Assembly: GCF_030717945.1 (NCBI RefSeq)
Contig: NZ_JAVAIM010000001.1
Span: forward strand, 2,355,131 to 2,419,130
DNA: 64,000 nt
From: Qipengyuania profundimaris
GTDB taxonomy: Bacteria > Pseudomonadota > Alphaproteobacteria > Sphingomonadales > Sphingomonadaceae
Direction: 5' to 3'
In this document: positions 1 through 64,000 of the stretch, piece after piece
Layout of the letters: every line of letters begins with the position of its first letter
Position numbering within the stretch: position 1 is the stretch's first letter
The notes under the pieces: model-generated
Database searches by the model: none
What the model was told of the DNA's origin: nothing
The model's input: the letters and a program-made list of their open reading frames with translations, nothing else
Made by a program: the position numbers and the translations under genes

Positions 1-1
1 C

Positions 2-946
2 AGCCTCATGGCCGGCAACGGCGTGCTGCTGAAGCACTCCTCGCTATGTACGGGAAGCGGCCTGATGATCGAGAAGATCTTCCATGACGCAGGCCTGCCC
101 GAGAACCTGTTCACCGTGCTGGTGATCGACCATGATACGTCGGACGAAATCATCGGGCACGACAAGGTCCGCGGCGTCACGCTCACCGGATCGGACGGCG
201 CAGGCCGCCACGTCGGCGAGAAGGCCGGCAAGGCGATCAAGAAGACCGTCCTCGAGCTCGGCTCGAACGACGCTTACATGGTGCTGGAAGACGCCGATCT
301 CGACAAGGCTGCCGAGGTCTGCGCGCAGGCCCGACTCTACAACAACGGCCAGACCTGCATCAACGGCAAGCGCTTCATCGTGACCGACAAGGTCTACGAC
401 GCATTCCTAGAGAAGTTCGTGGCGCATTTCGAGGGCGTGAAGCTGGGAGATCCGACCGACGAGAACAGCGACATGGGCCCCATGTCCTCCGCCGACCTGC
501 GCGACGACCTGCAGGATCAGGTGGACGAGTCGGTCAAGAACGGCGCCAAGATCGCCTGCGGCGGTAGCGTGCCCGACAAAAAGGGTGCGTGGTATCCGGC
601 AACCGTCCTCACCGATGTAGCGCCCGGGCAGCCAGCATATGACGATGAACTGTTCGGCCCCGTAGCCAGCGTCATCCGCGCCAAGGATGACGAGGACGCC
701 ATGCGCCTCGCCAACGATAGCCGCTATGGCCTGGGCGGCGGCATCCTGTGCGGCGACACGGAACGCGCGATCGAGTTGGCCTCGAAGCATTTCGACACCG
801 GCATGGTCTACATCAACACCTACGGCGTGGCCGATCCGTCGATGCCTTTCGGCGGCGTGAAGAACTCCGGATACGGCAAGGAGCACGGCGGCTTCGGCGT
901 CAAGGAGTTCGTCAATGCAAAGGCGATCTTCGTAGGCGCTGAGTAA
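2..946 (+). CDS. NAD(P)-dependent aldehyde dehydrogenase, succinate-semialdehyde type (5' partial)
   Basis: The frame is open from the left window edge, so the N-terminal part, including most of the coenzyme domain, is missing. What remains is the C-terminal two thirds of an aldehyde dehydrogenase. The general-base Glu lies in LELGSNDAYMVLEDADLDKA and the catalytic Cys in NNGQTCINGKRF. The classical ELGG is ELGS here. The C-terminal FGGVKNSGYGKEHGGFGVKEF block is typical of the superfamily. The segment most resembles the succinate-semialdehyde dehydrogenase (Sad/YneI, GabD) branch, which oxidises a semialdehyde to its acid with NAD(P)+. The exact substrate cannot be told. It converges on the ada gene, with 15 bases between the stops. 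Confidence 0.85.
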   Translation, partial: SLMAGNGVLLKHSSLCTGSGLMIEKIFHDAGLPENLFTVLVIDHDTSDEIIGHDKVRGVTLTGSDGAGRHVGEKAGKAIKKTVLELGSNDAYMVLEDADLDKAAEVCAQARLYNNGQTCINGKRFIVTDKVYDAFLEKFVAHFEGVKLGDPTDENSDMGPMSSADLRDDLQDQVDESVKNGAKIACGGSVPDKKGAWYPATVLTDVAPGQPAYDDELFGPVASVIRAKDDEDAMRLANDSRYGLGGGILCGDTERAIELASKHFDTGMVYINTYGVADPSMPFGGVKNSGYGKEHGGFGVKEFVNAKAIFVGAE

Positions 947-961
947 AGGGCGCAGCGATGG

Positions 962-1987
962 TTATCCTTCTCGCTCTCTTCGCAAAAGCTCGGCCTTGAT
1001 TTCCGGCCCGTAGGCGTAGCCGCCCAATGAGCCGTCAGCCTGCACCACGCGGTGGCAGGGGATAAGGACGGCAATGTTGTTCGCGCCGTTGGCTCCGCCG
1101 ACGGCGCGACTGGCATTCGGGTTGCCTAGCTCGGCTGCCAACTCGCCATAGCTGCGGGTTTCGCCAGGCGGGATCTTGCGGAGCGCCTTCCACACCTTTT
1201 CCTGGAAAGCGGTGCCTTTCACATCGAGCGGAATATTCGAGCTGTCCGCGCCGGGCGTTTCGACCGCTGCAACGACTCGCCCGAGAAGCATTTCGAAGTC
1301 TGCGCCGCCTTGCACCAGTTCCGCCCTGGGAAAACGGGCGCGGAGGTCTGCTTCGCCTTCGCCGAACGACAGGCAGCAGACGCCCTTGTCGGTCGCGGCA
1401 ACAAGCATCGTGCCGAGGCTGGTGTCGACCACCGACCAGTGGATCGTGCGACCCCTGCCTCCGTCGCGCCAGTCGCTTGCCGTCATGCCCAACCGTCCCT
1501 TCGTCTGCTCGTAGAATCGCGAGGCCGAGCCATAACCGGCCTCGTAAATCGCACCCGTGACGCTCTTGCTTTCGCCCAGTGCATCGCGAACGCGCTCTTC
1601 ACGCAAGGCACGCGCATAGGCTGCGGGCGACAGGCCGGTGGCCCGCTTGAACACCCGCTGGAAATGTGCCGGAGAATAGCCGACGATCGCACCCAATTCC
1701 TCCAGCGTCGGCACTTCCTCCGCGCTGCGAATCTCGTCGATTGCCGCCAGCACTGCCGCCTCGTCGCGCGCGACATCGTCAGGAAGGCAGCGCTTGCAGG
1801 CGCGCAGGCCCGCCGCCCGTGCGTCAATTCCGCTGGCGAAGAAACGCACGTTGTCGCGCAGCGGATGGCGCGCCGCGCAGGACGGGCGACAATAGATGCC
1901 CGTGCTGAGCACACCCGTGACGAAGCGCCCGTCGAAAGCGCGGTCGCGCCGCTTCACTGCGGCCCAGGCTTCATCGTCACCGATCAT
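962..1987 (-). CDS. ada: Ada-type regulator / methylated-DNA--protein-cysteine methyltransferase
   Basis: A 341-residue three-domain Ada protein that repairs alkylated DNA and activates the adaptive response. An Ada zinc domain has four Cys at about 33, 37, 64 and 67 (IYCRPSC and CKRC); the first would accept methyl from phosphotriesters. An AraC-type helix-turn-helix follows at about 85-180. The C-terminal O6-alkylguanine transferase domain has the active site IPCHRV with Cys at about 311. The frame is open upstream, but GGAGG lies 8 bases before ATG 1987, inside the frame extension, which decides the start. It is divergent from the protease gene. All key cysteines are present, so it should be active. 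Confidence 0.9.
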   Translation of the reverse strand: MIGDDEAWAAVKRRDRAFDGRFVTGVLSTGIYCRPSCAARHPLRDNVRFFASGIDARAAGLRACKRCLPDDVARDEAAVLAAIDEIRSAEEVPTLEELGAIVGYSPAHFQRVFKRATGLSPAAYARALREERVRDALGESKSVTGAIYEAGYGSASRFYEQTKGRLGMTASDWRDGGRGRTIHWSVVDTSLGTMLVAATDKGVCCLSFGEGEADLRARFPRAELVQGGADFEMLLGRVVAAVETPGADSSNIPLDVKGTAFQEKVWKALRKIPPGETRSYGELAAELGNPNASRAVGGANGANNIAVLIPCHRVVQADGSLGGYAYGPEIKAELLRREREG

Positions 1988-2093
1988 AGCATCGTCCTCC
2001 ATAGCCGATTTCACTGCCTGGCTAGAGCAGCTTGCGAAGAGCTGCATCCCGCACCTTGCGATCAAAGCCAATGCCCGCCAAAAGCGCCAGCCG

Positions 2094-3650
2094 ATGGGAC
2101 GCATTCTCGCATATCTCGCAGTGGTCACGGCGCTGGTCACGGCACTGTTCGCGCCGCTGGTCGCGCATGCCGATGCCGCCGACATCGATGCGGCGGCGCG
2201 CGGCGTGGTGCGCGTCATCATCATCGGCGAGGATGGCGACGGAGAACTCTATCCGATCAGCCATGGAACCGGCTTTGCGGTCTCGGGCGACACGGTCGTC
2301 ACCAATGCCCATGTCGTGCGCGATGCGGTGCGCGATTCGGGGCTGCAAATCGGCATCGTGCCGAACGGCGGCGGCGAGGCGACCTATGGCCGGCTCATCG
2401 CGGCCTCGCCCCAGAACGATCTCGCGCTCATCCGCATCACCGGCGGAAACCTGCGTCTGCCTCCGCTGGCGCTAGCCGGCGGCGCGCCGCCCGACAGCGG
2501 CGAGGTGACCAGCGTCGGCTATCCGATGAATGTCGACCGCGCACAGGGGCTGGAGATTGGCGATATCTTCCGCAGCCAGCCGCCGGTGAAGAGCCGCGGC
2601 TTTATCTCCGGGCAGCGTCCCAGCCGCCAGTTCGACACGATCCTCCACACCGCACCCATTGCTCGGGGTAATTCGGGCGGGCCCCTGCTCGACACCTGCG
2701 GCCGCGTGCTCGGTGTGAACAGTTTCGGGGCCGACAACGAGGGCGGCGATGCGGAGTTCTTCTTCGCCGTATCCATGCGCGAATTGCTGCCGTTCCTGCG
2801 CGCCAACGACGTGACGCCGCGTGTCAACGAACGGCCTTGCCGCTCGATGGCCGATCTCGATGCGGCCGAACGCGAGCGGATCGAGCGCGAACAGCAGGCC
2901 GCACGACAGGACCTCGCCCAGCGCGCCGAAGCCAGCCGCGCCAAGCGCGAGCGCGCGCAGTTGGAGGCCGAACAGGCCGTAATGACCGAGCGCGAAGACC
3001 GCGTCTTCCTCGCCTTCGTGCTGCTACTGGTGGCGTTTGCGCTGGGCCAATGGGCTATTGCGATCTACAATTCGGAAGAGCGCGACGAAACCCGCATGCG
3101 CATCGTCGCGGTCGCTGCTGCTGTCGCGGTTCTGGCCGCGATCGCTGCCTATCTCACCCGTCCGGGCCTGGACGAGATCGACCGCCGAGTCGCCGCAGCC
3201 ATGCAGGAAGATAGTGAACCCGGCTCTTCCGAAGAGCCGGTTACCGGCGACCTCGCCCTGCAATGCACGCTTCTGCCCGAACGCAGCCGCATCACCAGCG
3301 CCGAGGCGCAGGACCTCAGCTTCGACTGGGCCGAGGGCGGCTGCGTCAACGAGCGCACGCAATACGGCTTCTTCGGCGGCACCTGGAGCCGGGTCTTCGT
3401 GCCCAATTCCGAGGATGCGGTCTCGGTCAACAGTTTCGACCCCGACCGCCGCATCTATCGCGTCGAACGCTACCTCCTGCCGCGCAGCGCGATGGCCGAA
3501 GCCCGCGAAGCGCGCGGCAAGTACAAGGCCCCCGTCTGCGGCGCAGAGAATGCTGCGAGCCAGCTTGGCGACTTGCAGACCGAAGTGCTCGGCCAGCTCC
3601 CGCGGCAGGCGAACGAACGGCTGGTCTACGAGTGCAGCGAGCGGCGATAG
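2094..3650 (+). CDS. Membrane-tethered trypsin-like serine protease with C-terminal extracytoplasmic domain
   Basis: A 518-residue protein with an unusual order of parts. A signal peptide spans about 1-26 (cleavage near AHA). The S1-type protease domain has the triad His73 (TNAHVV), Asp109 (NDLALI) and Ser194 (RGNSGGPLL). A highly charged, probably coiled-coil segment covers about 255-303, followed by two hydrophobic helices at about 304-325 and 335-354, and a C-terminal domain of about 160 residues with several Cys. The predicted topology puts protease and C-terminal domain in the periplasm, joined by a helical hairpin. There is no PDZ domain, so it is not a standard DegP. The start was chosen by the signal peptide; the frame is open for 66 more codons upstream. 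Substrate unknown. Confidence 0.8.
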   Translation: MGRILAYLAVVTALVTALFAPLVAHADAADIDAAARGVVRVIIIGEDGDGELYPISHGTGFAVSGDTVVTNAHVVRDAVRDSGLQIGIVPNGGGEATYGRLIAASPQNDLALIRITGGNLRLPPLALAGGAPPDSGEVTSVGYPMNVDRAQGLEIGDIFRSQPPVKSRGFISGQRPSRQFDTILHTAPIARGNSGGPLLDTCGRVLGVNSFGADNEGGDAEFFFAVSMRELLPFLRANDVTPRVNERPCRSMADLDAAERERIEREQQAARQDLAQRAEASRAKRERAQLEAEQAVMTEREDRVFLAFVLLLVAFALGQWAIAIYNSEERDETRMRIVAVAAAVAVLAAIAAYLTRPGLDEIDRRVAAAMQEDSEPGSSEEPVTGDLALQCTLLPERSRITSAEAQDLSFDWAEGGCVNERTQYGFFGGTWSRVFVPNSEDAVSVNSFDPDRRIYRVERYLLPRSAMAEAREARGKYKAPVCGAENAASQLGDLQTEVLGQLPRQANERLVYECSERR

Positions 3651-3657
3651 CGCGCGT

Positions 3658-4488
3658 TTATGCCGCCAGCGCTTCCCCGCTCAGCGTGATGCGATGCATC
3701 TCGCGGGCGTGGCCCTGGTAGTCGTTAAGCGCATTGTGCCAGGTGGTGCGGTTGTCCCAGATCGCCACTGCGCCCGGCTCCCACTCTACGCGGCAGGTGT
3801 TGTCCGCCGCCAGCGCCTCGGCATAAAGGCGAGTAAGCAGCGGCAGGCTCTCCTCGCGGGTCTTTCCCACTATGTTCACCGTGAAGGCGCGGTTGACGTA
3901 GAGCAGCTTGCGGCCCGTGACGGGGTGGCGGATCACCACCGGATGCGTCGCGCCGGTTTTCAGATCGTGTCCGCGCAGCTCTCGGCCCATATCGGTCTTC
4001 GCATAAAGCCCGTCGGCCTTGTATATATGGTCGGCAGTGTGGAACGCCTCCAGCCCCTCGATCTCCTGCTTGAGATCGTCCGGCAACGCGTCGTAAGCCG
4101 CACCCATGTGCGCGAACAGCGTGTCGCCGCCGCTGGGCGGCAAGGTGCGCGCAACAAGGATCGAGCCCATCGCGGGCACCTGATCATAGGAATGATCGGT
4201 GTGCCAGTCGCCGCCGATATTGGTCTGCTGATCGGCAGCCTTGCGGACCACGGCGATCTCGGGATGCTCGTCGGTCAGCGGAAAGTAGTTGTTGATGTCG
4301 ATCCCGCCCCAGCGCTTGGCGAAAGCGATATGCGCTTCGGGCGTGAAATCGTCCTGCCCGCGAAACAGCGCGACGCCGTGCTCGTAGATCGCCATGCGGA
4401 TCGGATCGAGCGTGTCGCCGTCCGCCTCGCTCAACCGGACACCTGTGATCTCCACCCCGCACTTCGGAGCCAGCGGCACCATCTCCAT
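3658..4488 (-). CDS. TauD/TfdA-family Fe(II)/2-oxoglutarate-dependent dioxygenase
   Basis: A 276-residue member of the taurine dioxygenase family, which hydroxylates a substrate while decarboxylating 2-oxoglutarate. The iron ligands are visible: His96 and Asp98 in WHTDHSY, and the distal His251 in [12 protein letters not shown]-terminal [10 protein letters not shown] supplies the arginine that binds 2-oxoglutarate. Length is normal for the family. The substrate could be taurine, a sulfonate, a 2,4-D-like ether or a fatty-acid-type compound; nothing nearby (no tauABC, no desulfonation partner) decides it. It is transcribed away from the ATP synthase operon, with about 190 bases between. Confidence 0.85.
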
Positions 4489-4562
4489 CGCATCTCTCCC
4501 AACTCTCCTCGCGCATTCTACGCCGCTCGCACAAGGAGTCCAGAATCCGGGCCGGAGTCGGC

Positions 4563-4591
4563 TTGCCTTTGGAAAGGGCCTTTGCTAGGCG
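4563..4591 (+). promoter_or_regulatory. Possible promoter of the ATP synthase operon
   Basis: In the 194-base divergent region between the dioxygenase gene and atpH there is TTGCCT, a 17-base spacer and TAGGCG. The -10 match is weak. No other candidate is better, so this is tentative. Confidence 0.25.
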
Positions 4592-4682
4592 CGCGCCGAC
4601 CCTGCCGGGGCGATGTGTTCCGTCGCCTGCAACCGGTCGGGACGCACAAAGTTTTCTCCGGACCCAAGAGGACCTCAAGCGC

Positions 4683-5237
4683 GTGGATATTTCCGCCGGT
4701 ATTCAGGCTAGCCTGGCAGGCCGTTACGCCTCGGCCCTGTTCGATCTCGCAAGCGAGGCCGGCACGGTCACCGCAGTCGAATCGGACCTCGAAAAGCTCG
4801 AAGCCGGGCTGCACGAATCGCCCGAGCTCGCCGCCCTCACGACCAATCCCAAGATCTCGCGCGCAGCCGCCGAAAAGGCGCTGTGGGGCGTTTCCGCGAT
4901 CATGGGTCTCTCAGAGCTCACCCAGAACTTTCTCGGCGTGCTGGCGCAGAACCGCCGGCTGTCGCAGTTGCCGCAGGTCATCCGCGCCTTCCGCGCCATC
5001 GCCGCCGCTCAACGCGGCGAGGTGACCGCCGAAGTCACCAGCGCCCATGCGCTGACCGACGCGCAGCTGGCCGACCTCAAGACCAAGCTGACGGCCCGCG
5101 AAGGCCGCACGGTCAAGCTTTCCACGAAGGTCGATCCCGAGCTGCTCGGCGGCCTCGTCGTCACCATCGGATCGAAGCGCATCGACGGCTCGATCCGCAC
5201 CCGTCTCAATTCGCTATCCCAGGCCATGAAGGCTTAA
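4683..5237 (+). CDS. atpH: ATP synthase F1 subunit delta
   Basis: First gene of the F1 operon. The 184-residue product joins the top of the F1 head to the peripheral stalk (OSCP-like). It has the all-helical N-terminal domain ([11 protein letters not shown]) and the conserved C-terminal [20 protein letters not shown] strand region that marks the delta/OSCP family. The start is taken as GTG 4683, with AAGAGG about 11 bases upstream. The frame is open further 5', but that sequence does not resemble the family. atpA follows after 12 bases. As usual in Alphaproteobacteria, no F0 genes are in the operon. Confidence 0.9.
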
Positions 5238-6779
<1,542 letters not shown>

Positions 6780-6801
6780 GAGCCGTAACTAGGGAGCCGT
6801 C

Positions 6802-7677
6802 ATGGCCTCGCTGAAAGAACTCAAGGGCCGGATCAACTCGGTCAAATCGACCCAGAAGATCACCAAGGCCAAGCAGATGGTCGCGGCGGCCAAGCTGCGC
6901 CGTGCGCAGGCGGCTGCCGAAGCCGCGCGCCCCTATGCCGAGCGGCTGTCGGGCGTAATGGCCAGCCTCGCCGGCAAGGTGAGCGGTGACAGCGCGCCCA
7001 AGCTGCTCAAGGGCACCGGTTCGGACAAGCGCCACCTGCTGGTGGTCGTCAACACCGACAAGGGCCTGTGCGGCGGCCTCAATGCGAATATCGTCAAGGC
7101 CGCCAAGGCCAAGGCGCGCGAGTTGATCGCAGAGGGCAAGGACGTGTCCTTCTACCTCGTGGGCAAGAAGGGCCGCGCACCGATCAAGCGCGACTATGCC
7201 AACCGGATCGAAAAGCATTTCGACACCTCTGAAGTCCGTACGCCCGGCTTCGAAGAGGCCGAAGCGATTGCCGACGATCTGATCGAGCGGTTCGAAAAGG
7301 GCGAATTCGACGTCGCACATCTCGTCTACCCGATCTTCAAGTCGGCCCTCGCGCAGGACCCGACCGTCGACCAGCTGATTCCCGTTCCCTCGCCCGAAGG
7401 CGATGCGGGCACTGGCGGCGACGCCGTGGTTGAATACGAACCGGGCGAGGAGGAAATCCTCGAAGAACTACTGCCGCGTTATGTCAAGACGCAACTGTTC
7501 GGTTCGCTGCTGGAGCGCGAGGCCTCCGAACAGGGTGCCTCGATGACCGCGATGGACAACGCAACGCGCAATGCGGGCGACCTGATCCAGAAGCTCACCA
7601 TCCAGTACAACCGCAGCCGCCAGGCCGCGATCACTACCGAACTGATCGAAATCATCGCCGGCGCCGAAGCGCTGTAA
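6802..7677 (+). CDS. atpG: ATP synthase F1 subunit gamma
   Basis: A 291-residue gamma subunit, the central rotor shaft of F1. The N-terminal helix carries the family pattern [27 protein letters not shown] (shown as 27 residues would exceed a short motif; key part [16 protein letters not shown]), and the C-terminal helix has the [10 protein letters not shown] and [12 protein letters not shown] signatures. GGGAG lies 5 bases before ATG. Unlike most bacteria, atpD does not follow directly: a lipoprotein gene intervenes. Confidence 0.95.
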
Positions 7678-7731
7678 GAATTGGAGAGGATGCCGGAGAG
7701 ACGTCCAAGAACGCCGACCGGAGCCAGATTT

Positions 7732-8064
7732 ATGACCAAACCCGTTTTCACCCTCGTCGCCGTCGCTTTGCTTGCTGCATGCAGCGAAGAGCCCGCGCCC
7801 GCTCCGGTCGAAACAGCGACGCCTGAGCCGATCGAGACGCTCACTCCGCCCGACCAGGCCTATTTCACTGCAAAATACGCCGAGCAGTGCCCCGAAGAAG
7901 AGGCCGTCAATACCGCCGTCTGCCGCCGCGCCGGCATGGGCTCGCCCGACGTCGTCTGCGAATTCGGTCTCGGCGAGGACGAATATCTGCGTAACGAGGC
8001 AACCCTTACCGCCGGCGACGGCGACTGGGTTTTTGCCGATCCGGAAAATGTTTGCGTCGGCTAA
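7732..8064 (+). CDS. Small lipoprotein inserted between atpG and atpD
   Basis: A 110-residue protein of unknown function. The N-terminus is a lipoprotein signal with lipobox LLAAC (Cys at about 16), followed by a Pro/Glu/Thr-rich linker and an acidic domain with four more Cys that could form two disulfides. CGGAG is 8 bases before ATG 7732, which favours this start over TTG 7681 or ATG 7690 upstream. It lies on the same strand with 54 bases to atpG and 33 to atpD, so it must be cotranscribed with the ATP synthase. It matches no F1F0 subunit that I recognise; its periplasmic location makes it an unlikely core subunit. Confidence 0.75.
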   Translation: MTKPVFTLVAVALLAACSEEPAPAPVETATPEPIETLTPPDQAYFTAKYAEQCPEEEAVNTAVCRRAGMGSPDVVCEFGLGEDEYLRNEATLTAGDGDWVFADPENVCVG

Positions 8065-8094
8065 GGCGCGAGAAACCCACTAGTCAGGACATAG

Positions 8095-9555
<1,461 letters not shown>

Positions 9556-9557
9556 GC

Positions 9558-9815
9558 ATGGCTCTTCACTTCGAACTCGTCACGCCGGCCAAGCTGGTCC
9601 GCTCGGAGGATGTCCATATGGTGGTCGTCCCCGGTGCGGAAGGCGAATTCGGTGTGCTCGAAGGCCACGCGCCCTTCATGTCCACGATCCGCGACGGCGC
9701 GGTGCAGGTCTACAAGACCGAAGGCGGTGCGCCCGAGACGATCGAAGTCCGTGGCGGCTTCGCCGAAGTGGGCGACAAGGGCCTGACGGTGCTTGCAGAA
9801 CACGTCGAGGGCTAA
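9558..9815 (+). CDS. atpC: ATP synthase F1 subunit epsilon, short form
   Basis: An 85-residue epsilon subunit, against about 130-140 in most bacteria. The N-terminal beta-sandwich is complete (ends [19 protein letters not shown]), while the C-terminal helical hairpin that acts as a brake on ATP hydrolysis is absent. The stop is followed at once by a strong terminator, so this is not an assembly break. The short form fits Sphingomonadales. In Alphaproteobacteria the inhibitory role is known to be carried by the zeta subunit, which is not encoded in this window. Confidence 0.92.
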
Positions 9816-9842
9816 GCCTCCGCACTCATAGACAACGTAAGA

Positions 9843-9868
9843 GGGCGGTCCTGCGGGGCCGCCCTTTT
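9843..9868 (+). terminator. Rho-independent terminator of the atp operon
   Basis: GGGCGGTCC and GGGCCGCCC form a 9-bp stem with one G-U pair around a TGCG tetraloop, followed by TTTT. It lies 28 bases after the atpC stop. Confidence 0.9.
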
Positions 9869-9961
9869 CGTATGGCGCAGCGATGGCTCCAAGGCGCTCA
9901 GTTTACTCTCCGTTTACCAATAATCTTTAGCCCCGACGCAAGAGTTCCACGGGGGCAGGCG

Positions 9962-10990
9962 ATGAACGCAACACCGGCACCGATCTGCGACCGCGCATTG
10001 TCCGTGGTCGTGCCGGTCTACAACGAAGAAGCCGGGATCGACGAGCTGATGCGCCGCGTCGAGGCCGTCTGCGCAGCGCAGTACCCGGACGATTACGAAA
10101 TCCTCCTCGTCAACGACGGGTCGAGCGACGACAGCTGGGCGCATATCTGCCGCCACGCCGACGCGAAGCCGCATGTCGTCGGCATCAACCTCTCGCGCAA
10201 TCACGGACACCAGCTGGCGCTCGCCGCCGGACTGGAGCATGTGCGCGGCGAGCTCGTCTTCGTGCTCGATGCCGATTTGCAGGACCCGCCCGAATTGCTG
10301 GGCGAGATGGTCGCGACGATCGCCGACGGCGCAGACGTGGTCTACGGCCAACGCACCGCCCGCGCAGGCGAGACGGCATTCAAGCGCGGGACCGCGGCGC
10401 TGTTCTATCGCTTCCTGCAGACCATGACCGACGTCGCGATCCCGCGCGATACGGGCGATTTCCGCCTGATGACGCGCCGCGTGGTCGAGCAACTCAAGGC
10501 CATGCCCGAACGCTATCGCTTCGTGCGCGGCATGGTCAGCTGGATCGGCTTAAGGCAGGTCGCCGTCCCTTACGAGCGAGATGCGCGCTTTGCCGGTCAG
10601 ACGAACTACCCGCTGCGCAAGATGATCGGCCTTGCGGTGGATGCCGTCACCAGCTTCTCGACAGTACCTCTGCGCTTCGCCTCGCATCTCGGCATGGCCT
10701 TCGGCCTGTTGGGCATACTCGCGCTGGGCTGGGTCGGCTGGGGCTGGCTCAGCGGCGAGGCCGTGCAAGGTTGGGCGAGCCTTGCCGCGCTGATCCTGAT
10801 CATCGGTTCCGTCCAGCTGATGGTGCTCGGCGTCTTCGGTGAATATCTCGGCCGGATGTATATGGAAGCGAAAGGCCGCCCCTTGTTCATCGTCGATGAA
10901 ATCCGCACCAGAGAATCTGCGGAAGGGGCAGGCAATGCAGTCCATCGGATGAACCAGGATCTTCGCGAGGCTTATCGTGAAGCCAGCTGA
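9962..10990 (+). CDS. GtrB/DPM-type family 2 glycosyltransferase
   Basis: A 342-residue polyprenyl-phosphate glycosyltransferase. The GT-A domain starts with LSVVVPVYNEEAGIDELMRR and has the DADLQDPPE metal/nucleotide motif. The C-terminal part has two transmembrane helices (at about 245-265 and 280-305) ending in FGEYLGRMYMEAKGRP, the hallmark of GtrB/DPMS-like enzymes. It should transfer a sugar from a nucleotide sugar to undecaprenyl phosphate on the cytoplasmic face. ATG 9962 is chosen with GGGGCAGG just upstream. It opens a same-strand run with a methyltransferase, a GtrA flippase and a large membrane protein. Confidence 0.88.
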   Translation: MNATPAPICDRALSVVVPVYNEEAGIDELMRRVEAVCAAQYPDDYEILLVNDGSSDDSWAHICRHADAKPHVVGINLSRNHGHQLALAAGLEHVRGELVFVLDADLQDPPELLGEMVATIADGADVVYGQRTARAGETAFKRGTAALFYRFLQTMTDVAIPRDTGDFRLMTRRVVEQLKAMPERYRFVRGMVSWIGLRQVAVPYERDARFAGQTNYPLRKMIGLAVDAVTSFSTVPLRFASHLGMAFGLLGILALGWVGWGWLSGEAVQGWASLAALILIIGSVQLMVLGVFGEYLGRMYMEAKGRPLFIVDEIRTRESAEGAGNAVHRMNQDLREAYREAS

Positions 10991-11666
10991 GTTCGATGGC
11001 GTAGCCGCGGCCTATGATGCTCAGCACGCCGCTTCAATTCGGCTGAGCGGCGAGGACCCCGCGTATTTTCACAGGTACAAGATCGAGGCGGTCGCGCACT
11101 CGCTAAATCACGACGGGATCGTGCCGAAGCGCATTCTCGATTTCGGCGCCGGGATCGGCAATTCACTGCCTCATCTGCAAAGCTCTTTTCCTACTGCGGA
11201 TATTACCTGCCTCGACGTCTCACGAGAGTCGCTGGCACAATGTAGCACGCGTGCCATTCGACCGATGACGGTTTTACCCTATGACGGTCGCTCAATCCCT
11301 TGTTCCGACGGGGAGTTCGACCTGGTATTCACGGCATGTGTGTTTCACCACATCGACGCCTGCGACCATTTGCCACTGCTCGGCGAAATTCGCCGGGTGC
11401 TTTCCCATGCGGGCCGGTTCGCGATGTTCGAACACAATCCCTGGAATCCGTTGACGCAACATGCCGTCCGAACCTGTCCCTTCGACGAGAACGCAGTATT
11501 GATTTCAGGGCCCGAAATGCGGCGGCGGCTGGCAGCGGCTGGCTTCGATCGGATCGAACTCGATTATCGTGTGTTCTTCCCCGCCCCACTCGCACGGCTC
11601 CGTCCTCTCGAGAGAAGCCTCGCGTGGCTGCCGATCGGGGCGCAATATTCGTTGATTGCGAGCTGA
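10977..11666 (+). CDS. Class I SAM-dependent methyltransferase
   Basis: A 229-residue methyltransferase of the Methyltransf_11/25 type. Motif I is ILDFGAGIGNSLP, the acidic strand-2 residue is in CLDVS, and the FDLVFTACVFHHI post-motif is typical. It starts with GTG inside the end of the GT2 gene (14-base overlap) with CGAGG 6 bases upstream, so the two are translationally coupled. The context suggests methylation of a lipid-linked sugar or other envelope glycan. The acceptor cannot be named from sequence. Confidence 0.8.
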   Translation: MKPAEFDGVAAAYDAQHAASIRLSGEDPAYFHRYKIEAVAHSLNHDGIVPKRILDFGAGIGNSLPHLQSSFPTADITCLDVSRESLAQCSTRAIRPMTVLPYDGRSIPCSDGEFDLVFTACVFHHIDACDHLPLLGEIRRVLSHAGRFAMFEHNPWNPLTQHAVRTCPFDENAVLISGPEMRRRLAAAGFDRIELDYRVFFPAPLARLRPLERSLAWLPIGAQYSLIAS

Positions 11667-12055
11667 TGCAAAAGCATTGGCAGATTGGACGGTTCGGGCT
11701 GGCGGGCATCGTCAACACGGTGGTCGGTTACGGCGTGATATTGCTCTGCTTGTCGATCGGGATCGGTGACTATCTCGCCAATGCGATAGGTTATGGCACA
11801 GGTTTTTTATTGTCCTTCGCGCTCAACCGACGCTTTACCTTCGGCCTCCGCGGACCAGTCCAGAAAGGTGAGGTCGCGCGCTTTGCCGTGGCCCTCATGC
11901 TGGCCTATGCCGCAAACCTCGCTGTGCTCACTGTGGGTCGAGCCTTTTTTGGCGAGGGCTATGCATTGGTGCAATTACCTGCGCTGGCGACTTACACGGC
12001 AGTTTTTTACGTCCTTAGCGTTCGACTGGTGTTCGTACACCGGCAGGGCGCATAG
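11666..12055 (+). CDS. GtrA-family membrane protein (polyprenyl-phosphate-sugar flippase)
   Basis: A 129-residue protein with four hydrophobic helices and the GtrA signature FGLAGIVNTVVGYG near the N-terminus and LNRRFTF after helix 2. GtrA proteins are thought to flip polyprenyl-phosphate-linked sugars made by the GtrB partner, which is encoded two genes upstream. ATG 11666 shares its A with the stop of the methyltransferase (TGATG), indicating translational coupling. The open frame extends 122 codons further 5', but that part only shadows the methyltransferase. Confidence 0.88.
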   Translation: MQKHWQIGRFGLAGIVNTVVGYGVILLCLSIGIGDYLANAIGYGTGFLLSFALNRRFTFGLRGPVQKGEVARFAVALMLAYAANLAVLTVGRAFFGEGYALVQLPALATYTAVFYVLSVRLVFVHRQGA

Positions 12056-12057
12056 GG

Positions 12058-13578
12058 GTGCAGAAGGCCACAATTAGCTTCAATCCGCGCGAGCGGCTGC
12101 TCTGGCCGGTGCTGCTGTTCGCCTGCGCCGTGCCCTTGCTGCTGGTCGAATTTCCGCCGCTGGTGGATCTGTTCGGCCATCTTGGGCGCTATGCGATACA
12201 GACCCAATTGGCAGAGCGACCGGAGCTACAGCCCTATTTCAGCTACCAGTGGCAATTGGTTGGCAATCTCGGCGCGGACCTGGTCGTCGAACTGCTCGCG
12301 CCAATTCTGGGGCTTGAGCCTACGGTGGGGCTTATCGTGCTGGCGACTCAATTGCTGGCGGCATCAGGCATTCTGGCAATCAGTACGGCCCTGCACGGGC
12401 GAATCACGCCCTTCGCGGTTTGCGCTCTGCCGCTCATCTACGCCTTCCCCTTCCAGTACGGATTCCTCAACTTCTCGCTCTCGATGGCGCTCGCGATGCT
12501 TGTTTTCGCCGCATGGCTGCACTTGCGGCAATCGCAGGTCGCATTGCGAGCGCCGCTGTTCCTTGCCGTCGCGGGACTGACCGTCTGGCTCTGCCACGCC
12601 TTCGGCTGGGCTTTCCTCGGCTTGCTCTGCGGAAGCGCCTCCCTCCATGCGCGCTGGACCGAGGGACTGCGGGGTGCGGACCTCGTCCTGCGGGTGCTGA
12701 GCGACTGCGGCGTCTTGCTACTGGCTATCGTGCCGATGCTGGTGTGGCGCACAGGGTCTGCGGGCGCGGACACCACCGAATGGTCCGTCCTGCTCAAGAT
12801 CGTCTGGCTTGTTTCGGTCTTCCGGTCAGGGCCGCCGATGCTGGACTGGCTGTCGGCCGGATTTCTCGCCGCTGTTGTCCTTGCAGGTTTCGTGCTGCGC
12901 CCCGTCCGCGTTCATGGTGCCATGGCGATTGCAGCACTGTTCTGCATCGGTGCTTTCATGGCGCTGCCCGCGCGAGTATTCGGCTCGTTCTACGCCGACA
13001 TGCGATTGGTGCCCTATACACTGATCGTCGCGCTGCTGGCGTTGAGCGGGTCGGATCTCAGCCGGAGTTTGCAGCGGGTCATGTTCGTCGCTGCGCTTGC
13101 GTTTCTCGGGTTGAGGATCGGCGCCACCAGCGTCGATTTCGTCGACAAGGACCGGCTGGTTCAGGCCAATTTGCCTGCTCTCGACGTAATCCCGCGCGGC
13201 GCTCGCGTCGTCAACTTCGCAGTCGAGCAATGCGGCTTCCAGTGGCGCCTCAATCCGCTGCGACATCTCGGCGGATTTGCGATTGCGCGGCGCAGCGCTT
13301 TCACCAACGATCAGTGGGAAATGGCAGGCGCTAATGCGCTCACCGTGCACTACCCAGAAGGCGAGTCTTTCGTGCGCGATCCATCGCAGTCGGTCGTTTC
13401 AGTCGAATGCGCCGATTCGGGCTTGCCCGCTCTGGCTCATTCGCTCTCAAACGTGCCGCGTGATGCATTCACCCATATCTGGATCCACGGCATCGAACCG
13501 GACGCTGTCGCCCTCCCCTTCCCCGCTAGCGAGATCTGGCGTGGAGAAAGCGGTATCGTGTTCGAAATCAACCGATAG
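12058..13578 (+). CDS. Large polytopic membrane protein, possible GT-C glycosyltransferase
   Basis: A 506-residue protein with about 10-12 hydrophobic helices, starting at GTG two bases after gtrA. The first predicted periplasmic loop has PPLVDLFGHLGRY, with an acidic residue where GT-C enzymes of the PMT/ArnT type place their catalytic Asp. A soluble C-terminal part of about 130 residues follows the last helix. No named family is recognised with certainty. Position after GtrB and GtrA fits the third partner of such systems, which moves the sugar from polyprenyl phosphate onto the final envelope acceptor. Confidence 0.7.
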   Translation: MQKATISFNPRERLLWPVLLFACAVPLLLVEFPPLVDLFGHLGRYAIQTQLAERPELQPYFSYQWQLVGNLGADLVVELLAPILGLEPTVGLIVLATQLLAASGILAISTALHGRITPFAVCALPLIYAFPFQYGFLNFSLSMALAMLVFAAWLHLRQSQVALRAPLFLAVAGLTVWLCHAFGWAFLGLLCGSASLHARWTEGLRGADLVLRVLSDCGVLLLAIVPMLVWRTGSAGADTTEWSVLLKIVWLVSVFRSGPPMLDWLSAGFLAAVVLAGFVLRPVRVHGAMAIAALFCIGAFMALPARVFGSFYADMRLVPYTLIVALLALSGSDLSRSLQRVMFVAALAFLGLRIGATSVDFVDKDRLVQANLPALDVIPRGARVVNFAVEQCGFQWRLNPLRHLGGFAIARRSAFTNDQWEMAGANALTVHYPEGESFVRDPSQSVVSVECADSGLPALAHSLSNVPRDAFTHIWIHGIEPDAVALPFPASEIWRGESGIVFEINR

Positions 13579-13582
13579 GAAG

Positions 13583-14692
13583 TCAGGCGGCTGCACGCGG
13601 CTTGGCAGAAGCGCCGAGGAGATGGCTGGCCAGCCAGTGCCGCACCTCGCGGCTGCGATATTCGGTGAATTGTGCGATCAATGCGCAGGCTCCGATTATG
13701 CCCCCAGCCAGCGCCAGAAAGGCCAGCGGGCTCTCCCCGGCACCGATACCGAGCGCGGATAATGCCGACAGCATCGGCCAGTGGAGGATATAAAGCGAGA
13801 AGCTGAATCCGGCGGCCCTGCGGATGGGCGCCTCGAAACGATGAAAGGTTCTCGAAAAACGCTCCGCAAACGGGCGCGCTGAAATAAACAGCACTGCGAT
13901 GCCAAAGCCGAAGATGAAATCCGTGACGAAATATTCGCTCATGCGTGCGTGATAGCCGAAGCCGGCATGCCACTCGGCCATCGCGGTCTGAACGTCGTAT
14001 GCCCACAGGCGCGACAGGCTGAGCAGAATGACGCCGAACAGCGCCAATGCGATGGCTTGCGTGCCCTTGGGCTCCCAGCGCGTTCCATGCGCAACGAGCG
14101 CCGCACCGATGAGCCAGATCGGCATCATCAGGAGGATGCGCCAACCTGCGATCCAGGCGAGCAGCGCGACCCAAAATACGCGCCTCGTGCCGCGCAGGAA
14201 GGCTGCTGCGCCGAACAGGGTGTAGAACCATACTTCGTAGCTGAGCGACCAGTAGGGCGGGTTCCACACGGGAGAAATGCCGTCGCCGCTTTCACTGAGA
14301 AACAGCAGCGGCATCACCACCGATTGCATTGTCAGTCTATCGGGGACCGGCGCGGTCGGCTGCGGCCACAAGCCGCGCGAGGTCAACAGGTAAAATATCA
14401 CCGAGCCGAACAGCACCGCGAACGCCGCGACTGGTACGATGCGCGCGGCACGCGCGATGGCGTAATCCCGCAAGGTGTAACGCCCGCCGCGCACCGAATG
14501 CGCGATAACCAGCCCCGAAAGGACGAAGAAGACGATCACCGCATAATGCTGCGTCGTCGGGCCGAAAGGATAGGGGCCGGTGTAGATGCCCACCTGTACT
14601 GCATGACCACCCAGCACCAGCAGCGCGGCAATGGCACGCACCGCATCCAGTAAGATGGACATCGGAGGCGTGATGAAATGCGGCCGGGCCAT
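13583..14692 (-). CDS. Acyltransferase 3 family (OafA-like) membrane protein
   Basis: A 369-residue protein with about ten transmembrane helices. The N-terminus LLDAVRAIAALLVLGGHA with its conserved Arg and His, and the later FFVLSGLVIAHS, are the acyltransferase 3 signature. Members O-acylate sugars of lipopolysaccharide, capsule or other glycans. There is no fused SGNH domain, but the next gene upstream on this strand encodes a separate SGNH protein, 34 bases away. The start is uncertain: ATG 14692 is used, 14713 and 14662 are alternatives. Its 3' end faces the membrane protein gene, with 4 bases between. Confidence 0.85.
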   Translation of the reverse strand: MARPHFITPPMSILLDAVRAIAALLVLGGHAVQVGIYTGPYPFGPTTQHYAVIVFFVLSGLVIAHSVRGGRYTLRDYAIARAARIVPVAAFAVLFGSVIFYLLTSRGLWPQPTAPVPDRLTMQSVVMPLLFLSESGDGISPVWNPPYWSLSYEVWFYTLFGAAAFLRGTRRVFWVALLAWIAGWRILLMMPIWLIGAALVAHGTRWEPKGTQAIALALFGVILLSLSRLWAYDVQTAMAEWHAGFGYHARMSEYFVTDFIFGFGIAVLFISARPFAERFSRTFHRFEAPIRRAAGFSFSLYILHWPMLSALSALGIGAGESPLAFLALAGGIIGACALIAQFTEYRSREVRHWLASHLLGASAKPRAAA

Positions 14693-14726
14693 CGCTCGGT
14701 TATGCCTGATCATGCTTGAAATCACG

Positions 14727-15422
14727 TTAAGGCGAGGCAAGCACCTGCTCCGGATAAGCGAGGCGGCGTGCGTAATCGTGCGATACCGGCTCGGTGAAAT
14801 GCACTCCATCGTATGTATAATTTGGCTGCATCTGCGGTGCGGACATGAAACGAGCCCCCGCCCTTTGCGCCAAAGCCTCGAGATGCGCATTCAACGTAGC
14901 CGTCATCACTGGATCGTAGGCCTTGCCTCCCGGCGGCATGGAAGCTTCCGCCGGCCAGATTGCCGAGAGCCAAAGATGGTCGCGCTGGCAGTTGGCGACG
15001 ATTTTTCCAAATGCGCGACGCGAGCCGGCTTCGTCATGCTCCCATGGCTTGGTGTCGTTGATGCCGAGCGCGATGGTGACTTGCGCGTTGCTAAGTGTGC
15101 AAAGAATTCCGGAAACGCGTTCGAGATCGCGGCTTGTCGCGCCTCCATAGCCTGCGAACAGGCTACCGCTCGGGGCCTCAGCGAAACTGACGCGGCTATC
15201 CCCGATCACCATGCGCTCGGTGAAAGGGGCTTTGAGTACGAGTTCCGCGGTTCGGATGACGTAAAAAGGCTTCAACGAGAACGGCGCGATCGCCCAGGCG
15301 CCGAAGGCGAGCAGGGCCAGCCCAAGCCCGACGAAGACCCATCCGACCGCCCCGACAATGGTTTTCGCCCGCTGCGCCATGGGGGCCTGTTTAGCGCAGT
15401 ACAGTTCAGAAATGCTTTCCAT
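14727..15422 (-). CDS. Membrane-anchored SGNH-type hydrolase/acetyltransferase
   Basis: A 231-residue protein with one N-terminal transmembrane helix at about 22-45 and a periplasmic domain carrying all SGNH landmarks: Ser in VIGDSRVS, Gly in AGYGGATS, Asn in LGINDT, and the Asp/His pair in DGVHF. It is probably cotranscribed with the acyltransferase 3 gene. In many OafA/OafB-type enzymes these two activities are one fused polypeptide, so this looks like a two-protein version for O-acetylating a surface glycan. ATG 15380 (M15) is an alternative start. Confidence 0.75.
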   Translation of the reverse strand: MESISELYCAKQAPMAQRAKTIVGAVGWVFVGLGLALLAFGAWAIAPFSLKPFYVIRTAELVLKAPFTERMVIGDSRVSFAEAPSGSLFAGYGGATSRDLERVSGILCTLSNAQVTIALGINDTKPWEHDEAGSRRAFGKIVANCQRDHLWLSAIWPAEASMPPGGKAYDPVMTATLNAHLEALAQRAGARFMSAPQMQPNYTYDGVHFTEPVSHDYARRLAYPEQVLASP

Positions 15423-15500
15423 GGTCCGGTAGCGATGACGCTATCATCGAAAAATTAACCATCGCGATGGCAGGCTAGCGCGCGAAAGGGGCAGCTGCGC

Positions 15501-16985
15501 GTGGCGAGTATTGCAGGCGATATCGACATGGCACCCCGGGCGCGGCCAGCATGGCGCAGCGATGCGCTGGTCCTGCTTGCCATCGTCGCGACGGCTCTCG
15601 TTGCACGACTTCCGTGGTTTGGCTTCCCAATCGCTGGCTATGACGAGCAGCTCTATTCGCTGATCGGGCAGGCGATCACGCAGGGCGCTTTGCCATTCGT
15701 CGACGTCTGGGATCGCAAGCCAATCGGGCTGTTTGCCCTCTTCGCTGCAGCGCACGCGCTCGGCGGGTCTGGGCCCGAAGCCTACCAGGCGCTCGCCCTG
15801 CTGTTTACCGTCGGGGGTGGCTGGCTCACCGCAGTGCTGGCCAGGCCGCTGGTCGACCGCGCGACTGCCGCGGGGTCAGGCATGCTCTATGTCCTGCTGA
15901 TGTCGGTTTACGGCAGCGCGTCGGGGCAATCGGAAGCGTTCCACGTGCCGCTGATGCTGGCGATGGCCGTACTCGTGAGCGATCCTGCCCACCCGAACGC
16001 CATCCGTCGCGCACTCGTAGCCATGCTGATTGGCGGTCTGGCCTTGCAGGTCAAATACACCGTTGCACCGCAATGCGCGATGTTCGGCCTGTGGGCGCTG
16101 TGGGGTCAGTACCGGCGAGGAGCGAGCAAAGCACGACTGGTCGTCCTTGGCGCTGCTTTCCTCGCGCTCGGCCTGCTGCCAACCACCTTGGTGGCGCTAT
16201 ACTATGCGCTGGCGGGGCACTGGGACGGCTTCTTCTTCGCCAATTTTCTGTCCTTCTTCGACCGCGCGCCGTCAGGCGCCGGGCGGCTTCACAAAGATCT
16301 GCTCGTCGGCCTTGTCCCGCTGGCCGTGCTCGCTGGCGGCGGTCTCTACGCCGCCACTCGCCTGACCCCGCCGCGCGACAGTCCGCACTATGCCTACATC
16401 GCGCTCTGGTTCGTCGCCTGCCTCGCAACCGCATTTTTGCCGGGCACGGTCTACCGCTACTATTTCGCCGCCCTCGTCCCGGCGAGCGTGCTGCTCGCCC
16501 TCCCCCTGCTCGACCGCACGGGACCTGCACGGTGGGGTCCGCTTGCCCTCGTCGTAGCGGGTGCGTTCGCGCTCGTTGGGCCCCTTTCGCTTTTGGATGA
16601 GGTTCGTCAGCGCGCCGCCGATTACGACCGTTTCGCTGCGACCGTCGCGCAGAGCAGCGAAAACAGCGATGCCTGCATCTTCGTGTTCGACGGGCCGAGC
16701 TCGCTTTATCGCCTCGCCGATTCTTGCCTGCCCTCGCGCTTCGTTTATCCCGACCATCTCAACAATGCGCTTGAGCGGGATGCGCTGGGGATATCGCAGG
16801 AGGGTGAGGTCGCACGCATTCTCGCGACCCGTCCGCCCGTTATCGTCACCGCCGACACGCCGCTTACTCCGCAGAACGAGGAGGCGAAGGCGCTGGTGCT
16901 TGGATACATCGATCGCAACTATAGCGAACTCGCTGAAATCGAGATCGGAGACCGCACGATCCGCGCGTGGGAACTCCGCCGGTGA
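15501..16985 (+). CDS. GT39/ArnT-like membrane glycosyltransferase
   Basis: A 494-residue polytopic protein beginning at GTG with AAAGGGG 9 bases upstream. After the first helix comes GYDEQLY with the acidic pair expected of PMT/ArnT-type GT-C enzymes, then VWDRKPIGLF, also typical. About ten further helices follow, and the C-terminal 100 residues are soluble. These enzymes use polyprenyl-phosphate sugars in the periplasm to modify lipid A, proteins or glycans. The gene is divergent from the SGNH/acyltransferase pair and closes the glycan island. The acceptor is unknown. Confidence 0.78.
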   Translation: MASIAGDIDMAPRARPAWRSDALVLLAIVATALVARLPWFGFPIAGYDEQLYSLIGQAITQGALPFVDVWDRKPIGLFALFAAAHALGGSGPEAYQALALLFTVGGGWLTAVLARPLVDRATAAGSGMLYVLLMSVYGSASGQSEAFHVPLMLAMAVLVSDPAHPNAIRRALVAMLIGGLALQVKYTVAPQCAMFGLWALWGQYRRGASKARLVVLGAAFLALGLLPTTLVALYYALAGHWDGFFFANFLSFFDRAPSGAGRLHKDLLVGLVPLAVLAGGGLYAATRLTPPRDSPHYAYIALWFVACLATAFLPGTVYRYYFAALVPASVLLALPLLDRTGPARWGPLALVVAGAFALVGPLSLLDEVRQRAADYDRFAATVAQSSENSDACIFVFDGPSSLYRLADSCLPSRFVYPDHLNNALERDALGISQEGEVARILATRPPVIVTADTPLTPQNEEAKALVLGYIDRNYSELAEIEIGDRTIRAWELRR

Positions 16986-17084
16986 GCCTTGGTCCGCCGG
17001 AGTCCGCCCTCCGTCGATAGCCCCTCCCCTTGCACCGCCCGCAAGCTATGGCTCATAGGGCGTAGAACGCATGGGAGACTGCAC

Positions 17085-19223
17085 TTGAAACTCGTATCCA
17101 CGCTGGCCATGGCCGCAGCCATGACGCTTGCAACCACCACCCCCGCCGCTGCACAGGACGGCGTGCCCGGCCCCGAAGACGATCCGCACATCTGGCTGGA
17201 AGAGGCCCGCAGCGACGAAGCGCTCGACTGGGTGCGCGCCGAGAACGAGCTGACCATGGCTGCGCTCGCCAGCGATCCGCGCTTCGAGACGCTTAAAGCC
17301 GAGGCACTGGCGATCTACGACAGCGAGGACAAGATCCCCTATGTCTCGATCCGTCCGGACGGACTTTACAATTTCTGGCAGGACAAGGAAAACCCGCGCG
17401 GCCTCGTCCGTCGCACCACGCTGGAAAGCTACCGCACCGACAGTCCGGAGTGGGAAACCGTGCTCGATGTCGATGCGCTGGCCGAAGCGGAAGGCAAGGA
17501 GTGGGTCTACAAGGGCTCGACCTGCCTGCCCCCGGCCCAGAACATGTGCATGATCGCGCTGAGCGACGGCGGCAAGGACGCGACCATCCTGCGCGAATTC
17601 GACATGGCGACTAAGAGTTTCGTCGAAGGCGGTTTCGTGCTCGAGAACGAAAGCCAGGGCGGCATTCAGTGGCTCAACGAAGATACCTTGCTCGTCAGCC
17701 GCGATTTCGGCGAGGGTTCGCTCACCGATAGCGAATATCCCCTCAGCACACGCGTCTGGAAACGCGGCACTTCAATCGAGGATGCACCGGAAATCTTCCG
17801 CGGCGAGCAGAGCGACGTCTGGTCCGGCGCGAGCCTGTTGCGCGACGGCGATGCCGTGGTCCACGGATACACCGCTTTCCGCGCGGTCAGCTTCCACGAG
17901 ACCGAGCACTACTTCCAGAAAGACGGCGAGTGGGTGCGTCTCGACATCCCACTGAAGGCATCTCCCTATGGGATCGTCGACGACCAACTGCTGTTCTCGA
18001 CCGATGTGGATTGGAAAACGCAGGGGCAGACATTCCCGGCCGACTCGCTGATCGCGGTCGATCTGGAAGCGTTCAAGGCCGACCCGAACGGCGCGACGAA
18101 AACGCTCGTGTGGGCGCCCGAGGATCGCCAGACCAAGCAAGGAGCAACGATTACCTCGGACAGCCTCTACGTCACCCTGCTCGACAACGTGCGCGGCAAG
18201 GTGATGAAGCTGGACTATGCCGATGGCGAGTGGGTTCGGAACGCAGTCGACCTGCCCGAAAACGCGACGATCGGGATCAACGCCTCCTCCGACGAGCGCG
18301 ACGAGGTGATGTTCACGGTTACCGACTTCCTCAACCCGTCGAGCCTCTACTACCTCGATGGCGAAGCGGGCACGATGGAAGTGCTCAAGACCTCACCCGC
18401 CTATTTCGACAGCGAGGGCATGGAGGTCGAGCAGTTCGAGGCGACGAGCAAGGACGGCACGAAGATTCCATACTTCGTCGTCAAGCCTGCGGGCGCGACG
18501 CTCGACGGGACGAACCCCACGCTGCTGACCGGCTATGGGGGCTTCCAGGTCCCGCGCCTACCTGCCTATCTCGGCACGACCGGCAAGATGTGGCTGGAAC
18601 GCGGCGGGGTCTACATCCTCGGCAACATGCGCGGCGGGGGCGAATTCGGCCCCGGCTGGCACCAGAGCGCCATTCGCGAGAACAAGCAGCGCACCTGGGA
18701 CGATTTCATCGCCATCGCCGAGGATGCGGTCGCGCGCGGGATCACCAGCCCCGATCACCTCGGCATCCAGGGCGGCTCGCAAGGCGGCCTGCTGGTCGGC
18801 ACGGCCTTCACCCAGCGCCCCGACCTTTTCGACGCGGCGATCGTCCAGATTCCGCTGTTCGACATGCTGCGCTATCACCTGATCGGCCGCGGTGCCTCGT
18901 GGATCGGCGAATATGGCGATCCGCGCATTCCCGAACAGCGTGAGTGGATCGAAGGCTATTCGCCCTACCAGAAGATCGTCGAGGGCGTGGACTATCCCAC
19001 CCCCTTCCTCTGGGCTTCGACCGCCGACGACCGCACGCATCCGGCCCATGCCCGCAAGGGTGCGGCGAAGCTCAAGTCGCTCGGCCAGCCGTATTATTAC
19101 TATGAAGAAATGACCGGCGGCCACTCGGGCGGCGTGGACAACGAACAGCGCGCGCAATTGCAGGCGCTGCAATATGTCTACCTGCTCCAGCAGCTGGCGG
19201 ACGACGAACAGACCGGCGGCTGA
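17085..19223 (+). CDS. Secreted prolyl oligopeptidase family serine peptidase (S9)
   Basis: A 712-residue peptidase with a signal peptide (about 1-24, ending PAAAQ), so periplasmic or secreted. The N-terminal half is the beta-propeller. The C-terminal alpha/beta-hydrolase has the nucleophile Ser at about 565 in GGSQGG, the acid in the TADDRTHP segment at about 648, and His at about 680 in GGHSGG. It should cut short proline-containing peptides. The start is the rare TTG 17085, chosen because GGGAGA lies 7 bases before it and the signal peptide begins there. An inverted repeat after the stop may end transcription. Confidence 0.88.
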   Translation: MKLVSTLAMAAAMTLATTTPAAAQDGVPGPEDDPHIWLEEARSDEALDWVRAENELTMAALASDPRFETLKAEALAIYDSEDKIPYVSIRPDGLYNFWQDKENPRGLVRRTTLESYRTDSPEWETVLDVDALAEAEGKEWVYKGSTCLPPAQNMCMIALSDGGKDATILREFDMATKSFVEGGFVLENESQGGIQWLNEDTLLVSRDFGEGSLTDSEYPLSTRVWKRGTSIEDAPEIFRGEQSDVWSGASLLRDGDAVVHGYTAFRAVSFHETEHYFQKDGEWVRLDIPLKASPYGIVDDQLLFSTDVDWKTQGQTFPADSLIAVDLEAFKADPNGATKTLVWAPEDRQTKQGATITSDSLYVTLLDNVRGKVMKLDYADGEWVRNAVDLPENATIGINASSDERDEVMFTVTDFLNPSSLYYLDGEAGTMEVLKTSPAYFDSEGMEVEQFEATSKDGTKIPYFVVKPAGATLDGTNPTLLTGYGGFQVPRLPAYLGTTGKMWLERGGVYILGNMRGGGEFGPGWHQSAIRENKQRTWDDFIAIAEDAVARGITSPDHLGIQGGSQGGLLVGTAFTQRPDLFDAAIVQIPLFDMLRYHLIGRGASWIGEYGDPRIPEQREWIEGYSPYQKIVEGVDYPTPFLWASTADDRTHPAHARKGAAKLKSLGQPYYYYEEMTGGHSGGVDNEQRAQLQALQYVYLLQQLADDEQTGG

Positions 19224-19247
19224 GTTCGGATATGAAACAAACCAGAG

Positions 19248-19273
19248 GGGCGGCCCAGAGATGGGTCGCCCTT
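19248..19273 (+). terminator. Probable terminator after the prolyl oligopeptidase gene
   Basis: GGGCGGCCC and GGGTCGCCC form a 9-bp stem with one G-U pair around a 6-base loop. The following T run is short (TT), so termination may be partial. It also lies just past the stop of the facing HNH gene. Confidence 0.55.
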
Positions 19274-19279
19274 GCCGTA

Positions 19280-19558
19280 TCAGCGCCGTGAGCGGGTCGG
19301 CGCGTGAAAGTCGGGCGGTTTGTCTGCGACCCACTCTGCGAACTTCCTAAGCGCATCGCGCTCCAGCAATGCGGTGCGATCCTCTCCGATACGGGCAAGC
19401 TCGGCGTTGGTGAAGTTCGCATGGATCGCGCGGTGGCAGATCGGGTGGACCGATACGGTTGTCCTGCCCTTTTTCGATTTGGGCACCGTGTGATGCTGCT
19501 GCACGCGGCGACCGAGCGGACGATCGCATAGCCAGCAAGCCTCTGCCACAGCACTCAT
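19280..19558 (-). CDS. Small HNH-type protein
   Basis: A 92-residue protein with a compact zinc/HNH core: CWLCDRP, then HHTVPKSKKG with the two His, then HPICHRAIH. The remainder is a basic tail. Proteins of this kind are common short genes in sphingomonads and are annotated as HNH endonucleases; a nuclease or DNA-binding role is inferred only. It sits 16 bases downstream of glmU on the same strand and may be the last gene of that unit. No phage or restriction genes are nearby. Confidence 0.7.
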   Translation of the reverse strand: MSAVAEACWLCDRPLGRRVQQHHTVPKSKKGRTTVSVHPICHRAIHANFTNAELARIGEDRTALLERDALRKFAEWVADKPPDFHAPTRSRR

Positions 19559-19574
19559 TCCCGCGATAGCACGC

Positions 19575-20933
19575 TCACTTCTTCCCGGCCGCCTTTTTCT
19601 TCTTCATCGTGTCGTGAAAACGGTCGGCCCAGCCGGGCTTCACCACCTGCTCGGCGCGGACCATGCGCAAGTCGCCGGCACCCACGTCGCGGCTCACTGC
19701 GCTTCCTGCCGCCACGATGGCGTCGGGGCCGATAGTGACCGGCGCGATCAGCGCGCTGTTGGAGCCGATGAAAGCCCGCTCCCCGATCACGGTCTTGTAT
19801 TTGAAATAGCCATCGTAATTGCAGGTGATCGTGCCTGCGCCGATATTCGCGCCCGCGCCGACTTCCGCATCGCCGAGGTATGTAAGGTGACTTGCCTTCG
19901 CCCCTTCGCCCAGGGTCGCTTTCTTCATCTCGACGAAATTCCCGACGAAGCTGCCCTTTTCCATCACCGCGCCGGGCCGCAGACGGGCGTAAGGGCCGAC
20001 CTGCGCACCTTCGCCGATGGTCGCGCCCTCGATATGGCTGAAGCTCTTGATATGCGCCCCGCTTGCCACAGTGACGCCGGGGCCGAAAACCACATTGGGG
20101 TCGATGGTCACATCTGCAGCCAGCTCGGTATCGTAGCTGAAGAATACCGTCTCCGGGGCACGCAGGGTCACGCCCTCGGCCATCCAGTGCTCGCGCTGTT
20201 CGGTCTGCCACTGCGCCTCTGCGGCGGCGAGTTCGGCGCGGCTGTTGATCCCGGCGACCTCGTTCGCCTCGGTCTCCACGACCACCACCTTGTCGCCGCG
20301 CGCAATCGCGTTGGTGGCGACGTCGGGCAGGTAGTATTCGCCCTGCGCGTTGTCGTTGCCGACCGCGTCGAGCAGCGGCCACATATCGTCCGAATGAGCG
20401 ACGATCAGCCCCGAATTGCAGAGGTCGCAGGCACGCTCGGCTTCGCTGGCATCCTTGAACTCGACCATTTTGGATACCGCGCCGCCCTCATCCGCGATGA
20501 TGCGACCGTATTGCAGTGGATCTTCGGGCCGGAAGCCGAGCACGGCGACCTTCGCGCCACCCTCCAGCGCGGCTGCGAGCTTGCGGACGGTCTCCGCCTT
20601 CACCATCGGACAATCACCGAAGCACACGAGAATATTGCCGCTGAAACCGTCGAGCGCCTCGCGTGCCTGCAATGCTGCATGGGCCGTTCCGAGCTGAGGA
20701 TCCTGCAGGGTCGTGCTGACGTCGCGGTTCGCCAGGGCTGCATCGAGCTGTTCGCGCTTGTCGCCGACCACCACGACGGTGCGCTTCAGCTCCAATTGCG
20801 CGAAACTGTCGAGCAGATGCATCAACATCGGGCGCCCGGCGATCGGGTGCAAGACCTTGTGCAGGCTGCTTTTCATGCGCGTGCCCTTGCCCGCGGCGAG
20901 GATGACGGCGGCGAAGTCTGTCGATTGGCTCAT
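19575..20933 (-). CDS. glmU: Bifunctional UDP-N-acetylglucosamine pyrophosphorylase / glucosamine-1-phosphate N-acetyltransferase
   Basis: A 452-residue GlmU, which acetylates glucosamine-1-phosphate and then uridylylates it to UDP-GlcNAc for peptidoglycan and lipopolysaccharide. The uridyltransferase domain begins VILAAGKGTRMKS. The C-terminal half shows hexapeptide repeats of a left-handed beta-helix with the IGAGTITCNYDG motif. The frame stays open 279 codons upstream, but ATG 20933 fits the family start. Divergent from gph with 60 bases between. Confidence 0.95.
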   Translation of the reverse strand: MSQSTDFAAVILAAGKGTRMKSSLHKVLHPIAGRPMLMHLLDSFAQLELKRTVVVVGDKREQLDAALANRDVSTTLQDPQLGTAHAALQAREALDGFSGNILVCFGDCPMVKAETVRKLAAALEGGAKVAVLGFRPEDPLQYGRIIADEGGAVSKMVEFKDASEAERACDLCNSGLIVAHSDDMWPLLDAVGNDNAQGEYYLPDVATNAIARGDKVVVVETEANEVAGINSRAELAAAEAQWQTEQREHWMAEGVTLRAPETVFFSYDTELAADVTIDPNVVFGPGVTVASGAHIKSFSHIEGATIGEGAQVGPYARLRPGAVMEKGSFVGNFVEMKKATLGEGAKASHLTYLGDAEVGAGANIGAGTITCNYDGYFKYKTVIGERAFIGSNSALIAPVTIGPDAIVAAGSAVSRDVGAGDLRMVRAEQVVKPGWADRFHDTMKKKKAAGKK

Positions 20934-20993
20934 GGCCTCGCCCATGCCACCAATTGCTTGCGGTTTGAAGAACCATCCGCCACGCGATTGCGC

Positions 20994-21677
20994 ATGAGCG
21001 ATTTCCCTTTCGATATCGTCGGTTTCGACCTCGATGGCACGCTGGTCGAAAGCCACCGCGATTTGGGCGCGGCCGTGAATCACGCCCTGGAACTGGGCGG
21101 GTTCGATCCGGTGCCTGCGGATAGTGCAAGCGACCTCATCGGCGGCGGCGCGAAGATCATGCTGAAGCAGGCGGTCGATGCGCAGGGCGGCATGCCGGAC
21201 GACGAGTTTCGCAGGCTCTACAAGCAGATGCTGACCTATTATTCCGAGCACAACGCCGTGCACACCCGCCCCTATCCGCATGCCGAGGACACGCTGGCGG
21301 CGCTGGCGGATCGCGGCGTGAAGCTCTCGCTGGTTACGAACAAGTTCGAGGAATTTGCTCAGCAGATTCTCACGACGCTCGGACTGGCCGACCATTTCTA
21401 CGCGATCATCGGCGGCAACAGCCTGGGCAAGGACGAGCACGGCACTCACCGCGCCAAGCCCATGCCCGATCCGCTGATCGAAGCACGGCAGCGCGGCGGC
21501 GGGGGTACATTCGCCTTCGTCGGCGACAGCAGCTACGATGTGAAAGCGGCGCGCGGGGCCGGCGTTCCGGTGATCGGGGCCCGCTACGGCTATTGCGACA
21601 AACCGCGCGGACAATTGGGCGCCGATGCGGAGATCGATTCGCTGGCCGAACTGGTCGCTGCGCTGGAACGCCTCTGA
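20994..21677 (+). CDS. gph: HAD-family phosphoglycolate phosphatase-like hydrolase
   Basis: A 227-residue haloacid dehalogenase-type phosphatase. Motif I is GFDLDGTLVES with the nucleophilic Asp, motif II is SLVTNK, a Lys lies before MPDP, and motif IV is FVGDSSYDVKAARGAG. Length and motifs fit Gph, which removes phosphate from 2-phosphoglycolate formed during DNA repair or oxygenation reactions. The assignment among HAD phosphatases is by resemblance. The frame is open for 460 codons upstream across the antisense of glmU; that part has no family features and is rejected. Confidence 0.82.
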   Translation: MSDFPFDIVGFDLDGTLVESHRDLGAAVNHALELGGFDPVPADSASDLIGGGAKIMLKQAVDAQGGMPDDEFRRLYKQMLTYYSEHNAVHTRPYPHAEDTLAALADRGVKLSLVTNKFEEFAQQILTTLGLADHFYAIIGGNSLGKDEHGTHRAKPMPDPLIEARQRGGGGTFAFVGDSSYDVKAARGAGVPVIGARYGYCDKPRGQLGADAEIDSLAELVAALERL

Positions 21678-21772
21678 CCCGCCAGCCGTTCTCGCCCTGC
21701 CCCTACGGCACGGCGGAGCACCGCGCATACGGTTGCAAGCCCAAGGCAAAAGTGCCACGCCGCACCGCACAA

Positions 21773-21788
21773 TTGACCTTTACGTAAA
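21773..21788 (+). promoter_or_regulatory. Palindromic operator TTTACGTAAA beside a TTGACC box
   Basis: The perfect 10-base palindrome TTTACGTAAA (21779-21788) follows TTGACC directly and lies 23 bases before the SDR start. Its position would overlap a promoter or the leader, so a repressor bound here could block transcription. Similar palindromes are bound by regulators of acyl-CoA degradation genes (LiuR-like, TetR-like), but the regulator is not in the window. Confidence 0.4.
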
Positions 21789-21811
21789 CGAAAAACAGCA
21801 GGAGCCATCCC

Positions 21812-22741
21812 ATGAGCATCGATTTCAAGGACAAGGTCGCCATCGTCACCGGCGCCGGCGGCGGTCTGGGCCGCGAATATGCGCTGGAACTCGCCCGTCG
21901 CGGCGCGAAGGTCGTCGTCAACGATCTCGGCGGCTCGCGCGACGGCACCGGCCATTCGGACATGGCGCTGCAGGTGGTCGAGGAAATCGAGAAGGCCGGC
22001 GGCGAAGCGATGTCGAACGGCGGCAGCGTCACCGAATTCGAGCAGATGGAAAAGATGGTCGCCGACGCCAAGCAGAAGTGGGGCGGCGTGCATATCGTCA
22101 TCAACAATGCGGGCGTGCTGCGCGACAAGACCTTCGCCAAAATGACGATGCAGGATTTCGAATTCGTCGTCGACGTGCACCTCAACGGCTCGGCCAATGT
22201 GTCGAAGGCCGTGTGGGAAACCATGCGCGAGCAGGCCTATGGCCGCATCTTGATGACCGCCTCCTCGACCGGCCTGTTCGGCAATTTCGGCCAGGCGAAT
22301 TATGGCGCGGCCAAGCTCGGTCTCGCAGGCCTCACCAAGACGCTCCAACTCGAAGGCGCGAAGTACAACATCAAGGTCAACACGATTTCGCCGGTTGCCG
22401 GCACACGCATGACCGAAGACCTCTTCCCCGAGGAAGCGTTCAAGTTGTTCGATCCGGTGAACGTGGTCCCCGCCGCGCTCTTTCTCGTCAGCGAAGATGC
22501 GCCGACCAATGCCATCGTTGGCGCGGGAGCCGGCGGCTTCCACAGCGCTTGGACCGTCATGAACGATGCCGTCTGGCTGAAGGACGAAGAGCGCACGGTC
22601 GAGGGCTTCGCCGCCAATTGGGACAAGATCAGCGAGTTCTCCAACCTGAAGGCGCCGCAGAGCGGTTCCGAACAGTCGGGCGCGATCCTGACCGCGATGC
22701 AGAAAGTCACCGGCACCGGCCCGAGCAGCGCGCGGGGCTGA
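21812..22741 (+). CDS. Short-chain dehydrogenase, (3R)-hydroxyacyl-CoA dehydrogenase-like
   Basis: A 309-residue SDR with the cofactor motif [24 protein letters not shown], catalytic Ser in ASSTGLFG and YGAAK. The GREYAL variant, the [10 protein letters not shown] segment that favours NAD(H), and the extended C-terminus resemble the dehydrogenase part of peroxisomal multifunctional enzyme type 2 (17beta-HSD4). It probably oxidises a (3R)-hydroxyacyl-CoA or steroid-like acyl-CoA. AGGAG is 7 bases before ATG. A palindromic operator lies just upstream and a strong hairpin just downstream. Confidence 0.85.
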
Positions 22742-22750
22742 CCCGCCGTA

Positions 22751-22780
22751 TTGACTTGGTAATACACTAGAGCCTATGTT
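22751..22780 (+). promoter_or_regulatory. Possible promoter of the DUF2157 gene
   Basis: TTGACT, an 18-base spacer and TATGTT. The -10 box falls in the left arm of the hairpin at 22771-22804, so a transcript from here would start near the loop and lack the left arm. Confidence 0.4.
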
Positions 22781-22807
22781 CCCCGAAACAGGGGAGCATA
22801 GGCTTTT
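22771..22807 (+). terminator. Hairpin between the SDR and DUF2157 genes (terminator-like, covers the ribosome binding site)
   Basis: Arms 22771-22784 and 22791-22804 pair over 14 bp with one G-U pair around the loop GAAACA, followed by TTTT (22804-22807). It has the form of an intrinsic terminator for the SDR gene, 29 bases after its stop. The right arm contains GGGGAG (22791-22796), which is the best ribosome binding site for the next gene. Confidence 0.75.
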
Positions 22808-23948
22808 GTACAGTCAGGAAGACATCAACTCGGCTGTCGCGGCAGGTGCCTTGAGCGCCGAAGCGGCCGACGCGCTGCGCACGCATGTCGCCGCTTCCCG
22901 CGATGCGGTCCCGGCGGACGCCGAGCATTTCCGGCTGATCACCGGCTTTAACGACATTTTCGTATCGATCGGCGTGGTGATCATGCTGCTGGCCGTCGGC
23001 GCGATCAGTCAGGCTGTCGCGGGGGCGATTTATCCGGCTCCCTATTACGATGGTACCGAATGGGACCCCAACTGGTATGCCGACACGCGCGCCCAGCGCG
23101 ATCTTGCGCAAGGGATTAGCACCGCCCTCGCCGCAGCCTTCGTAGCGGCGACCGCCTGGCTGCTGGCCGAGTTCTTTACTCTGAAGCGCCGCATGGCCCT
23201 GCCGAGCATCATTCTTCTCCTCGCCTTCGCGATAGGAGTGATGGTGACGCAGGCGGGCGTTATCATGTCGTTCTTCAACGGCGGCAGCACGACGAGCGAG
23301 ACCATCGGCGTAATCCTGCTCGCGGTTGCCGCGCTGGTCACCGCAGGCGCTTCATGGCTGCACTGGAAGCGGTTCATGGTGCCGATCACCGTCGCCGCCA
23401 TGACCGCCGCTGTCGCCGGAACCGCCGTGCTCCTGCTGGTCGCGGCGATCGGGCCCAGTAGCGACAATCTGGAGACGGTCGTCCTCTCGGTAGTCTTCAT
23501 CGTTGGTCTCGTCATCTTCGCATTCGCCATGCGCTGGGACATGAGCGATACGGCGCGGTCTACCCGTCGCAGCGACGTCGCCTTCTGGCTGCACCTGCTG
23601 GCCGCGCCCATGATCGCCCATCCGGTCTTCGCGCTGATTGGCGTGACTGACGGCGACAACATCGGCCTTGGCGCGGCTTTTGCCGTGATCGCGGTGTATG
23701 TCGTGTTCGGGCTGGTCGCGCTGGCGGTCGATCGCCGTGCATTGCTAGTGTCGGCACTGGCCTATGTGCTGATCGCGCTGACCTTCCTGTTCCGTGAATT
23801 CGGCGCTGTGGAGCTCAATTTCGCGCTGACCGCCCTGGTGATCGGCTCCGCCCTGCTGACGCTGAGCGCGCTGTGGACGCCGATCCGCGCCGCCGTGGTC
23901 GGCAGCCTGCCGGGAGACATGCGGACGCGCCTGCCGGCGACAGCCTGA
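22806..23948 (+). CDS. DUF2157-like polytopic membrane protein
   Basis: A 380-residue protein: a cytoplasmic N-terminal domain of about 50 residues (starts YSQEDINSAVAAGALS, typical of DUF2157), then about ten hydrophobic helices. Function unknown. I place the start at TTG 22806, because GGGGAG lies 9 bases before it and the family begins there. An ATG at 22776 in the same frame has no ribosome binding site and sits inside the hairpin arm. It converges with the DUF2794 gene 4 bases downstream. Confidence 0.75.
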   Translation: MYSQEDINSAVAAGALSAEAADALRTHVAASRDAVPADAEHFRLITGFNDIFVSIGVVIMLLAVGAISQAVAGAIYPAPYYDGTEWDPNWYADTRAQRDLAQGISTALAAAFVAATAWLLAEFFTLKRRMALPSIILLLAFAIGVMVTQAGVIMSFFNGGSTTSETIGVILLAVAALVTAGASWLHWKRFMVPITVAAMTAAVAGTAVLLLVAAIGPSSDNLETVVLSVVFIVGLVIFAFAMRWDMSDTARSTRRSDVAFWLHLLAAPMIAHPVFALIGVTDGDNIGLGAAFAVIAVYVVFGLVALAVDRRALLVSALAYVLIALTFLFREFGAVELNFALTALVIGSALLTLSALWTPIRAAVVGSLPGDMRTRLPATA

Positions 23949-23952
23949 CTGC

Positions 23953-24303
23953 CTAGTCGTCGACGGCCTTGAGCAGCCGTCGCTCCACCGGGGCAATCAC
24001 ACCGGCGAGCTCGTGCCCGCGCTTCAGCACCTGGCCATGCTCGCCGAACAGGGTCCACATACCCTGCCGATTGCGTAGCGCGGGCCGCTTTTCGATCCGC
24101 GCCTGCGGTCGTTCAGCGGTCCGGCGAAAGGCGGCGAAGGTCGCGGTGTCCTTGGTGAAGTCCATCGCATAGTCGCGCCACTCGCCAGCGGCGACCATGC
24201 GCCCGTAGAGATCGAGGATGCGCATCAGCTCTTCGCGCGCGAAGCCGATCTGGTTGGGCCTGCGTCCGGGAAAAGCGACGACCGTGCCGCTGGCAGCGCT
24301 CAT
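23953..24303 (-). CDS. DUF2794 family protein
   Basis: A 116-residue soluble protein of the DUF2794 family, which is nearly confined to Alphaproteobacteria. Recognisable parts are PNQIGFAREELMRILDLYGRMVAAGEWRDYAMDF-type N-terminal sequence (key residues R-E-L-x-x-I-L-x-L-Y-G and G-E-W-R-D-Y) and the FRRTAERP and LFGEHGQVLKRG segments. No function is established. ATG 24303 shares a base with the cysE stop (TGATG), so it is translated together with serine acetyltransferase. Confidence 0.8.
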   Translation of the reverse strand: MSAASGTVVAFPGRRPNQIGFAREELMRILDLYGRMVAAGEWRDYAMDFTKDTATFAAFRRTAERPQARIEKRPALRNRQGMWTLFGEHGQVLKRGHELAGVIAPVERRLLKAVDD

Positions 24304-24992
24304 CAATCGGCGGTTCCGCTGCGGCGCTGGGGTTCGCGCTCGGCGCGCAGGGCGGCGATTTCCTCACGCATTGAGCGCAGTTCGCTCTCCAGCTTCTCGA
24401 TGCAGTCGATCCGGTTGCCCTCGGCATCCTCGCAAGGCGTGCCGTAGGGCACGAACTCCTTCATCCACTCCTCCGCAGGAACCAGCGTGCTGCGCGCCTT
24501 CAGGCCGATCATCGTCGCGCCCTCGGGCACTTCGTCGGTCACGACGGCATTCGCCCCGATCCTGGCGCGGCGTCCAACCGTCACAGGCCCGATCACCTGC
24601 GCGCCCGAGCCGAGAATCACATCGTCCTCGATTGTCGGGTGGCGCTTGCCGCCGACCCCATTGGTCGGGTTCGTTCCGCCCAAAGTCACGTGCTGGTACA
24701 TGGTCACGTTGTCGCCGATCTCTGCCGTCTCACCGATCACCGAGAAGCCGTGGTCGAGGAAAAAGTTCTTCCCGATCTTCGCGCCCGGATGAATGTCGAT
24801 CCCAGTCACCATCCGGCTCCAGTGATTGACCAGCCGGGCGAGGAAGAACAGCTCGGCTTCGAACAGCCAGTGCGCGATGCGGTGATAGAACAGCGCCCAG
24901 ACGCCCGGATAGGTGAGGATTTCCCAGCGGCTACGCGGCGCGGGATCGCGGGCCTTGATGCTGTCGAGATAGGCGACAAGCCGTTCAAACAT
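24303..24992 (-). CDS. cysE: Serine O-acetyltransferase
   Basis: A 229-residue CysE that acetylates L-serine for cysteine synthesis. The N-terminal helical part is followed by the hexapeptide beta-helix with DIHPGAKIGKNFFLDHG, where the catalytic Asp/His pair is found, then GVGGKRHPTIEDDVILGSGAQ. The C-terminal tail, after about residue 170, is longer than in enteric CysE and ends in a charged helix. GGGAG is 9 bases before ATG. It heads a two-gene unit with DUF2794. Confidence 0.93.
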   Translation of the reverse strand: MFERLVAYLDSIKARDPAPRSRWEILTYPGVWALFYHRIAHWLFEAELFFLARLVNHWSRMVTGIDIHPGAKIGKNFFLDHGFSVIGETAEIGDNVTMYQHVTLGGTNPTNGVGGKRHPTIEDDVILGSGAQVIGPVTVGRRARIGANAVVTDEVPEGATMIGLKARSTLVPAEEWMKEFVPYGTPCEDAEGNRIDCIEKLESELRSMREEIAALRAEREPQRRSGTAD

Positions 24993-25018
24993 GCGCGTAT
25001 TCTCCCACCGGCTGCGCT

Positions 25019-25630
25019 CTAAAGCAAGCGACCCTGCTCCGGACCCTGCACTGCTTCCAGCGCGTCACGCCAGACAGATAGGGTCGCGGGCACCTTGCGT
25101 TCAAGGCTGAGCCGGTCGATTTCGGCAACGACGCGCTCGATTGCAGCATGGCTTCGCTCCAATCGCGGGACGAGATAAGCGGGCGCGCCCTCGCCCAGAG
25201 CCAGCCCGCGCTGGGTAGCGTGCGAGAGGATGAGGTCGGCCGCCATGGCATCGTCTGGCGGCCCGATTTCGAGCTGCAGCGAGGCGCGCATCCGGGTCTG
25301 GAGGTCCGGAAGGTCGATGTTCCACTGCTCGCCGTTCAAGACCAGCAAGAGCGGCGTGCCATCCTCCTGTGCGCGGTTCCAGCGGTGGAACAACGTGGTT
25401 TCGTCCTGTGCATCGGCCCCGTCGATCGCCCCTCCGAGCCCGGCATCGACGAACCACTTGGCCAGCAGCGATTTGCCGGACCGCGAAGGACCTAACAGGA
25501 CAGCACTGCGGAAGGGCCAGTTCTCCGGTGCCTGCAAGGCTTCGGCAACCGCCCGGTTGCCGCTGCCGATCACGATCGATGGCGGATCGCCGCTATGCAC
25601 CGGCGCCAGCGGGAGAGCGATCTGGGACAT
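25019..25630 (-). CDS. hdaA: DnaA-homologous replication regulator HdaA
   Basis: A 203-residue AAA+ protein related to domain III of DnaA without its DNA-binding domain. The P-loop is [14 protein letters not shown], followed by a degenerate Walker B ([11 protein letters not shown]) and sensor II arginine ([11 protein letters not shown] region). Hda/HdaA binds the sliding clamp through a short N-terminal motif; MSQIALPL at the start fits a clamp-binding QxxLxL pattern. It should switch DnaA-ATP to DnaA-ADP. It lies 13 bases after the DUF2066-like gene on the same strand. Confidence 0.85.
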
Positions 25631-25643
25631 GCCCCCCGCGCCC

Positions 25644-26939
25644 TCAGCGACTGATCGAAAGCGCGTTGCTGCCCTGCTGGACGGTGAAGCCACGGGCGCG
25701 CAGCGCATCTGCCAATTCGCCGATCGACCCGCCGAAGCTGACGGTCACGACCGTGGTGCCGCCGATGGCCGTGCTGCGCACCCCGGTGCTGCGAACGCCG
25801 TTCGCCCCGCGAATGCCGGCCAGCGCGCTGTCGAAGCTTGCCGCATCGGGCGTCGCGACCTGCACCGTGTAGAGCGCGACCGAGCCTTCCGGCGGCGGCG
25901 TGCGGATCGGCGCGGCAGTGATGGCATCGCCGCTCTCGCTGGTCGCCTCTTCGTTGCTTCCGCGCTGGGTTGCCTGTTCACGATTCGCGCGATCCTGGGC
26001 GATGAGGGCGCGGCCAAGCTCGATCAGGCGCTGGATAGCCGGATCGGAATCGGGCGACCCGAGGTTGAGCGTGGGATCTGGCCGCAGCCTTCCGTCCGCC
26101 AGTGCTCGCGTGAAAACGCTGTCGAAGCGCACCACTGCACGGTCCAGCATGGCGGGCAGCTGCTCAGGCGTCTCGGCGGTCATAGTGAAGCTGTCGAGAT
26201 AAATGTTGTCCGGCCCGTATCGTGCGGTGAAAGTGCCCTCCACAGGGCCGCCGGGATAAGTGTACCGCAGTCGCGCGACCGGTGTCAGCACATCGGCGGC
26301 TCCGAACTGGTCGAGCACATTGCGCCACCAAACGCGGCTACGGCGCCCCGTCTGCCCATAGGTGACGAGCAGCGAATCGCCGCCCGATCCGACCGGTCGG
26401 ACGTAGTCGATCCGGCTCGCGCCCGCCTGATATTGCGCCCACGCCCGCTGCCAGGGATTGACGCGCTCGTAGACGAGATTGGTGCCGGCCGAGACGGTCA
26501 CGGGTACCAGCAGCATCGGGGCCGAGCGCGAAGCCGCCCCTTCCGCGCCGAGATAGCGCGACGCGCGCTGGCGATCGAAGATCACGCCGAGCGTCGCAAT
26601 ATAGCGCTTTGGCCCGAGCCGCTCGCGCTCGATCACGATGGCGGAGACGAGCGAATTGATCTGGGAGTCGGGCAGCGATGGCCCTTCGATCTTTTCCCAG
26701 GCGAGCTTGGCCGCCTCTACCCAAGCTTCCTCGCGCGCCTCTTCGCCCGTGTCGGCGCTTACGTCGACTTCGATGCCGGACACTTCGATATCGCTCGAGG
26801 CGGCGATGGCCGCGATGCCGCGCTCGCCACCGACCTGTGCCCAGGCGATCGCGCCCAGTCCGGCAAGCACGACGATGCCGGCCAGCAGCAGCAGCCAAGT
26901 GCGTCGCGACGCGGTTCGGAGGGGAATGGCGTAATCCAT
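25644..26939 (-). CDS. DUF2066-like protein with C-terminal ferredoxin-fold domain
   Basis: A 431-residue protein of unknown function. It starts with a membrane segment (about 15-34). The part around residues 55-140 ([17 protein letters not shown], then [20 protein letters not shown]) resembles DUF2066. The last 80 residues ([16 protein letters not shown] to [14 protein letters not shown]) look like a small beta-alpha-beta-beta-alpha-beta domain of the kind annotated as heavy-metal-associated, but no CxxC is present. It is divergent from purM (69 bases) and precedes hdaA. The frame is open far upstream; ATG 26939 is chosen because of the signal anchor. Confidence 0.65.
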
Positions 26940-27008
26940 CGGGGAAACAGCGGGCCTTTTGCCGAAAGGAATCTGGAAATCCAAGCGCGAATGCGTAAGG
27001 CGGGTGGC

Positions 27009-28118
27009 ATGAGCGATGAACCCGGCAAAAAAGCCACGTCCTATACCTATGAACAGGCGGGCGTCTCGATCGAGGCGGGCAATGCGCTGGTGAAAGCCAT
27101 CGGCCCGTTGGTCAAGGCGACAATGCGTCCCGGTGCAGACGGCGAGATCGGCGGATTCGGCGGTTTTTTCGATCCCAAGGCTGCCGGATACAAGGATCCG
27201 CTGCTGGTCGCAGGCAACGACGGCGTCGGCACCAAACTGAAACTCGCGATCGACACCGGGCGACACGACACGGTCGGCATCGATCTTGTCGCCATGTGCG
27301 TCAACGATCTGATCGTGCAGGGCGCGGAGCCGCTGTTCTTCCTCGACTATTTCGCCACCGGCAAACTGGAGAACGGAGTCGCCGAACGCGTGATCGCGGG
27401 CATCGCCGATGGCTGCAAGCAGGCCGGCTGCGCGTTGATCGGCGGCGAGACCGCCGAGATGCCAGGCATGTATGCAGCGGGCGATTACGATCTCGCCGGC
27501 TTCTGTGTGGGCGCGGTCGAACGCGGCGAACAACTGACGGGGGAGCGTGTTGCTCCCGGCCACATATTGCTCGGACTTGCAAGTTCGGGCGTGCACTCGA
27601 ATGGCTTTTCGCTGGTCCGCCGCCTTGCTGCGGACAAGGGCTGGAAGCTGGATCGCCCCGCCCTCTTCGACCGCGATCGCCTGCTGGTCGATACGCTGAT
27701 CGAACCGACGCGCATCTACGTTCAGCGCCTGCTGCCACTGGCGCGAGCGGGGCTGATCGATGCCATGGCGCACATCACCGGCGGCGGCTTGCTCGAAAAT
27801 ATTCCACGCGTGCTGCCCTCCGGCGCCCATGCCGAGGTCGATGCCGACGGGTGGGAGCAACCGGGGCTGATGGCCTTCCTGCAGGCACAGGGTAATATCG
27901 AGCCTGCGGAGATGGCGCGCACCTTCAACTGCGGCGTCGGCATGGTGCTGGCGGTCGAACCTGCGAACGCGGAAATCGTGCGCACACGGCTTGAGAGTGC
28001 GGGTGAAACGGTTTTGCCGGTCGGCCGCATCGTCGAGGGCGCGAAAGGCTGTACCGTCCGCGGTAGCGCCGGGACCTGGGCGGCGCGCGAAGATTGGTCG
28101 GCAACGCATAATGCCTGA
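27009..28118 (+). CDS. purM: Phosphoribosylformylglycinamidine cyclo-ligase
   Basis: A 369-residue PurM (AIR synthetase), fifth step of purine synthesis. Clear motifs are [15 protein letters not shown] at the start, [13 protein letters not shown], the nucleotide-binding [10 protein letters not shown] and [14 protein letters not shown], and [24 protein letters not shown] precedes ATG 27009. The frame is open nearly 600 codons upstream across the antisense of hdaA and the DUF2066-like gene; that extension is not real. The stop overlaps the purN start by 8 bases. Confidence 0.95.
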
Positions 28119-28710
28119 CACGGCGGCCACGAAGGTGCCCGTCGCAGTCTTCGTGTCCGGCAAGGGCACCAATATGGCCGCGCTGCTCTACGCCAGCCGT
28201 CAGCCGGTTTGCCCTTATGAGATTTGCCTCGTCGCGTCGAACGATCCGGCGGCCGAAGCGCTGGTGCTAGCCGAGGCCGAAGGCGTCCCGACCTATGCCC
28301 TGTCGCACAAGGGGATGTCCCGCGGCGATCACGATAGCGAGATGGAAGCCGCTGCGAGAGATGCGGGTGCGGAATTGATCGTACTGGCAGGTTACATGCG
28401 CATCCTCACGCCGCAATTCGTGAAGCGTTGGAAGGGACGGATGCTCAACATCCACCCCTCGCTACTGCCGAAGTATCCCGGTCTCGACACCCACGCCCGC
28501 GCCATCGCGGCCGGCGATAGCCATGCCGGCGCCACGGTGCACCTCGTGACCGAAGATCTCGACGCGGGCGAGGCCCTCGGGAGGATCGAAGTGGCGATCT
28601 GGCCTACCGATACCCCTGAAAGGCTCGCCGATCGCGTGCGGGTCGCCGAACACCAGCTCTATCCGCGCGTCCTGGCCGATTATGTGCAGCGTATGCGAGA
28701 GCGCGCTTGA
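28111..28710 (+). CDS. purN: Phosphoribosylglycinamide formyltransferase
   Basis: A 199-residue PurN that transfers formyl from 10-formyl-THF to GAR in purine synthesis. The phosphate loop is [12 protein letters not shown], the folate site has LAGYMRIL, and the catalytic Asn/His lie in [15 protein letters not shown] with Asp in VTEDLDAG. It overlaps purM by 8 bases, the standard coupled purMN pair. Confidence 0.95.
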
Positions 28711-28711
28711 T

Positions 28712-28936
28712 ATGCCTGTGCGGACGGATAGTGTGCGCCCGATGGGTCGCTCTTTCATATTCTACGCACTGGCCGCCATCGGTCTCGTCATCGTCGCCAG
28801 CAATGCGAACGACATCGAAGGCCGACATTCCGAGGCGAGCATGACGGAGACGTTGCTTGTTGTCGGTGGCGTGCTGCTCTTCGTGCTGGTCGCGCGTATT
28901 GTCATCGCGCGCTTCAATGCGAGACGTAGCGGCTAA
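28712..28936 (+). CDS. Small two-helix membrane protein
   Basis: A protein of 74 residues from ATG 28712 (64 from ATG 28742, which starts at MGRSFIF). Two hydrophobic helices (SFIFYALAAIGLVIVAS and ETLLVVGGVLLFVLVARIVI) flank a short polar loop, with a basic tail. No family is recognised. It starts next to the purN stop, and its stop overlaps the start of the sulfotransferase (TAATG), so it is probably a real member of the same transcript. Neither start has a strong ribosome binding site. Confidence 0.55.
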   Translation: MPVRTDSVRPMGRSFIFYALAAIGLVIVASNANDIEGRHSEASMTETLLVVGGVLLFVLVARIVIARFNARRSG

Positions 28937-30132
28937 TGACCGCCCCGCCCCGTCCGCATCCTTTCGCGCGCTCGAAGGCATCCGAGCTGGCAAGCCGGGC
29001 TTTCGCCACGATGTGGCAGCACGGGCTGACGAAGCGCCCGCCGCTGGAACCGGACTATCTGTGGAGCGTCGGCTCGGACGGTTTTTCGGCGGAGGACGAG
29101 CATTCTATCCGTAGCGCGGAAGACGTCGCCGATTTCCGGGACCGGCTGGAGGCGCTGTGCGTCGCGCTCAACGAAGAGGCGTCGCTCAATCCCCTCGGCC
29201 ATACGATGGCCTATGGCCAGATCACCGCTGCCATTCGCAAGCGCCATGCCCTCGGCCGGTTCTGGAACGAGAACCCGGGCATGGCCGAGCGCGAGATCGC
29301 GCCGCCGATCCTCGTGGTCGGCCAGATGCGCAGCGGCACCACGCGGGTCCAGCGCCTGCTCGCCGCCGATCCGCGCCATTCGGGCACGCGTTTCTGCAAC
29401 AGCCACGATCCTGTTCCCGCAACGCCCGACTTGCGGCCCATCAAGGCTCGCGCCGCTCTCGCCGTCGCCAGGCGTATCAATCCCTGGCTCGACACCGTCC
29501 ATCCCTTCGGAGCGTTGCGGACCGATGAGGAAATCGGGTGGCTTGCAGCGGCCCTGTCACCGGCTACGTTCGAGGCTCAATGGCAAATCCCTTCTTTCGT
29601 GGCATTCAGTAGCGCGCGGGACGCAGGGCCCGTCTACCGCGAATTCGCGCGTATCCTGCGTACCGATGCCCACGTGATGCAGGAAGCCAACCGCCCTCGC
29701 GTCCTCAAGTGCCCGCAATTCGCCGAAGATCTGGGAGTGCTGCTCGCACAATTCCCGGATGCGCGTCTGGTGCTTTGCCGGCGCCCGAAGGAAGATATCC
29801 TGGAAAGCAGCGTTTCGATGACTGCCAGCCAGATGGCGTTTCAGTCCGACCACCATGACCTGCAGTGGCTCACCGCCATGTGGCAGGAGAAAATTTCGCA
29901 CCGCGAGGCTGCGATGGAGCACGATCTCCGAAACTTTTCCGGTCTGCTGGCGACAATCGACTTCGCTGCACTGAACTCCGATTGGCGATCCGCGATCGGT
30001 ACAGCCTACCGTGCACTCGACATCGAACTGACACCCGAGGCTGTCGGGGCAATGCGCAAAGAACGGGAAAAGTCGCATGATGACCCGCACCACGATCATG
30101 CGGAGCAGATGGCGGGTTTCAGTGCTGCTTGA
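28936..30132 (+). CDS. Sulfotransferase family protein
   Basis: A 398-residue protein of the bacterial Sulfotransfer_3-type group. The PAPS 5'-phosphosulfate loop is VVGQMRSGTTRVQRLL (about residues 128-143), and the 3'-phosphate loop is in ARLVLCRRPKEDILESSVSM. The C-terminal tail is rich in Asp and His (KSHDDPHHDHAEQ). It would move a sulfate from PAPS to a hydroxyl or amine of an unknown acceptor, perhaps a lipid or glycan. ATG overlaps the stop of the small membrane gene. The downstream gene is convergent. Confidence 0.78.
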   Translation: MTAPPRPHPFARSKASELASRAFATMWQHGLTKRPPLEPDYLWSVGSDGFSAEDEHSIRSAEDVADFRDRLEALCVALNEEASLNPLGHTMAYGQITAAIRKRHALGRFWNENPGMAEREIAPPILVVGQMRSGTTRVQRLLAADPRHSGTRFCNSHDPVPATPDLRPIKARAALAVARRINPWLDTVHPFGALRTDEEIGWLAAALSPATFEAQWQIPSFVAFSSARDAGPVYREFARILRTDAHVMQEANRPRVLKCPQFAEDLGVLLAQFPDARLVLCRRPKEDILESSVSMTASQMAFQSDHHDLQWLTAMWQEKISHREAAMEHDLRNFSGLLATIDFAALNSDWRSAIGTAYRALDIELTPEAVGAMRKEREKSHDDPHHDHAEQMAGFSAA

Positions 30133-30177
30133 GCCTATTTCCCAGGTCGGGGAGGCGAACGCTTTCTCGATCCTCGA

Positions 30178-30597
30178 TCAGCGCAACTGCATGGCGTGGT
30201 AGCGCGTCACCGTCATCAGTTCGGGATCGCGCGTTATGTGGATTTCCGAAACGATTTCGCCGTCGAAGGTCAATCGCCAGAACGTCTGCCCGGACATTTC
30301 TTTGCTCTCGCTATCGATCGTGCCGCTAACGAAGACCTCATTATCCCTGACGGAAATATCGTCGATCCGCACCTGAGCGTGCCCCGCCGCGATCCGGAGA
30401 TTGCGGTCGGCCGTCAGAAAATCATCGATACCTTCGATACGCCTACCGGCCCCATCGACTACGATGAGGTCAGGCGAGAGCAGCGGGCGCGCAGCATCCT
30501 GCTCCATAGCATTCAGCAGGTCCGAAATCCTCCGGACCGCCGCAATGCGCCGCTGCCGTCTGCTTTGCAGTCTTTTGAGGAACCCGCCGAAAACCAT
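30178..30597 (-). CDS. NTF2/SnoaL-like protein
   Basis: A 139-residue protein with the cone-like alpha+beta fold pattern of NTF2/SnoaL proteins: two N-terminal helices (LLNAMEQDAARPLLSPDLIVVDG), then IEGIDDFL and four strands ending in the C-terminal VTRYHAMQL. Catalytic or binding role unknown; such proteins range from isomerases to simple binding proteins. It has a basic N-terminus. The gene stands alone between convergent sulfotransferase and upstream ndk. The 83 bases between this gene and ndk are AT-rich and could hold its promoter. Confidence 0.65.
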   Translation of the reverse strand: MVFGGFLKRLQSRRQRRIAAVRRISDLLNAMEQDAARPLLSPDLIVVDGAGRRIEGIDDFLTADRNLRIAAGHAQVRIDDISVRDNEVFVSGTIDSESKEMSGQTFWRLTFDGEIVSEIHITRDPELMTVTRYHAMQLR

Positions 30598-30680
30598 GAC
30601 GGGCCAGCTTATCGATAAGCCGACCCGTCACAATCTATATTTGATTATCAGATGTTAAATCGGCCAGAAGGCCTTTGAAA

Positions 30681-31103
30681 TCAGCCGACGATTTCGTCTT
30701 CGTCGAAGAAATAGTCGATTTCGATCTTCGCATTCTCGTCGCTGTCGGAACCATGGACGGAGTTGGCTTCGATGCTTTCGGCATAGGTCTTGCGGATTGT
30801 GCCATCGTCGGCATCGGCAGGGTTGGTGGCGCCCATGACATCGCGATTGCGCTTCACCGCGTCTTCGCCCTCGAGGACCTGAACGACCACCGGGCCGCTG
30901 ATCATGAAGTCGACCAGTTCGCCGAAGAAGGGGCGTTCCTTGTGGACGGCGTAAAAGCCTTCGGCCTGTTCCTTCGTCATCTGGATGCGCTTCGAAGCGA
31001 CGACGCGCAGGCCGGCTTCTTCCAGCATCTTGGTGACGGCACCGGTCAGATTGCGGCGCGTGGCGTCGGGCTTGATGATCGAAAAGGTGCGGGTGACCGC
31101 CAT
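30681..31103 (-). CDS. ndk: Nucleoside diphosphate kinase
   Basis: A 140-residue Ndk that balances NTP pools through a phosphohistidine. The catalytic His lies in NSVHGSDS near residue 117. The nucleotide-binding [26 protein letters not shown] and GATNPADA stretches are all present. AAGGA lies 8 bases before ATG. It appears monocistronic. Confidence 0.96.
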
Positions 31104-31221
31104 GGTGAAAATCCTTGAAACTTGAAAGGGGGGAATCGATGCGCGCCGATAGCCGCCCTTCGTCGGGTCGGCAAGCCTGCTACGATCCTCGTATTGGCAA
31201 GCGCGTCCGCCGCAGCCTTCC

Positions 31222-31713
31222 CTATTGCGCGATCACCAATATGCCGGTCGAACCGCTGCCGCCCGGGGAGGTCTGGAGGCTGAAGGACAGCCCACCTGGC
31301 CCTTCACCGGCGATCATCCTTTCTTCGCCGGTGCGCGCGTCGGTGTCGATCTCTACCCCGGCGCTCGTCGCCTGCTTGCGGTAGTATTCGACGAGCTCTT
31401 GCGGAGGGGCATCGGCGGCGAAAGTTACCATCACGCCGCTGCCCTGCGACCCATTGAATGTCGTGCTCGATTCCACCTCGGCCCCCGGATAGAGTGCATA
31501 TCCATCGGGAAGGTCCAACTCGCCAGACGCGTCGGAGCCCACTGTGACGACTGCCTCGTTGCCCTCGGCATCGGACATCCGCACTCGATTATCGTCGCCG
31601 GTGCCGGACACCTCGTATTCGGTCGTGCCATCGGCCGAGATGACCGAAGTGGCTTCACTTTCGCTGCAGGCTGCCAGAGCGAGAATGACCACCGCCGCAC
31701 AGTATTTTTTCAT
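31222..31713 (-). CDS. Lipoprotein, paralogue of the next upstream gene
   Basis: A 163-residue lipoprotein with lipobox LAAC (Cys at 16). The mature part has an acidic first half ([20 protein letters not shown]) and a second half with [34 protein letters not shown] and a Gly/Ser-rich end. The second half aligns with the protein encoded at 31891-32406 (DLPxGxxLYP, then A/S-P-x-x-x-x-x-x-Y). This suggests a small globular domain shared by both. Function unknown; located at a membrane facing the periplasm. GGGGGC precedes ATG. Confidence 0.7.
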
Positions 31714-31890
31714 GTAAAAGCCCCCGAATTCCGAGCGGTTAAAACATCATACGCACACAGCGAGTCAAGCCTCGAAGTTAAAAGCGATGTCCGGAACCAT
31801 CTCGCCCGATCGATAGCTGCCCCATTCGGCATTCGACAAGACAAGCGCCAAGAAATGCCTCCGGACTGGAGCTATCCCTCCAATCCGTAT

Positions 31891-32406
31891 TCAGCGGAAC
31901 GTGTCGCCCATCGACAACTGGGCCTGCGTCGCACCGTCATCGCGCTTTGCGACCAGAGAGAAGGCTTGTCCGTCCGCATTCTCGCCAGCGAGGACCTCGG
32001 TCTCGTCGCTCCGCACCCGCGGTTCGATCGTGAACCCTGCCGCCTCGGCTTCCGCGAGATAGTGATCGGCAATCTGGCGCGGCGTCGCGTCGCTGCGCAT
32101 GTCGACGATGATCGAACGTCGCTCGCCCTGGTCGACACGGGTGACGTTGACCCCGCGCGCCTGCGGATAGAGAGTGAACCCCTCTGGAAGGTCTGGCGGC
32201 ACCGTGCGGCCGGACCGCATCGCGGTCACGGTACCATCCTCCGCTTCGAACCGAGCCGACGTTTCGCCGGTCTCCTGATCCACATCGAAAGTCCCGCGCG
32301 GATCGACCATCGCGGTTTCTTCGTCTGTGTGGTCGGGCTCTACTTTGGAGCACGAAGAAAACAGGACTGCCGCAGTGGCCAATAAAGAAAGAGCAAACGA
32401 ACGCAT
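31891..32406 (-). CDS. Lipoprotein, paralogue of the adjacent downstream gene
   Basis: A 171-residue lipoprotein (lipobox-like LFSSC, Cys at 19). It shares with its neighbour the order: acidic region, DLPEGFTLYPQARG, TPRQIADHYLAEAEAAGFTI and a final strand-rich part (GQAFSLVAKRD). Start ATG 32406 begins a proper signal; the frame is open 69 codons further. It lies 37 bases downstream of holC and could be read with it, while 177 bases separate it from its paralogue, enough for a second promoter. Function unknown. Confidence 0.7.
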   Translation of the reverse strand: MRSFALSLLATAAVLFSSCSKVEPDHTDEETAMVDPRGTFDVDQETGETSARFEAEDGTVTAMRSGRTVPPDLPEGFTLYPQARGVNVTRVDQGERRSIIVDMRSDATPRQIADHYLAEAEAAGFTIEPRVRSDETEVLAGENADGQAFSLVAKRDDGATQAQLSMGDTFR

Positions 32407-32443
32407 CGCCCAATCGACGGACGAAAGCCTGCTCTGTTCCGAA

Positions 32444-32890
32444 TTAACGACCTTCGCGCCAGCCACCCTGCTCGGTCTGCTTGAAAATGCGGTTGTCGAA
32501 CGCCTCGTCGGGATCGAGACGCCGCCATAGTTCGCGTGCGGCGTCTCGCCCTTCCGGTTCGAACAGCAGCAGGACCCGCTCGAAACCGGCAGCTTCTTCG
32601 CGCCACTCGCCATCGGCTATGATGGCTAGCTTCGCACCGTTTGTGGCCTCGCACCCGTTCGACAGCAGGATCGGCTGACGATCGGCGTGGGCCGCGTCGG
32701 CCATCCCATTGGCCAGGAATGCCGCGCCGCCCTGCTCCCACAGGGTCTTCGACAGCGCCTCGCGCTGCTCCGCCGATCCGGAAACGACCAGCAGGCGCTC
32801 GCCCGATTGCAGGACCTTGCGCGCCAGCTTCGCGACCGTCACATCGACCGGGTCGCGGCTGAGCTGATAAAAGTCCACCCGCGTGGTCAT
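32444..32890 (-). CDS. holC: DNA polymerase III chi subunit
   Basis: A 148-residue HolC that links the clamp loader (via psi) to SSB. The N-terminus RVDFYQLSRDPVDVTVAKLARK, the central GERLLVVSG and LWxxxxxAFLANG segments, and the C-terminal ERVLLLFEPEGRDAARELWRRL are family features. It is preceded by DUF2256 and pepA on the same strand; the pepA-holC pairing is a long-known conserved neighbourhood. The start overlaps the DUF2256 stop (ATGA). Confidence 0.85.
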   Translation of the reverse strand: MTTRVDFYQLSRDPVDVTVAKLARKVLQSGERLLVVSGSAEQREALSKTLWEQGGAAFLANGMADAAHADRQPILLSNGCEATNGAKLAIIADGEWREEAAGFERVLLLFEPEGRDAARELWRRLDPDEAFDNRIFKQTEQGGWREGR

Positions 32891-33054
32891 GGCTGCCCCT
32901 CACCGCCCGGCTGCGACTTGTTGCGCCTGCACCGTTCGGAACAGTGCTTCACCTCGTCCCAGTCCTTCGCCCATTTCTTGCGCCAGGCGAAATCGAGCCC
33001 GCAGGTCACGCAGGTCTTGGTCGGGAGGTCGCCCTTGCGGCGCATTTTCGCCAT
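32887..33054 (-). CDS. DUF2256 zinc-finger-like small protein
   Basis: A 55-residue basic protein of the DUF2256 family. Pairs of Cys in KTCVTCGLDFAWRKKW and HCSERCRR would bind one zinc ion. The frame is open 39 codons upstream, but MAKMRRKGDLP at 33054 is the family start. It sits between pepA and holC with a 4-base overlap to holC, so all three are one transcript. Function unknown; a nucleic-acid role is only a guess from charge and zinc ligands. Confidence 0.8.
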   Translation of the reverse strand: MAKMRRKGDLPTKTCVTCGLDFAWRKKWAKDWDEVKHCSERCRRNKSQPGGEGQP

Positions 33055-33074
33055 AGCGACCTCCCGGACCGGTC

Positions 33075-34532
33075 TCAGCCTTCGAGATTGTCGGCGACGA
33101 AGCGGTCGATCAGCCGCACACCGTAGCCCGTCGCACCCTTGCCCCAGGTCTGGCCCGGCTTGTCCGACCACACCATGCCCGCCACATCGACATGCGCCCA
33201 GGGCGTGTCGTTCGCGATAAAGCGCTGCAGGAACTGCGCGGCGGTGATCGAACCGGCCGCCTTGCCGCCGATGTTCTTCATGTCGGCAATGGGACTGTCG
33301 ATCAGCTTGTCGTAAGCGGCGCTGATCGGCAGGCGCCAGTTCTTGTCGCCGGTGGCGATGCCGGCGTCGTAAAGCTGGCCAGCGAGTTCGTCATTATTGG
33401 AGAATACGCCTGCATATTCGTTGCCGAGCGAGATGATGATTGCGCCGGTCAGCGTGGCGAAATCGACGATGCGGCTGGGCTGGAATTCTTCCTGCGTCCA
33501 GTGCAGCGCATCGGCCAGCACCAGACGACCTTCGGCATCGGTGTTGAGCACCTCGATGGTCTGACCCGACATGGAGGTGACCACATCGCCGGGGCGCTGT
33601 GCCTTGCCGTCGGGCATGTTTTCGACGAGGCCGATCACGCCGACGAGGTTGGCCTTCGCCTTGCGCAGGACGAGTGCGAGCATCGCACCCGCGACGGCCC
33701 CGCCGCCGCCCATGTCCCACTTCATGTCTTCCATGCCCGGCCCCGGCTTGATGCTGATGCCGCCGGTGTCGAAAGTCACGCCCTTGCCGACGAAGGCTGC
33801 CGGCGCCTCGCTGCCGCCGCCGTTCCAGCGGATGGCGAGCAGTTGCGATTCGCGCTCCGACCCGAGGCCGACACCGAGTAGCGATCCCATGCCGAGCTTT
33901 TCCATCTCCGCCTCGCCGAGCACGACGATCTCGGCGCCGGTGCCCTCGAACCGTTCGCGGCAGCGCGAGACAAAGCTTTCGGGGTAGATGATGTTGGCCG
34001 GTTCGGTGACCAGCTCGCGGGTGAATTCGATACCGCTGGCAAGATGCGCGGCCTCCGCCCAGGCGGCTTCGCTGCCTTCGGGCGCGTTGATAACCGTCAC
34101 GGTTTCGAGCGAAATCTTCTGCTCGTCCTTCATCCGCGTGCGATAGACATCATAGCGCCAGTTCCGCAGCCGCAGGCCGAGGAGGACGCTGGCGGCTTCA
34201 TCGGCCGACAGCCCGCTGTCCGCGAGATCTAGGACGACCTCCGTCTCGCCGCTCGACTGATATTTCCCGGCGATGGCCGCGCCTGCCTTTTCGAGGTTGG
34301 CGCTGCGCGCCTCGTCGTTGCGATCACCTGCTCCGGCGAGCGCGAGGCGCAGGACCTTGCCATCCCGCTCGACGAAGCTTTCGAACAGCTGGCCTGCGCC
34401 GCCCTTGAAGCGCGCCGCGTCAGCCCCTTCGCTCATCGCTTTTTCGAGCGACGAAGGCAGCTTGCCCTTGTCCACGACTTGGGCAAGAAGGCGCGCCGTT
34501 TCCGGACGGGACTGGCTGAACTGGATGTGCAT
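33075..34532 (-). CDS. pepA: Leucyl aminopeptidase (M17)
   Basis: A 485-residue cytosolic aminopeptidase with two metal ions. The C-terminal catalytic domain has VGKGVTFDTGGISIKPG with metal ligands, DMGGGGAVAGAM, and the signature NTDAEGRLVLADAL. The N-terminal domain is less conserved, as usual. GGGAG lies 7 bases before ATG 34532; earlier in-frame starts run into the divergent lptD region. It releases N-terminal residues from peptides. It begins the pepA-DUF2256-holC unit. Confidence 0.94.
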   Translation of the reverse strand: MHIQFSQSRPETARLLAQVVDKGKLPSSLEKAMSEGADAARFKGGAGQLFESFVERDGKVLRLALAGAGDRNDEARSANLEKAGAAIAGKYQSSGETEVVLDLADSGLSADEAASVLLGLRLRNWRYDVYRTRMKDEQKISLETVTVINAPEGSEAAWAEAAHLASGIEFTRELVTEPANIIYPESFVSRCRERFEGTGAEIVVLGEAEMEKLGMGSLLGVGLGSERESQLLAIRWNGGGSEAPAAFVGKGVTFDTGGISIKPGPGMEDMKWDMGGGGAVAGAMLALVLRKAKANLVGVIGLVENMPDGKAQRPGDVVTSMSGQTIEVLNTDAEGRLVLADALHWTQEEFQPSRIVDFATLTGAIIISLGNEYAGVFSNNDELAGQLYDAGIATGDKNWRLPISAAYDKLIDSPIADMKNIGGKAAGSITAAQFLQRFIANDTPWAHVDVAGMVWSDKPGQTWGKGATGYGVRLIDRFVADNLEG

Positions 34533-34632
34533 GGGCTCTCCCAAAGATGTGACTGACGGGTGCGAAGCGCATTCCGGCTCGCCCCATAGGATGGCGATTG
34601 CGATTAGGCGTGGCCGGTGCGATAGGCAAGGC

Positions 34633-37023
34633 ATGGCCCTGCCCGCCGAGACAGCCATCGAAGCCAGCCGGCTGGCACTGCGCACGCTTGGCGTGGCGAC
34701 AACGCTTGCGCTGGCGACGCCGCTCGCCGCGCAGCAGGTCGGCGACGATGTCGGATCGGTCGAAGACCCGCAGGGCGACCCCGGCGATCCGCAACCCGAC
34801 GCGCCTTCCGTTTCAACGGCCGCCGAGCCTGACGAGCCGCCCAGCCTTCAGGACCCTTTCCCCGAAGTCGGTCCGCCGCCTGAGCCTACTGGCGACGATG
34901 GTCTCAACGCAGCGGGCGAACGCGAGATCGACTTCGAGTCAGACGTCCTCAGCTATGATTCGGATGCCGACCTCGTCACGGCCAGCGGCAATGTCGTGCT
35001 GCGCAGCGGCGACCGGTCGCTGCGCGCCGATTCGGTGAGCTGGAGCAGGCGCACCGGCGTTATTCTGGCAGAAGGCCGCGTGCGCTTCGTCGACGAGAAC
35101 GGCAATCAGCTATTCTCTGAACGGGTCGAGCTGACCAATGAGTTCGAAGCGGGCGCTATGGAGAACCTGCTGCTCGCACTGCGCCAGGGCGGGCGGCTCG
35201 CGGCCAATCGCGGCGTGCGCGAAAGCGACGGCACTATCGCGCTGGAACAGGCGGCCTATTCCGGCTGCGATGTCGTGACATCCGAAGGCTGTCCCAAAGA
35301 ACCCAGCTGGCGGATCACCGCCGAACGGGTGGTCTACGACCCCGATGAGCAGCGGGTCCGCTTTACCGGGGCTTATCTCGAACTGTTCGGCGCGCGCATC
35401 CTGCCGTTGCCGGGGCTGGCAGTGCGAACCGATGGCGGCGCAGTCTCCGGTGTGCTGGTCCCCGACCTGCGCTTTTCCGAAAGCAACGGCGTCGAGGTGT
35501 CGGGCAGCTATTATATCCGGCTCGCCGACAATAAGGATCTGACGCTAACCGGCTTCCTTTACACCGATGCCCCACCCATGATCTCGGGACAGTGGCGCCA
35601 TCTTACCGAGAAGGGCGCTTACCAGATCACCGGCTATGCGACGAAAAGCCGCAGGATCTCCGATTTCACCGGCGTCGAAACGACCGGCGACAGCGATTTC
35701 CGCGGCTATGTCTTCGCCAACGGCAAGTTCCAGCTGAACCCGGAATGGAGCGTGACCGGTTCCATCCGCCGCGCCAGCGACCGCACCTTCCTGCGGCGCT
35801 ACGATATCAGCCGCGACGACAGGTTGCGGTCCACGGTGAACCTCGAGCGCATCAGCGACTCCACCTATTTCTCACTCGCCGGCTGGGCCACGCAGACGCT
35901 GCGCCTGAACCAGCCGCAGGGCGAGGTGCCGGTGGCTCTGCCGGTGATGGATTTCCGCAAGCGGCTGGAGGACCCGCTGCTGGGCGGCAAGCTGGAGCTG
36001 CAGGCCAATACGCTCGCGATCATGCGCGACGTCGGTCAGGATACGCAGCGCGCCTTCGCCCGCGCGCAATGGGATATCTCCACGGTCACCGGGCTCGGCC
36101 AAGTCGTCACGCTGACCGGCATGGTGCGCGGCGACATCTACCATTCGGACGAGAACTTCCTCACCGATACGGCGCTCTATCGCGGCAATCCCGGCTGGGA
36201 GGCGCGCGGCGTCGCGCTGGGCGCGGTGGACGTGCAATGGCCGCTGGTCGGCCAGTTGTTCGGCGGAGAGCAGGTCCTGACGCCGCGGGTCCAACTGGTT
36301 GCCACGCCCCCGATCAAGAATCTCGCCATCCCGAACGAGGATGCGCGCGCGATCGATCTGGAAGATTCCAACCTCTTCGCGCTCAACCGCTTTCCCGGAT
36401 ACGACCGGATCGAGGACGGTGCGCGCGTTACCTACGGGTTCGATTGGCAGTTGCGAGTTCCGAATTGGGAGCTGAAATCGACCCTCGGCCAGTCTTATCG
36501 GCTGGACGAGGATGCAGACATCCTGCCCGATGGCACCGGCTTGTCAGAGCGCTTCTCCGACTTCGTGGGCCGCACCGAGGTCCGCTATCGCAACTTTGTG
36601 AAGTTCACTCACCGTTTCCGGCTGGACAAGGACAGTTTCGCCGTCCGCCGCAACGAGATCGACGCGACGGTCGGATCGCGCCGCACCTATGCCGAGCTCG
36701 GCTATGTGCGCCTCAATCGCGACATTACCGCCGTGGAAGACTTGCAGGACCGCGAGGAATTGCGCGGCGCGGTGCGCGTCGCATTTGCCAATTACTGGTC
36801 CGTCTTCGGCTCCGGCGTATTCAACCTGACGAATCGCGAGGAGGACCCGACCTTTAGCTCCGACGGGTTCGAGCCCATCCGCACCCGCCTCGGCGTCGCC
36901 TATTCCGACGACTGTCTCGAAATGGGAGTAACCTGGCGACGCGACTATGAAACCGCGGGCGACGCTCGGCGGGGCGACACCTTCCAGGTTTTCTTCAGCC
37001 TCAAGAATCTGGGTTTTCGCTAA
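34633..37023 (+). CDS. lptD: LPS assembly outer-membrane protein LptD
   Basis: A 796-residue LptD. After a signal peptide (ends LAAQQ) and an acidic Pro-rich linker comes the OstA/LptA-like beta-jellyroll (about 95-210, with SYDSDADLVTASGNVVLRSG), then the large beta-barrel ending in QVFFSLKNLGFR with a C-terminal aromatic-type outer-membrane signal. It inserts lipopolysaccharide into the outer leaflet with LptE. The start ATG 34633 is inferred from the signal peptide; the frame runs 120 codons further. It heads the operon lptD-surA-pdxA-rsmA. Confidence 0.92.
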   Translation: MALPAETAIEASRLALRTLGVATTLALATPLAAQQVGDDVGSVEDPQGDPGDPQPDAPSVSTAAEPDEPPSLQDPFPEVGPPPEPTGDDGLNAAGEREIDFESDVLSYDSDADLVTASGNVVLRSGDRSLRADSVSWSRRTGVILAEGRVRFVDENGNQLFSERVELTNEFEAGAMENLLLALRQGGRLAANRGVRESDGTIALEQAAYSGCDVVTSEGCPKEPSWRITAERVVYDPDEQRVRFTGAYLELFGARILPLPGLAVRTDGGAVSGVLVPDLRFSESNGVEVSGSYYIRLADNKDLTLTGFLYTDAPPMISGQWRHLTEKGAYQITGYATKSRRISDFTGVETTGDSDFRGYVFANGKFQLNPEWSVTGSIRRASDRTFLRRYDISRDDRLRSTVNLERISDSTYFSLAGWATQTLRLNQPQGEVPVALPVMDFRKRLEDPLLGGKLELQANTLAIMRDVGQDTQRAFARAQWDISTVTGLGQVVTLTGMVRGDIYHSDENFLTDTALYRGNPGWEARGVALGAVDVQWPLVGQLFGGEQVLTPRVQLVATPPIKNLAIPNEDARAIDLEDSNLFALNRFPGYDRIEDGARVTYGFDWQLRVPNWELKSTLGQSYRLDEDADILPDGTGLSERFSDFVGRTEVRYRNFVKFTHRFRLDKDSFAVRRNEIDATVGSRRTYAELGYVRLNRDITAVEDLQDREELRGAVRVAFANYWSVFGSGVFNLTNREEDPTFSSDGFEPIRTRLGVAYSDDCLEMGVTWRRDYETAGDARRGDTFQVFFSLKNLGFR

Positions 37024-37178
37024 GTCGCACCCGTTGGCAGACAGCGCCGAACAGGCTATCCGCGCTCGCAAGACGAACGGGGCAGGTGTTCTACGGCAAT
37101 CAGCTTGGGTTAAGCCGCCACACGGCACGGCCCCGTCATGGACTGGTACCGCAACGGTGCCGCAATTGGGTATCACAC

Positions 37179-38522
37179 GTGAGCGCAAACCGCATTTCCA
37201 AGTTTCTTTCCCTTGCCGCAGTGGCAGGTCTGGCGCTGTCGCCGATTTCCGTGTCGGCGCAGGCAACGGCGGAAACGGCCAATCCCCTCGGTCTGCCGAC
37301 CGATTTGAGCATTCTCGGCAATTCCGATCCGAACGTCCGCAAGGCGACGGCGGTGGTGAATGGCTTCGTGATCACCGGCACCGATGTCGACCAGCGCGCT
37401 GCGCTGCTGGTCGCAGCGAACGAGCGTGAAATCAGCCCCGAAGAACTCGAGCGCGTTAAGATGCAGGTGCTGCGCAACCTCATCGACGAAACGCTGCAGA
37501 TCCAGGCGGCCGAAACGCAGGAAATCACGATCCCGCAGGCCGAGATCGACCAGAGCTATGCGCGTGTCGCTGCCCAGAACTTCGGGCAGGACGAAAGCGC
37601 GATGGGCGAATATCTGCGGAGCATCGGCTCCTCGCCGCAGTCGCTCAAGCGCCAGATTCACGGAGAGCTTGCATGGAGCCGTTTGCTGCGGCGCAACTTC
37701 GCACCCTTCGTGAACGTCTCGGCCGACGAGGTGAACGACCTTATCCAGCGGCTCGAGGCCAATCGCGGGACCGATGAATATCGCCTTGGCGAAATCTTCC
37801 TGCAGGCAACGCCCGAAACCGCGCCGCAGGTGCAGGGCAATGCCCAGCAGATCGTCGAGCAGCTCCGCCAGGGCGGCAGCTTCGTCGCCTATGCCCGCCA
37901 GTTCTCGCAAGCCTCGACCGCGGCGGTCGGCGGCGACCTCGGCTGGATCGCCCTGCCCCAGCTGAAGAACCCGCAGCTCGAGACCGTGGTCGGCGAAATG
38001 AGCCCGGGCCAGCTGGTCGGCCCGCTGGAGATTCCCGGCGGCTACTGGATCGGCCTGCTGATCGACAAGCGGCAGGTGTTGACGGCCGACCCGCGTGACG
38101 CTGTCCTTTCGCTGAAGCAGATCGCGCTCGATTTCACCGGCGTGCCGGAAGCAGAGCGCACACCCCGGCTCGAAAGCTTCCTGGCCGGCGTGCAGCAGCT
38201 GCGCGGATGCGGCGATGCCGAAGCCGGAGCGTCTGCCCTCGGTGCGACCGTGGTCACCAATGACGAGATCGCCGCGCGTGCCCTGCCCGAACAGCTTCAG
38301 CAGCTCGTGCTGAACTTGCAGCTCGGCCAGGTCACGCCGCCCTTCGGGTCTTTCGAGGAAGGTGTGCGCGTGCTGATGCTGTGTGGCCGCGACGATCCGC
38401 AGGCCGCCAGCGGCCCGGACTTCGATACGCTGATGGGTCAGCTCGAAGAAGAGCGCATCCAGCGCCGTGCGCAGCGCTACCTGCGCGACCTGCGCAACGA
38501 CGCCTATATCGAGTACAACTGA
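37179..38522 (+). CDS. surA: Periplasmic peptidyl-prolyl isomerase / chaperone SurA
   Basis: A 447-residue protein: signal peptide to about residue 31 (SVSAQA), an N-terminal chaperone module (VVNGFVITGTDVDQRAALL), a parvulin domain (EYRLGEIFLQA to GYWIGLLIDKR) and a second, poorly conserved C-terminal part. SurA guides outer-membrane proteins such as LptD to the BAM complex, which suits the adjacent lptD. The start is GTG 37179 by signal peptide; the frame is open 31 codons further. pdxA follows after 5 bases. Confidence 0.9.
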   Translation: MSANRISKFLSLAAVAGLALSPISVSAQATAETANPLGLPTDLSILGNSDPNVRKATAVVNGFVITGTDVDQRAALLVAANEREISPEELERVKMQVLRNLIDETLQIQAAETQEITIPQAEIDQSYARVAAQNFGQDESAMGEYLRSIGSSPQSLKRQIHGELAWSRLLRRNFAPFVNVSADEVNDLIQRLEANRGTDEYRLGEIFLQATPETAPQVQGNAQQIVEQLRQGGSFVAYARQFSQASTAAVGGDLGWIALPQLKNPQLETVVGEMSPGQLVGPLEIPGGYWIGLLIDKRQVLTADPRDAVLSLKQIALDFTGVPEAERTPRLESFLAGVQQLRGCGDAEAGASALGATVVTNDEIAARALPEQLQQLVLNLQLGQVTPPFGSFEEGVRVLMLCGRDDPQAASGPDFDTLMGQLEEERIQRRAQRYLRDLRNDAYIEYN

Positions 38523-38527
38523 CACCG

Positions 38528-39532
38528 ATGACTGCCCCGCTCGCCGTATCGATTGGCGATCCGGCGGGGATCGGGCCGGAGATCATCGCGGAAAGCTGGG
38601 CGCGGCGCCGGGAATACGGCCTCGCGCCCTTTTTCGTGGTCGGCGGAGGGGGTGTGCTGAAAGCGGCGGCGAAAGCCCGCGGTCTTTCGGTTCCGGTAGA
38701 GCCGATCGCCAGCCCTGCCGAAGCCGAGACGGTTTTCAGTGATGCGCTCCCTGTGCTCGGACAGGAAGACAGCGCGTATGCGCCCGGACAACCCGAGCCG
38801 AGCGGCGCAGCCCTCGCCTTGCACTCGCTGGCCGAGGCGACGCGTTGCGCGCTGCTGGAATCAGCATCGGCCCTAGTGACCGCTCCCATCGCGAAAGCGC
38901 AGTTGGCACAGGTCGGCTTCGAATATCCGGGCCAGACCGAATTTCTCGCCGATGTCTGCGGCCTCGAGCAGGAGGACGCGGTGATGATGCTCGCCGGGCC
39001 GAGCCTGCGCGCCGTGCCCCTTACGGTCCATTGCGCGCTGTCCGAAGTGCCAGGCCGGCTTTCGCAAGACCTGATCGAGCACCGCGCGCGCATCGTGTCC
39101 CGCGCATTGCGGCGCGACTTCGGGATCGACGCGCCGCGCCTCGCCGTTTGCGGGCTCAATCCGCATGCGGGCGAAGGCGGCAGGTTTGGGGACGAGGAAG
39201 CCCGCATCATCACGCCTGCGATCGAGGCATTGCAGGCCGAGGGGCTCGCCGTCACCGGCCCGCACCCCGCAGATGCACTGTTCACGCCCCGCGCGCGGCA
39301 GACTTACGACGCAGCGCTGGCGATGTATCACGACCAGGCGCTCGTCCCGCTGAAGGCGCTCGATTTCGACGAAGGTGTGAACGTGACGCTCGGCCTGCCC
39401 ATTGTGCGCACCAGCCCCGATCACGGCACTGCCTTCGACATCGCGGGCAAAGGCGTGGCCGATCCCGGCGCGATGATCGCCGCGCTCAGGATGGCAGGCG
39501 AGATGGCGGCGCGGCGGGCCAGCCATGGCTGA
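38528..39532 (+). CDS. pdxA: 4-hydroxythreonine-4-phosphate dehydrogenase
   Basis: A 334-residue PdxA of pyridoxal phosphate synthesis. It oxidises 4-phosphohydroxy-L-threonine. Key features are [12 protein letters not shown] at the N-terminus, the zinc ligands in [21 protein letters not shown] and [11 protein letters not shown], and [19 protein letters not shown]. It sits between surA and rsmA as in many Proteobacteria, and its end overlaps the rsmA start by 8 bases. Confidence 0.95.
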
Positions 39533-40355
39533 CCTCCCTCCCTTGCGTGACGTCATCGCGCGCCATGGCCTCAGCGCATCGAAAGCCCTGGGGCAAAACT
39601 TCCTGTTCGACGAACAATTGCTCGACCGCATCGCCGCGATCCCCGGAGACCTCGCAGGCAAGCAGGTGCTCGAAGTAGGCCCCGGCCCCGGCGGCCTCAC
39701 GCGCGCACTGCTGCGTGCCGGCGCGCGCGTTACCGCGATCGAGATGGACACGCGCTGCCTCCCTGCGCTCGCCGAACTGGGCGAGGCCTTTCCCGGCCAG
39801 CTCACCGTCGTGCAAGGCGATGCGCTCAGGATCGACCATGCCGAGCTGATGGGCGGCGAGCCTTTCGCCGTGCTGTCCAACCTGCCCTATAATGTCGGCA
39901 CCGCGCTGTTCGTGCGCTGGCTGGGCGGCGAAGCATGGCCGCCGCTATGGACCAGCCTGACGCTGATGTTTCAGCAGGAGGTCGCACAGCGCATCGTCGC
40001 GCAGCCGGGCGGATCGGTCTATGGCCGGCTGGCGGTCCTCGCCCAGTGGCGTAGCGTCGCGAAACTGGCGATGAAGGTCCACCGCAGCGCCTTCACCCCG
40101 CCCCCCAAGGTGATGAGCGCCATCGTCCATGTCGAGCCCGCCGCCATGCCCGAGGGCGTCAGCGCCCGCCTGCTCGAACGCCTCACCGAAGCCGCCTTCG
40201 GCCAGCGTCGCAAGATGCTGCGCCAGAGCCTCAAGGGCGTGCCCGGCGCGGTCGAGGGGCTGGAGAGCCTCGGCATCGACCCGCAAAGGCGCGCGGAGAC
40301 GGTGACGGTCGAGGAGTTTGTGATGCTGGCGCGGGTCTTGGGGAATGGCGGCTAA
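39525..40355 (+). CDS. rsmA: 16S rRNA (adenine1518-N6/adenine1519-N6)-dimethyltransferase
   Basis: A 276-residue RsmA/KsgA that dimethylates two adenines in the last helix of 16S rRNA. The SAM site is [16 protein letters not shown], with the acidic loop EMDTRCLP and the catalytic [10 protein letters not shown] (NLPY). The C-terminal domain has [13 protein letters not shown]. It is the last gene of the lptD operon. Confidence 0.95.
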
Positions 40356-40377
40356 CGACCCGATTGCGGACCGTGAG

Positions 40378-40593
40378 CTAGTGCCTAGCAACAGCGAGCC
40401 ATGAAACCCTCTGCATTGCTTCGGTCTCGGCGGTTAGTGCGGTGTCATATAGCCCACATTCTGGTCCGAGTGGTCCCCACTCTCCCCCCTCGCGCCACCG
40501 CATCTGATAGGTAAACGAACCGTCATCTCGCTTGGATATGATAACCTGCTCGGTATGATCGGGTTTGGTGTGCTGGCGGACGAACTTGACCAT
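40378..40593 (-). CDS. Small hypothetical protein
   Basis: A 71-residue ORF beginning MVKFVRQHTKPDHTEQVIISK. It has no signal or membrane helix, and it looks like a short soluble beta-rich protein (SFTYQMRWREGGEWGPLG) with a short C-terminal helix. No family recognised. It converges with rsmA. The composition is somewhat less GC-rich than its neighbours. Support comes only from its plausible sequence and lack of a competing gene. Confidence 0.45.
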   Translation of the reverse strand: MVKFVRQHTKPDHTEQVIISKRDDGSFTYQMRWREGGEWGPLGPECGLYDTALTAETEAMQRVSWLAVARH

Positions 40594-40717
40594 TAAACAC
40601 CCCTACTATCGCCGATGTCCGCTAACCACCCACAATCCGTCTTTCAGCCAACCGGCTGCGGGGCATTGCCTCTCTACCCTCCCGCCCATTTTTCCTGCCG
40701 CCAGGTGATCGAAACCC

Positions 40718-41185
40718 ATGATGTTCAATGATCGCGTCATTTCGACAGTCGAAGCCGAATTTGGGCTAGATTGGCATGACTATCGCTTCGTGGAATTCTT
40801 TTCGGGCGGCGAACTTTTCGCGCTGAACGATCTCGGCGACAGTTTTGGACCCAAACCATGGAGCGTAGTTTCTCCTTTCGATGGTGAGCTGAAAACGGGC
40901 AACAACTTCCGGTTTGAGACCTTCGATTATTTTGACCAATCGCTCCTCGCATTACCGGAAGACCGCAGCATCGTGGTTCAAATCTATCCTTATGCTGGTG
41001 TCGGACTCTTGCTCTCAATGAAGCAGCGCTCTCCGCTCGTGAAACGGTCGAAGCGGGCGCTCGATAATTTTCTTAGTTCGATAGAGTCCGAACTCACCGG
41101 CTGTCGTGATCGCAAACTTCGCGAGCTGTTGATCCAGGCCAAGGAATACGCGCTCGATCTCGCTGCAAAAAAGCGCGAACTCTAA
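40718..41185 (+). CDS. Hypothetical protein in a low-GC patch
   Basis: A 155-residue soluble protein starting MMFNDRVISTVEAEFGLDWH. It has a beta-rich, aromatic first two thirds and a basic helical C-terminus (VKRSKRALDNFLSSIESEL, then AKEYALDLAAKKREL). No family is recognised. Codon use is clearly more AT-rich than the flanking operons, which hints at recent acquisition. AGGTGA lies about 9 bases before the first ATG. It ends one base from the stop of glcB on the other strand. Another small unknown gene is on the opposite side. Confidence 0.6.
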   Translation: MMFNDRVISTVEAEFGLDWHDYRFVEFFSGGELFALNDLGDSFGPKPWSVVSPFDGELKTGNNFRFETFDYFDQSLLALPEDRSIVVQIYPYAGVGLLLSMKQRSPLVKRSKRALDNFLSSIESELTGCRDRKLRELLIQAKEYALDLAAKKREL

Positions 41186-41186
41186 G

Positions 41187-43277
41187 CTAATCCTTCTTCC
41201 GCCTCCGCCAAGCATGGAGCAGCGGTTCGGTATAGCCGCTCGGTTGCTCCACGCCCTTGAAGATCAGGTCCTTCGCCGCGCTGAAGGCCGGGCCGTCCTC
41301 GTTTTCGAGCAGCGGTTCATAGAATGGGTCGCCCGCGTTCTGTTCGTCGACCTTGGCGGCCATGCGGCGCAGGCTGTCCATGACCTGATCCTCCGAGATC
41401 ACCCCGTGCAGCAGCCAGTTGGCGATGTGCTGCGAGCTGATGCGCAGCGTTGCGCGGTCTTCCATCAGGCCGACGTCGTTGATGTCGGGCACCTTGGAGC
41501 AGCCGACGCCCTGGTCGATCCAGCGAACCACGTAACCGAGCAGGCCCTGGCAGTTGTTGTCGAGTTCCTCGCGGATTTCGTCTTCGGACCAGTTCACGCC
41601 ATCGGCCAGCGGAATCGTCAGCAACTCGTCCAGTTTCGCCGCATCGGGCAGGCCCTTCTGGATCTCGAACACGTCCTCGCGGTGATAGTGGATCGCATGG
41701 AGCGTCGCCGCAGTCGGGCTCGGCACCCAGGCGGTGTTGGCGCCTGCGCGCAGGTGGCCGATCTTCTCAATCATCATCTGGCCCATGAGGTCGGGTGCGG
41801 CCCACATGCCCTTGCCGATCTGCGCGCGGCCCGCGAGGCCATGCGCCAGGCCGATGCCGACATTGCGCGCCTCATACGCCTTGAGCCAGGCGGAGTTCTT
41901 CATCTCGCCCTTGCGCATCATCGGCCCGGCCCGCATCGAGGTGTGGATTTCGTCGCCCGTGCGGTCGAGGAAGCCGGTGTTGATGAAGACGATCCGGTCC
42001 TTCACCGCATGGATGCAGGCGGCAAGGTTGGCGCTGGTGCGCCGTTCCTCGTCCATCACGCCGACCTTGACGGTGTGACGCGGCAGGCCGAGCAAATCCT
42101 CCACCGCATCGAACAGGTCGTTGGTGAAGGCGCATTCGTCCGGCCCGTGCATCTTGGGCTTCACGATATAGATCGATCCGCAGCGCGAATTGCCGAACTT
42201 GCCGAGGCCCTCGACATCATGCGCACCGATTGCACTGGTGAGGACGGCGTCCATGATGCCTTCGGGAATTTCGCCGCCGTCCCAGCGCATCGCCGGATTG
42301 GTCATCAGGTGCCCGACATTGCGCACGAACATCAGGCTGCGACCGGGCAGCTTGTGCTCCCCACCCTCGCTGTCCGTGTAAGTCTTGTCGCCCGCCAGCG
42401 TACGCGTGAGCGTCCGGCCGCCCTTCTCGAAGCTCTCTTCGAGATCGCCGCGCATGATGCCGAGCCAGTTGCGATAGGCGACCAGCTTGTCCTCGGCATC
42501 GACTGCTGCGACCGAATCCTCGCAATCGGCGATCGTGGTCAGCGCAGCTTCCAGATTGATATCGGCAATGCCCAGCCGGTCGGTCTTGCCCACCTGGCTG
42601 TCGGGATCGACTACGATCTCGACGTGCAGGCCATTGTGCCGGAATAGCGGCCCTTTATCGGTTGCGCCGACGAGTTGCGATGGATCGGCAAGTGCGAGGT
42701 CGTCGAGACTTTCGAGATCCGCCCAGCTTCCGCTCGCAAGCGGCAGGATTTCGTCGAGCAGCTTGCGCCCTTCCGCGATCACTGCCGCGCCGCGTTCTTC
42801 GTCATAGCCACTGGGCTTCGCCGGAGGCGCATCCAGCGCATCGGTGCCGTAGAGCGCATCGTAGAGGCTGCCCCACCGCGCATTTGCCGCGTTCAGCAGG
42901 AAACGCGCGTTGAGGATCGGCACCACCAGCTGCGGCCCGGCCATGGTCGCGATCTCGGGATCGACATTCTGCGTGCCGATGGTGAAATCGCCCGGTTCGG
43001 GCACGAGATAGCCGATCTCTTCCAGGAACGCGCGATAGGCACCGGCGTCGTGCGGCTGGCCAGCGCGCTCGCCATGCCACGCGTCGATCTTCGCCTGTAG
43101 GTCTTCGCGCTTCGCCAGCAGCGCGGCATTGCGCGGCGCGAACTCGCTCAGCAGTGTCGCGAACCCCTGCCAGAACCCGTCCACATCGCGCCCGAGCGGT
43201 TGGAGCACGTCGGTTTCGATAAAGGTAGCCAGCTGCGGATCGACCTCGATCCCGGCGCGCGTCACATAATCGGTCAT
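41187..43277 (-). CDS. glcB: Malate synthase G
   Basis: A 696-residue malate synthase G, which condenses glyoxylate and acetyl-CoA to malate. Characteristic parts are the long insert, [15 protein letters not shown], the [13 protein letters not shown] segment, [18 protein letters not shown] with active-site residues, and the C-terminal [24 protein letters not shown] with the catalytic Asp region. AGAGGAG lies 4 bases before ATG. No isocitrate lyase gene is close. Divergent from the arginine-succinylation operon with 140 bases between. Confidence 0.96.
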
Positions 43278-43417
43278 GGAACTCCTCTAGGGGTATGCAA
43301 ATCACAATTTCGGCCCGGGGAGGAGGCGTTCTCCATAACGATGGTCCGTGACATTGCAACCTGCTCACAGTGCGCAGGGGTGGACTTGCGGTGTGCCATG
43401 GCTAGAGACCGTTGCCG

Positions 43418-44626
43418 ATGAAACCGGACGCCACCCCGCAAGCCTTTCTCGATGCCGTCGATGCCGACACCATGCTGCGCGAGGTGCAGGACTGGGCGGC
43501 GATCAACACCGGCACCGGCAATCTGGACGGGCTGGCCACCATGGCGGGCAAGCTTGCCGATGCGTTTAGCCAGCTTCCCGGCGAGGTCGAGCTGCTGGAG
43601 CCCGCGACCGTCACCGCAATCTCCGCCGAGGGGCGCGAGTTCGAGAAACCGCATGGCGAACACATGGTCCTGCGTGTGCGGCCAGAGGCGGAGCGGCGGT
43701 TTGTGCTCACCGGGCACATGGATACCGTCTTCCCGGCAGATCACCCGTTCCAGGAGGTTAGCTGGCTCGACGACGAGACGATCAACGGCCCCGGCACCGC
43801 CGACATGAAGGGCGGCCTCGACGTCATCCTCCATGCGCTGAAATTGTTCGAGACGACCGAGGGCGCATCGCGCGTCGGCTACGATGTTATGATCAATTCG
43901 GACGAGGAAACCGGCAGCCTCGCCAGCCGCGGCCTGATCGAGGAGCTGGCGCGTGGCAAATACGCCGCGCTGACCTACGAACCCTCCGCTCTTCCCGACG
44001 GCACGCTGGCCCATGCGCGCGGCGGCACGGGTAATTACTCGGTCACGATGACCGGCAAGAGCGCGCACGCGGGCCGCAATCCACAGGACGGGCGCAACGC
44101 TATTGTCGCGGCAAGCGACCTGGTGCTGCGCGTCAAGGCGCTCGAGGCCGAGGACATCACCGTCAATCCGGCCAAGATTGAGGGCGGTGCGGCGAACAAT
44201 GTCGTGCCCGACCTCGCAGTCCTTCGCTTCAACATCCGCCCCAAGTCAACCGACGCGATGGAGCGCTTCGATGGCGAGCTCGACGCGATCCTGCGCCTTA
44301 TCGAGGCCGAGCACGAAGTCGGCGTCCACCGCCACGGCGGCGTCACCCGGCCGCCCAAGCCAGTCGATGGGAAAGCGCAGCGCCTGTTCGATCTCGTGAA
44401 AGACTGCGGTGCCCAGCTTGGTCAGCAGATCGGCTGGAAGAGCACGGGCGGCGTGTGCGACGGCAATAATATCGCGGCCACCGGCGTTCCGGTGGTCGAT
44501 ACCATGGGCGTGCGCGGCGGGGCGATCCATTCGCCTGACGAGTTCATGATCGTGCCATCCCTGCGCGAACGCGCCGCCCTGTCGGCGCTGGTGCTGACCA
44601 GGCTTTCGACCGGAGATCCCCTGTGA
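43418..44626 (+). CDS. M20-family metallohydrolase, possible desuccinylase or carboxypeptidase
   Basis: A 402-residue M20 enzyme. The zinc ligands and catalytic acids are visible: His/Asp in TGHMDTVFP, Asp in GPGTADMKGG, the Glu pair in NSDEETGS, and His in IHSPDEF. The dimerisation domain (TGNYSVTMTGKSAHAG) is present. The family includes carboxypeptidase G2, ArgE and DapE. It overlaps astA by 4 bases (GTGA), so it is translationally coupled to arginine succinylation. A role in removing succinyl from a pathway intermediate is possible. The start is ATG 43418; TTG 43412 is in the same frame. Confidence 0.82.
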   Translation: MKPDATPQAFLDAVDADTMLREVQDWAAINTGTGNLDGLATMAGKLADAFSQLPGEVELLEPATVTAISAEGREFEKPHGEHMVLRVRPEAERRFVLTGHMDTVFPADHPFQEVSWLDDETINGPGTADMKGGLDVILHALKLFETTEGASRVGYDVMINSDEETGSLASRGLIEELARGKYAALTYEPSALPDGTLAHARGGTGNYSVTMTGKSAHAGRNPQDGRNAIVAASDLVLRVKALEAEDITVNPAKIEGGAANNVVPDLAVLRFNIRPKSTDAMERFDGELDAILRLIEAEHEVGVHRHGGVTRPPKPVDGKAQRLFDLVKDCGAQLGQQIGWKSTGGVCDGNNIAATGVPVVDTMGVRGGAIHSPDEFMIVPSLRERAALSALVLTRLSTGDPL

Positions 44627-45639
44627 CCTTTCGCTTGCGCGCCGCGCAGATCGGCGACCTCGAGCATCTTTACGAGATGGCCAAGCTGACCGGTGGCGGC
44701 TTCACCAATCTGCCCGCAGATCGCGCCGCGCTAACCAGAAAGCTGGAGCGCGCCGAAGAAGCCTTCGCCCGTACCGAGAACACGCTGGGCGATGACGTGT
44801 TTACGCTGGTCCTGGAGAATAGCGAAAACGGCCAGGTGCGCGGCACCTGCCAGCTGTTCACGCAGGTCGGGCAGCAGTGGCCCTTCTACTCCTATCGCCT
44901 GACCACGCTGACCCAGCATAGCCAGGAACTCGACCGCACGGTGCGCGCCGAATTGCTGAGCCTCGTTACCGATCTCGAGGGGTCGAGCGAAGTGGGCGGC
45001 CTGTTCCTCCATCCGGGCGAACGCGCCGGCGGGCTCGGCCTGCTGCTGGCGCGCAGCCGCTATCTGTTCATCGCCATGCACCGCGCGCGCTTTGCAGACC
45101 GGATCCTCGCCGAATTGCGCGGCGTGATCGACGATCGCGGCGGCTCGCCCTTCTGGGACGGGGTCGCAGGGCGCTTCTTCGGCATGACCTTCCAGGAAGC
45201 CGATTATTTCAACGCCATTAATGGCAACCAATTCATCGCCGATCTGATGCCGAAACACCCGGTCTACATCGCCATGCTCAACGGCGAGGCGCGCAAGGTG
45301 ATCGGCGTTCCGCACCCCAGCGGCCGCGCGGCGATGCGGATGCTGGAGAACGAGAATTTTGCCTACGAAGGCTATGTCGATATCTTCGACGGCGGGCCGA
45401 CCATGACCACGCGGACAGACAGCGTGAAAAGCATCGCCGAAGCGGCGGAAAAGACGCTCTCCGCCACCGATCTCGACGACGGCGAGCGGGCGCTGGTCGC
45501 CACCGGCAAGCTCGGCGAATTCCGCAGCGCCTATGGGATGCGCCATATCGGCGACGACGGGACGATCGCGATCGATGCCGAATGCGCCGAAGCATTGGGC
45601 GTCGCCAAGGGCGATTCGGTATGGAGCGTCGCGCGGTGA
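44623..45639 (+). CDS. astA: Arginine N-succinyltransferase
   Basis: A 338-residue AstA, first step of the ammonia-producing arginine succinyltransferase (AST) pathway: succinyl-CoA + L-arginine to N2-succinylarginine. The family start FRLRAAQIGDLEHLYEMAKL, the FLHPGERAGGLGLLLARSRYLF acyl-CoA-binding area, PFWDGVAGRFFGMTFQEADY and the C-terminal GDSVWSVA are clear. GTG start with CGGAGAT 5 bases upstream, inside the end of the M20 gene; its own stop overlaps astB. Confidence 0.95.
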   Translation: MTFRLRAAQIGDLEHLYEMAKLTGGGFTNLPADRAALTRKLERAEEAFARTENTLGDDVFTLVLENSENGQVRGTCQLFTQVGQQWPFYSYRLTTLTQHSQELDRTVRAELLSLVTDLEGSSEVGGLFLHPGERAGGLGLLLARSRYLFIAMHRARFADRILAELRGVIDDRGGSPFWDGVAGRFFGMTFQEADYFNAINGNQFIADLMPKHPVYIAMLNGEARKVIGVPHPSGRAAMRMLENENFAYEGYVDIFDGGPTMTTRTDSVKSIAEAAEKTLSATDLDDGERALVATGKLGEFRSAYGMRHIGDDGTIAIDAECAEALGVAKGDSVWSVAR

Positions 45640-46889
45640 GCAAGCTTGTCGAAATCAACTTCGACGGCATCGTCGGCCCGTCGCATAATTACGCTGGCCT
45701 CAGCCTCGGCAATATCGCCAGCGCGAGCCACAAGGGCGACCCCTCCTATCCGCGTGCCGCCGCGCTCCAGGGTATCGCCAAGATGCGCGGGAATATGGAG
45801 CGCGGGCTGGCGCAGGGCTATCTGCTGCCCCTCCCGCGGCCGAACTTTTCGCTGCTTGAGCGGCTTGGCGTCGATGAGGACACCGATCGCGCCTTGCGCG
45901 CTGCCGCATGGTCCGCGAGTTCCATGTGGACCGCCAATGCCGCCACCGTCAGCCCCGCGCCGGATACTGCGGACGGGCGCTGCCATCTGACGCCCGCCAA
46001 TCTCGTGACGATGCTCCATCGCGGGCAGGAATGGCGCGATACGCAGGCGCAGCTGAAAATCGCCTTCGGCGACCGCGACCACTTCGCCGTCCACGATGCC
46101 GTCCCGCCCAGCTTCGGCGACGAGGGCGCGGCCAACCACATGCGATTCTGCGAAGGGCACGGCAGCAAGGGCGTCGAGGTCTTCGTTTATGGCCGACCAG
46201 GTGGCCGCTTCCCGGCACGCCAGCACGAACAGGCCAGCCGCGCGGTCGCTCGCCTTCACGATCTCGATCCCGCGGCCTGCGTTTTCATCGAACAGAACCC
46301 CGAAGCCATCGAGGCAGGCGCGTTCCACAATGACGTGGTCGCCGTAGCCAACGAGCGGGTGCTGTTCACGCACGAGCGCGCCTTTGCCGACCGGCAGGGC
46401 GCCTATGACGCGATCCGTGCGGCGTTTCCCGCGCTCGAGGTGGTCGAGGTGCCGGAGAGCGCAGTCAGCCTCGCCGAGGCGATCAAGACCTACCTGTTCA
46501 ACGCGCAATTGGTCACTCTCTCGTCAGGAGAAATCGCATTGGTCGTGCCGAGCGAGTGCCAGGAAAGCGCCGCCGTGTGGAACTGGTGCGAGAATATGCT
46601 CGCGGGCAACGGGCCGATCCGCAAGGTGATCCCCGTCGATGTCCGCCAGTCGATGGCGAATGGCGGCGGCCCCGCCTGCCTGCGGCTGCGCGTCGTCGCC
46701 GACCCCGCCACGGTAGACGCCCGCTTCCTGCTCGACGAGCAGCGGGCGGAGCGGATCGAATCAATCATCGCCCAGACCTGGCCCGAGCAGATCGATCCGG
46801 CCGATATCGGCAACGAAGCTCTGGCAAAGACCGTGATCGAAGCGCGCGAGGCCCTGCTGGCCGTCCTGTCGCTGGACGAACTGGCATAA
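45636..46889 (+). CDS. astB: N-succinylarginine dihydrolase
   Basis: A 417-residue AstB of the amidinotransferase superfamily. It hydrolyses N2-succinylarginine to N2-succinylornithine, two NH3 and CO2. Family marks are EINFDGIVGPSHNYAGLS, WTANAATVSPAPDT, NHMRFC, GAFHNDVVAVAN with the catalytic His, and the Cys-bearing NGGGPACLRLRV near the end. GTG 45636 overlaps the astA stop. The later AST genes astC, astD and astE are not next to it. Confidence 0.95.
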   Translation: MSKLVEINFDGIVGPSHNYAGLSLGNIASASHKGDPSYPRAAALQGIAKMRGNMERGLAQGYLLPLPRPNFSLLERLGVDEDTDRALRAAAWSASSMWTANAATVSPAPDTADGRCHLTPANLVTMLHRGQEWRDTQAQLKIAFGDRDHFAVHDAVPPSFGDEGAANHMRFCEGHGSKGVEVFVYGRPGGRFPARQHEQASRAVARLHDLDPAACVFIEQNPEAIEAGAFHNDVVAVANERVLFTHERAFADRQGAYDAIRAAFPALEVVEVPESAVSLAEAIKTYLFNAQLVTLSSGEIALVVPSECQESAAVWNWCENMLAGNGPIRKVIPVDVRQSMANGGGPACLRLRVVADPATVDARFLLDEQRAERIESIIAQTWPEQIDPADIGNEALAKTVIEAREALLAVLSLDELA

Positions 46890-46982
46890 CTCACGGATTT
46901 AGGTGGTTAACGCGCTGGACTGCGCGTCGGCAGCGCTTACACTCGGCGATGAGTTAACCATTCGATCGGCGGAACCGCGCGC

Positions 46983-46999
46983 TTGGCACGGGGTTTGCA
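46983..46999 (+). promoter_or_regulatory. Sigma-54 (-24/-12) promoter of a small membrane protein gene
   Basis: TTGGCACG, four bases, then TTGCA. The GG (46985-46986) and GC (46997-46998) are exactly 12 bases apart, and both boxes match the RpoN consensus fully. It lies in the noncoding gap after astB; transcription would begin near 47010, 24 bases before the GTG of the next gene. Confidence 0.75.
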
Positions 47000-47033
47000 C
47001 GATGAAGGGTTAAGAAACGGAGACCGCAAAAGC

Positions 47034-47279
47034 GTGCTGACCAAGGTGAAACGGCTGTTCGTGATCAAGACGCGCTTCGAAGCGTATCTGATCATCTTCG
47101 CCCTCGCCTTGGGCGCCATGACCCGCGGCGCGCATTACACGGTCGAATATCCCGGTGTGGGCGGCTATCTGCTGTTTGCCGCGACGGCCGGCGCGGTGTT
47201 CCTCGGCGGCGCGAAAATCCTCGACGCGATCCGATATGAGCGCGAGGCGGCGGCAACCTCTCAGGACAGCGAAGACTAA
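47034..47279 (+). CDS. Small two-helix membrane protein under a sigma-54-type promoter
   Basis: An 81-residue protein from GTG 47034: a basic N-terminus (LTKVKRLFVIKTRFEA), one helix (YLIIFALALGAMTRG), a short loop (AHYTVEYPGVGG), a second helix (YLLFAATAGAVFLGGAKIL) and an acidic tail. GGAGA lies 10 bases upstream. No family with known function is recognised. It is alone on its transcript, between astB and the convergent ssrA. Its position 24 bases behind a near-perfect -24/-12 promoter implies control by RpoN and an enhancer-binding protein. A TTG at 46983 would put the start in the promoter and is rejected. Confidence 0.7.
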   Translation: MLTKVKRLFVIKTRFEAYLIIFALALGAMTRGAHYTVEYPGVGGYLLFAATAGAVFLGGAKILDAIRYEREAAATSQDSED

Positions 47280-47294
47280 GTCCAGATATTATCG

Positions 47295-47646
47295 TAGAAG
47301 AAGGTGGGGGTTTCTGTTGCTAGCTACCCCCGGAGCCCCGGAATCCGCTTCTGTTGCCCGGTGGGTCCGACCGCGCTTTAGCTTTGTAAGATCAGGGCGT
47401 TAGCCCGTCAGGTTACGCAGCGAGAGCGAGTGCTTCGTTATCGTTGGCACTTGTGTGTTGTGAACAGTTTCACGGGATACTCAGCCCGGGCGAAAACACC
47501 GTCTTTCAGCACACGTCGATCCTAGTTCGGCCCCGTCAGAAACCGCGTAAAATCGCGGGTTGTGGTGGAGCCGCCGGGTACTGCCCCCGGGTCCGTTGTA
47601 CCTATTGCACGGCGCAGTTTATCGCCATAGCCGGTCGAAACCGGCG
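47295..47646 (-). ncRNA. ssrA: Two-piece (circularly permuted) tmRNA
   Basis: Transfer-messenger RNA that rescues stalled ribosomes and tags nascent chains. In the direction of transcription the acceptor piece comes first and ends in GGCGGCTCCACCA (CCA at 47565-47563). A 28-base spacer (47562-47535) follows, with an AACCGCG/CGCGGGTT hairpin, then the coding piece starting GGGGCCG at 47534. GGGGCCG and CGGCTCC pair over 7 bp with a G3-U pair, the alanine identity element. The T-arm is CCGGG-GGCAGTA-CCCGG. The tag reading frame (47448-47413) encodes ANDNEALALAA and a TAA stop. Outer ends are approximate. Confidence 0.93.
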
Positions 47647-47652
47647 AGGTTC

Positions 47653-47680
47653 TATATAGAGCGTCGCAGCTTAATGTGAA
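47653..47680 (-). promoter_or_regulatory. Promoter of ssrA
   Basis: On the minus strand, TTCACA (47680-47675), a 16-base spacer and TATATA (47658-47653). Transcription would start near 47646, just before the acceptor piece. Confidence 0.65.
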
Positions 47681-47743
47681 GTGAGCAGGGGTTTTTGTCG
47701 GGTTCATGGTTTGGTGCGACTTCGACTTCCGTCGTAGGCTTAA

Positions 47744-47826
47744 GCTGTTCCATCCCTCGCCGCCACCCGGCCACCCAAACAGTATAGTGCCGTGGGTGGC
47801 CGGGTGGGGGCGTGGGACGGAACAGC
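47744..47826. repeat. Long imperfect inverted repeat between ssrA and mscL
   Basis: Two arms of 34 bases (47744-47777 and 47793-47826) are complementary at 31 of 34 positions around a 15-base loop; the inner 15 bp (CCACCCGGCCACCCA) are perfect. It lies 43 bases past the mscL stop. There is no T run on either side, so it is not a standard intrinsic terminator. It may be a stem that protects the mscL mRNA end, or a dispersed palindromic element. Confidence 0.85.
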
Positions 47827-47869
47827 AAAGTCGGGACGGATGTCCCGACCGCACGCGACCAAAAACCCC

Positions 47870-48379
47870 CTACCCCATCGGCCCCTTCTCGGCCGCGTAG
47901 TCCGGCGTCGCCGCATCGCCCTTCCGCAATTCTGCGAGAATCTTCTTCAGCACATCGAGCTGCGGATCGGTCGGCACCTCGTCGCTCGTCGAGCTGTCTT
48001 CGGTTTCCGCCTGCTTGGCCTTGATCTCGTCGCTGACCTTGTTGACGCTGCGCACCAGCATGAACAGCGCAAAGGCCACGATGAGAAAATTGATCATGGC
48101 GGTGATCAGCGCGCCATATCCGATCATCGCAACCCCGGCTTCCTTCAGCTGCTCGTAATTGTCGAGCGCGCCCTCGTAACCCTCGGGTATCTCACCGAGC
48201 CGCAAGAACCAGTTGGAGAAGTCGATGTCGCCGAAAATCCAGCCGATCAGCGGCATCAGGATCGCCTCGGTCAGCTGTGTCACGATGCCGCTGAACGCCG
48301 CGCCGATGACCACACCTACGGCGAGGTCGATCACATTGCCGCGTGCGATGAATTTTTTGAATTCCGTACCCAGGCTCAT
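47870..48379 (-). CDS. mscL: Large-conductance mechanosensitive channel
   Basis: A 169-residue MscL that opens on membrane tension to release solutes. The first helix has GNVIDLAVGVVIGAAFSGIV, the periplasmic loop follows, then the second helix (MINFLIVAFALFMLVRSVN). The C-terminal cytoplasmic tail is longer and more acidic than in E. coli and ends with a helix (LDVLKKILAELRKG). AAGGGG lies 9 bases before ATG 48379; ATG 48385 is only 3 bases from it and less likely. Confidence 0.94.
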   Translation of the reverse strand: MSLGTEFKKFIARGNVIDLAVGVVIGAAFSGIVTQLTEAILMPLIGWIFGDIDFSNWFLRLGEIPEGYEGALDNYEQLKEAGVAMIGYGALITAMINFLIVAFALFMLVRSVNKVSDEIKAKQAETEDSSTSDEVPTDPQLDVLKKILAELRKGDAATPDYAAEKGPMG

Positions 48380-48448
48380 CCGCATTAACCCCTTTTTCGC
48401 CATGTTTTCTGGCACAGAGCGAATTTGCCCACAAGCACGTCGTTAATC

Positions 48449-48476
48449 TTGAATGATCGGCGAGGTGTGCTATCTT
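48449..48476 (+). promoter_or_regulatory. Promoter of the lemA operon
   Basis: TTGAAT, a 16-base spacer and TATCTT, about 33 bases before the ribosome binding site AAAGGA of the LemA gene, in the divergent gap with mscL. Confidence 0.5.
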
Positions 48477-48515
48477 CATAAGTCAGTACCGTAATACTAC
48501 CAAAGGACCCTCCCC

Positions 48516-49193
48516 ATGACCCGTTTCGCCGCCCTTCGAACATCGATAGTTGCCGCAGCGGCGCTCGCCCTGTCGGCATGCGGCATCAACTCGGTGCCCA
48601 CTGCGGAAGAGAACGCCAAGGCCAAATGGGCAGACGTCGAGGCCGCCTTTCAGGAGCGTGCCAATCTCGTCCCCAATCTCGAGCAGATCGTGATGAGCTC
48701 GGCCGAGCAGGAGCGCGAAACGCTTGAGGGTGTAATCCAGGCCCGCGCTTCCGCAACGCGCCCGGAAATCCAGCTGGATGGCGACGATCTCAACAATCCC
48801 GAAGCCATGGCGCAGTACCAGCAGGCCCAGAACACCTTCGGCGGCGCGCTGTCGCGCCTGATGGCCAATGTCGAAGCCTACCCGGAACTTCGCAGCCAGG
48901 AAAACTTCGGTCGTTTCATGACCCAGATCGAAGGCCAGGAGAACCGCATCCGTGTCGCCATCCGCGACTATAACGAGGCGGTCCGCCAGTATAACACCAC
49001 CATCCGCACCTTCCCCGACACGATCGGAGCGAACATCATCCACGGTGCGGAGCCGATGGTGCCCTACGAAGCAGTGAGCGAAGGCGCGGAAACCGCTCCA
49101 GAACTCAACATGCGCGCCAGCGGCGACACTGCCACTGGCGCAGGGGCAAACGACAACACCAGCGAGCCTGCCGACGCCGCAGCCGCCAACTGA
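48516..49193 (+). CDS. LemA family lipoprotein
   Basis: A 225-residue LemA protein. It has a lipoprotein signal (lipobox LSAC, Cys at 22), then the helical LemA domain with ERANLVPNLEQIV and RDYNEAVRQYNTTIRTFP, and a low-complexity Ala/Asn/Gly tail of about 40 residues. LemA proteins usually carry an N-terminal membrane helix; a lipid anchor places this one in the periplasm. AAAGGA is 8 bases before ATG. It begins an operon with two TPM-domain genes, a common but unexplained association in bacteria. Confidence 0.85.
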   Translation: MTRFAALRTSIVAAAALALSACGINSVPTAEENAKAKWADVEAAFQERANLVPNLEQIVMSSAEQERETLEGVIQARASATRPEIQLDGDDLNNPEAMAQYQQAQNTFGGALSRLMANVEAYPELRSQENFGRFMTQIEGQENRIRVAIRDYNEAVRQYNTTIRTFPDTIGANIIHGAEPMVPYEAVSEGAETAPELNMRASGDTATGAGANDNTSEPADAAAAN

Positions 49194-49204
49194 GCGGCCC
49201 TGCA

Positions 49205-50032
49205 ATGCAGGCTTTGCTGCGACTGCTGTTGATCTGCGCCGCCGCGCTGGGCTTTGCGCTGCCCGCTGCGGCGCAGAACTTTCCCGAGCGCGGGACGGCT
49301 CCCGTTGTCGATGCGGCCAATATCATCGACCCGGCGACCGAGGCCGAGCTTACCGCCAAGCTCGATGCCTTCGAGGAAGCGAACCAGCGCCAGTTCGTAA
49401 TCGCCACGATCCCCGATCTCGAAGGCTACGACATCGCGGACTACGGCTATCGCCTGGGCCGCGAATGGGCTCTGGGCGATGCGGAGCGCAACGACGGCAT
49501 CATCCTGATCGTCGCCCCGAACGAGCGGCGGATGCGGATCGAGGTTGGCTATGGCCTCGAAGGCACGATCCCCGATGGCCTCGCCTTCGAATATATCGAG
49601 GGCATGAAGGACTATTTCCGCGCGGGCGACTATTCCGGCGGGATCAGTTGGGCGGCGGATGAAATCATCACCCAGCTCGAACTGCCGCCAGAACAAGCCG
49701 CGCAGGTTGCGCAGCAGGCCGAAGAGGCGCGCGAGAGCAGGGGTGGTTTCCCGCTCGGGGGCGCGATCTGGATCGCCTTTATCTTCTTTTTCTTCATCAT
49801 CCCGATGCTGCGGCGCGGCAAGCGGCGGCGCTATGGCCGTGGCGGACGGCTGGGACAGGCAGCGGGCGACATCATCCTGTGGGAAGTCGGCTCGGCCATC
49901 GCGCGCGGCGCGCTGAGCGGTGGCGACGACTGGGGGGGCGGTGGCGGCTTCGGCGGAGGAGGCGGCGGCTTCGGCGGCTTCTCCGGCGGCGGCGGCAGTT
50001 TCGGAGGCGGTGGCGCCTCCGGGGGGTGGTAG
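49205..50032 (+). CDS. TPM-domain membrane protein (YgcG-like) with Gly-rich tail
   Basis: A 275-residue protein with a signal peptide (ends PAAAQ), a periplasmic TPM domain (VVDAANIIDPATEAEL, then LGRKWxLG-like YRLGREWALG and NDGIILIVAPNERRMRIEVGYG), one membrane helix at about 190-205 with a basic flank (RRGKRRRYGRGG), and a C-terminus made almost only of Gly, Phe and Ser ending in GGW. This arrangement is typical of YgcG/TPM proteins that accompany LemA. Function unproven. The next TPM gene starts right after its stop. Confidence 0.85.
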   Translation: MQALLRLLLICAAALGFALPAAAQNFPERGTAPVVDAANIIDPATEAELTAKLDAFEEANQRQFVIATIPDLEGYDIADYGYRLGREWALGDAERNDGIILIVAPNERRMRIEVGYGLEGTIPDGLAFEYIEGMKDYFRAGDYSGGISWAADEIITQLELPPEQAAQVAQQAEEARESRGGFPLGGAIWIAFIFFFFIIPMLRRGKRRRYGRGGRLGQAAGDIILWEVGSAIARGALSGGDDWGGGGGFGGGGGGFGGFSGGGGSFGGGGASGGW

Positions 50033-50710
50033 ATGGCACGCTATTTGAACGAAGCGCAGCACACAATCGTCAGCGATGCCGTTGCGGCCGCGGAGGGCAC
50101 GACCTCGGGCGAGATCGTCACTGTGCTGGCGGACCGGTCGGACGGATATTCCGATGTCGTTCTGGTGTGGGCGGCGGGCGTGGCCTTCACACTGATGAGC
50201 CTTTTTGCCGTTCTGCCAAAGCCATTCATGGACCTTTGGGACGAACTCGTCGGCGGGTGGATGCACGAATGGACGACCGGCGAACTCGCCACCATGACGA
50301 TTGCGCTGGGCCTGATCGGCTTCGCGCTGACCTGGCTGCTGCTGTCTTGGGATCCGCTTCGGTTCGCCCTGACGCCCTCGCCCGCGAAGCAGGCACGTGT
50401 CCGCGCTGCCGCCATCAAGCACTTCAAGGTCGGGGCGGAACGGCGCACCCATGGGCGCACCGGCGTGCTGCTTTACCTCTCGATGCAGGAACACCGCGCG
50501 GAGATCGTCGCCGACGAGCCTATCGCCGCGATCGTCCCGGCGGAGGTCTGGGGCGAAGCGATGGCCGACATGCTGGTCGAGATCAAACAGGGCCGTCTGG
50601 CCGAGGGACTTGCGGCGGGCGTGCGCGATGTCGGCGCAGTGTTGGCGGAGCATTTCCCGCGCGGCGACGAGGATCAGAATGAGTTGCCGGACCGGCTGAT
50701 CGAAGTCTAA
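50033..50710 (+). CDS. Second TPM-domain membrane protein
   Basis: A 225-residue protein whose ATG directly follows the stop of the first TPM gene. It has an N-terminal part with SGEIVTVLADRSDGYSD, two transmembrane helices (about 45-65 and 85-110), then a TPM-like domain (HFKVGAERRTHGRTGVLLYLS, EIVADEPIA, GLAAGVRDVGAVLAEHFP). It lacks the Gly-rich tail. The pair of differently shaped TPM proteins after LemA is conserved in many Alphaproteobacteria, suggesting a complex. Confidence 0.82.
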   Translation: MARYLNEAQHTIVSDAVAAAEGTTSGEIVTVLADRSDGYSDVVLVWAAGVAFTLMSLFAVLPKPFMDLWDELVGGWMHEWTTGELATMTIALGLIGFALTWLLLSWDPLRFALTPSPAKQARVRAAAIKHFKVGAERRTHGRTGVLLYLSMQEHRAEIVADEPIAAIVPAEVWGEAMADMLVEIKQGRLAEGLAAGVRDVGAVLAEHFPRGDEDQNELPDRLIEV

Positions 50711-50722
50711 GCCTGCCGGGCA

Positions 50723-51301
50723 ATGACCGACCCCATCGAAACCCCGGGCCGCGACCCGGACGCCGACCTGCCCGAAGAAACCATGTGGCAGGGCCGCTTC
50801 GTCACTGCCAAACGGCGGGGTCGCTGGGAATATGCCAGCCGCTCGCGCGGGATCAGGGCCGCCGCTATCATCGCCATCGACGATCAGGATCGCGTGATCC
50901 TCGTCTCGCAATACCGCGTGCCGCTGGGCCGCATCTGCCTCGAAATCCCGGCCGGCCTCATCGGCGACGACAAGGACAAGAGCGGCGAAAGCGACGTAAC
51001 GGCCGCCATTCGCGAGCTCGAGGAAGAAACCGGCTATCGCGCTGCGCGAATGGAGAAGCTCGGCGAATTCTATTCCTCGCCCGGCATGGTGAGCGAAAGC
51101 TTCACCTTGCTGCGCGCGCACGGGCTGACCAGAACCGGCGAAGGTGGCGGCACGGACAGCGAAGACATCGTCGTCCACCACGTGCCTCGCACGCAGTTGC
51201 CGGAATTCGTTGCCCGCTGGCGCGCGATGGGTCACGGTGTGGATGTACGAATTGCGATGCTGATGGCGTCGCTGGACAGTTTTCTGGGAGAGAGTGGATG
51301 A
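50723..51301 (+). CDS. Nudix hydrolase, ADP-ribose pyrophosphatase-like
   Basis: A 192-residue Nudix enzyme. The box is complete: AGLIGD...ESDVTAAIRELEEETGY with the metal-binding RELEEE. The N-terminal strand region (WQGRFVTAKRRGRWEYASR) and length fit the ADP-ribose/NDP-sugar pyrophosphatase group, which cleaves the pyrophosphate to AMP and ribose-5-phosphate. The stop overlaps the start of the following SDR (ATGA), and it lies 12 bases after the second TPM gene, so it may share that transcript. Confidence 0.85.
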   Translation: MTDPIETPGRDPDADLPEETMWQGRFVTAKRRGRWEYASRSRGIRAAAIIAIDDQDRVILVSQYRVPLGRICLEIPAGLIGDDKDKSGESDVTAAIRELEEETGYRAARMEKLGEFYSSPGMVSESFTLLRAHGLTRTGEGGGTDSEDIVVHHVPRTQLPEFVARWRAMGHGVDVRIAMLMASLDSFLGESG

Positions 51302-52080
51302 GCGGCAGGTGTGAGGGCAAGCTGGCCTTGGTGACAGGCGCGGCGCAGGGTCTGGGCCGGGCGCACGCGACGCGGCTGGCGGAAGAAGGCGCACGGGTGC
51401 TGTGCACTGACATCAACGGCGCCGGGGCGGAAGAAACCGCTTCGCTGATCAACGGACAGCTGGGCGACGGCACGGCCTTCGGGTTTCAGCACGACGTCAC
51501 CGATCCGGGTCAATGGGAAGCCGCCGTCGATGCGGCGCGCGAGAAACTCGGCGGGCTCAACGTGCTGGTCAACAATGCCGGCATCGGGGTCGGCGGAAAC
51601 ATCGAGACCTGCGATTTCGACGACTGGAAGCGCTGCTTCGCGATCAATGTCGATTCGATCTTCCACGGCTGCCAGAAGGCGCTGCCGTTGATGCGCGAGC
51701 ATGCGCCGGGCTCTATCGTGAACATTTCCAGCATTGCCGGGCTGATCGCCAGCGACACCATGCCGGCCTACAATTCGTCCAAGGCGGCGGTATGGATGCT
51801 GTCCAAGTCGATCGCTCTGCACTGCGCGAAGAAGCACATGCAGATCCGCTGCAATTCGGTGCACCCGACCTTCGTCGATACGCCGATCCTCGACGGGACG
51901 GCGAAGAACCACAATCTCGACAAGGGTGTGCTGATGGACAAGCTGGCGCGGCAGATCCCGCTCAAGTTCGTCGGTGAACCGAACGATATCGCGAATGCGG
52001 TGGTCTATCTCGCCAGTGACGAGAGCCGGTTTATGACCGGGGCCGAACTCAAGCTCGATGGCGGCATTTCGGCGATGTGA
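51298..52080 (+). CDS. Short-chain dehydrogenase/reductase
   Basis: A 260-residue classical SDR: TGAAQGLGRAHA cofactor motif, DIN acidic end of strand 2 (NAD preference), NNAGIG, catalytic Ser in NISSIAG, and YNSSK for YxxxK. The C-terminus MTGAELKLDGGISAM is standard. It resembles cyclopentanol- or hydroxysteroid-type dehydrogenases, but the substrate is not determined. It is coupled to the Nudix gene by a 4-base overlap and followed by a strong terminator. Confidence 0.88.
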   Translation: MSGRCEGKLALVTGAAQGLGRAHATRLAEEGARVLCTDINGAGAEETASLINGQLGDGTAFGFQHDVTDPGQWEAAVDAAREKLGGLNVLVNNAGIGVGGNIETCDFDDWKRCFAINVDSIFHGCQKALPLMREHAPGSIVNISSIAGLIASDTMPAYNSSKAAVWMLSKSIALHCAKKHMQIRCNSVHPTFVDTPILDGTAKNHNLDKGVLMDKLARQIPLKFVGEPNDIANAVVYLASDESRFMTGAELKLDGGISAM

Positions 52081-52120
52081 TCTCCACAGCCGTTAGAATC
52101 TCAGGGGGCTGGAATCACAA

Positions 52121-52148
52121 GAGGGGCCCGACGGCCCCTCCCGGTTTT
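52121..52148 (+). terminator. Rho-independent terminator after the SDR gene
   Basis: GAGGGGCC and GGCCCCTC form a perfect 8-bp stem with a CGAC tetraloop (52121-52140), followed by CCGGTTTT. It lies 40 bases after the stop and also past the end of the facing pspC gene. Confidence 0.8.
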
Positions 52149-52205
52149 CTCGAAATTGAAGGCACGGCCGACACGAAAACCGGGTCGGACGGCGCGGGGC
52201 CGTGC

Positions 52206-52427
52206 TCAATCCGCGATCAGCGCGATCGCGAGGTAGATCAGGATGAAGCTGCCGAAACCGAGCAGCGTTCCTGCGACGAAGCCCAGGCGAACCCAGAGTG
52301 CGTCGATGCCGAAGTAGTCGGCGATGCCGGAGCATACGCCCATCAGCTTGCCGTTGCTGCGGTCGAGCGCGAAGCTCTTGGCGGGGCGGACGGCGTGGTC
52401 GGTGTCACGAAATTTCAGGTCGTTCAT
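52206..52427 (-). CDS. PspC-domain membrane protein
   Basis: A 73-residue PspC-domain protein: a polar N-terminus, FALDRSNGKLMGVCSGIADYFGIDALWVR-type core (key residues G-V-C-x-G-I-A-x-Y-F and W-V-R), and one hydrophobic helix (LGFGSFILIYLAIALIA). In E. coli, PspC is a sensor of envelope stress that binds PspA. This protein is shorter than E. coli PspC (119) and lacks its long C-terminal part. Its ATG overlaps the stop of the micropeptide gene upstream (ATGA), and the operon has a sigma-54-type promoter. Confidence 0.88.
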   Translation of the reverse strand: MNDLKFRDTDHAVRPAKSFALDRSNGKLMGVCSGIADYFGIDALWVRLGFVAGTLLGFGSFILIYLAIALIAD

Positions 52428-52540
52428 GCGATCAGTCCATTGGGCGAAGCGGGGATGATGGCCGTGGCGAAGAACACCGCCGAGAGGGCCAGCGAGAAAG
52501 CAGCTGCGAAAAGCTTGCTGGAGTTTTCAGAGTTAAACAT
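52424..52540 (-). CDS. Micropeptide gene B (38 residues), partner of pspC
   Basis: A 38-codon gene too short for usual gene finding. It starts MFNSENSSKLFAAAF and continues with one hydrophobic helix and the end IIPASPNGLIA. AGGAAGG lies 4 bases before ATG, an excellent ribosome binding site, and its stop overlaps the pspC start. It aligns without gaps with micropeptide A over the last 32 residues with 17 identities (shared pattern AAxFxLAxSAV, then AI-PASP). This conservation and the coupling make it a real gene. A single-span inner-membrane peptide acting with PspC is inferred. Confidence 0.75.
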   Translation of the reverse strand: MFNSENSSKLFAAAFSLALSAVFFATAIIPASPNGLIA

Positions 52541-52575
52541 CGTTTCCTTCCTTGTTGATCGAGTTGCGGTCTACG

Positions 52576-52695
52576 TCAGGCGACGAAGACGGCGGGGCTT
52601 GCGGGGACGATGGCCATCGCCATGCTGACGGCCGAAACGGCGAGAGCGAAAACGGCGGCGAGAGCGCGGTTGCTGGCATAATCGAAAGCGGACAT
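52576..52695 (-). CDS. Micropeptide gene A (39 residues), first gene of the pspC operon
   Basis: A 39-codon gene starting MSAFDYASNRALAAVF, with one hydrophobic helix (VFALAVSAVSMAMAIV) and the end PASPAVFVA. AAGGAGA lies 7-8 bases before ATG. It is the first gene after the sigma-54-type promoter at 52775-52759, leaving a leader of about 53 bases. It is a paralogue of micropeptide B, 35 bases downstream. No known Psp protein of this length (PspB, PspD, PspG are longer) is recognised in it. Function unknown; membrane location is predicted. Confidence 0.75.
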   Translation of the reverse strand: MSAFDYASNRALAAVFALAVSAVSMAMAIVPASPAVFVA

Positions 52696-52758
52696 TTGGT
52701 GGTCTCCTTGAACCTTGGTCTGTTGTTTCCCCCGGACCATCCGGGTTGACCAATGCTT

Positions 52759-52775
52759 TGCAGGAGGCGTGCCAA
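52759..52775 (-). promoter_or_regulatory. Sigma-54 (-24/-12) promoter of the micropeptide-pspC operon
   Basis: On the minus strand: TTGGCACG (52775-52768), CCTC, then CTGCA (52763-52759). GG (52773) and GC (52761) are 12 bases apart as required; only one T of the TTGC box differs. Start of transcription near 52748. Upstream at 52813-52794 is TTCAG-N10-CTGAA, a possible activator site. Confidence 0.7.
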
Positions 52776-52894
52776 ACTCGAAAAACCGCAGATTTCAGCC
52801 ATTCTTAACTGAACCGAGCGCCCCAACGCCGTTCATCGATCCGAAAGGTTGGGAAATTTCACCACTTTTTAGAGCCGGGGTTTCGAGTGGCGGC

Positions 52895-54007
52895 ATGACG
52901 CACCGCCCGCTATCGCTGCAGCCGACCATGGCGCTCGATCGAATTGCCCTTTCCGACTTCCGCAATCATGCCGCGACCGAGCTTTCGGGCACGGCGCGCT
53001 TCAACCTGCTGGTGGGCGAGAACGGGGCGGGCAAGACCAATGTGCTTGAGGCGTTGTCGCTCCTGTCGCCGGGCCGTGGCCTGCGCCGCGCCGCGCTGGC
53101 AGACATGGTGCGCGCCGGGAGCCAGGTGGGGTTTACCGTCGCGGCAGGCCTGAAGCAGGACGGCGAGCCTGTGCGCTTGGGCACATATTGCGAAAACGCC
53201 CACCCGGGGCGGCGACGAGTCCGGATCAATGGCTCGGACACGAATGCCACCGCGCTCGGGGAATGGCTCGCAATCACCTGGCTTACGCCGGCGATGGATG
53301 GGCTGTTCACCGGCCCTGCCGCCGACCGTCGGCGGTTCGTCGACCGCATGGCACTCGCGCTGGACCCGGCGCACGCCAGCCACGCCGCGCGCTACGAAGC
53401 GGCGCTGCGCGAACGCAATCGGCTGCTGTCCGACCGGCGCGATCCGGAGAGCGGCTGGCTCGATGCGATCGAGGCGCAGATGGTCCAGCATGGCGGGGCG
53501 CTGATGACGGGCCGCGCGCGCCTGATCGAGACCCTCATGGCGCGCCTTGCTGCCATGCCTGCGGAGCCTTTCGCCCGGCCGGCCATCACCTATGCGCCGG
53601 GCGCGCCGGATAGTCCGGACGGCCTGTCGCAGGCCCTTTACGAAGGACGCAGCAAGGATCGGCTGGCGCAGCGCACGCTATCCGGTCCCCATCGCGACGA
53701 GCTGGAGGTGATCCACGCAGCGAAGCGCGTTCCCGCCGCGCAAAGCTCGACCGGCGAGCAGAAAGCCATGCTGGTGGCGATCACGCTCGCTCACGCCGGG
53801 CTCGCGGCGCAGGGTCGCGCCGGTATCCTGCTGCTCGACGAGGTGGCCGCCCATCTCGATCCTGTCCGCCGCGCCGCCCTGTTCGACCAGCTGCGCGGTA
53901 GCGGCGCGCAGGTCTGGATCACCGGAACCGAGCCTTCCCCTTTCGACACCATCTTGAGTGAAGCGGCGATTTGGCGGATCGCCAACGGTGAGGTCCAGCG
54001 GCTCTAG
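52895..54007 (+). CDS. recF: DNA replication/repair protein RecF
   Basis: A 370-residue RecF, an SMC-like ATPase that loads RecA at gapped DNA. The Walker A motif is VGENGAGKTNVLEALSLLSPGRG, the signature region is SSTGEQKAMLVAITLAHA, and Walker B is GILLLDEVAAHLD. ATG 52895 is used (GAGTGG upstream); ATG 52928 (MALDRIALSDFRN) is closer to the usual family start and is possible. Here recF is separated from dnaA, dnaN and gyrB, as in many Alphaproteobacteria. Its stop shares CTAG with the facing tesA gene. Confidence 0.92.
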   Translation: MTHRPLSLQPTMALDRIALSDFRNHAATELSGTARFNLLVGENGAGKTNVLEALSLLSPGRGLRRAALADMVRAGSQVGFTVAAGLKQDGEPVRLGTYCENAHPGRRRVRINGSDTNATALGEWLAITWLTPAMDGLFTGPAADRRRFVDRMALALDPAHASHAARYEAALRERNRLLSDRRDPESGWLDAIEAQMVQHGGALMTGRARLIETLMARLAAMPAEPFARPAITYAPGAPDSPDGLSQALYEGRSKDRLAQRTLSGPHRDELEVIHAAKRVPAAQSSTGEQKAMLVAITLAHAGLAAQGRAGILLLDEVAAHLDPVRRAALFDQLRGSGAQVWITGTEPSPFDTILSEAAIWRIANGEVQRL

Positions 54008-54705
54008 TTTACCTGAGGTAGCGCCGCCGCGACTTCGTCCGCCGTGTCCGCGACCAGAGCCTCGATACCCTCGACCGTCGGATGGATGCGGTCGGACTGG
54101 AACAGGCTCGGATCCTGGTAGATCGCCTCCAGCCAGAACGGGATAAGCTCTGCATTATATTCGCTGGCCAGTTCGGCGTAGAGTTCGTCGAATTGCGTCT
54201 GGTATTCGGGCCCGTAATTCGGCGGCGCGCGCATGCCCATCAGCAAAACCGGGATATCGCGCTGGCGCAACTCGCCCAGCATCGCCTCGAAGCTCGCCCG
54301 CGTCTGGTCAGGCGAAACGCCGCGCAGCATGTCGTTGCCGCCCAATTCGAGAATGACGAGATCGGGCTTTTCGGCCTGCGCGTCGAGCGTGAAGGCCAGC
54401 CGCTGCGCCCCCGCCTGGCTGGTATCGCCCGACACGCCCGCATTGGCGATCCGCGCGTTGATGCCCTGCTCCCGCAGAGCGTCTTCGAGCAGCGCCGGAT
54501 AGCTGTTCTCCTCGCCAACGCCATAGCCGGCGAACAGGCTGTCGCCGAAGGCCAGGATGCGCCGCTCCGGCCCCTCGACGGCGACGTCCGGGCGCGCCAC
54601 GGAAGGCGTTTCACCGGCTTGGCGCGCGGGCGCTTCCGCTGTTTCAGTGCCGCAGGCGGCCAGCGCTGCGACGAGAATGGCAATCGACAAATGATAAAGC
54701 CGCAT
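54004..54705 (-). CDS. TesA-like SGNH arylesterase/lysophospholipase, lipoprotein form
   Basis: A 233-residue SGNH hydrolase of the TesA type. Block I is AFGDSLFAGYG (nucleophile Ser), block II Gly is in NAGVSGDTS, block III is ELGGNDMLRG, and block V is DRIHPTVEG. The N-terminus is a lipoprotein signal (LAAC, Cys at 18), whereas E. coli TesA is a free periplasmic protein. It hydrolyses esters or thioesters in the envelope. It is divergent from ybbA/ybbP homologues, the same neighbourhood as in E. coli. The stop codon overlaps that of recF. Confidence 0.88.
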   Translation of the reverse strand: MRLYHLSIAILVAALAACGTETAEAPARQAGETPSVARPDVAVEGPERRILAFGDSLFAGYGVGEENSYPALLEDALREQGINARIANAGVSGDTSQAGAQRLAFTLDAQAEKPDLVILELGGNDMLRGVSPDQTRASFEAMLGELRQRDIPVLLMGMRAPPNYGPEYQTQFDELYAELASEYNAELIPFWLEAIYQDPSLFQSDRIHPTVEGIEALVADTADEVAAALPQVN

Positions 54706-54752
54706 CGGCGAGTTTCCTTGTGCAACCGGTCACCCCATGCCATCGCAGCGCC

Positions 54753-55442
54753 GTGACGACATCTCAAGCCGCTATTTCAGCCCGCAACCTGTCCCTTACT
54801 CTCGGTAGCGACGCCGCACCGGTCGAAATCCTGCGCGGGATCGATCTCGAAATAGCCAACGGAGAGACGGTCGCCCTGCTCGGGCCGTCGGGTTCGGGCA
54901 AGAGCTCGTTGATGGCGGTGCTGTCGGGGCTGGAACGCGCGAGCGGCGGCACGCTGGAGGTCGCCGGGCAAGACTTCGCCTCGATGGACGAGGACGCCCT
55001 CGCCCATGCGCGCCGCGGTGCCATCGGTATTGTGTTGCAGGCCTTTCACCTGCTGCCGACCATGACCGCGCTGGAGAACGTCGCCACTCCGATGGAGCTG
55101 GCGGGAGAGGCCGATGCGCAGGACCGCGCGCGTGCGGAGCTCGAGGCGGTCGGCCTCGGCCACCGGCTCGATCACTACCCGTCGCAACTTTCGGGCGGAG
55201 AGCAACAGCGCGTGGCCATCGCCCGCGCCATCGCGCCGCGCCCCGACCTGATTTTCGCCGACGAGCCGACCGGCAATCTCGACGCTGCCACCGGTCACGA
55301 AATCGTCGATTTGCTGTTCGCCCGCCGCGCGGAAACCGGCGCGACCCTGCTCGTCATCACGCACGATCCCGAACTCGCCGAGCATTGCGCCCGGGTGCTG
55401 ACGTTGGGTGACGGACGCATCGCAACCGACACCGCCGCATGA
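54753..55442 (+). CDS. ABC transporter ATP-binding protein, YbbA-like
   Basis: A 229-residue ABC ATPase of the LolD/MacB/YbbA group. Walker A is [20 protein letters not shown], the Q-loop has [17 protein letters not shown], the signature is [17 protein letters not shown], and Walker B is [15 protein letters not shown] 54753 fits the family start; GTG 54720 is in frame, but only 15 bases from the divergent tesA start. The stop overlaps the permease start (ATGA). With YbbP it should form a mechanotransmission-type ABC complex acting on envelope lipids or proteins, not a classical importer. Confidence 0.88.
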
Positions 55443-57976
55443 GCGACACGCGGACAAACAAACAAGCGATGGGCTGGTCGACGGCCTGGCGCATCGCCCG
55501 GCGCGACCTCAACGCGCGTTTTCGCGGGCTCCGCCTGCTGCTCGTGTGCCTGTTTCTCGGCACCGGAGCGCTCGCAGCCATCGGCACGCTGACCGCCGCG
55601 ATCGAGCGCGAACTGGAGGCCAATGGCCGCCAGTTCCTCGGTGGGGACTTGCAGATCGAATTGTGGCAGCGCGGCCTCAACGAGGAAGAGAGCGCCGCGC
55701 TTGCCGAATACGGCACGGTCTCGGCAGGCACGCGCTTGCAGGCGATGGCCCGCTACGGCGAGCAGGCTGCACCGATCGAACTGAAGGCCATCGACGGTGC
55801 CTATCCGCTCTATGGCGAACTCGTGCTGGAGGACGGCCGCTCGGTCGGGCAGCCGGAAGCGGGTGAGGCCTGGCTCTCCCCCGGCGCGGCCGAACGGCTG
55901 GGTGTTTCGGTCGGAGAAACGATCGCGATCGGCACCGAAACGGTCACGGTCGGCGGGCTGATCGCGGACGAACCCGACCGGCTCGGCGAAGGTTTCCAGC
56001 TCGGCCCGACGATCATCGTGGCTGACGACCTCCCGCAGCGCGCCGGCCTGATCGCGCCCGGCTCCATGTACGAATCCAAGACCCGTGTCCGCTTCGACAC
56101 ACTGCAGAATGCGGAGGACGTGCGCGAAGACATCGAAGAGCGCTTTCCCGAGTCCGGCTTCGACATCGACACCGCCGATCGCGCCGCCCCCGGCACCGAC
56201 CGCTTCATCGACCGCATGAGCGAATTCCTCACTCTGGTGGGACTTGCTGCGCTGGTGATCGCGGGAATCGGTATCGGTGGCGGGGTGACCAGCTATCTCG
56301 ACGCGCGGCGGCAGGGGATCGCCACTCTCAAGATTCTCGGCGCGACGAGCCGCGATATCGCGCGGATCTATGCACTTCAGATCGCCGCAGCTGCTGTGGC
56401 CGGTAGTATTGCAGGCATCGTAGCCGGCATCGCGATCGTCCCGCTGCTTGCGACCGCACTGGAAGGACTGCTGCCCGTCTCGACCGGCTTCGTCGTCGCA
56501 CCCGGCCCGCTGTTGCTCGCGCTAGCCTATGGCCTCCTCGTCGCGCTGGTCTTCGCTGCGCCTCCACTGCTGAGAGCGCGCAATTTTCCGGCGATGGCGC
56601 TTATGCGGGCTCGAGTAGCACCGCTCGCAAGAGATCGCGTTGCTTTGCTGGTGGTCGGCGGGGGATTGGCGGCCATCGTGGCGCTGGCGCTGCTGACGGC
56701 GGAGCAACCTCTGCTGTCTGGTGGGTTCCTTGCAGGCGCCGCCGTTCTGCTAGGCTTGCTGGCCCTGCTCGGCTGGGGCATCCGCAAACTCGCCGCCGCG
56801 CTGCCGCGTCCGAAAGACCCTATCGCGCGCAACGCGCTCGCCAATCTGCACCGGCCCGGAAGCTCGACCGGAGCACTGGTCACCGCGCTCGGCTTTGGTC
56901 TGTCGGCCTTCGTTCTCCTCGCCGCGGTGCAATCCGCGATCGACGGCAATATCGAAAGCCGCGTGCCGCAGCAGGCGCCCGACTATTTCGTGCTCGACAT
57001 CCCGCGAGACCGGATCGCCGAATTCGAAACTCTGATCGAGGATGCCGATCCGCAGGCCGACTGGCGCACCGTGCCCGCCCTGCGCGGCTCCGTCCTCGCC
57101 TTCGGCCCGGAAGGCGCAATGACCCGCACTTCGGAGCTCGAGGACATCCCCGACGGCGCATGGGCGCTACGCGGCGAGCGCGGCCTGACCTATGCCGACA
57201 ATGTCCCCGAGGGTAATAGCATTACGTCAGGCGAATGGTGGGGGCCAATGTATGCAGGGGAACCGCTGGTCTCTGTCGATGAGGAATTCGCCGAGGCCGC
57301 CGGCCTCGAAATCGGCGACATGCTGACTTTCGGTGTGCTGGGCGTCGAGAAACAGGCACGGATCGCCAATCTGCGCCGCATCGACTGGGAGAGCATGGGT
57401 TTCAATTACGTCTTCGTGCTGAGCCCCAATGCGCTGGCCGATGTGCCGCACAATCTGGCCGCCACCATCGAACTGTCCGAAGGCAAACCGACCGGGCCGC
57501 TGTTGCAGTCTCTGGTCGCGAGCTTTCCCTCCGCCTCGGTGATCGAGGTCGGTGGCGTGCTGGGACAGGCCCGGACGATCCTTGAGCAGGTGGGTCTCGC
57601 CACGCTGGCCGCCGCCAGCGTAGCCGTGCTTGCGGGTCTGGCCGTGCTGCTTGGCGCGATTGCGGCCGCGCGTGCGGCGCGGACCTACGATACCGTGGTG
57701 ATGCGCGTCCTCGGCGCGGACCGGCGGCAGATCCTTGCCATGCAGTTGATCGAATATGTCGCGCTGGCTGGCGCTCTTGCCATCGTCGCGCTCGCTGTCG
57801 GCAGCTTTGCCGGCTGGCTGGTCGTGACCCAGCTGTTCGAATTCGACTGGCTGCCCGATTGGGGCGAGGTGATGGCTGTGCTCGGGTTGGGACTCGGGAT
57901 CGTTCTGGCCTTTGCGCTCGGGGCGTCCCTGCCGCTGCTGAGGGCCAAACCGGCGCAGGCATTGCGGGCGCTATAG
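55439..57976 (+). CDS. FtsX-family ABC permease, YbbP-like
   Basis: An 845-residue permease with ten predicted transmembrane helices: one near the N-terminus, a large periplasmic domain (about 45-260), a group of helices with an FtsX core (about 262-350), central helices, a second periplasmic domain and a final FtsX core (about 715-835) ending LPLLRAKPAQALRAL. This double FtsX arrangement is that of YbbP. The partner ATPase is encoded just upstream. The last 292 bases are overlapped antisense by the HNH frame. Confidence 0.9.
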   Translation: MSDTRTNKQAMGWSTAWRIARRDLNARFRGLRLLLVCLFLGTGALAAIGTLTAAIERELEANGRQFLGGDLQIELWQRGLNEEESAALAEYGTVSAGTRLQAMARYGEQAAPIELKAIDGAYPLYGELVLEDGRSVGQPEAGEAWLSPGAAERLGVSVGETIAIGTETVTVGGLIADEPDRLGEGFQLGPTIIVADDLPQRAGLIAPGSMYESKTRVRFDTLQNAEDVREDIEERFPESGFDIDTADRAAPGTDRFIDRMSEFLTLVGLAALVIAGIGIGGGVTSYLDARRQGIATLKILGATSRDIARIYALQIAAAAVAGSIAGIVAGIAIVPLLATALEGLLPVSTGFVVAPGPLLLALAYGLLVALVFAAPPLLRARNFPAMALMRARVAPLARDRVALLVVGGGLAAIVALALLTAEQPLLSGGFLAGAAVLLGLLALLGWGIRKLAAALPRPKDPIARNALANLHRPGSSTGALVTALGFGLSAFVLLAAVQSAIDGNIESRVPQQAPDYFVLDIPRDRIAEFETLIEDADPQADWRTVPALRGSVLAFGPEGAMTRTSELEDIPDGAWALRGERGLTYADNVPEGNSITSGEWWGPMYAGEPLVSVDEEFAEAAGLEIGDMLTFGVLGVEKQARIANLRRIDWESMGFNYVFVLSPNALADVPHNLAATIELSEGKPTGPLLQSLVASFPSASVIEVGGVLGQARTILEQVGLATLAAASVAVLAGLAVLLGAIAAARAARTYDTVVMRVLGADRRQILAMQLIEYVALAGALAIVALAVGSFAGWLVVTQLFEFDWLPDWGEVMAVLGLGLGIVLAFALGASLPLLRAKPAQALRAL

Positions 57977-58320
57977 AAATCCGGCCGGTTCAGCTTGGCC
58001 TGATGCCATTTTCCTAGCTCCATTCGACGCCTGACATGCTTCCGATGATCTTCGGCAGATTTGGCTACCGGACATTTATGCCGCTGGGTATTACAGAAGC
58101 GGCATGCCGCAACGAGATTGTCCCGATCGTTTGAGCCCCCTTCAGATCTGGCAACCAGATGCTCGGCGGTGGCTTGGCGTTGGCGTGCTTGCTTTTGGGT
58201 AAGTCGGAATTTCTGGCGATAGTGATCCGGATCGTTGATCCACATGGGGTCGTCGCAATAGAAACAAAGACCGTTCTGCTTCTGAAAATGGAACGAGGTT
58301 TTAGTCTTTAAATCGGCCAT
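57685..58320 (-). CDS. HNH endonuclease-like protein with run-on antisense tail
   Basis: A 211-codon frame. Residues 1 to about 115 form an HNH protein: CFYCDDPMW, then TAEHLVARSEGGSNDRDNLV with the His, and ACRFCNTQRHKCP with the second Cys pair. GGAGG lies 5 bases before ATG 58320, so the start is sound. Residues from about 115 to 211 are read from the antisense strand of the permease gene, are Ser/Thr/Ala-rich and have no family features. The original stop was probably lost, or the gene simply runs over its neighbour. A nuclease or DNA-binding role is inferred from the motif only. Confidence 0.65.
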   Translation of the reverse strand: MADLKTKTSFHFQKQNGLCFYCDDPMWINDPDHYRQKFRLTQKQARQRQATAEHLVARSEGGSNDRDNLVAACRFCNTQRHKCPVAKSAEDHRKHVRRRMELGKWHQAKLNRPDFYSARNACAGLALSSGRDAPSAKARTIPSPNPSTAITSPQSGSQSNSNSWVTTSQPAKLPTASATMARAPASATYSINCMARICRRSAPRTRITTVS

Positions 58321-58437
58321 TGATGCCTCCGAAAGGAAATTACATTCCTGCGGTGCGCACCGGTTATTAACCGCTCGAGGAAAGAGCCTAATGGCTCGCG
58401 CTATAGGCGGCTAATGCCGTTCCCCCACAACCTCACA

Positions 58438-58463
58438 CATCGAACTTCTGTTCGATGCCTTTT
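58438..58463 (+). terminator. Hairpin followed by T run, upstream of the HNH gene
   Basis: CATCGAAC and GTTCGATG form a perfect 8-bp stem with a TTCT loop, then CCTTTT on the plus strand. It lies in the 230-base gap between the HNH gene and the TonB receptor. It is too far (460 bases) from the permease to be its normal terminator. The remainder of this gap holds a GAGCC-TAAT-GGCTC mini hairpin and no gene. Confidence 0.35.
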
Positions 58464-58498
58464 GAAAGATCGTCTTCGCTGGCTCGCAGTCAAGACAA

Positions 58499-58524
58499 AG
58501 AAAAGGGGGCCCGACAGCCCCCTT
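58499..58524 (-). terminator. Rho-independent terminator of the TonB receptor gene
   Basis: On the minus strand AAGGGGGC and GCCCCCTT (58524-58503) pair over 8 bp around TGTCGG, followed by TTCTTTG. It lies about 30 bases after the receptor stop. Confidence 0.8.
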
Positions 58525-58553
58525 CCCCGTCTGATTGCACATATCCGCCTGGC

Positions 58554-61280
58554 TTAGAAGCGGAAGCGGGCTCCCACGCCGTAGGTCCGCGGCTGATTGG
58601 GATAGCCGGAGATCGACTGGCCCTGCGCCACGGCGGGAAAGATCGTGGTGATATAACGATCGTCCAGCAGATTGCGGCCCCAAACGCTAAGTTCCAGCCC
58701 CATGTCGAATGCGTAGGTAAGCGAAGCGTTGAGGCTGTTGACCTCCCGGCGGAACGGACGAGCCGCATCGCGGGCCGGGCCGAAATCGCGGGCGCCCGTG
58801 GCCGGATCGGTCACGATGAAGTTGGTCAATCCGGCAATCACCTGAACGGGCGACTGGTAGGAGAAGTCACCGCGCAGGATGATGCGATCGCCGTTCGAAT
58901 TGACCTCCTGGTCGTACTGAGCGCCGAATACGGCGGACAGCTTTGGCACACCGGCCACCTCTTCGTCGGTCAGATCGCCGACAGGCGAATTGGTGAAGCT
59001 GTCGTACTTCGCGTCGAGGTAAGTCATCGCGACACTCAGTGTCAGTGCGTCGGTCGGACGAACCTGGCCATCGAATTCGACCCCCAGCGTTTCCTGCTTC
59101 CCGGCATTCGAAAGGATGAAGGACGTACCGGTAAAGGTGTTTGCCTGGAAATCCTCGATCGACTGCTTGAAGAAGGTCAAGTTGGCCGAAGCGTATTCCC
59201 AATTGCCCTTGAAGCCGATCTCGTAAACCTCGGAATTTTCGGCATCTGCGAAGCGAGTACCCGGACGAAGGTTCGTGACCGCCAAGCCTTGGTCCACGAG
59301 CGCAGCGAAATCGCCCGGAAGCGGGCGGCTGTCACGCGAAAGATTGAAGCTCGGCGCTTTGTAGCCGGTCGCCCAGCTTGCATAGACGTTCAGCGTCGGC
59401 GTGATCTCGTACGCGAGGCGCACGTTCCAGCTGAAATCGTCATCATTCGTGGCGCAATCTTCCACCGCGTTCGGACAGTTCTGCAAGGGAGGCAGGAACT
59501 GGAAAGGGGTGAGCGCGAGCAGGGGGTTGACCGCCGGATTGGTGTCGTTGGCGTCGGCGAATGCCTGAACACCTTGCTGGATCTGCGCCACGATCGGTGC
59601 AAAGTTCGGATTGGCTAGCAGACCGGCAATCTGTTCTGGCGTGGCAGGCCCACCAAGTCCGAAAGCATCCCCGACCTGCGCCGGAAATGCCGTAGCGAAA
59701 ATCGCCCGATTGCCTGAAGCGACGAGATCGATGTTCGAGAAGACATCGGTGCTCGTCGAGTCCGTGACGATTTGTTTCTTGTCCTTGGTGTAATTCGCAC
59801 CCAACGTCAGGACGAGACCGTCGACAAACTCGAAATCGACGTTTCCGAAGATCGAATATGCCTCGTTGTCTTGCACGATGTTATTGAAGAAACCCTGACC
59901 TTCAGCGAAGAATTGGCCCGTGAAATCCTGGCCGTTCAGCGCCGAGAGGGTTGCTTCAACCGTGTCGATGTTCTGCGTTCCGCCCGTCGCTCCCTGCAGC
60001 AGCAGGTTGGCATAGGGACGGAAATCTTCGCCGAAGACGATCTGGTCGGAGGTGTCGACAGTCTCGTCGAAGTAGTAGCCGCCAATCAGGAAATTGATCG
60101 GACCGTCGAAGTCCGATGCAATCCGGAGTTCCTGGGTGAAGGTGTCGATCGCTGCGTCGCCGATATTCGCACCCGATGCGAGCGCGGCGCTGGTGAAATC
60201 GACGTCCTGATTGGCTGCAAGCTTGGTTTCGCGATAGGCTGTGATCGACGTCAGCGAGATACCACCCAAGTCGTAATCGATCTGGCCTGAGATGCCGTAG
60301 TTCTCGACATCGTTGATGGGATCGACATCGGTGAAGATCACATCGCCGTCGGGGTTGTCGCGGAAATCGTTGACCAGTCCGCCTACCGCCAGAACTGCCC
60401 CTGTTTCGGCAGACGGGCGGACATTGACGACGCCGCAGCAGCGTTCTTCGATCTTATCGTAGTCGCCGATGATACGCGCACGGAGCGGTCCGCCATTGTC
60501 AAAGAGCAACTGGCCGCGGGTAAACCAGCGATCACGATCGTTGATGTCCTGACCGTTGAAACCATTGGTCAGATAGCCGTCACGCTTGTTTATCCCCGCG
60601 CCGACGCTGAAGGCAAAGGACTCGCTAATCGGTCCCGTCACGTAGCCCTTGGCAACCATAGCGTCGAAATTGCCGTAACTCGCTTCGACCATTCCGCCGA
60701 AATCGAACTGCGGCTCTTTGGTGACGATGGAGATAACGCCGGCGCTCGCATTCTTGCCAAAGAGGGTCGATTGCGGTCCGCGCAACACTTCGACACGCTG
60801 GATATCGGGAAGGTCCGAAATCTGGGCGATTGCGCGGCTGCGATAGACCCCGTCGACGAACATCGCGACCGACGGCTCGAGTCCTATGTTGTTACCGTCC
60901 GTGCCGAAGCCACGAATGGAATAGCTCGTTGCAAAGGCGCTCTGCAGCTGGCTGACGCGAAGCGAAGGGACCACGGTGGCCAAATCCGCAACATCGCGTA
61001 TCTGAGCGCGCTCGATCGTCTCGGCAGTGGTCACGCTGACGGCGACCGGAGTTTCCTGCAATGTCTGCTCACGCTTGGTGGCGGTCACAACGATCACATT
61101 GCCGGTTTGCGCGTCAGAAGCGTCTTCGATGTTATCGCCGTCGCTATCGACCTGCTCCTGCACTTCCTCGAGGGCGTCCGCATCCTGTGCAGCCGCCGCG
61201 GCCGGTACAAAGATGGTCGCAGCACCGGCAAGCAGAGCGGTACGAACGGTCGCAGTGCGGCCGAAAGTGGTGAATTTCAT
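58554..61280 (-). CDS. TonB-dependent outer-membrane receptor
   Basis: A 908-residue receptor. The signal peptide ends in PAAAAAQ at about 31-32. It is followed by an acidic linker with DSDGDNIEDASD, which resembles a calcium-binding DxDGDxxxD repeat, then the TonB-box/plug region (IVVTATKREQTLQETPVAVSV, VEVLRGPQSTLFGKNASAGVI) and a 22-strand barrel ending YGVGARFRF with terminal Phe. GAGG lies 7 bases before ATG. The plug resembles the sphingomonad receptors for plant or aromatic compounds and siderophores; the ligand is unknown. No transporter or regulator gene sits beside it. Confidence 0.93.
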   Translation of the reverse strand: MKFTTFGRTATVRTALLAGAATIFVPAAAAAQDADALEEVQEQVDSDGDNIEDASDAQTGNVIVVTATKREQTLQETPVAVSVTTAETIERAQIRDVADLATVVPSLRVSQLQSAFATSYSIRGFGTDGNNIGLEPSVAMFVDGVYRSRAIAQISDLPDIQRVEVLRGPQSTLFGKNASAGVISIVTKEPQFDFGGMVEASYGNFDAMVAKGYVTGPISESFAFSVGAGINKRDGYLTNGFNGQDINDRDRWFTRGQLLFDNGGPLRARIIGDYDKIEERCCGVVNVRPSAETGAVLAVGGLVNDFRDNPDGDVIFTDVDPINDVENYGISGQIDYDLGGISLTSITAYRETKLAANQDVDFTSAALASGANIGDAAIDTFTQELRIASDFDGPINFLIGGYYFDETVDTSDQIVFGEDFRPYANLLLQGATGGTQNIDTVEATLSALNGQDFTGQFFAEGQGFFNNIVQDNEAYSIFGNVDFEFVDGLVLTLGANYTKDKKQIVTDSTSTDVFSNIDLVASGNRAIFATAFPAQVGDAFGLGGPATPEQIAGLLANPNFAPIVAQIQQGVQAFADANDTNPAVNPLLALTPFQFLPPLQNCPNAVEDCATNDDDFSWNVRLAYEITPTLNVYASWATGYKAPSFNLSRDSRPLPGDFAALVDQGLAVTNLRPGTRFADAENSEVYEIGFKGNWEYASANLTFFKQSIEDFQANTFTGTSFILSNAGKQETLGVEFDGQVRPTDALTLSVAMTYLDAKYDSFTNSPVGDLTDEEVAGVPKLSAVFGAQYDQEVNSNGDRIILRGDFSYQSPVQVIAGLTNFIVTDPATGARDFGPARDAARPFRREVNSLNASLTYAFDMGLELSVWGRNLLDDRYITTIFPAVAQGQSISGYPNQPRTYGVGARFRF

Positions 61281-61539
61281 GAGTTGTCCTCTTCTCTCAA
61301 GACGCATTCTGGTCTGCCGCGCAGTTCCCAAAATCACGCAAGCGGGGCGGCGAATATTCGTATGCACGCGCCACCTCAAGCATTTAGCCGGTCGCGAACC
61401 TACGCGATTCCGCCACTGTGCCTTTCGCGTTACACCGCATATGCTTGCCGCATTGCAGCATCTGCGCTAGGGGCGCGCCCGAATTGCCAGGCGCATGGCG
61501 CGCCTGCCGCTACGGCATTCTAAACGAAAGCATACATCC

Positions 61540-63360
<1,821 letters not shown>

Positions 63361-63369
63361 GGTTTAGGG

Positions 63370-64000
63370 CTAGGCCGAGACGTGATAGGTCTCGGCCAGC
63401 ACCAGCCCGGCATAGAGCACTGCACCACCGAGGAACGGCAGGAAAAAGCTTCTCCGGTTTTCCGGTAGCTCTTCCTTGAGCACCAGCAGCATCACGCCGC
63501 CGGCCAGGAAGGCGAACAGGCAGCCGATGGCGATCTCGGGCAGCTCGACCACCCGCCCCAGTGCCCAGCCGCCGAGCGTGGCGGCGACCAGGACCCAGCG
63601 GCCCTTCGCATCGTAAAGTTCGGGGTGGTCGGTGCGCGAGCCGAAATCGGCTGTGACGAAGTGCAACAGCATCGCGGCGAAATAGAGGACGAGCCCGAGC
63701 GGCGATGTGTCCTCGCGATGCGAAAGCAAGTACGTGATCACCAGGATCAGCAGCGAGGAGGCAGCGATGTGCAGCCAGAATACGCCGTGGTGCGGACGGT
63801 CGCGCCCCTCCTGCTCCATTCGCTGGCCGGTCGAGGCAGCCAATGCTCGTTCAAGACCATAGAATAACGCTAGTCCGGCCAGCGCCAGCGTATAGACCAA
63901 GCCCTCGGCAAGAGTGGCATCGAAACCGGTCGCCGTCTCGAAGGTCGCCGCGTGAGCGCCGAGTTCGGGCAAGACATGCATGAACACATAGCCGACCGCC
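63370..64000 (-). CDS. Polytopic membrane protein, possibly ZIP-like (5' part beyond the window)
   Basis: The frame is open to the right edge, so the N-terminus is missing; at least 210 residues are present. The first visible part AVGYVFMHVLPELGAH looks like the H-x-L-P-E-L helix of ZIP metal transporters. Five more hydrophobic helices follow with polar links (GSRTDHPELYDAKGR, EELPENRRSFF). Family membership is uncertain: the second ZIP signature (HExPHE) is not seen; only WALGRVVELPEIAIG has a related LPE. An in-frame GTG at 63987 is unlikely to be the true start, because the helix begins before it. Confidence 0.6.
   Translation of the reverse strand, partial: AVGYVFMHVLPELGAHAATFETATGFDATLAEGLVYTLALAGLALFYGLERALAASTGQRMEQEGRDRPHHGVFWLHIAASSLLILVITYLLSHREDTSPLGLVLYFAAMLLHFVTADFGSRTDHPELYDAKGRWVLVAATLGGWALGRVVELPEIAIGCLFAFLAGGVMLLVLKEELPENRRSFFLPFLGGAVLYAGLVLAETYHVSA
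63373..63397. terminator. Perfect inverted repeat at the end of typA
   Basis: GGCCGAGAC and GTCTCGGCC form a 9-bp stem with a 7-base loop, starting 12 bases after the typA stop. It lies inside the last codons of the facing membrane protein gene. No T run follows on either strand, so its action as a terminator is doubtful. Confidence 0.35.

Follow-up and report, generated by a model that had tools for sequence, protein, structure and literature searches.

What is a PspC-domain gene doing at the end of a sigma-54-type operon that begins with two very small membrane peptides, and does this unit belong to the phage-shock (Psp) response? Within the window (the whole 64,000-nucleotide stretch of Qipengyuania profundimaris DNA analyzed here), positions 52872-52206 of the minus strand carry, in this order, an enhancer-like palindrome, a -24/-12 element, micropeptide A, micropeptide B, and a gene for a 73-aa PspC-domain protein, referred to here as pspC2.

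Anatomy of the operon

Micropeptide A (MSAFDYASNRALAAVFALAVSAVSMAMAIVPASPAVFVA; 52576..52695, minus strand; 39 aa) and micropeptide B (MFNSENSSKLFAAAFSLALSAVFFATAIIPASPNGLIA; 52424..52540, minus strand; 38 aa) are single-span peptides preceded by the ribosome binding sites AAGGAG and AAGGA, respectively. They are paralogues with 47% identity. The start of pspC2 (52206..52427, minus strand) overlaps the stop of micropeptide B (ATGA). These coordinates, ribosome binding sites, and overlap agree with the preliminary description, in which the element was followed by A, B, and pspC, each with a ribosome binding site or a stop/start overlap. Upstream, recF diverges from the operon (ATG at 52928), and downstream an SDR gene converges on it. 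A GC-rich inverted repeat 3' of pspC2 (52121..52140, from a listing of the plus strand only), convergent with the SDR gene, is a possible terminator, although the number of such repeats is not clearly above that in shuffled sequence and the evidence is weak.

The promoter element (TTGGCACGCCTCCTGCA; 52759..52775, minus strand) reads TTGGCACG-CCTC-CTGCA from 52775 to 52759, and its GG-N10-GC spacing is canonical. In the shuffled 64-kb window, ~0.11 such -24/-12 sites are expected; one is observed per strand. A genome lacking rpoN had been named as grounds for abandoning the sigma-54 reading; rpoN is encoded in this genome, so that objection falls. Only six strong sigma-54 activators are encoded. 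Where the neighbours of the other intergenic sigma-54 matches could be read, we take the genes downstream to be glnK/amtB and rtcB, recognized from their translations without a search. A further sigma-54-like site in the window (TGGCACGGGGTTTGCA; 46984-46999, plus strand) precedes an ORF at ~47034-47279 for an 81-aa two-span membrane protein without a Pfam match, and no PspF-type enhancer was seen at this site. Elsewhere, a sigma-54-like site (TGGCACGCTCTGTGCA; G000 C1:2514709-2514724, minus strand) is without a clear downstream gene and may possibly serve a short gene missed by annotation, or a small RNA.

A new family of membrane micropeptides

No Pfam or NCBIfam family matched micropeptide A or B, as anticipated when they were first called undescribed, and neither matched the PspB family (PF06667). 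They form a new family. Among 17 close relatives, pN/pS was 0.38 in frame for micropeptide A (1.06 and 2.06 out of frame), 0.28 for micropeptide B (1.53 and 1.69 out of frame), and 0.23 for pspC2; over the three genes the other two frames ranged from 1.06 to 2.1. Together with the conserved arrangement, this frame-controlled constraint marks the peptides as real genes and not chance frames, in line with the coding status first proposed for them. An RNA element or attenuator was considered and set aside, with no Rfam match around the operon. AF2 predicted one helix for micropeptide A (residues 3-32; mean pLDDT 72).

Micropeptides were called automatically in related loci (see below) as an ATG with a ribosome binding site and a hydrophobic stretch. 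This yielded 127 peptides in 70 loci, with one peptide in 15 loci, two in 53, and three in 2. Among the 117 distinct peptides, 105 positive charges lay on the N-side of the hydrophobic core and 1 on the C-side, an asymmetry which predicts an N-in/C-out topology. The C-terminus was near-invariant and took the form [GS]-hydrophobic-hydrophobic-[AIV]. The last residue was Ala, Ile, or Val in all 127 peptides, position -3 was hydrophobic in ~125 of 127 at any linker length, and position -4 was Gly, Ser, or Thr in 114 of 127. In distant genera, A is as similar to B as to A, and similarity is higher between the A and B of a single locus. The copies therefore arose, or were homogenized, lineage by lineage, a pattern suggesting that peptide dose matters.

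Conservation among the Sphingomonadales

A PspC search returned 80 relatives, 73 of which, spread across the Sphingomonadales, carried the unit divergent from recF. All 73 recF-linked relatives had an upstream sigma-54 element, and 70 of them had one to three micropeptides. In other genomes, some of them from species already in the first set, 13 of 16 additional pspC2 loci also combined a sigma-54 site, one or two micropeptides, and PspC. The operon, with its predicted sigma-54 promoter and coding micropeptides, is strongly supported by this comparative evidence. By our count, 113 of 137 genomes from this family carried a second PspC, compared with 11 of 61 outside it. Higher numbers also occurred: one genus (g13; G086, G089, G093, G190, and other members) has four PspC domains per genome, and another (g6) has up to three, with tandem pspC genes ~600 bases apart in G095.

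A predicted PspF-type enhancer precedes the promoter

When the upstream regions of 72 relatives were aligned without gaps at the -24 element, a conserved CCAAaagTTGGtgAAatttcCCAA emerged at -98 to -75. At the locus studied, the corresponding predicted PspF enhancer, or UAS (CTAAAAAGTGGTGAAATTTCCCAA; 52849..52872, minus strand), follows the consensus CCAA-N3-TTGG-N9-CCAA with differences at 2 bases. The strict pattern occurs perfectly once in the 2.95-Mb genome, in the pspF-pspA intergenic region. A degenerate second copy lies 20 bases before the perfect one at the same -98 offset, measured from the pspA operon's own sigma-54 element (12/12). A matrix built from pspC2 promoters alone placed the pspF-pspA gap at rank 1 in 8.2 kb. 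Applied to the E. coli psp stretch (5.5 kb), the same matrix ranked first TTAGTGTAATTCGCTAA in the pspF-pspA gap, which we take to be one of the two enhancers of PspF. The score of this 17-mer was matched by 9 of 2000 shuffles of the gap. The TTrG-N9-CyAA half-site lies at -91 in the pspC2 operon, -81 in E. coli, and -71 at pspA, offsets which are one helical turn apart. The E. coli pspF-pspA gap contains two PspF enhancers (PMC3709507).

The strict pattern served poorly as a genome-wide regulon finder when 2 mismatches were allowed, as 56+65 sites (~120) were hardly above the control (51+46). Since the UAS of the window itself differs at 2 bases, the case for it rests on position and conservation. 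The PspF encoded beside pspA shares 48% identity with its E. coli counterpart. With the promoter, the PspF-type enhancer (recognized by sequence), rpoN, and pspF all present, the unit has the features of a member of the PspF/sigma-54 regulon. The shared enhancer, the half-site offsets, the identity of PspF, and the presence of rpoN together support control of the micropeptide-pspC2 operon by PspF well at the sequence level, and from these we infer PspF/RpoN dependence. The distribution of regulator genes was uninformative, because rpoN and a PspF-like match occurred in all 198 genomes.

PspC2 is a PspC without its tail

PspC2 matched PF04024 (65.5 bits against a cut-off of 25; E=3.8e-18), whereas its score against the PspC equivalog TIGR02978 was 57.7 bits, under the cut-off of 104. 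PspC2 can be aligned to the PspC domain in the 124-aa PspC from the pspABC operon and ends after the membrane part; the latter protein runs ~60 residues further. PspC2 is thus without the C-terminal cytoplasmic PspA-binding domain. An AF2 model of PspC2 was of modest quality (pLDDT 71) and was not used as evidence. In Yersinia, PspA is bound by the C-terminal domain of PspC, and protection by PspBC does not require PspA (PMC5596341). With this PspA-binding tail missing, PspC2 should have an effector role in the membrane, not a regulatory one towards PspF.

The main psp operon lies elsewhere in the genome

The preliminary description had pspA and pspB absent and the two peptides in their place ahead of pspC. 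The absence holds for the locus at 52206-52775, but not for the genome. A complete operon, with pspF divergent from pspA-pspB-pspC, lies ~96 kb from the window locus, and its PspB matches PF06667. Replacement of PspA and PspB by the micropeptides was therefore rejected, as both are encoded elsewhere along with pspF. Short peptides also head both PspF-type operons, which argues against substitution for either protein. In Sphingomonadaceae, most of the genomes inspected have a pspA operon whose first gene, directly after the sigma-54 element, encodes a single-span peptide of 46-61 aa (MYDRSFFRTQLGQAALASIVAMSAF...VEIA). Its tail (VEIA/VELA) is unlike that of the pspC2-type peptides, and homology between the two types was unsupported (HHalign probability 5%).

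Two further features of pspA operons were observed. Elsewhere in the order, other families have an operon that starts with a different ~55-aa peptide (MNILTHVGAALSS...RQRRRDRNRR) just upstream of pspA (L166-L171), often with an Arg-rich C-terminus and belonging to no Pfam family. Downstream of pspC, the main psp operon encodes five consecutive small membrane proteins, each ~100 aa long (L084:5872-7433; G000 C1 ~2505571-2507132) and with a tail resembling RVLERIVTD...EIEALRD. The first of the five matches PspB (E=3.6e-6), and the array is a predicted pspB-duplication array; pspB duplicates have been reported in other genomes (PMC11237479).

A probable second Psp transcription unit

The proposed link to the Psp response is strongly supported by the comparative evidence, and we consider it probable that the operon is a second transcription unit of this response in Sphingomonadaceae, contributing PspF-switched peptides and a tail-less PspC. 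Under envelope stress, PspBC of the main operon would draw PspA off PspF. The freed PspF would bind the palindrome at 52872-52849 and loop to sigma-54 RNA polymerase at 52775-52759. Stress would thereby induce the three-gene operon, yielding two paralogous inner-membrane micropeptides (N-terminus in, C-terminus periplasmic) and PspC2, which, without a PspA-binding tail, would serve the membrane as an effector and would not regulate PspF. The micropeptides would most likely act in the same membrane as PspC2, as small subunits or membrane stabilizers, and repeated tandem duplication would raise their dose. The conserved operon structure is the basis on which PspC2 becomes a candidate physical partner of the peptides. 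Against this model, the unit encodes no PspB, while the known protection by PspC is that of PspBC.

A more tentative reading makes the micropeptides a standing part of the Sphingomonadaceae Psp response. The peptides heading both operons would be co-subunits of a PspC complex and would stand in for PspB in the second unit, with the conserved periplasmic tail as a recognition signal.

It is unlikely, although somewhat less so than the readings that follow, that the micropeptides are independent membrane-active stress peptides of the YohP/TisB kind, which would rigidify the membrane or lower its potential while PspC2 limits the damage. Their size, single helix, and stress-type promoter are consistent with this, and repeated tandem duplication again suggests that dose matters. 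In E. coli, the small stress-induced membrane protein YohP causes the membrane potential to fall and PspA/PspC to be induced (PMC12719787). However, no Rfam element lies near the operon, co-conservation with PspC is strong over 73 loci, and membrane activity alone leaves the conserved C-terminal motif unexplained.

That motif could also be a tag through which a periplasmic protease of the PDZ type binds or cleaves the peptides, which would then connect the Psp response with envelope proteolysis as signals or adaptors. The invariant Ala, Ile, or Val end, the hydrophobic -3 position at any linker length, and the predicted C-out topology fit such a tag. We nevertheless find this reading doubtful: no protease partner was identified, so short and hydrophobic a tail could be embedded in the membrane, and the pspA-type peptides end differently.

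Activation of the sigma-54 element by NtrC, NtrX, or an unassigned activator instead of PspF is improbable. The genome does encode six strong activators, but the enhancer is shared with the organism's own and the E. coli pspF-pspA gaps, and the sigma-54 sites at glnK/amtB and rtcB adjoin genes of the NtrC and RtcR pathways. Least credible is the view that the two frames encode mere leaders, which would set the translation or attenuation of pspC and have no function as peptides; both frames precede pspC, and the overlap of B with its start suggests translational coupling, but constraint on the protein extends over the full length, the hydrophobic core and C-terminus are conserved, copy number varies from 1 to 3, and an Rfam element is lacking.

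Relation to known Psp systems

Like the PspF regulon of E. coli and Yersinia (pspABCDE, pspG), the pspC2 unit combines a sigma-54 promoter, an upstream PspF-type enhancer, and a PspC-domain protein, and it resembles pspG as an unlinked extra PspF target. It differs in its one to three leading micropeptides, which include no known Psp family, and in its tail-less PspC beside recF; as far as tested, it is specific to Sphingomonadaceae. PspC2 shares the domain of PspC (PF04024; TIGR02978) but is 73 aa long and without the tail. The small membrane proteins that E. coli induces under stress, YohP among them, are likewise very short, single-span, and tied to membrane stress. No sequence relation to YohP was shown, and the sphingomonad peptides share an operon with PspC under a PspF-type enhancer.

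Surveys of Psp systems (Ravi et al. 2024, PMC11237479; a 2022 phyletic survey, PMC9239133) report pspC neighbourhoods that lack PspA, multiple paralogues of PspC, and duplicated pspB genes, and the main text of neither mentions sphingomonads or micropeptides. Within the open-access literature searched, no paper dealt with PspC in Sphingomonadales beyond listing it. Marine and soil Sphingomonadaceae carry an apparently undescribed second phage-shock branch by recF, composed of one to three peptides and a shortened PspC.

A natural tail-less PspC would allow the effector role to be separated from the regulator role, which bears on how PspC protects membranes without PspA. The system is compact, with tiny membrane peptides tied by synteny to this PspC under the same PspF-type enhancer. 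To the well-studied Psp response, the unit adds a new small-protein family, and it does so in bacteria whose family is large and of ecological importance.
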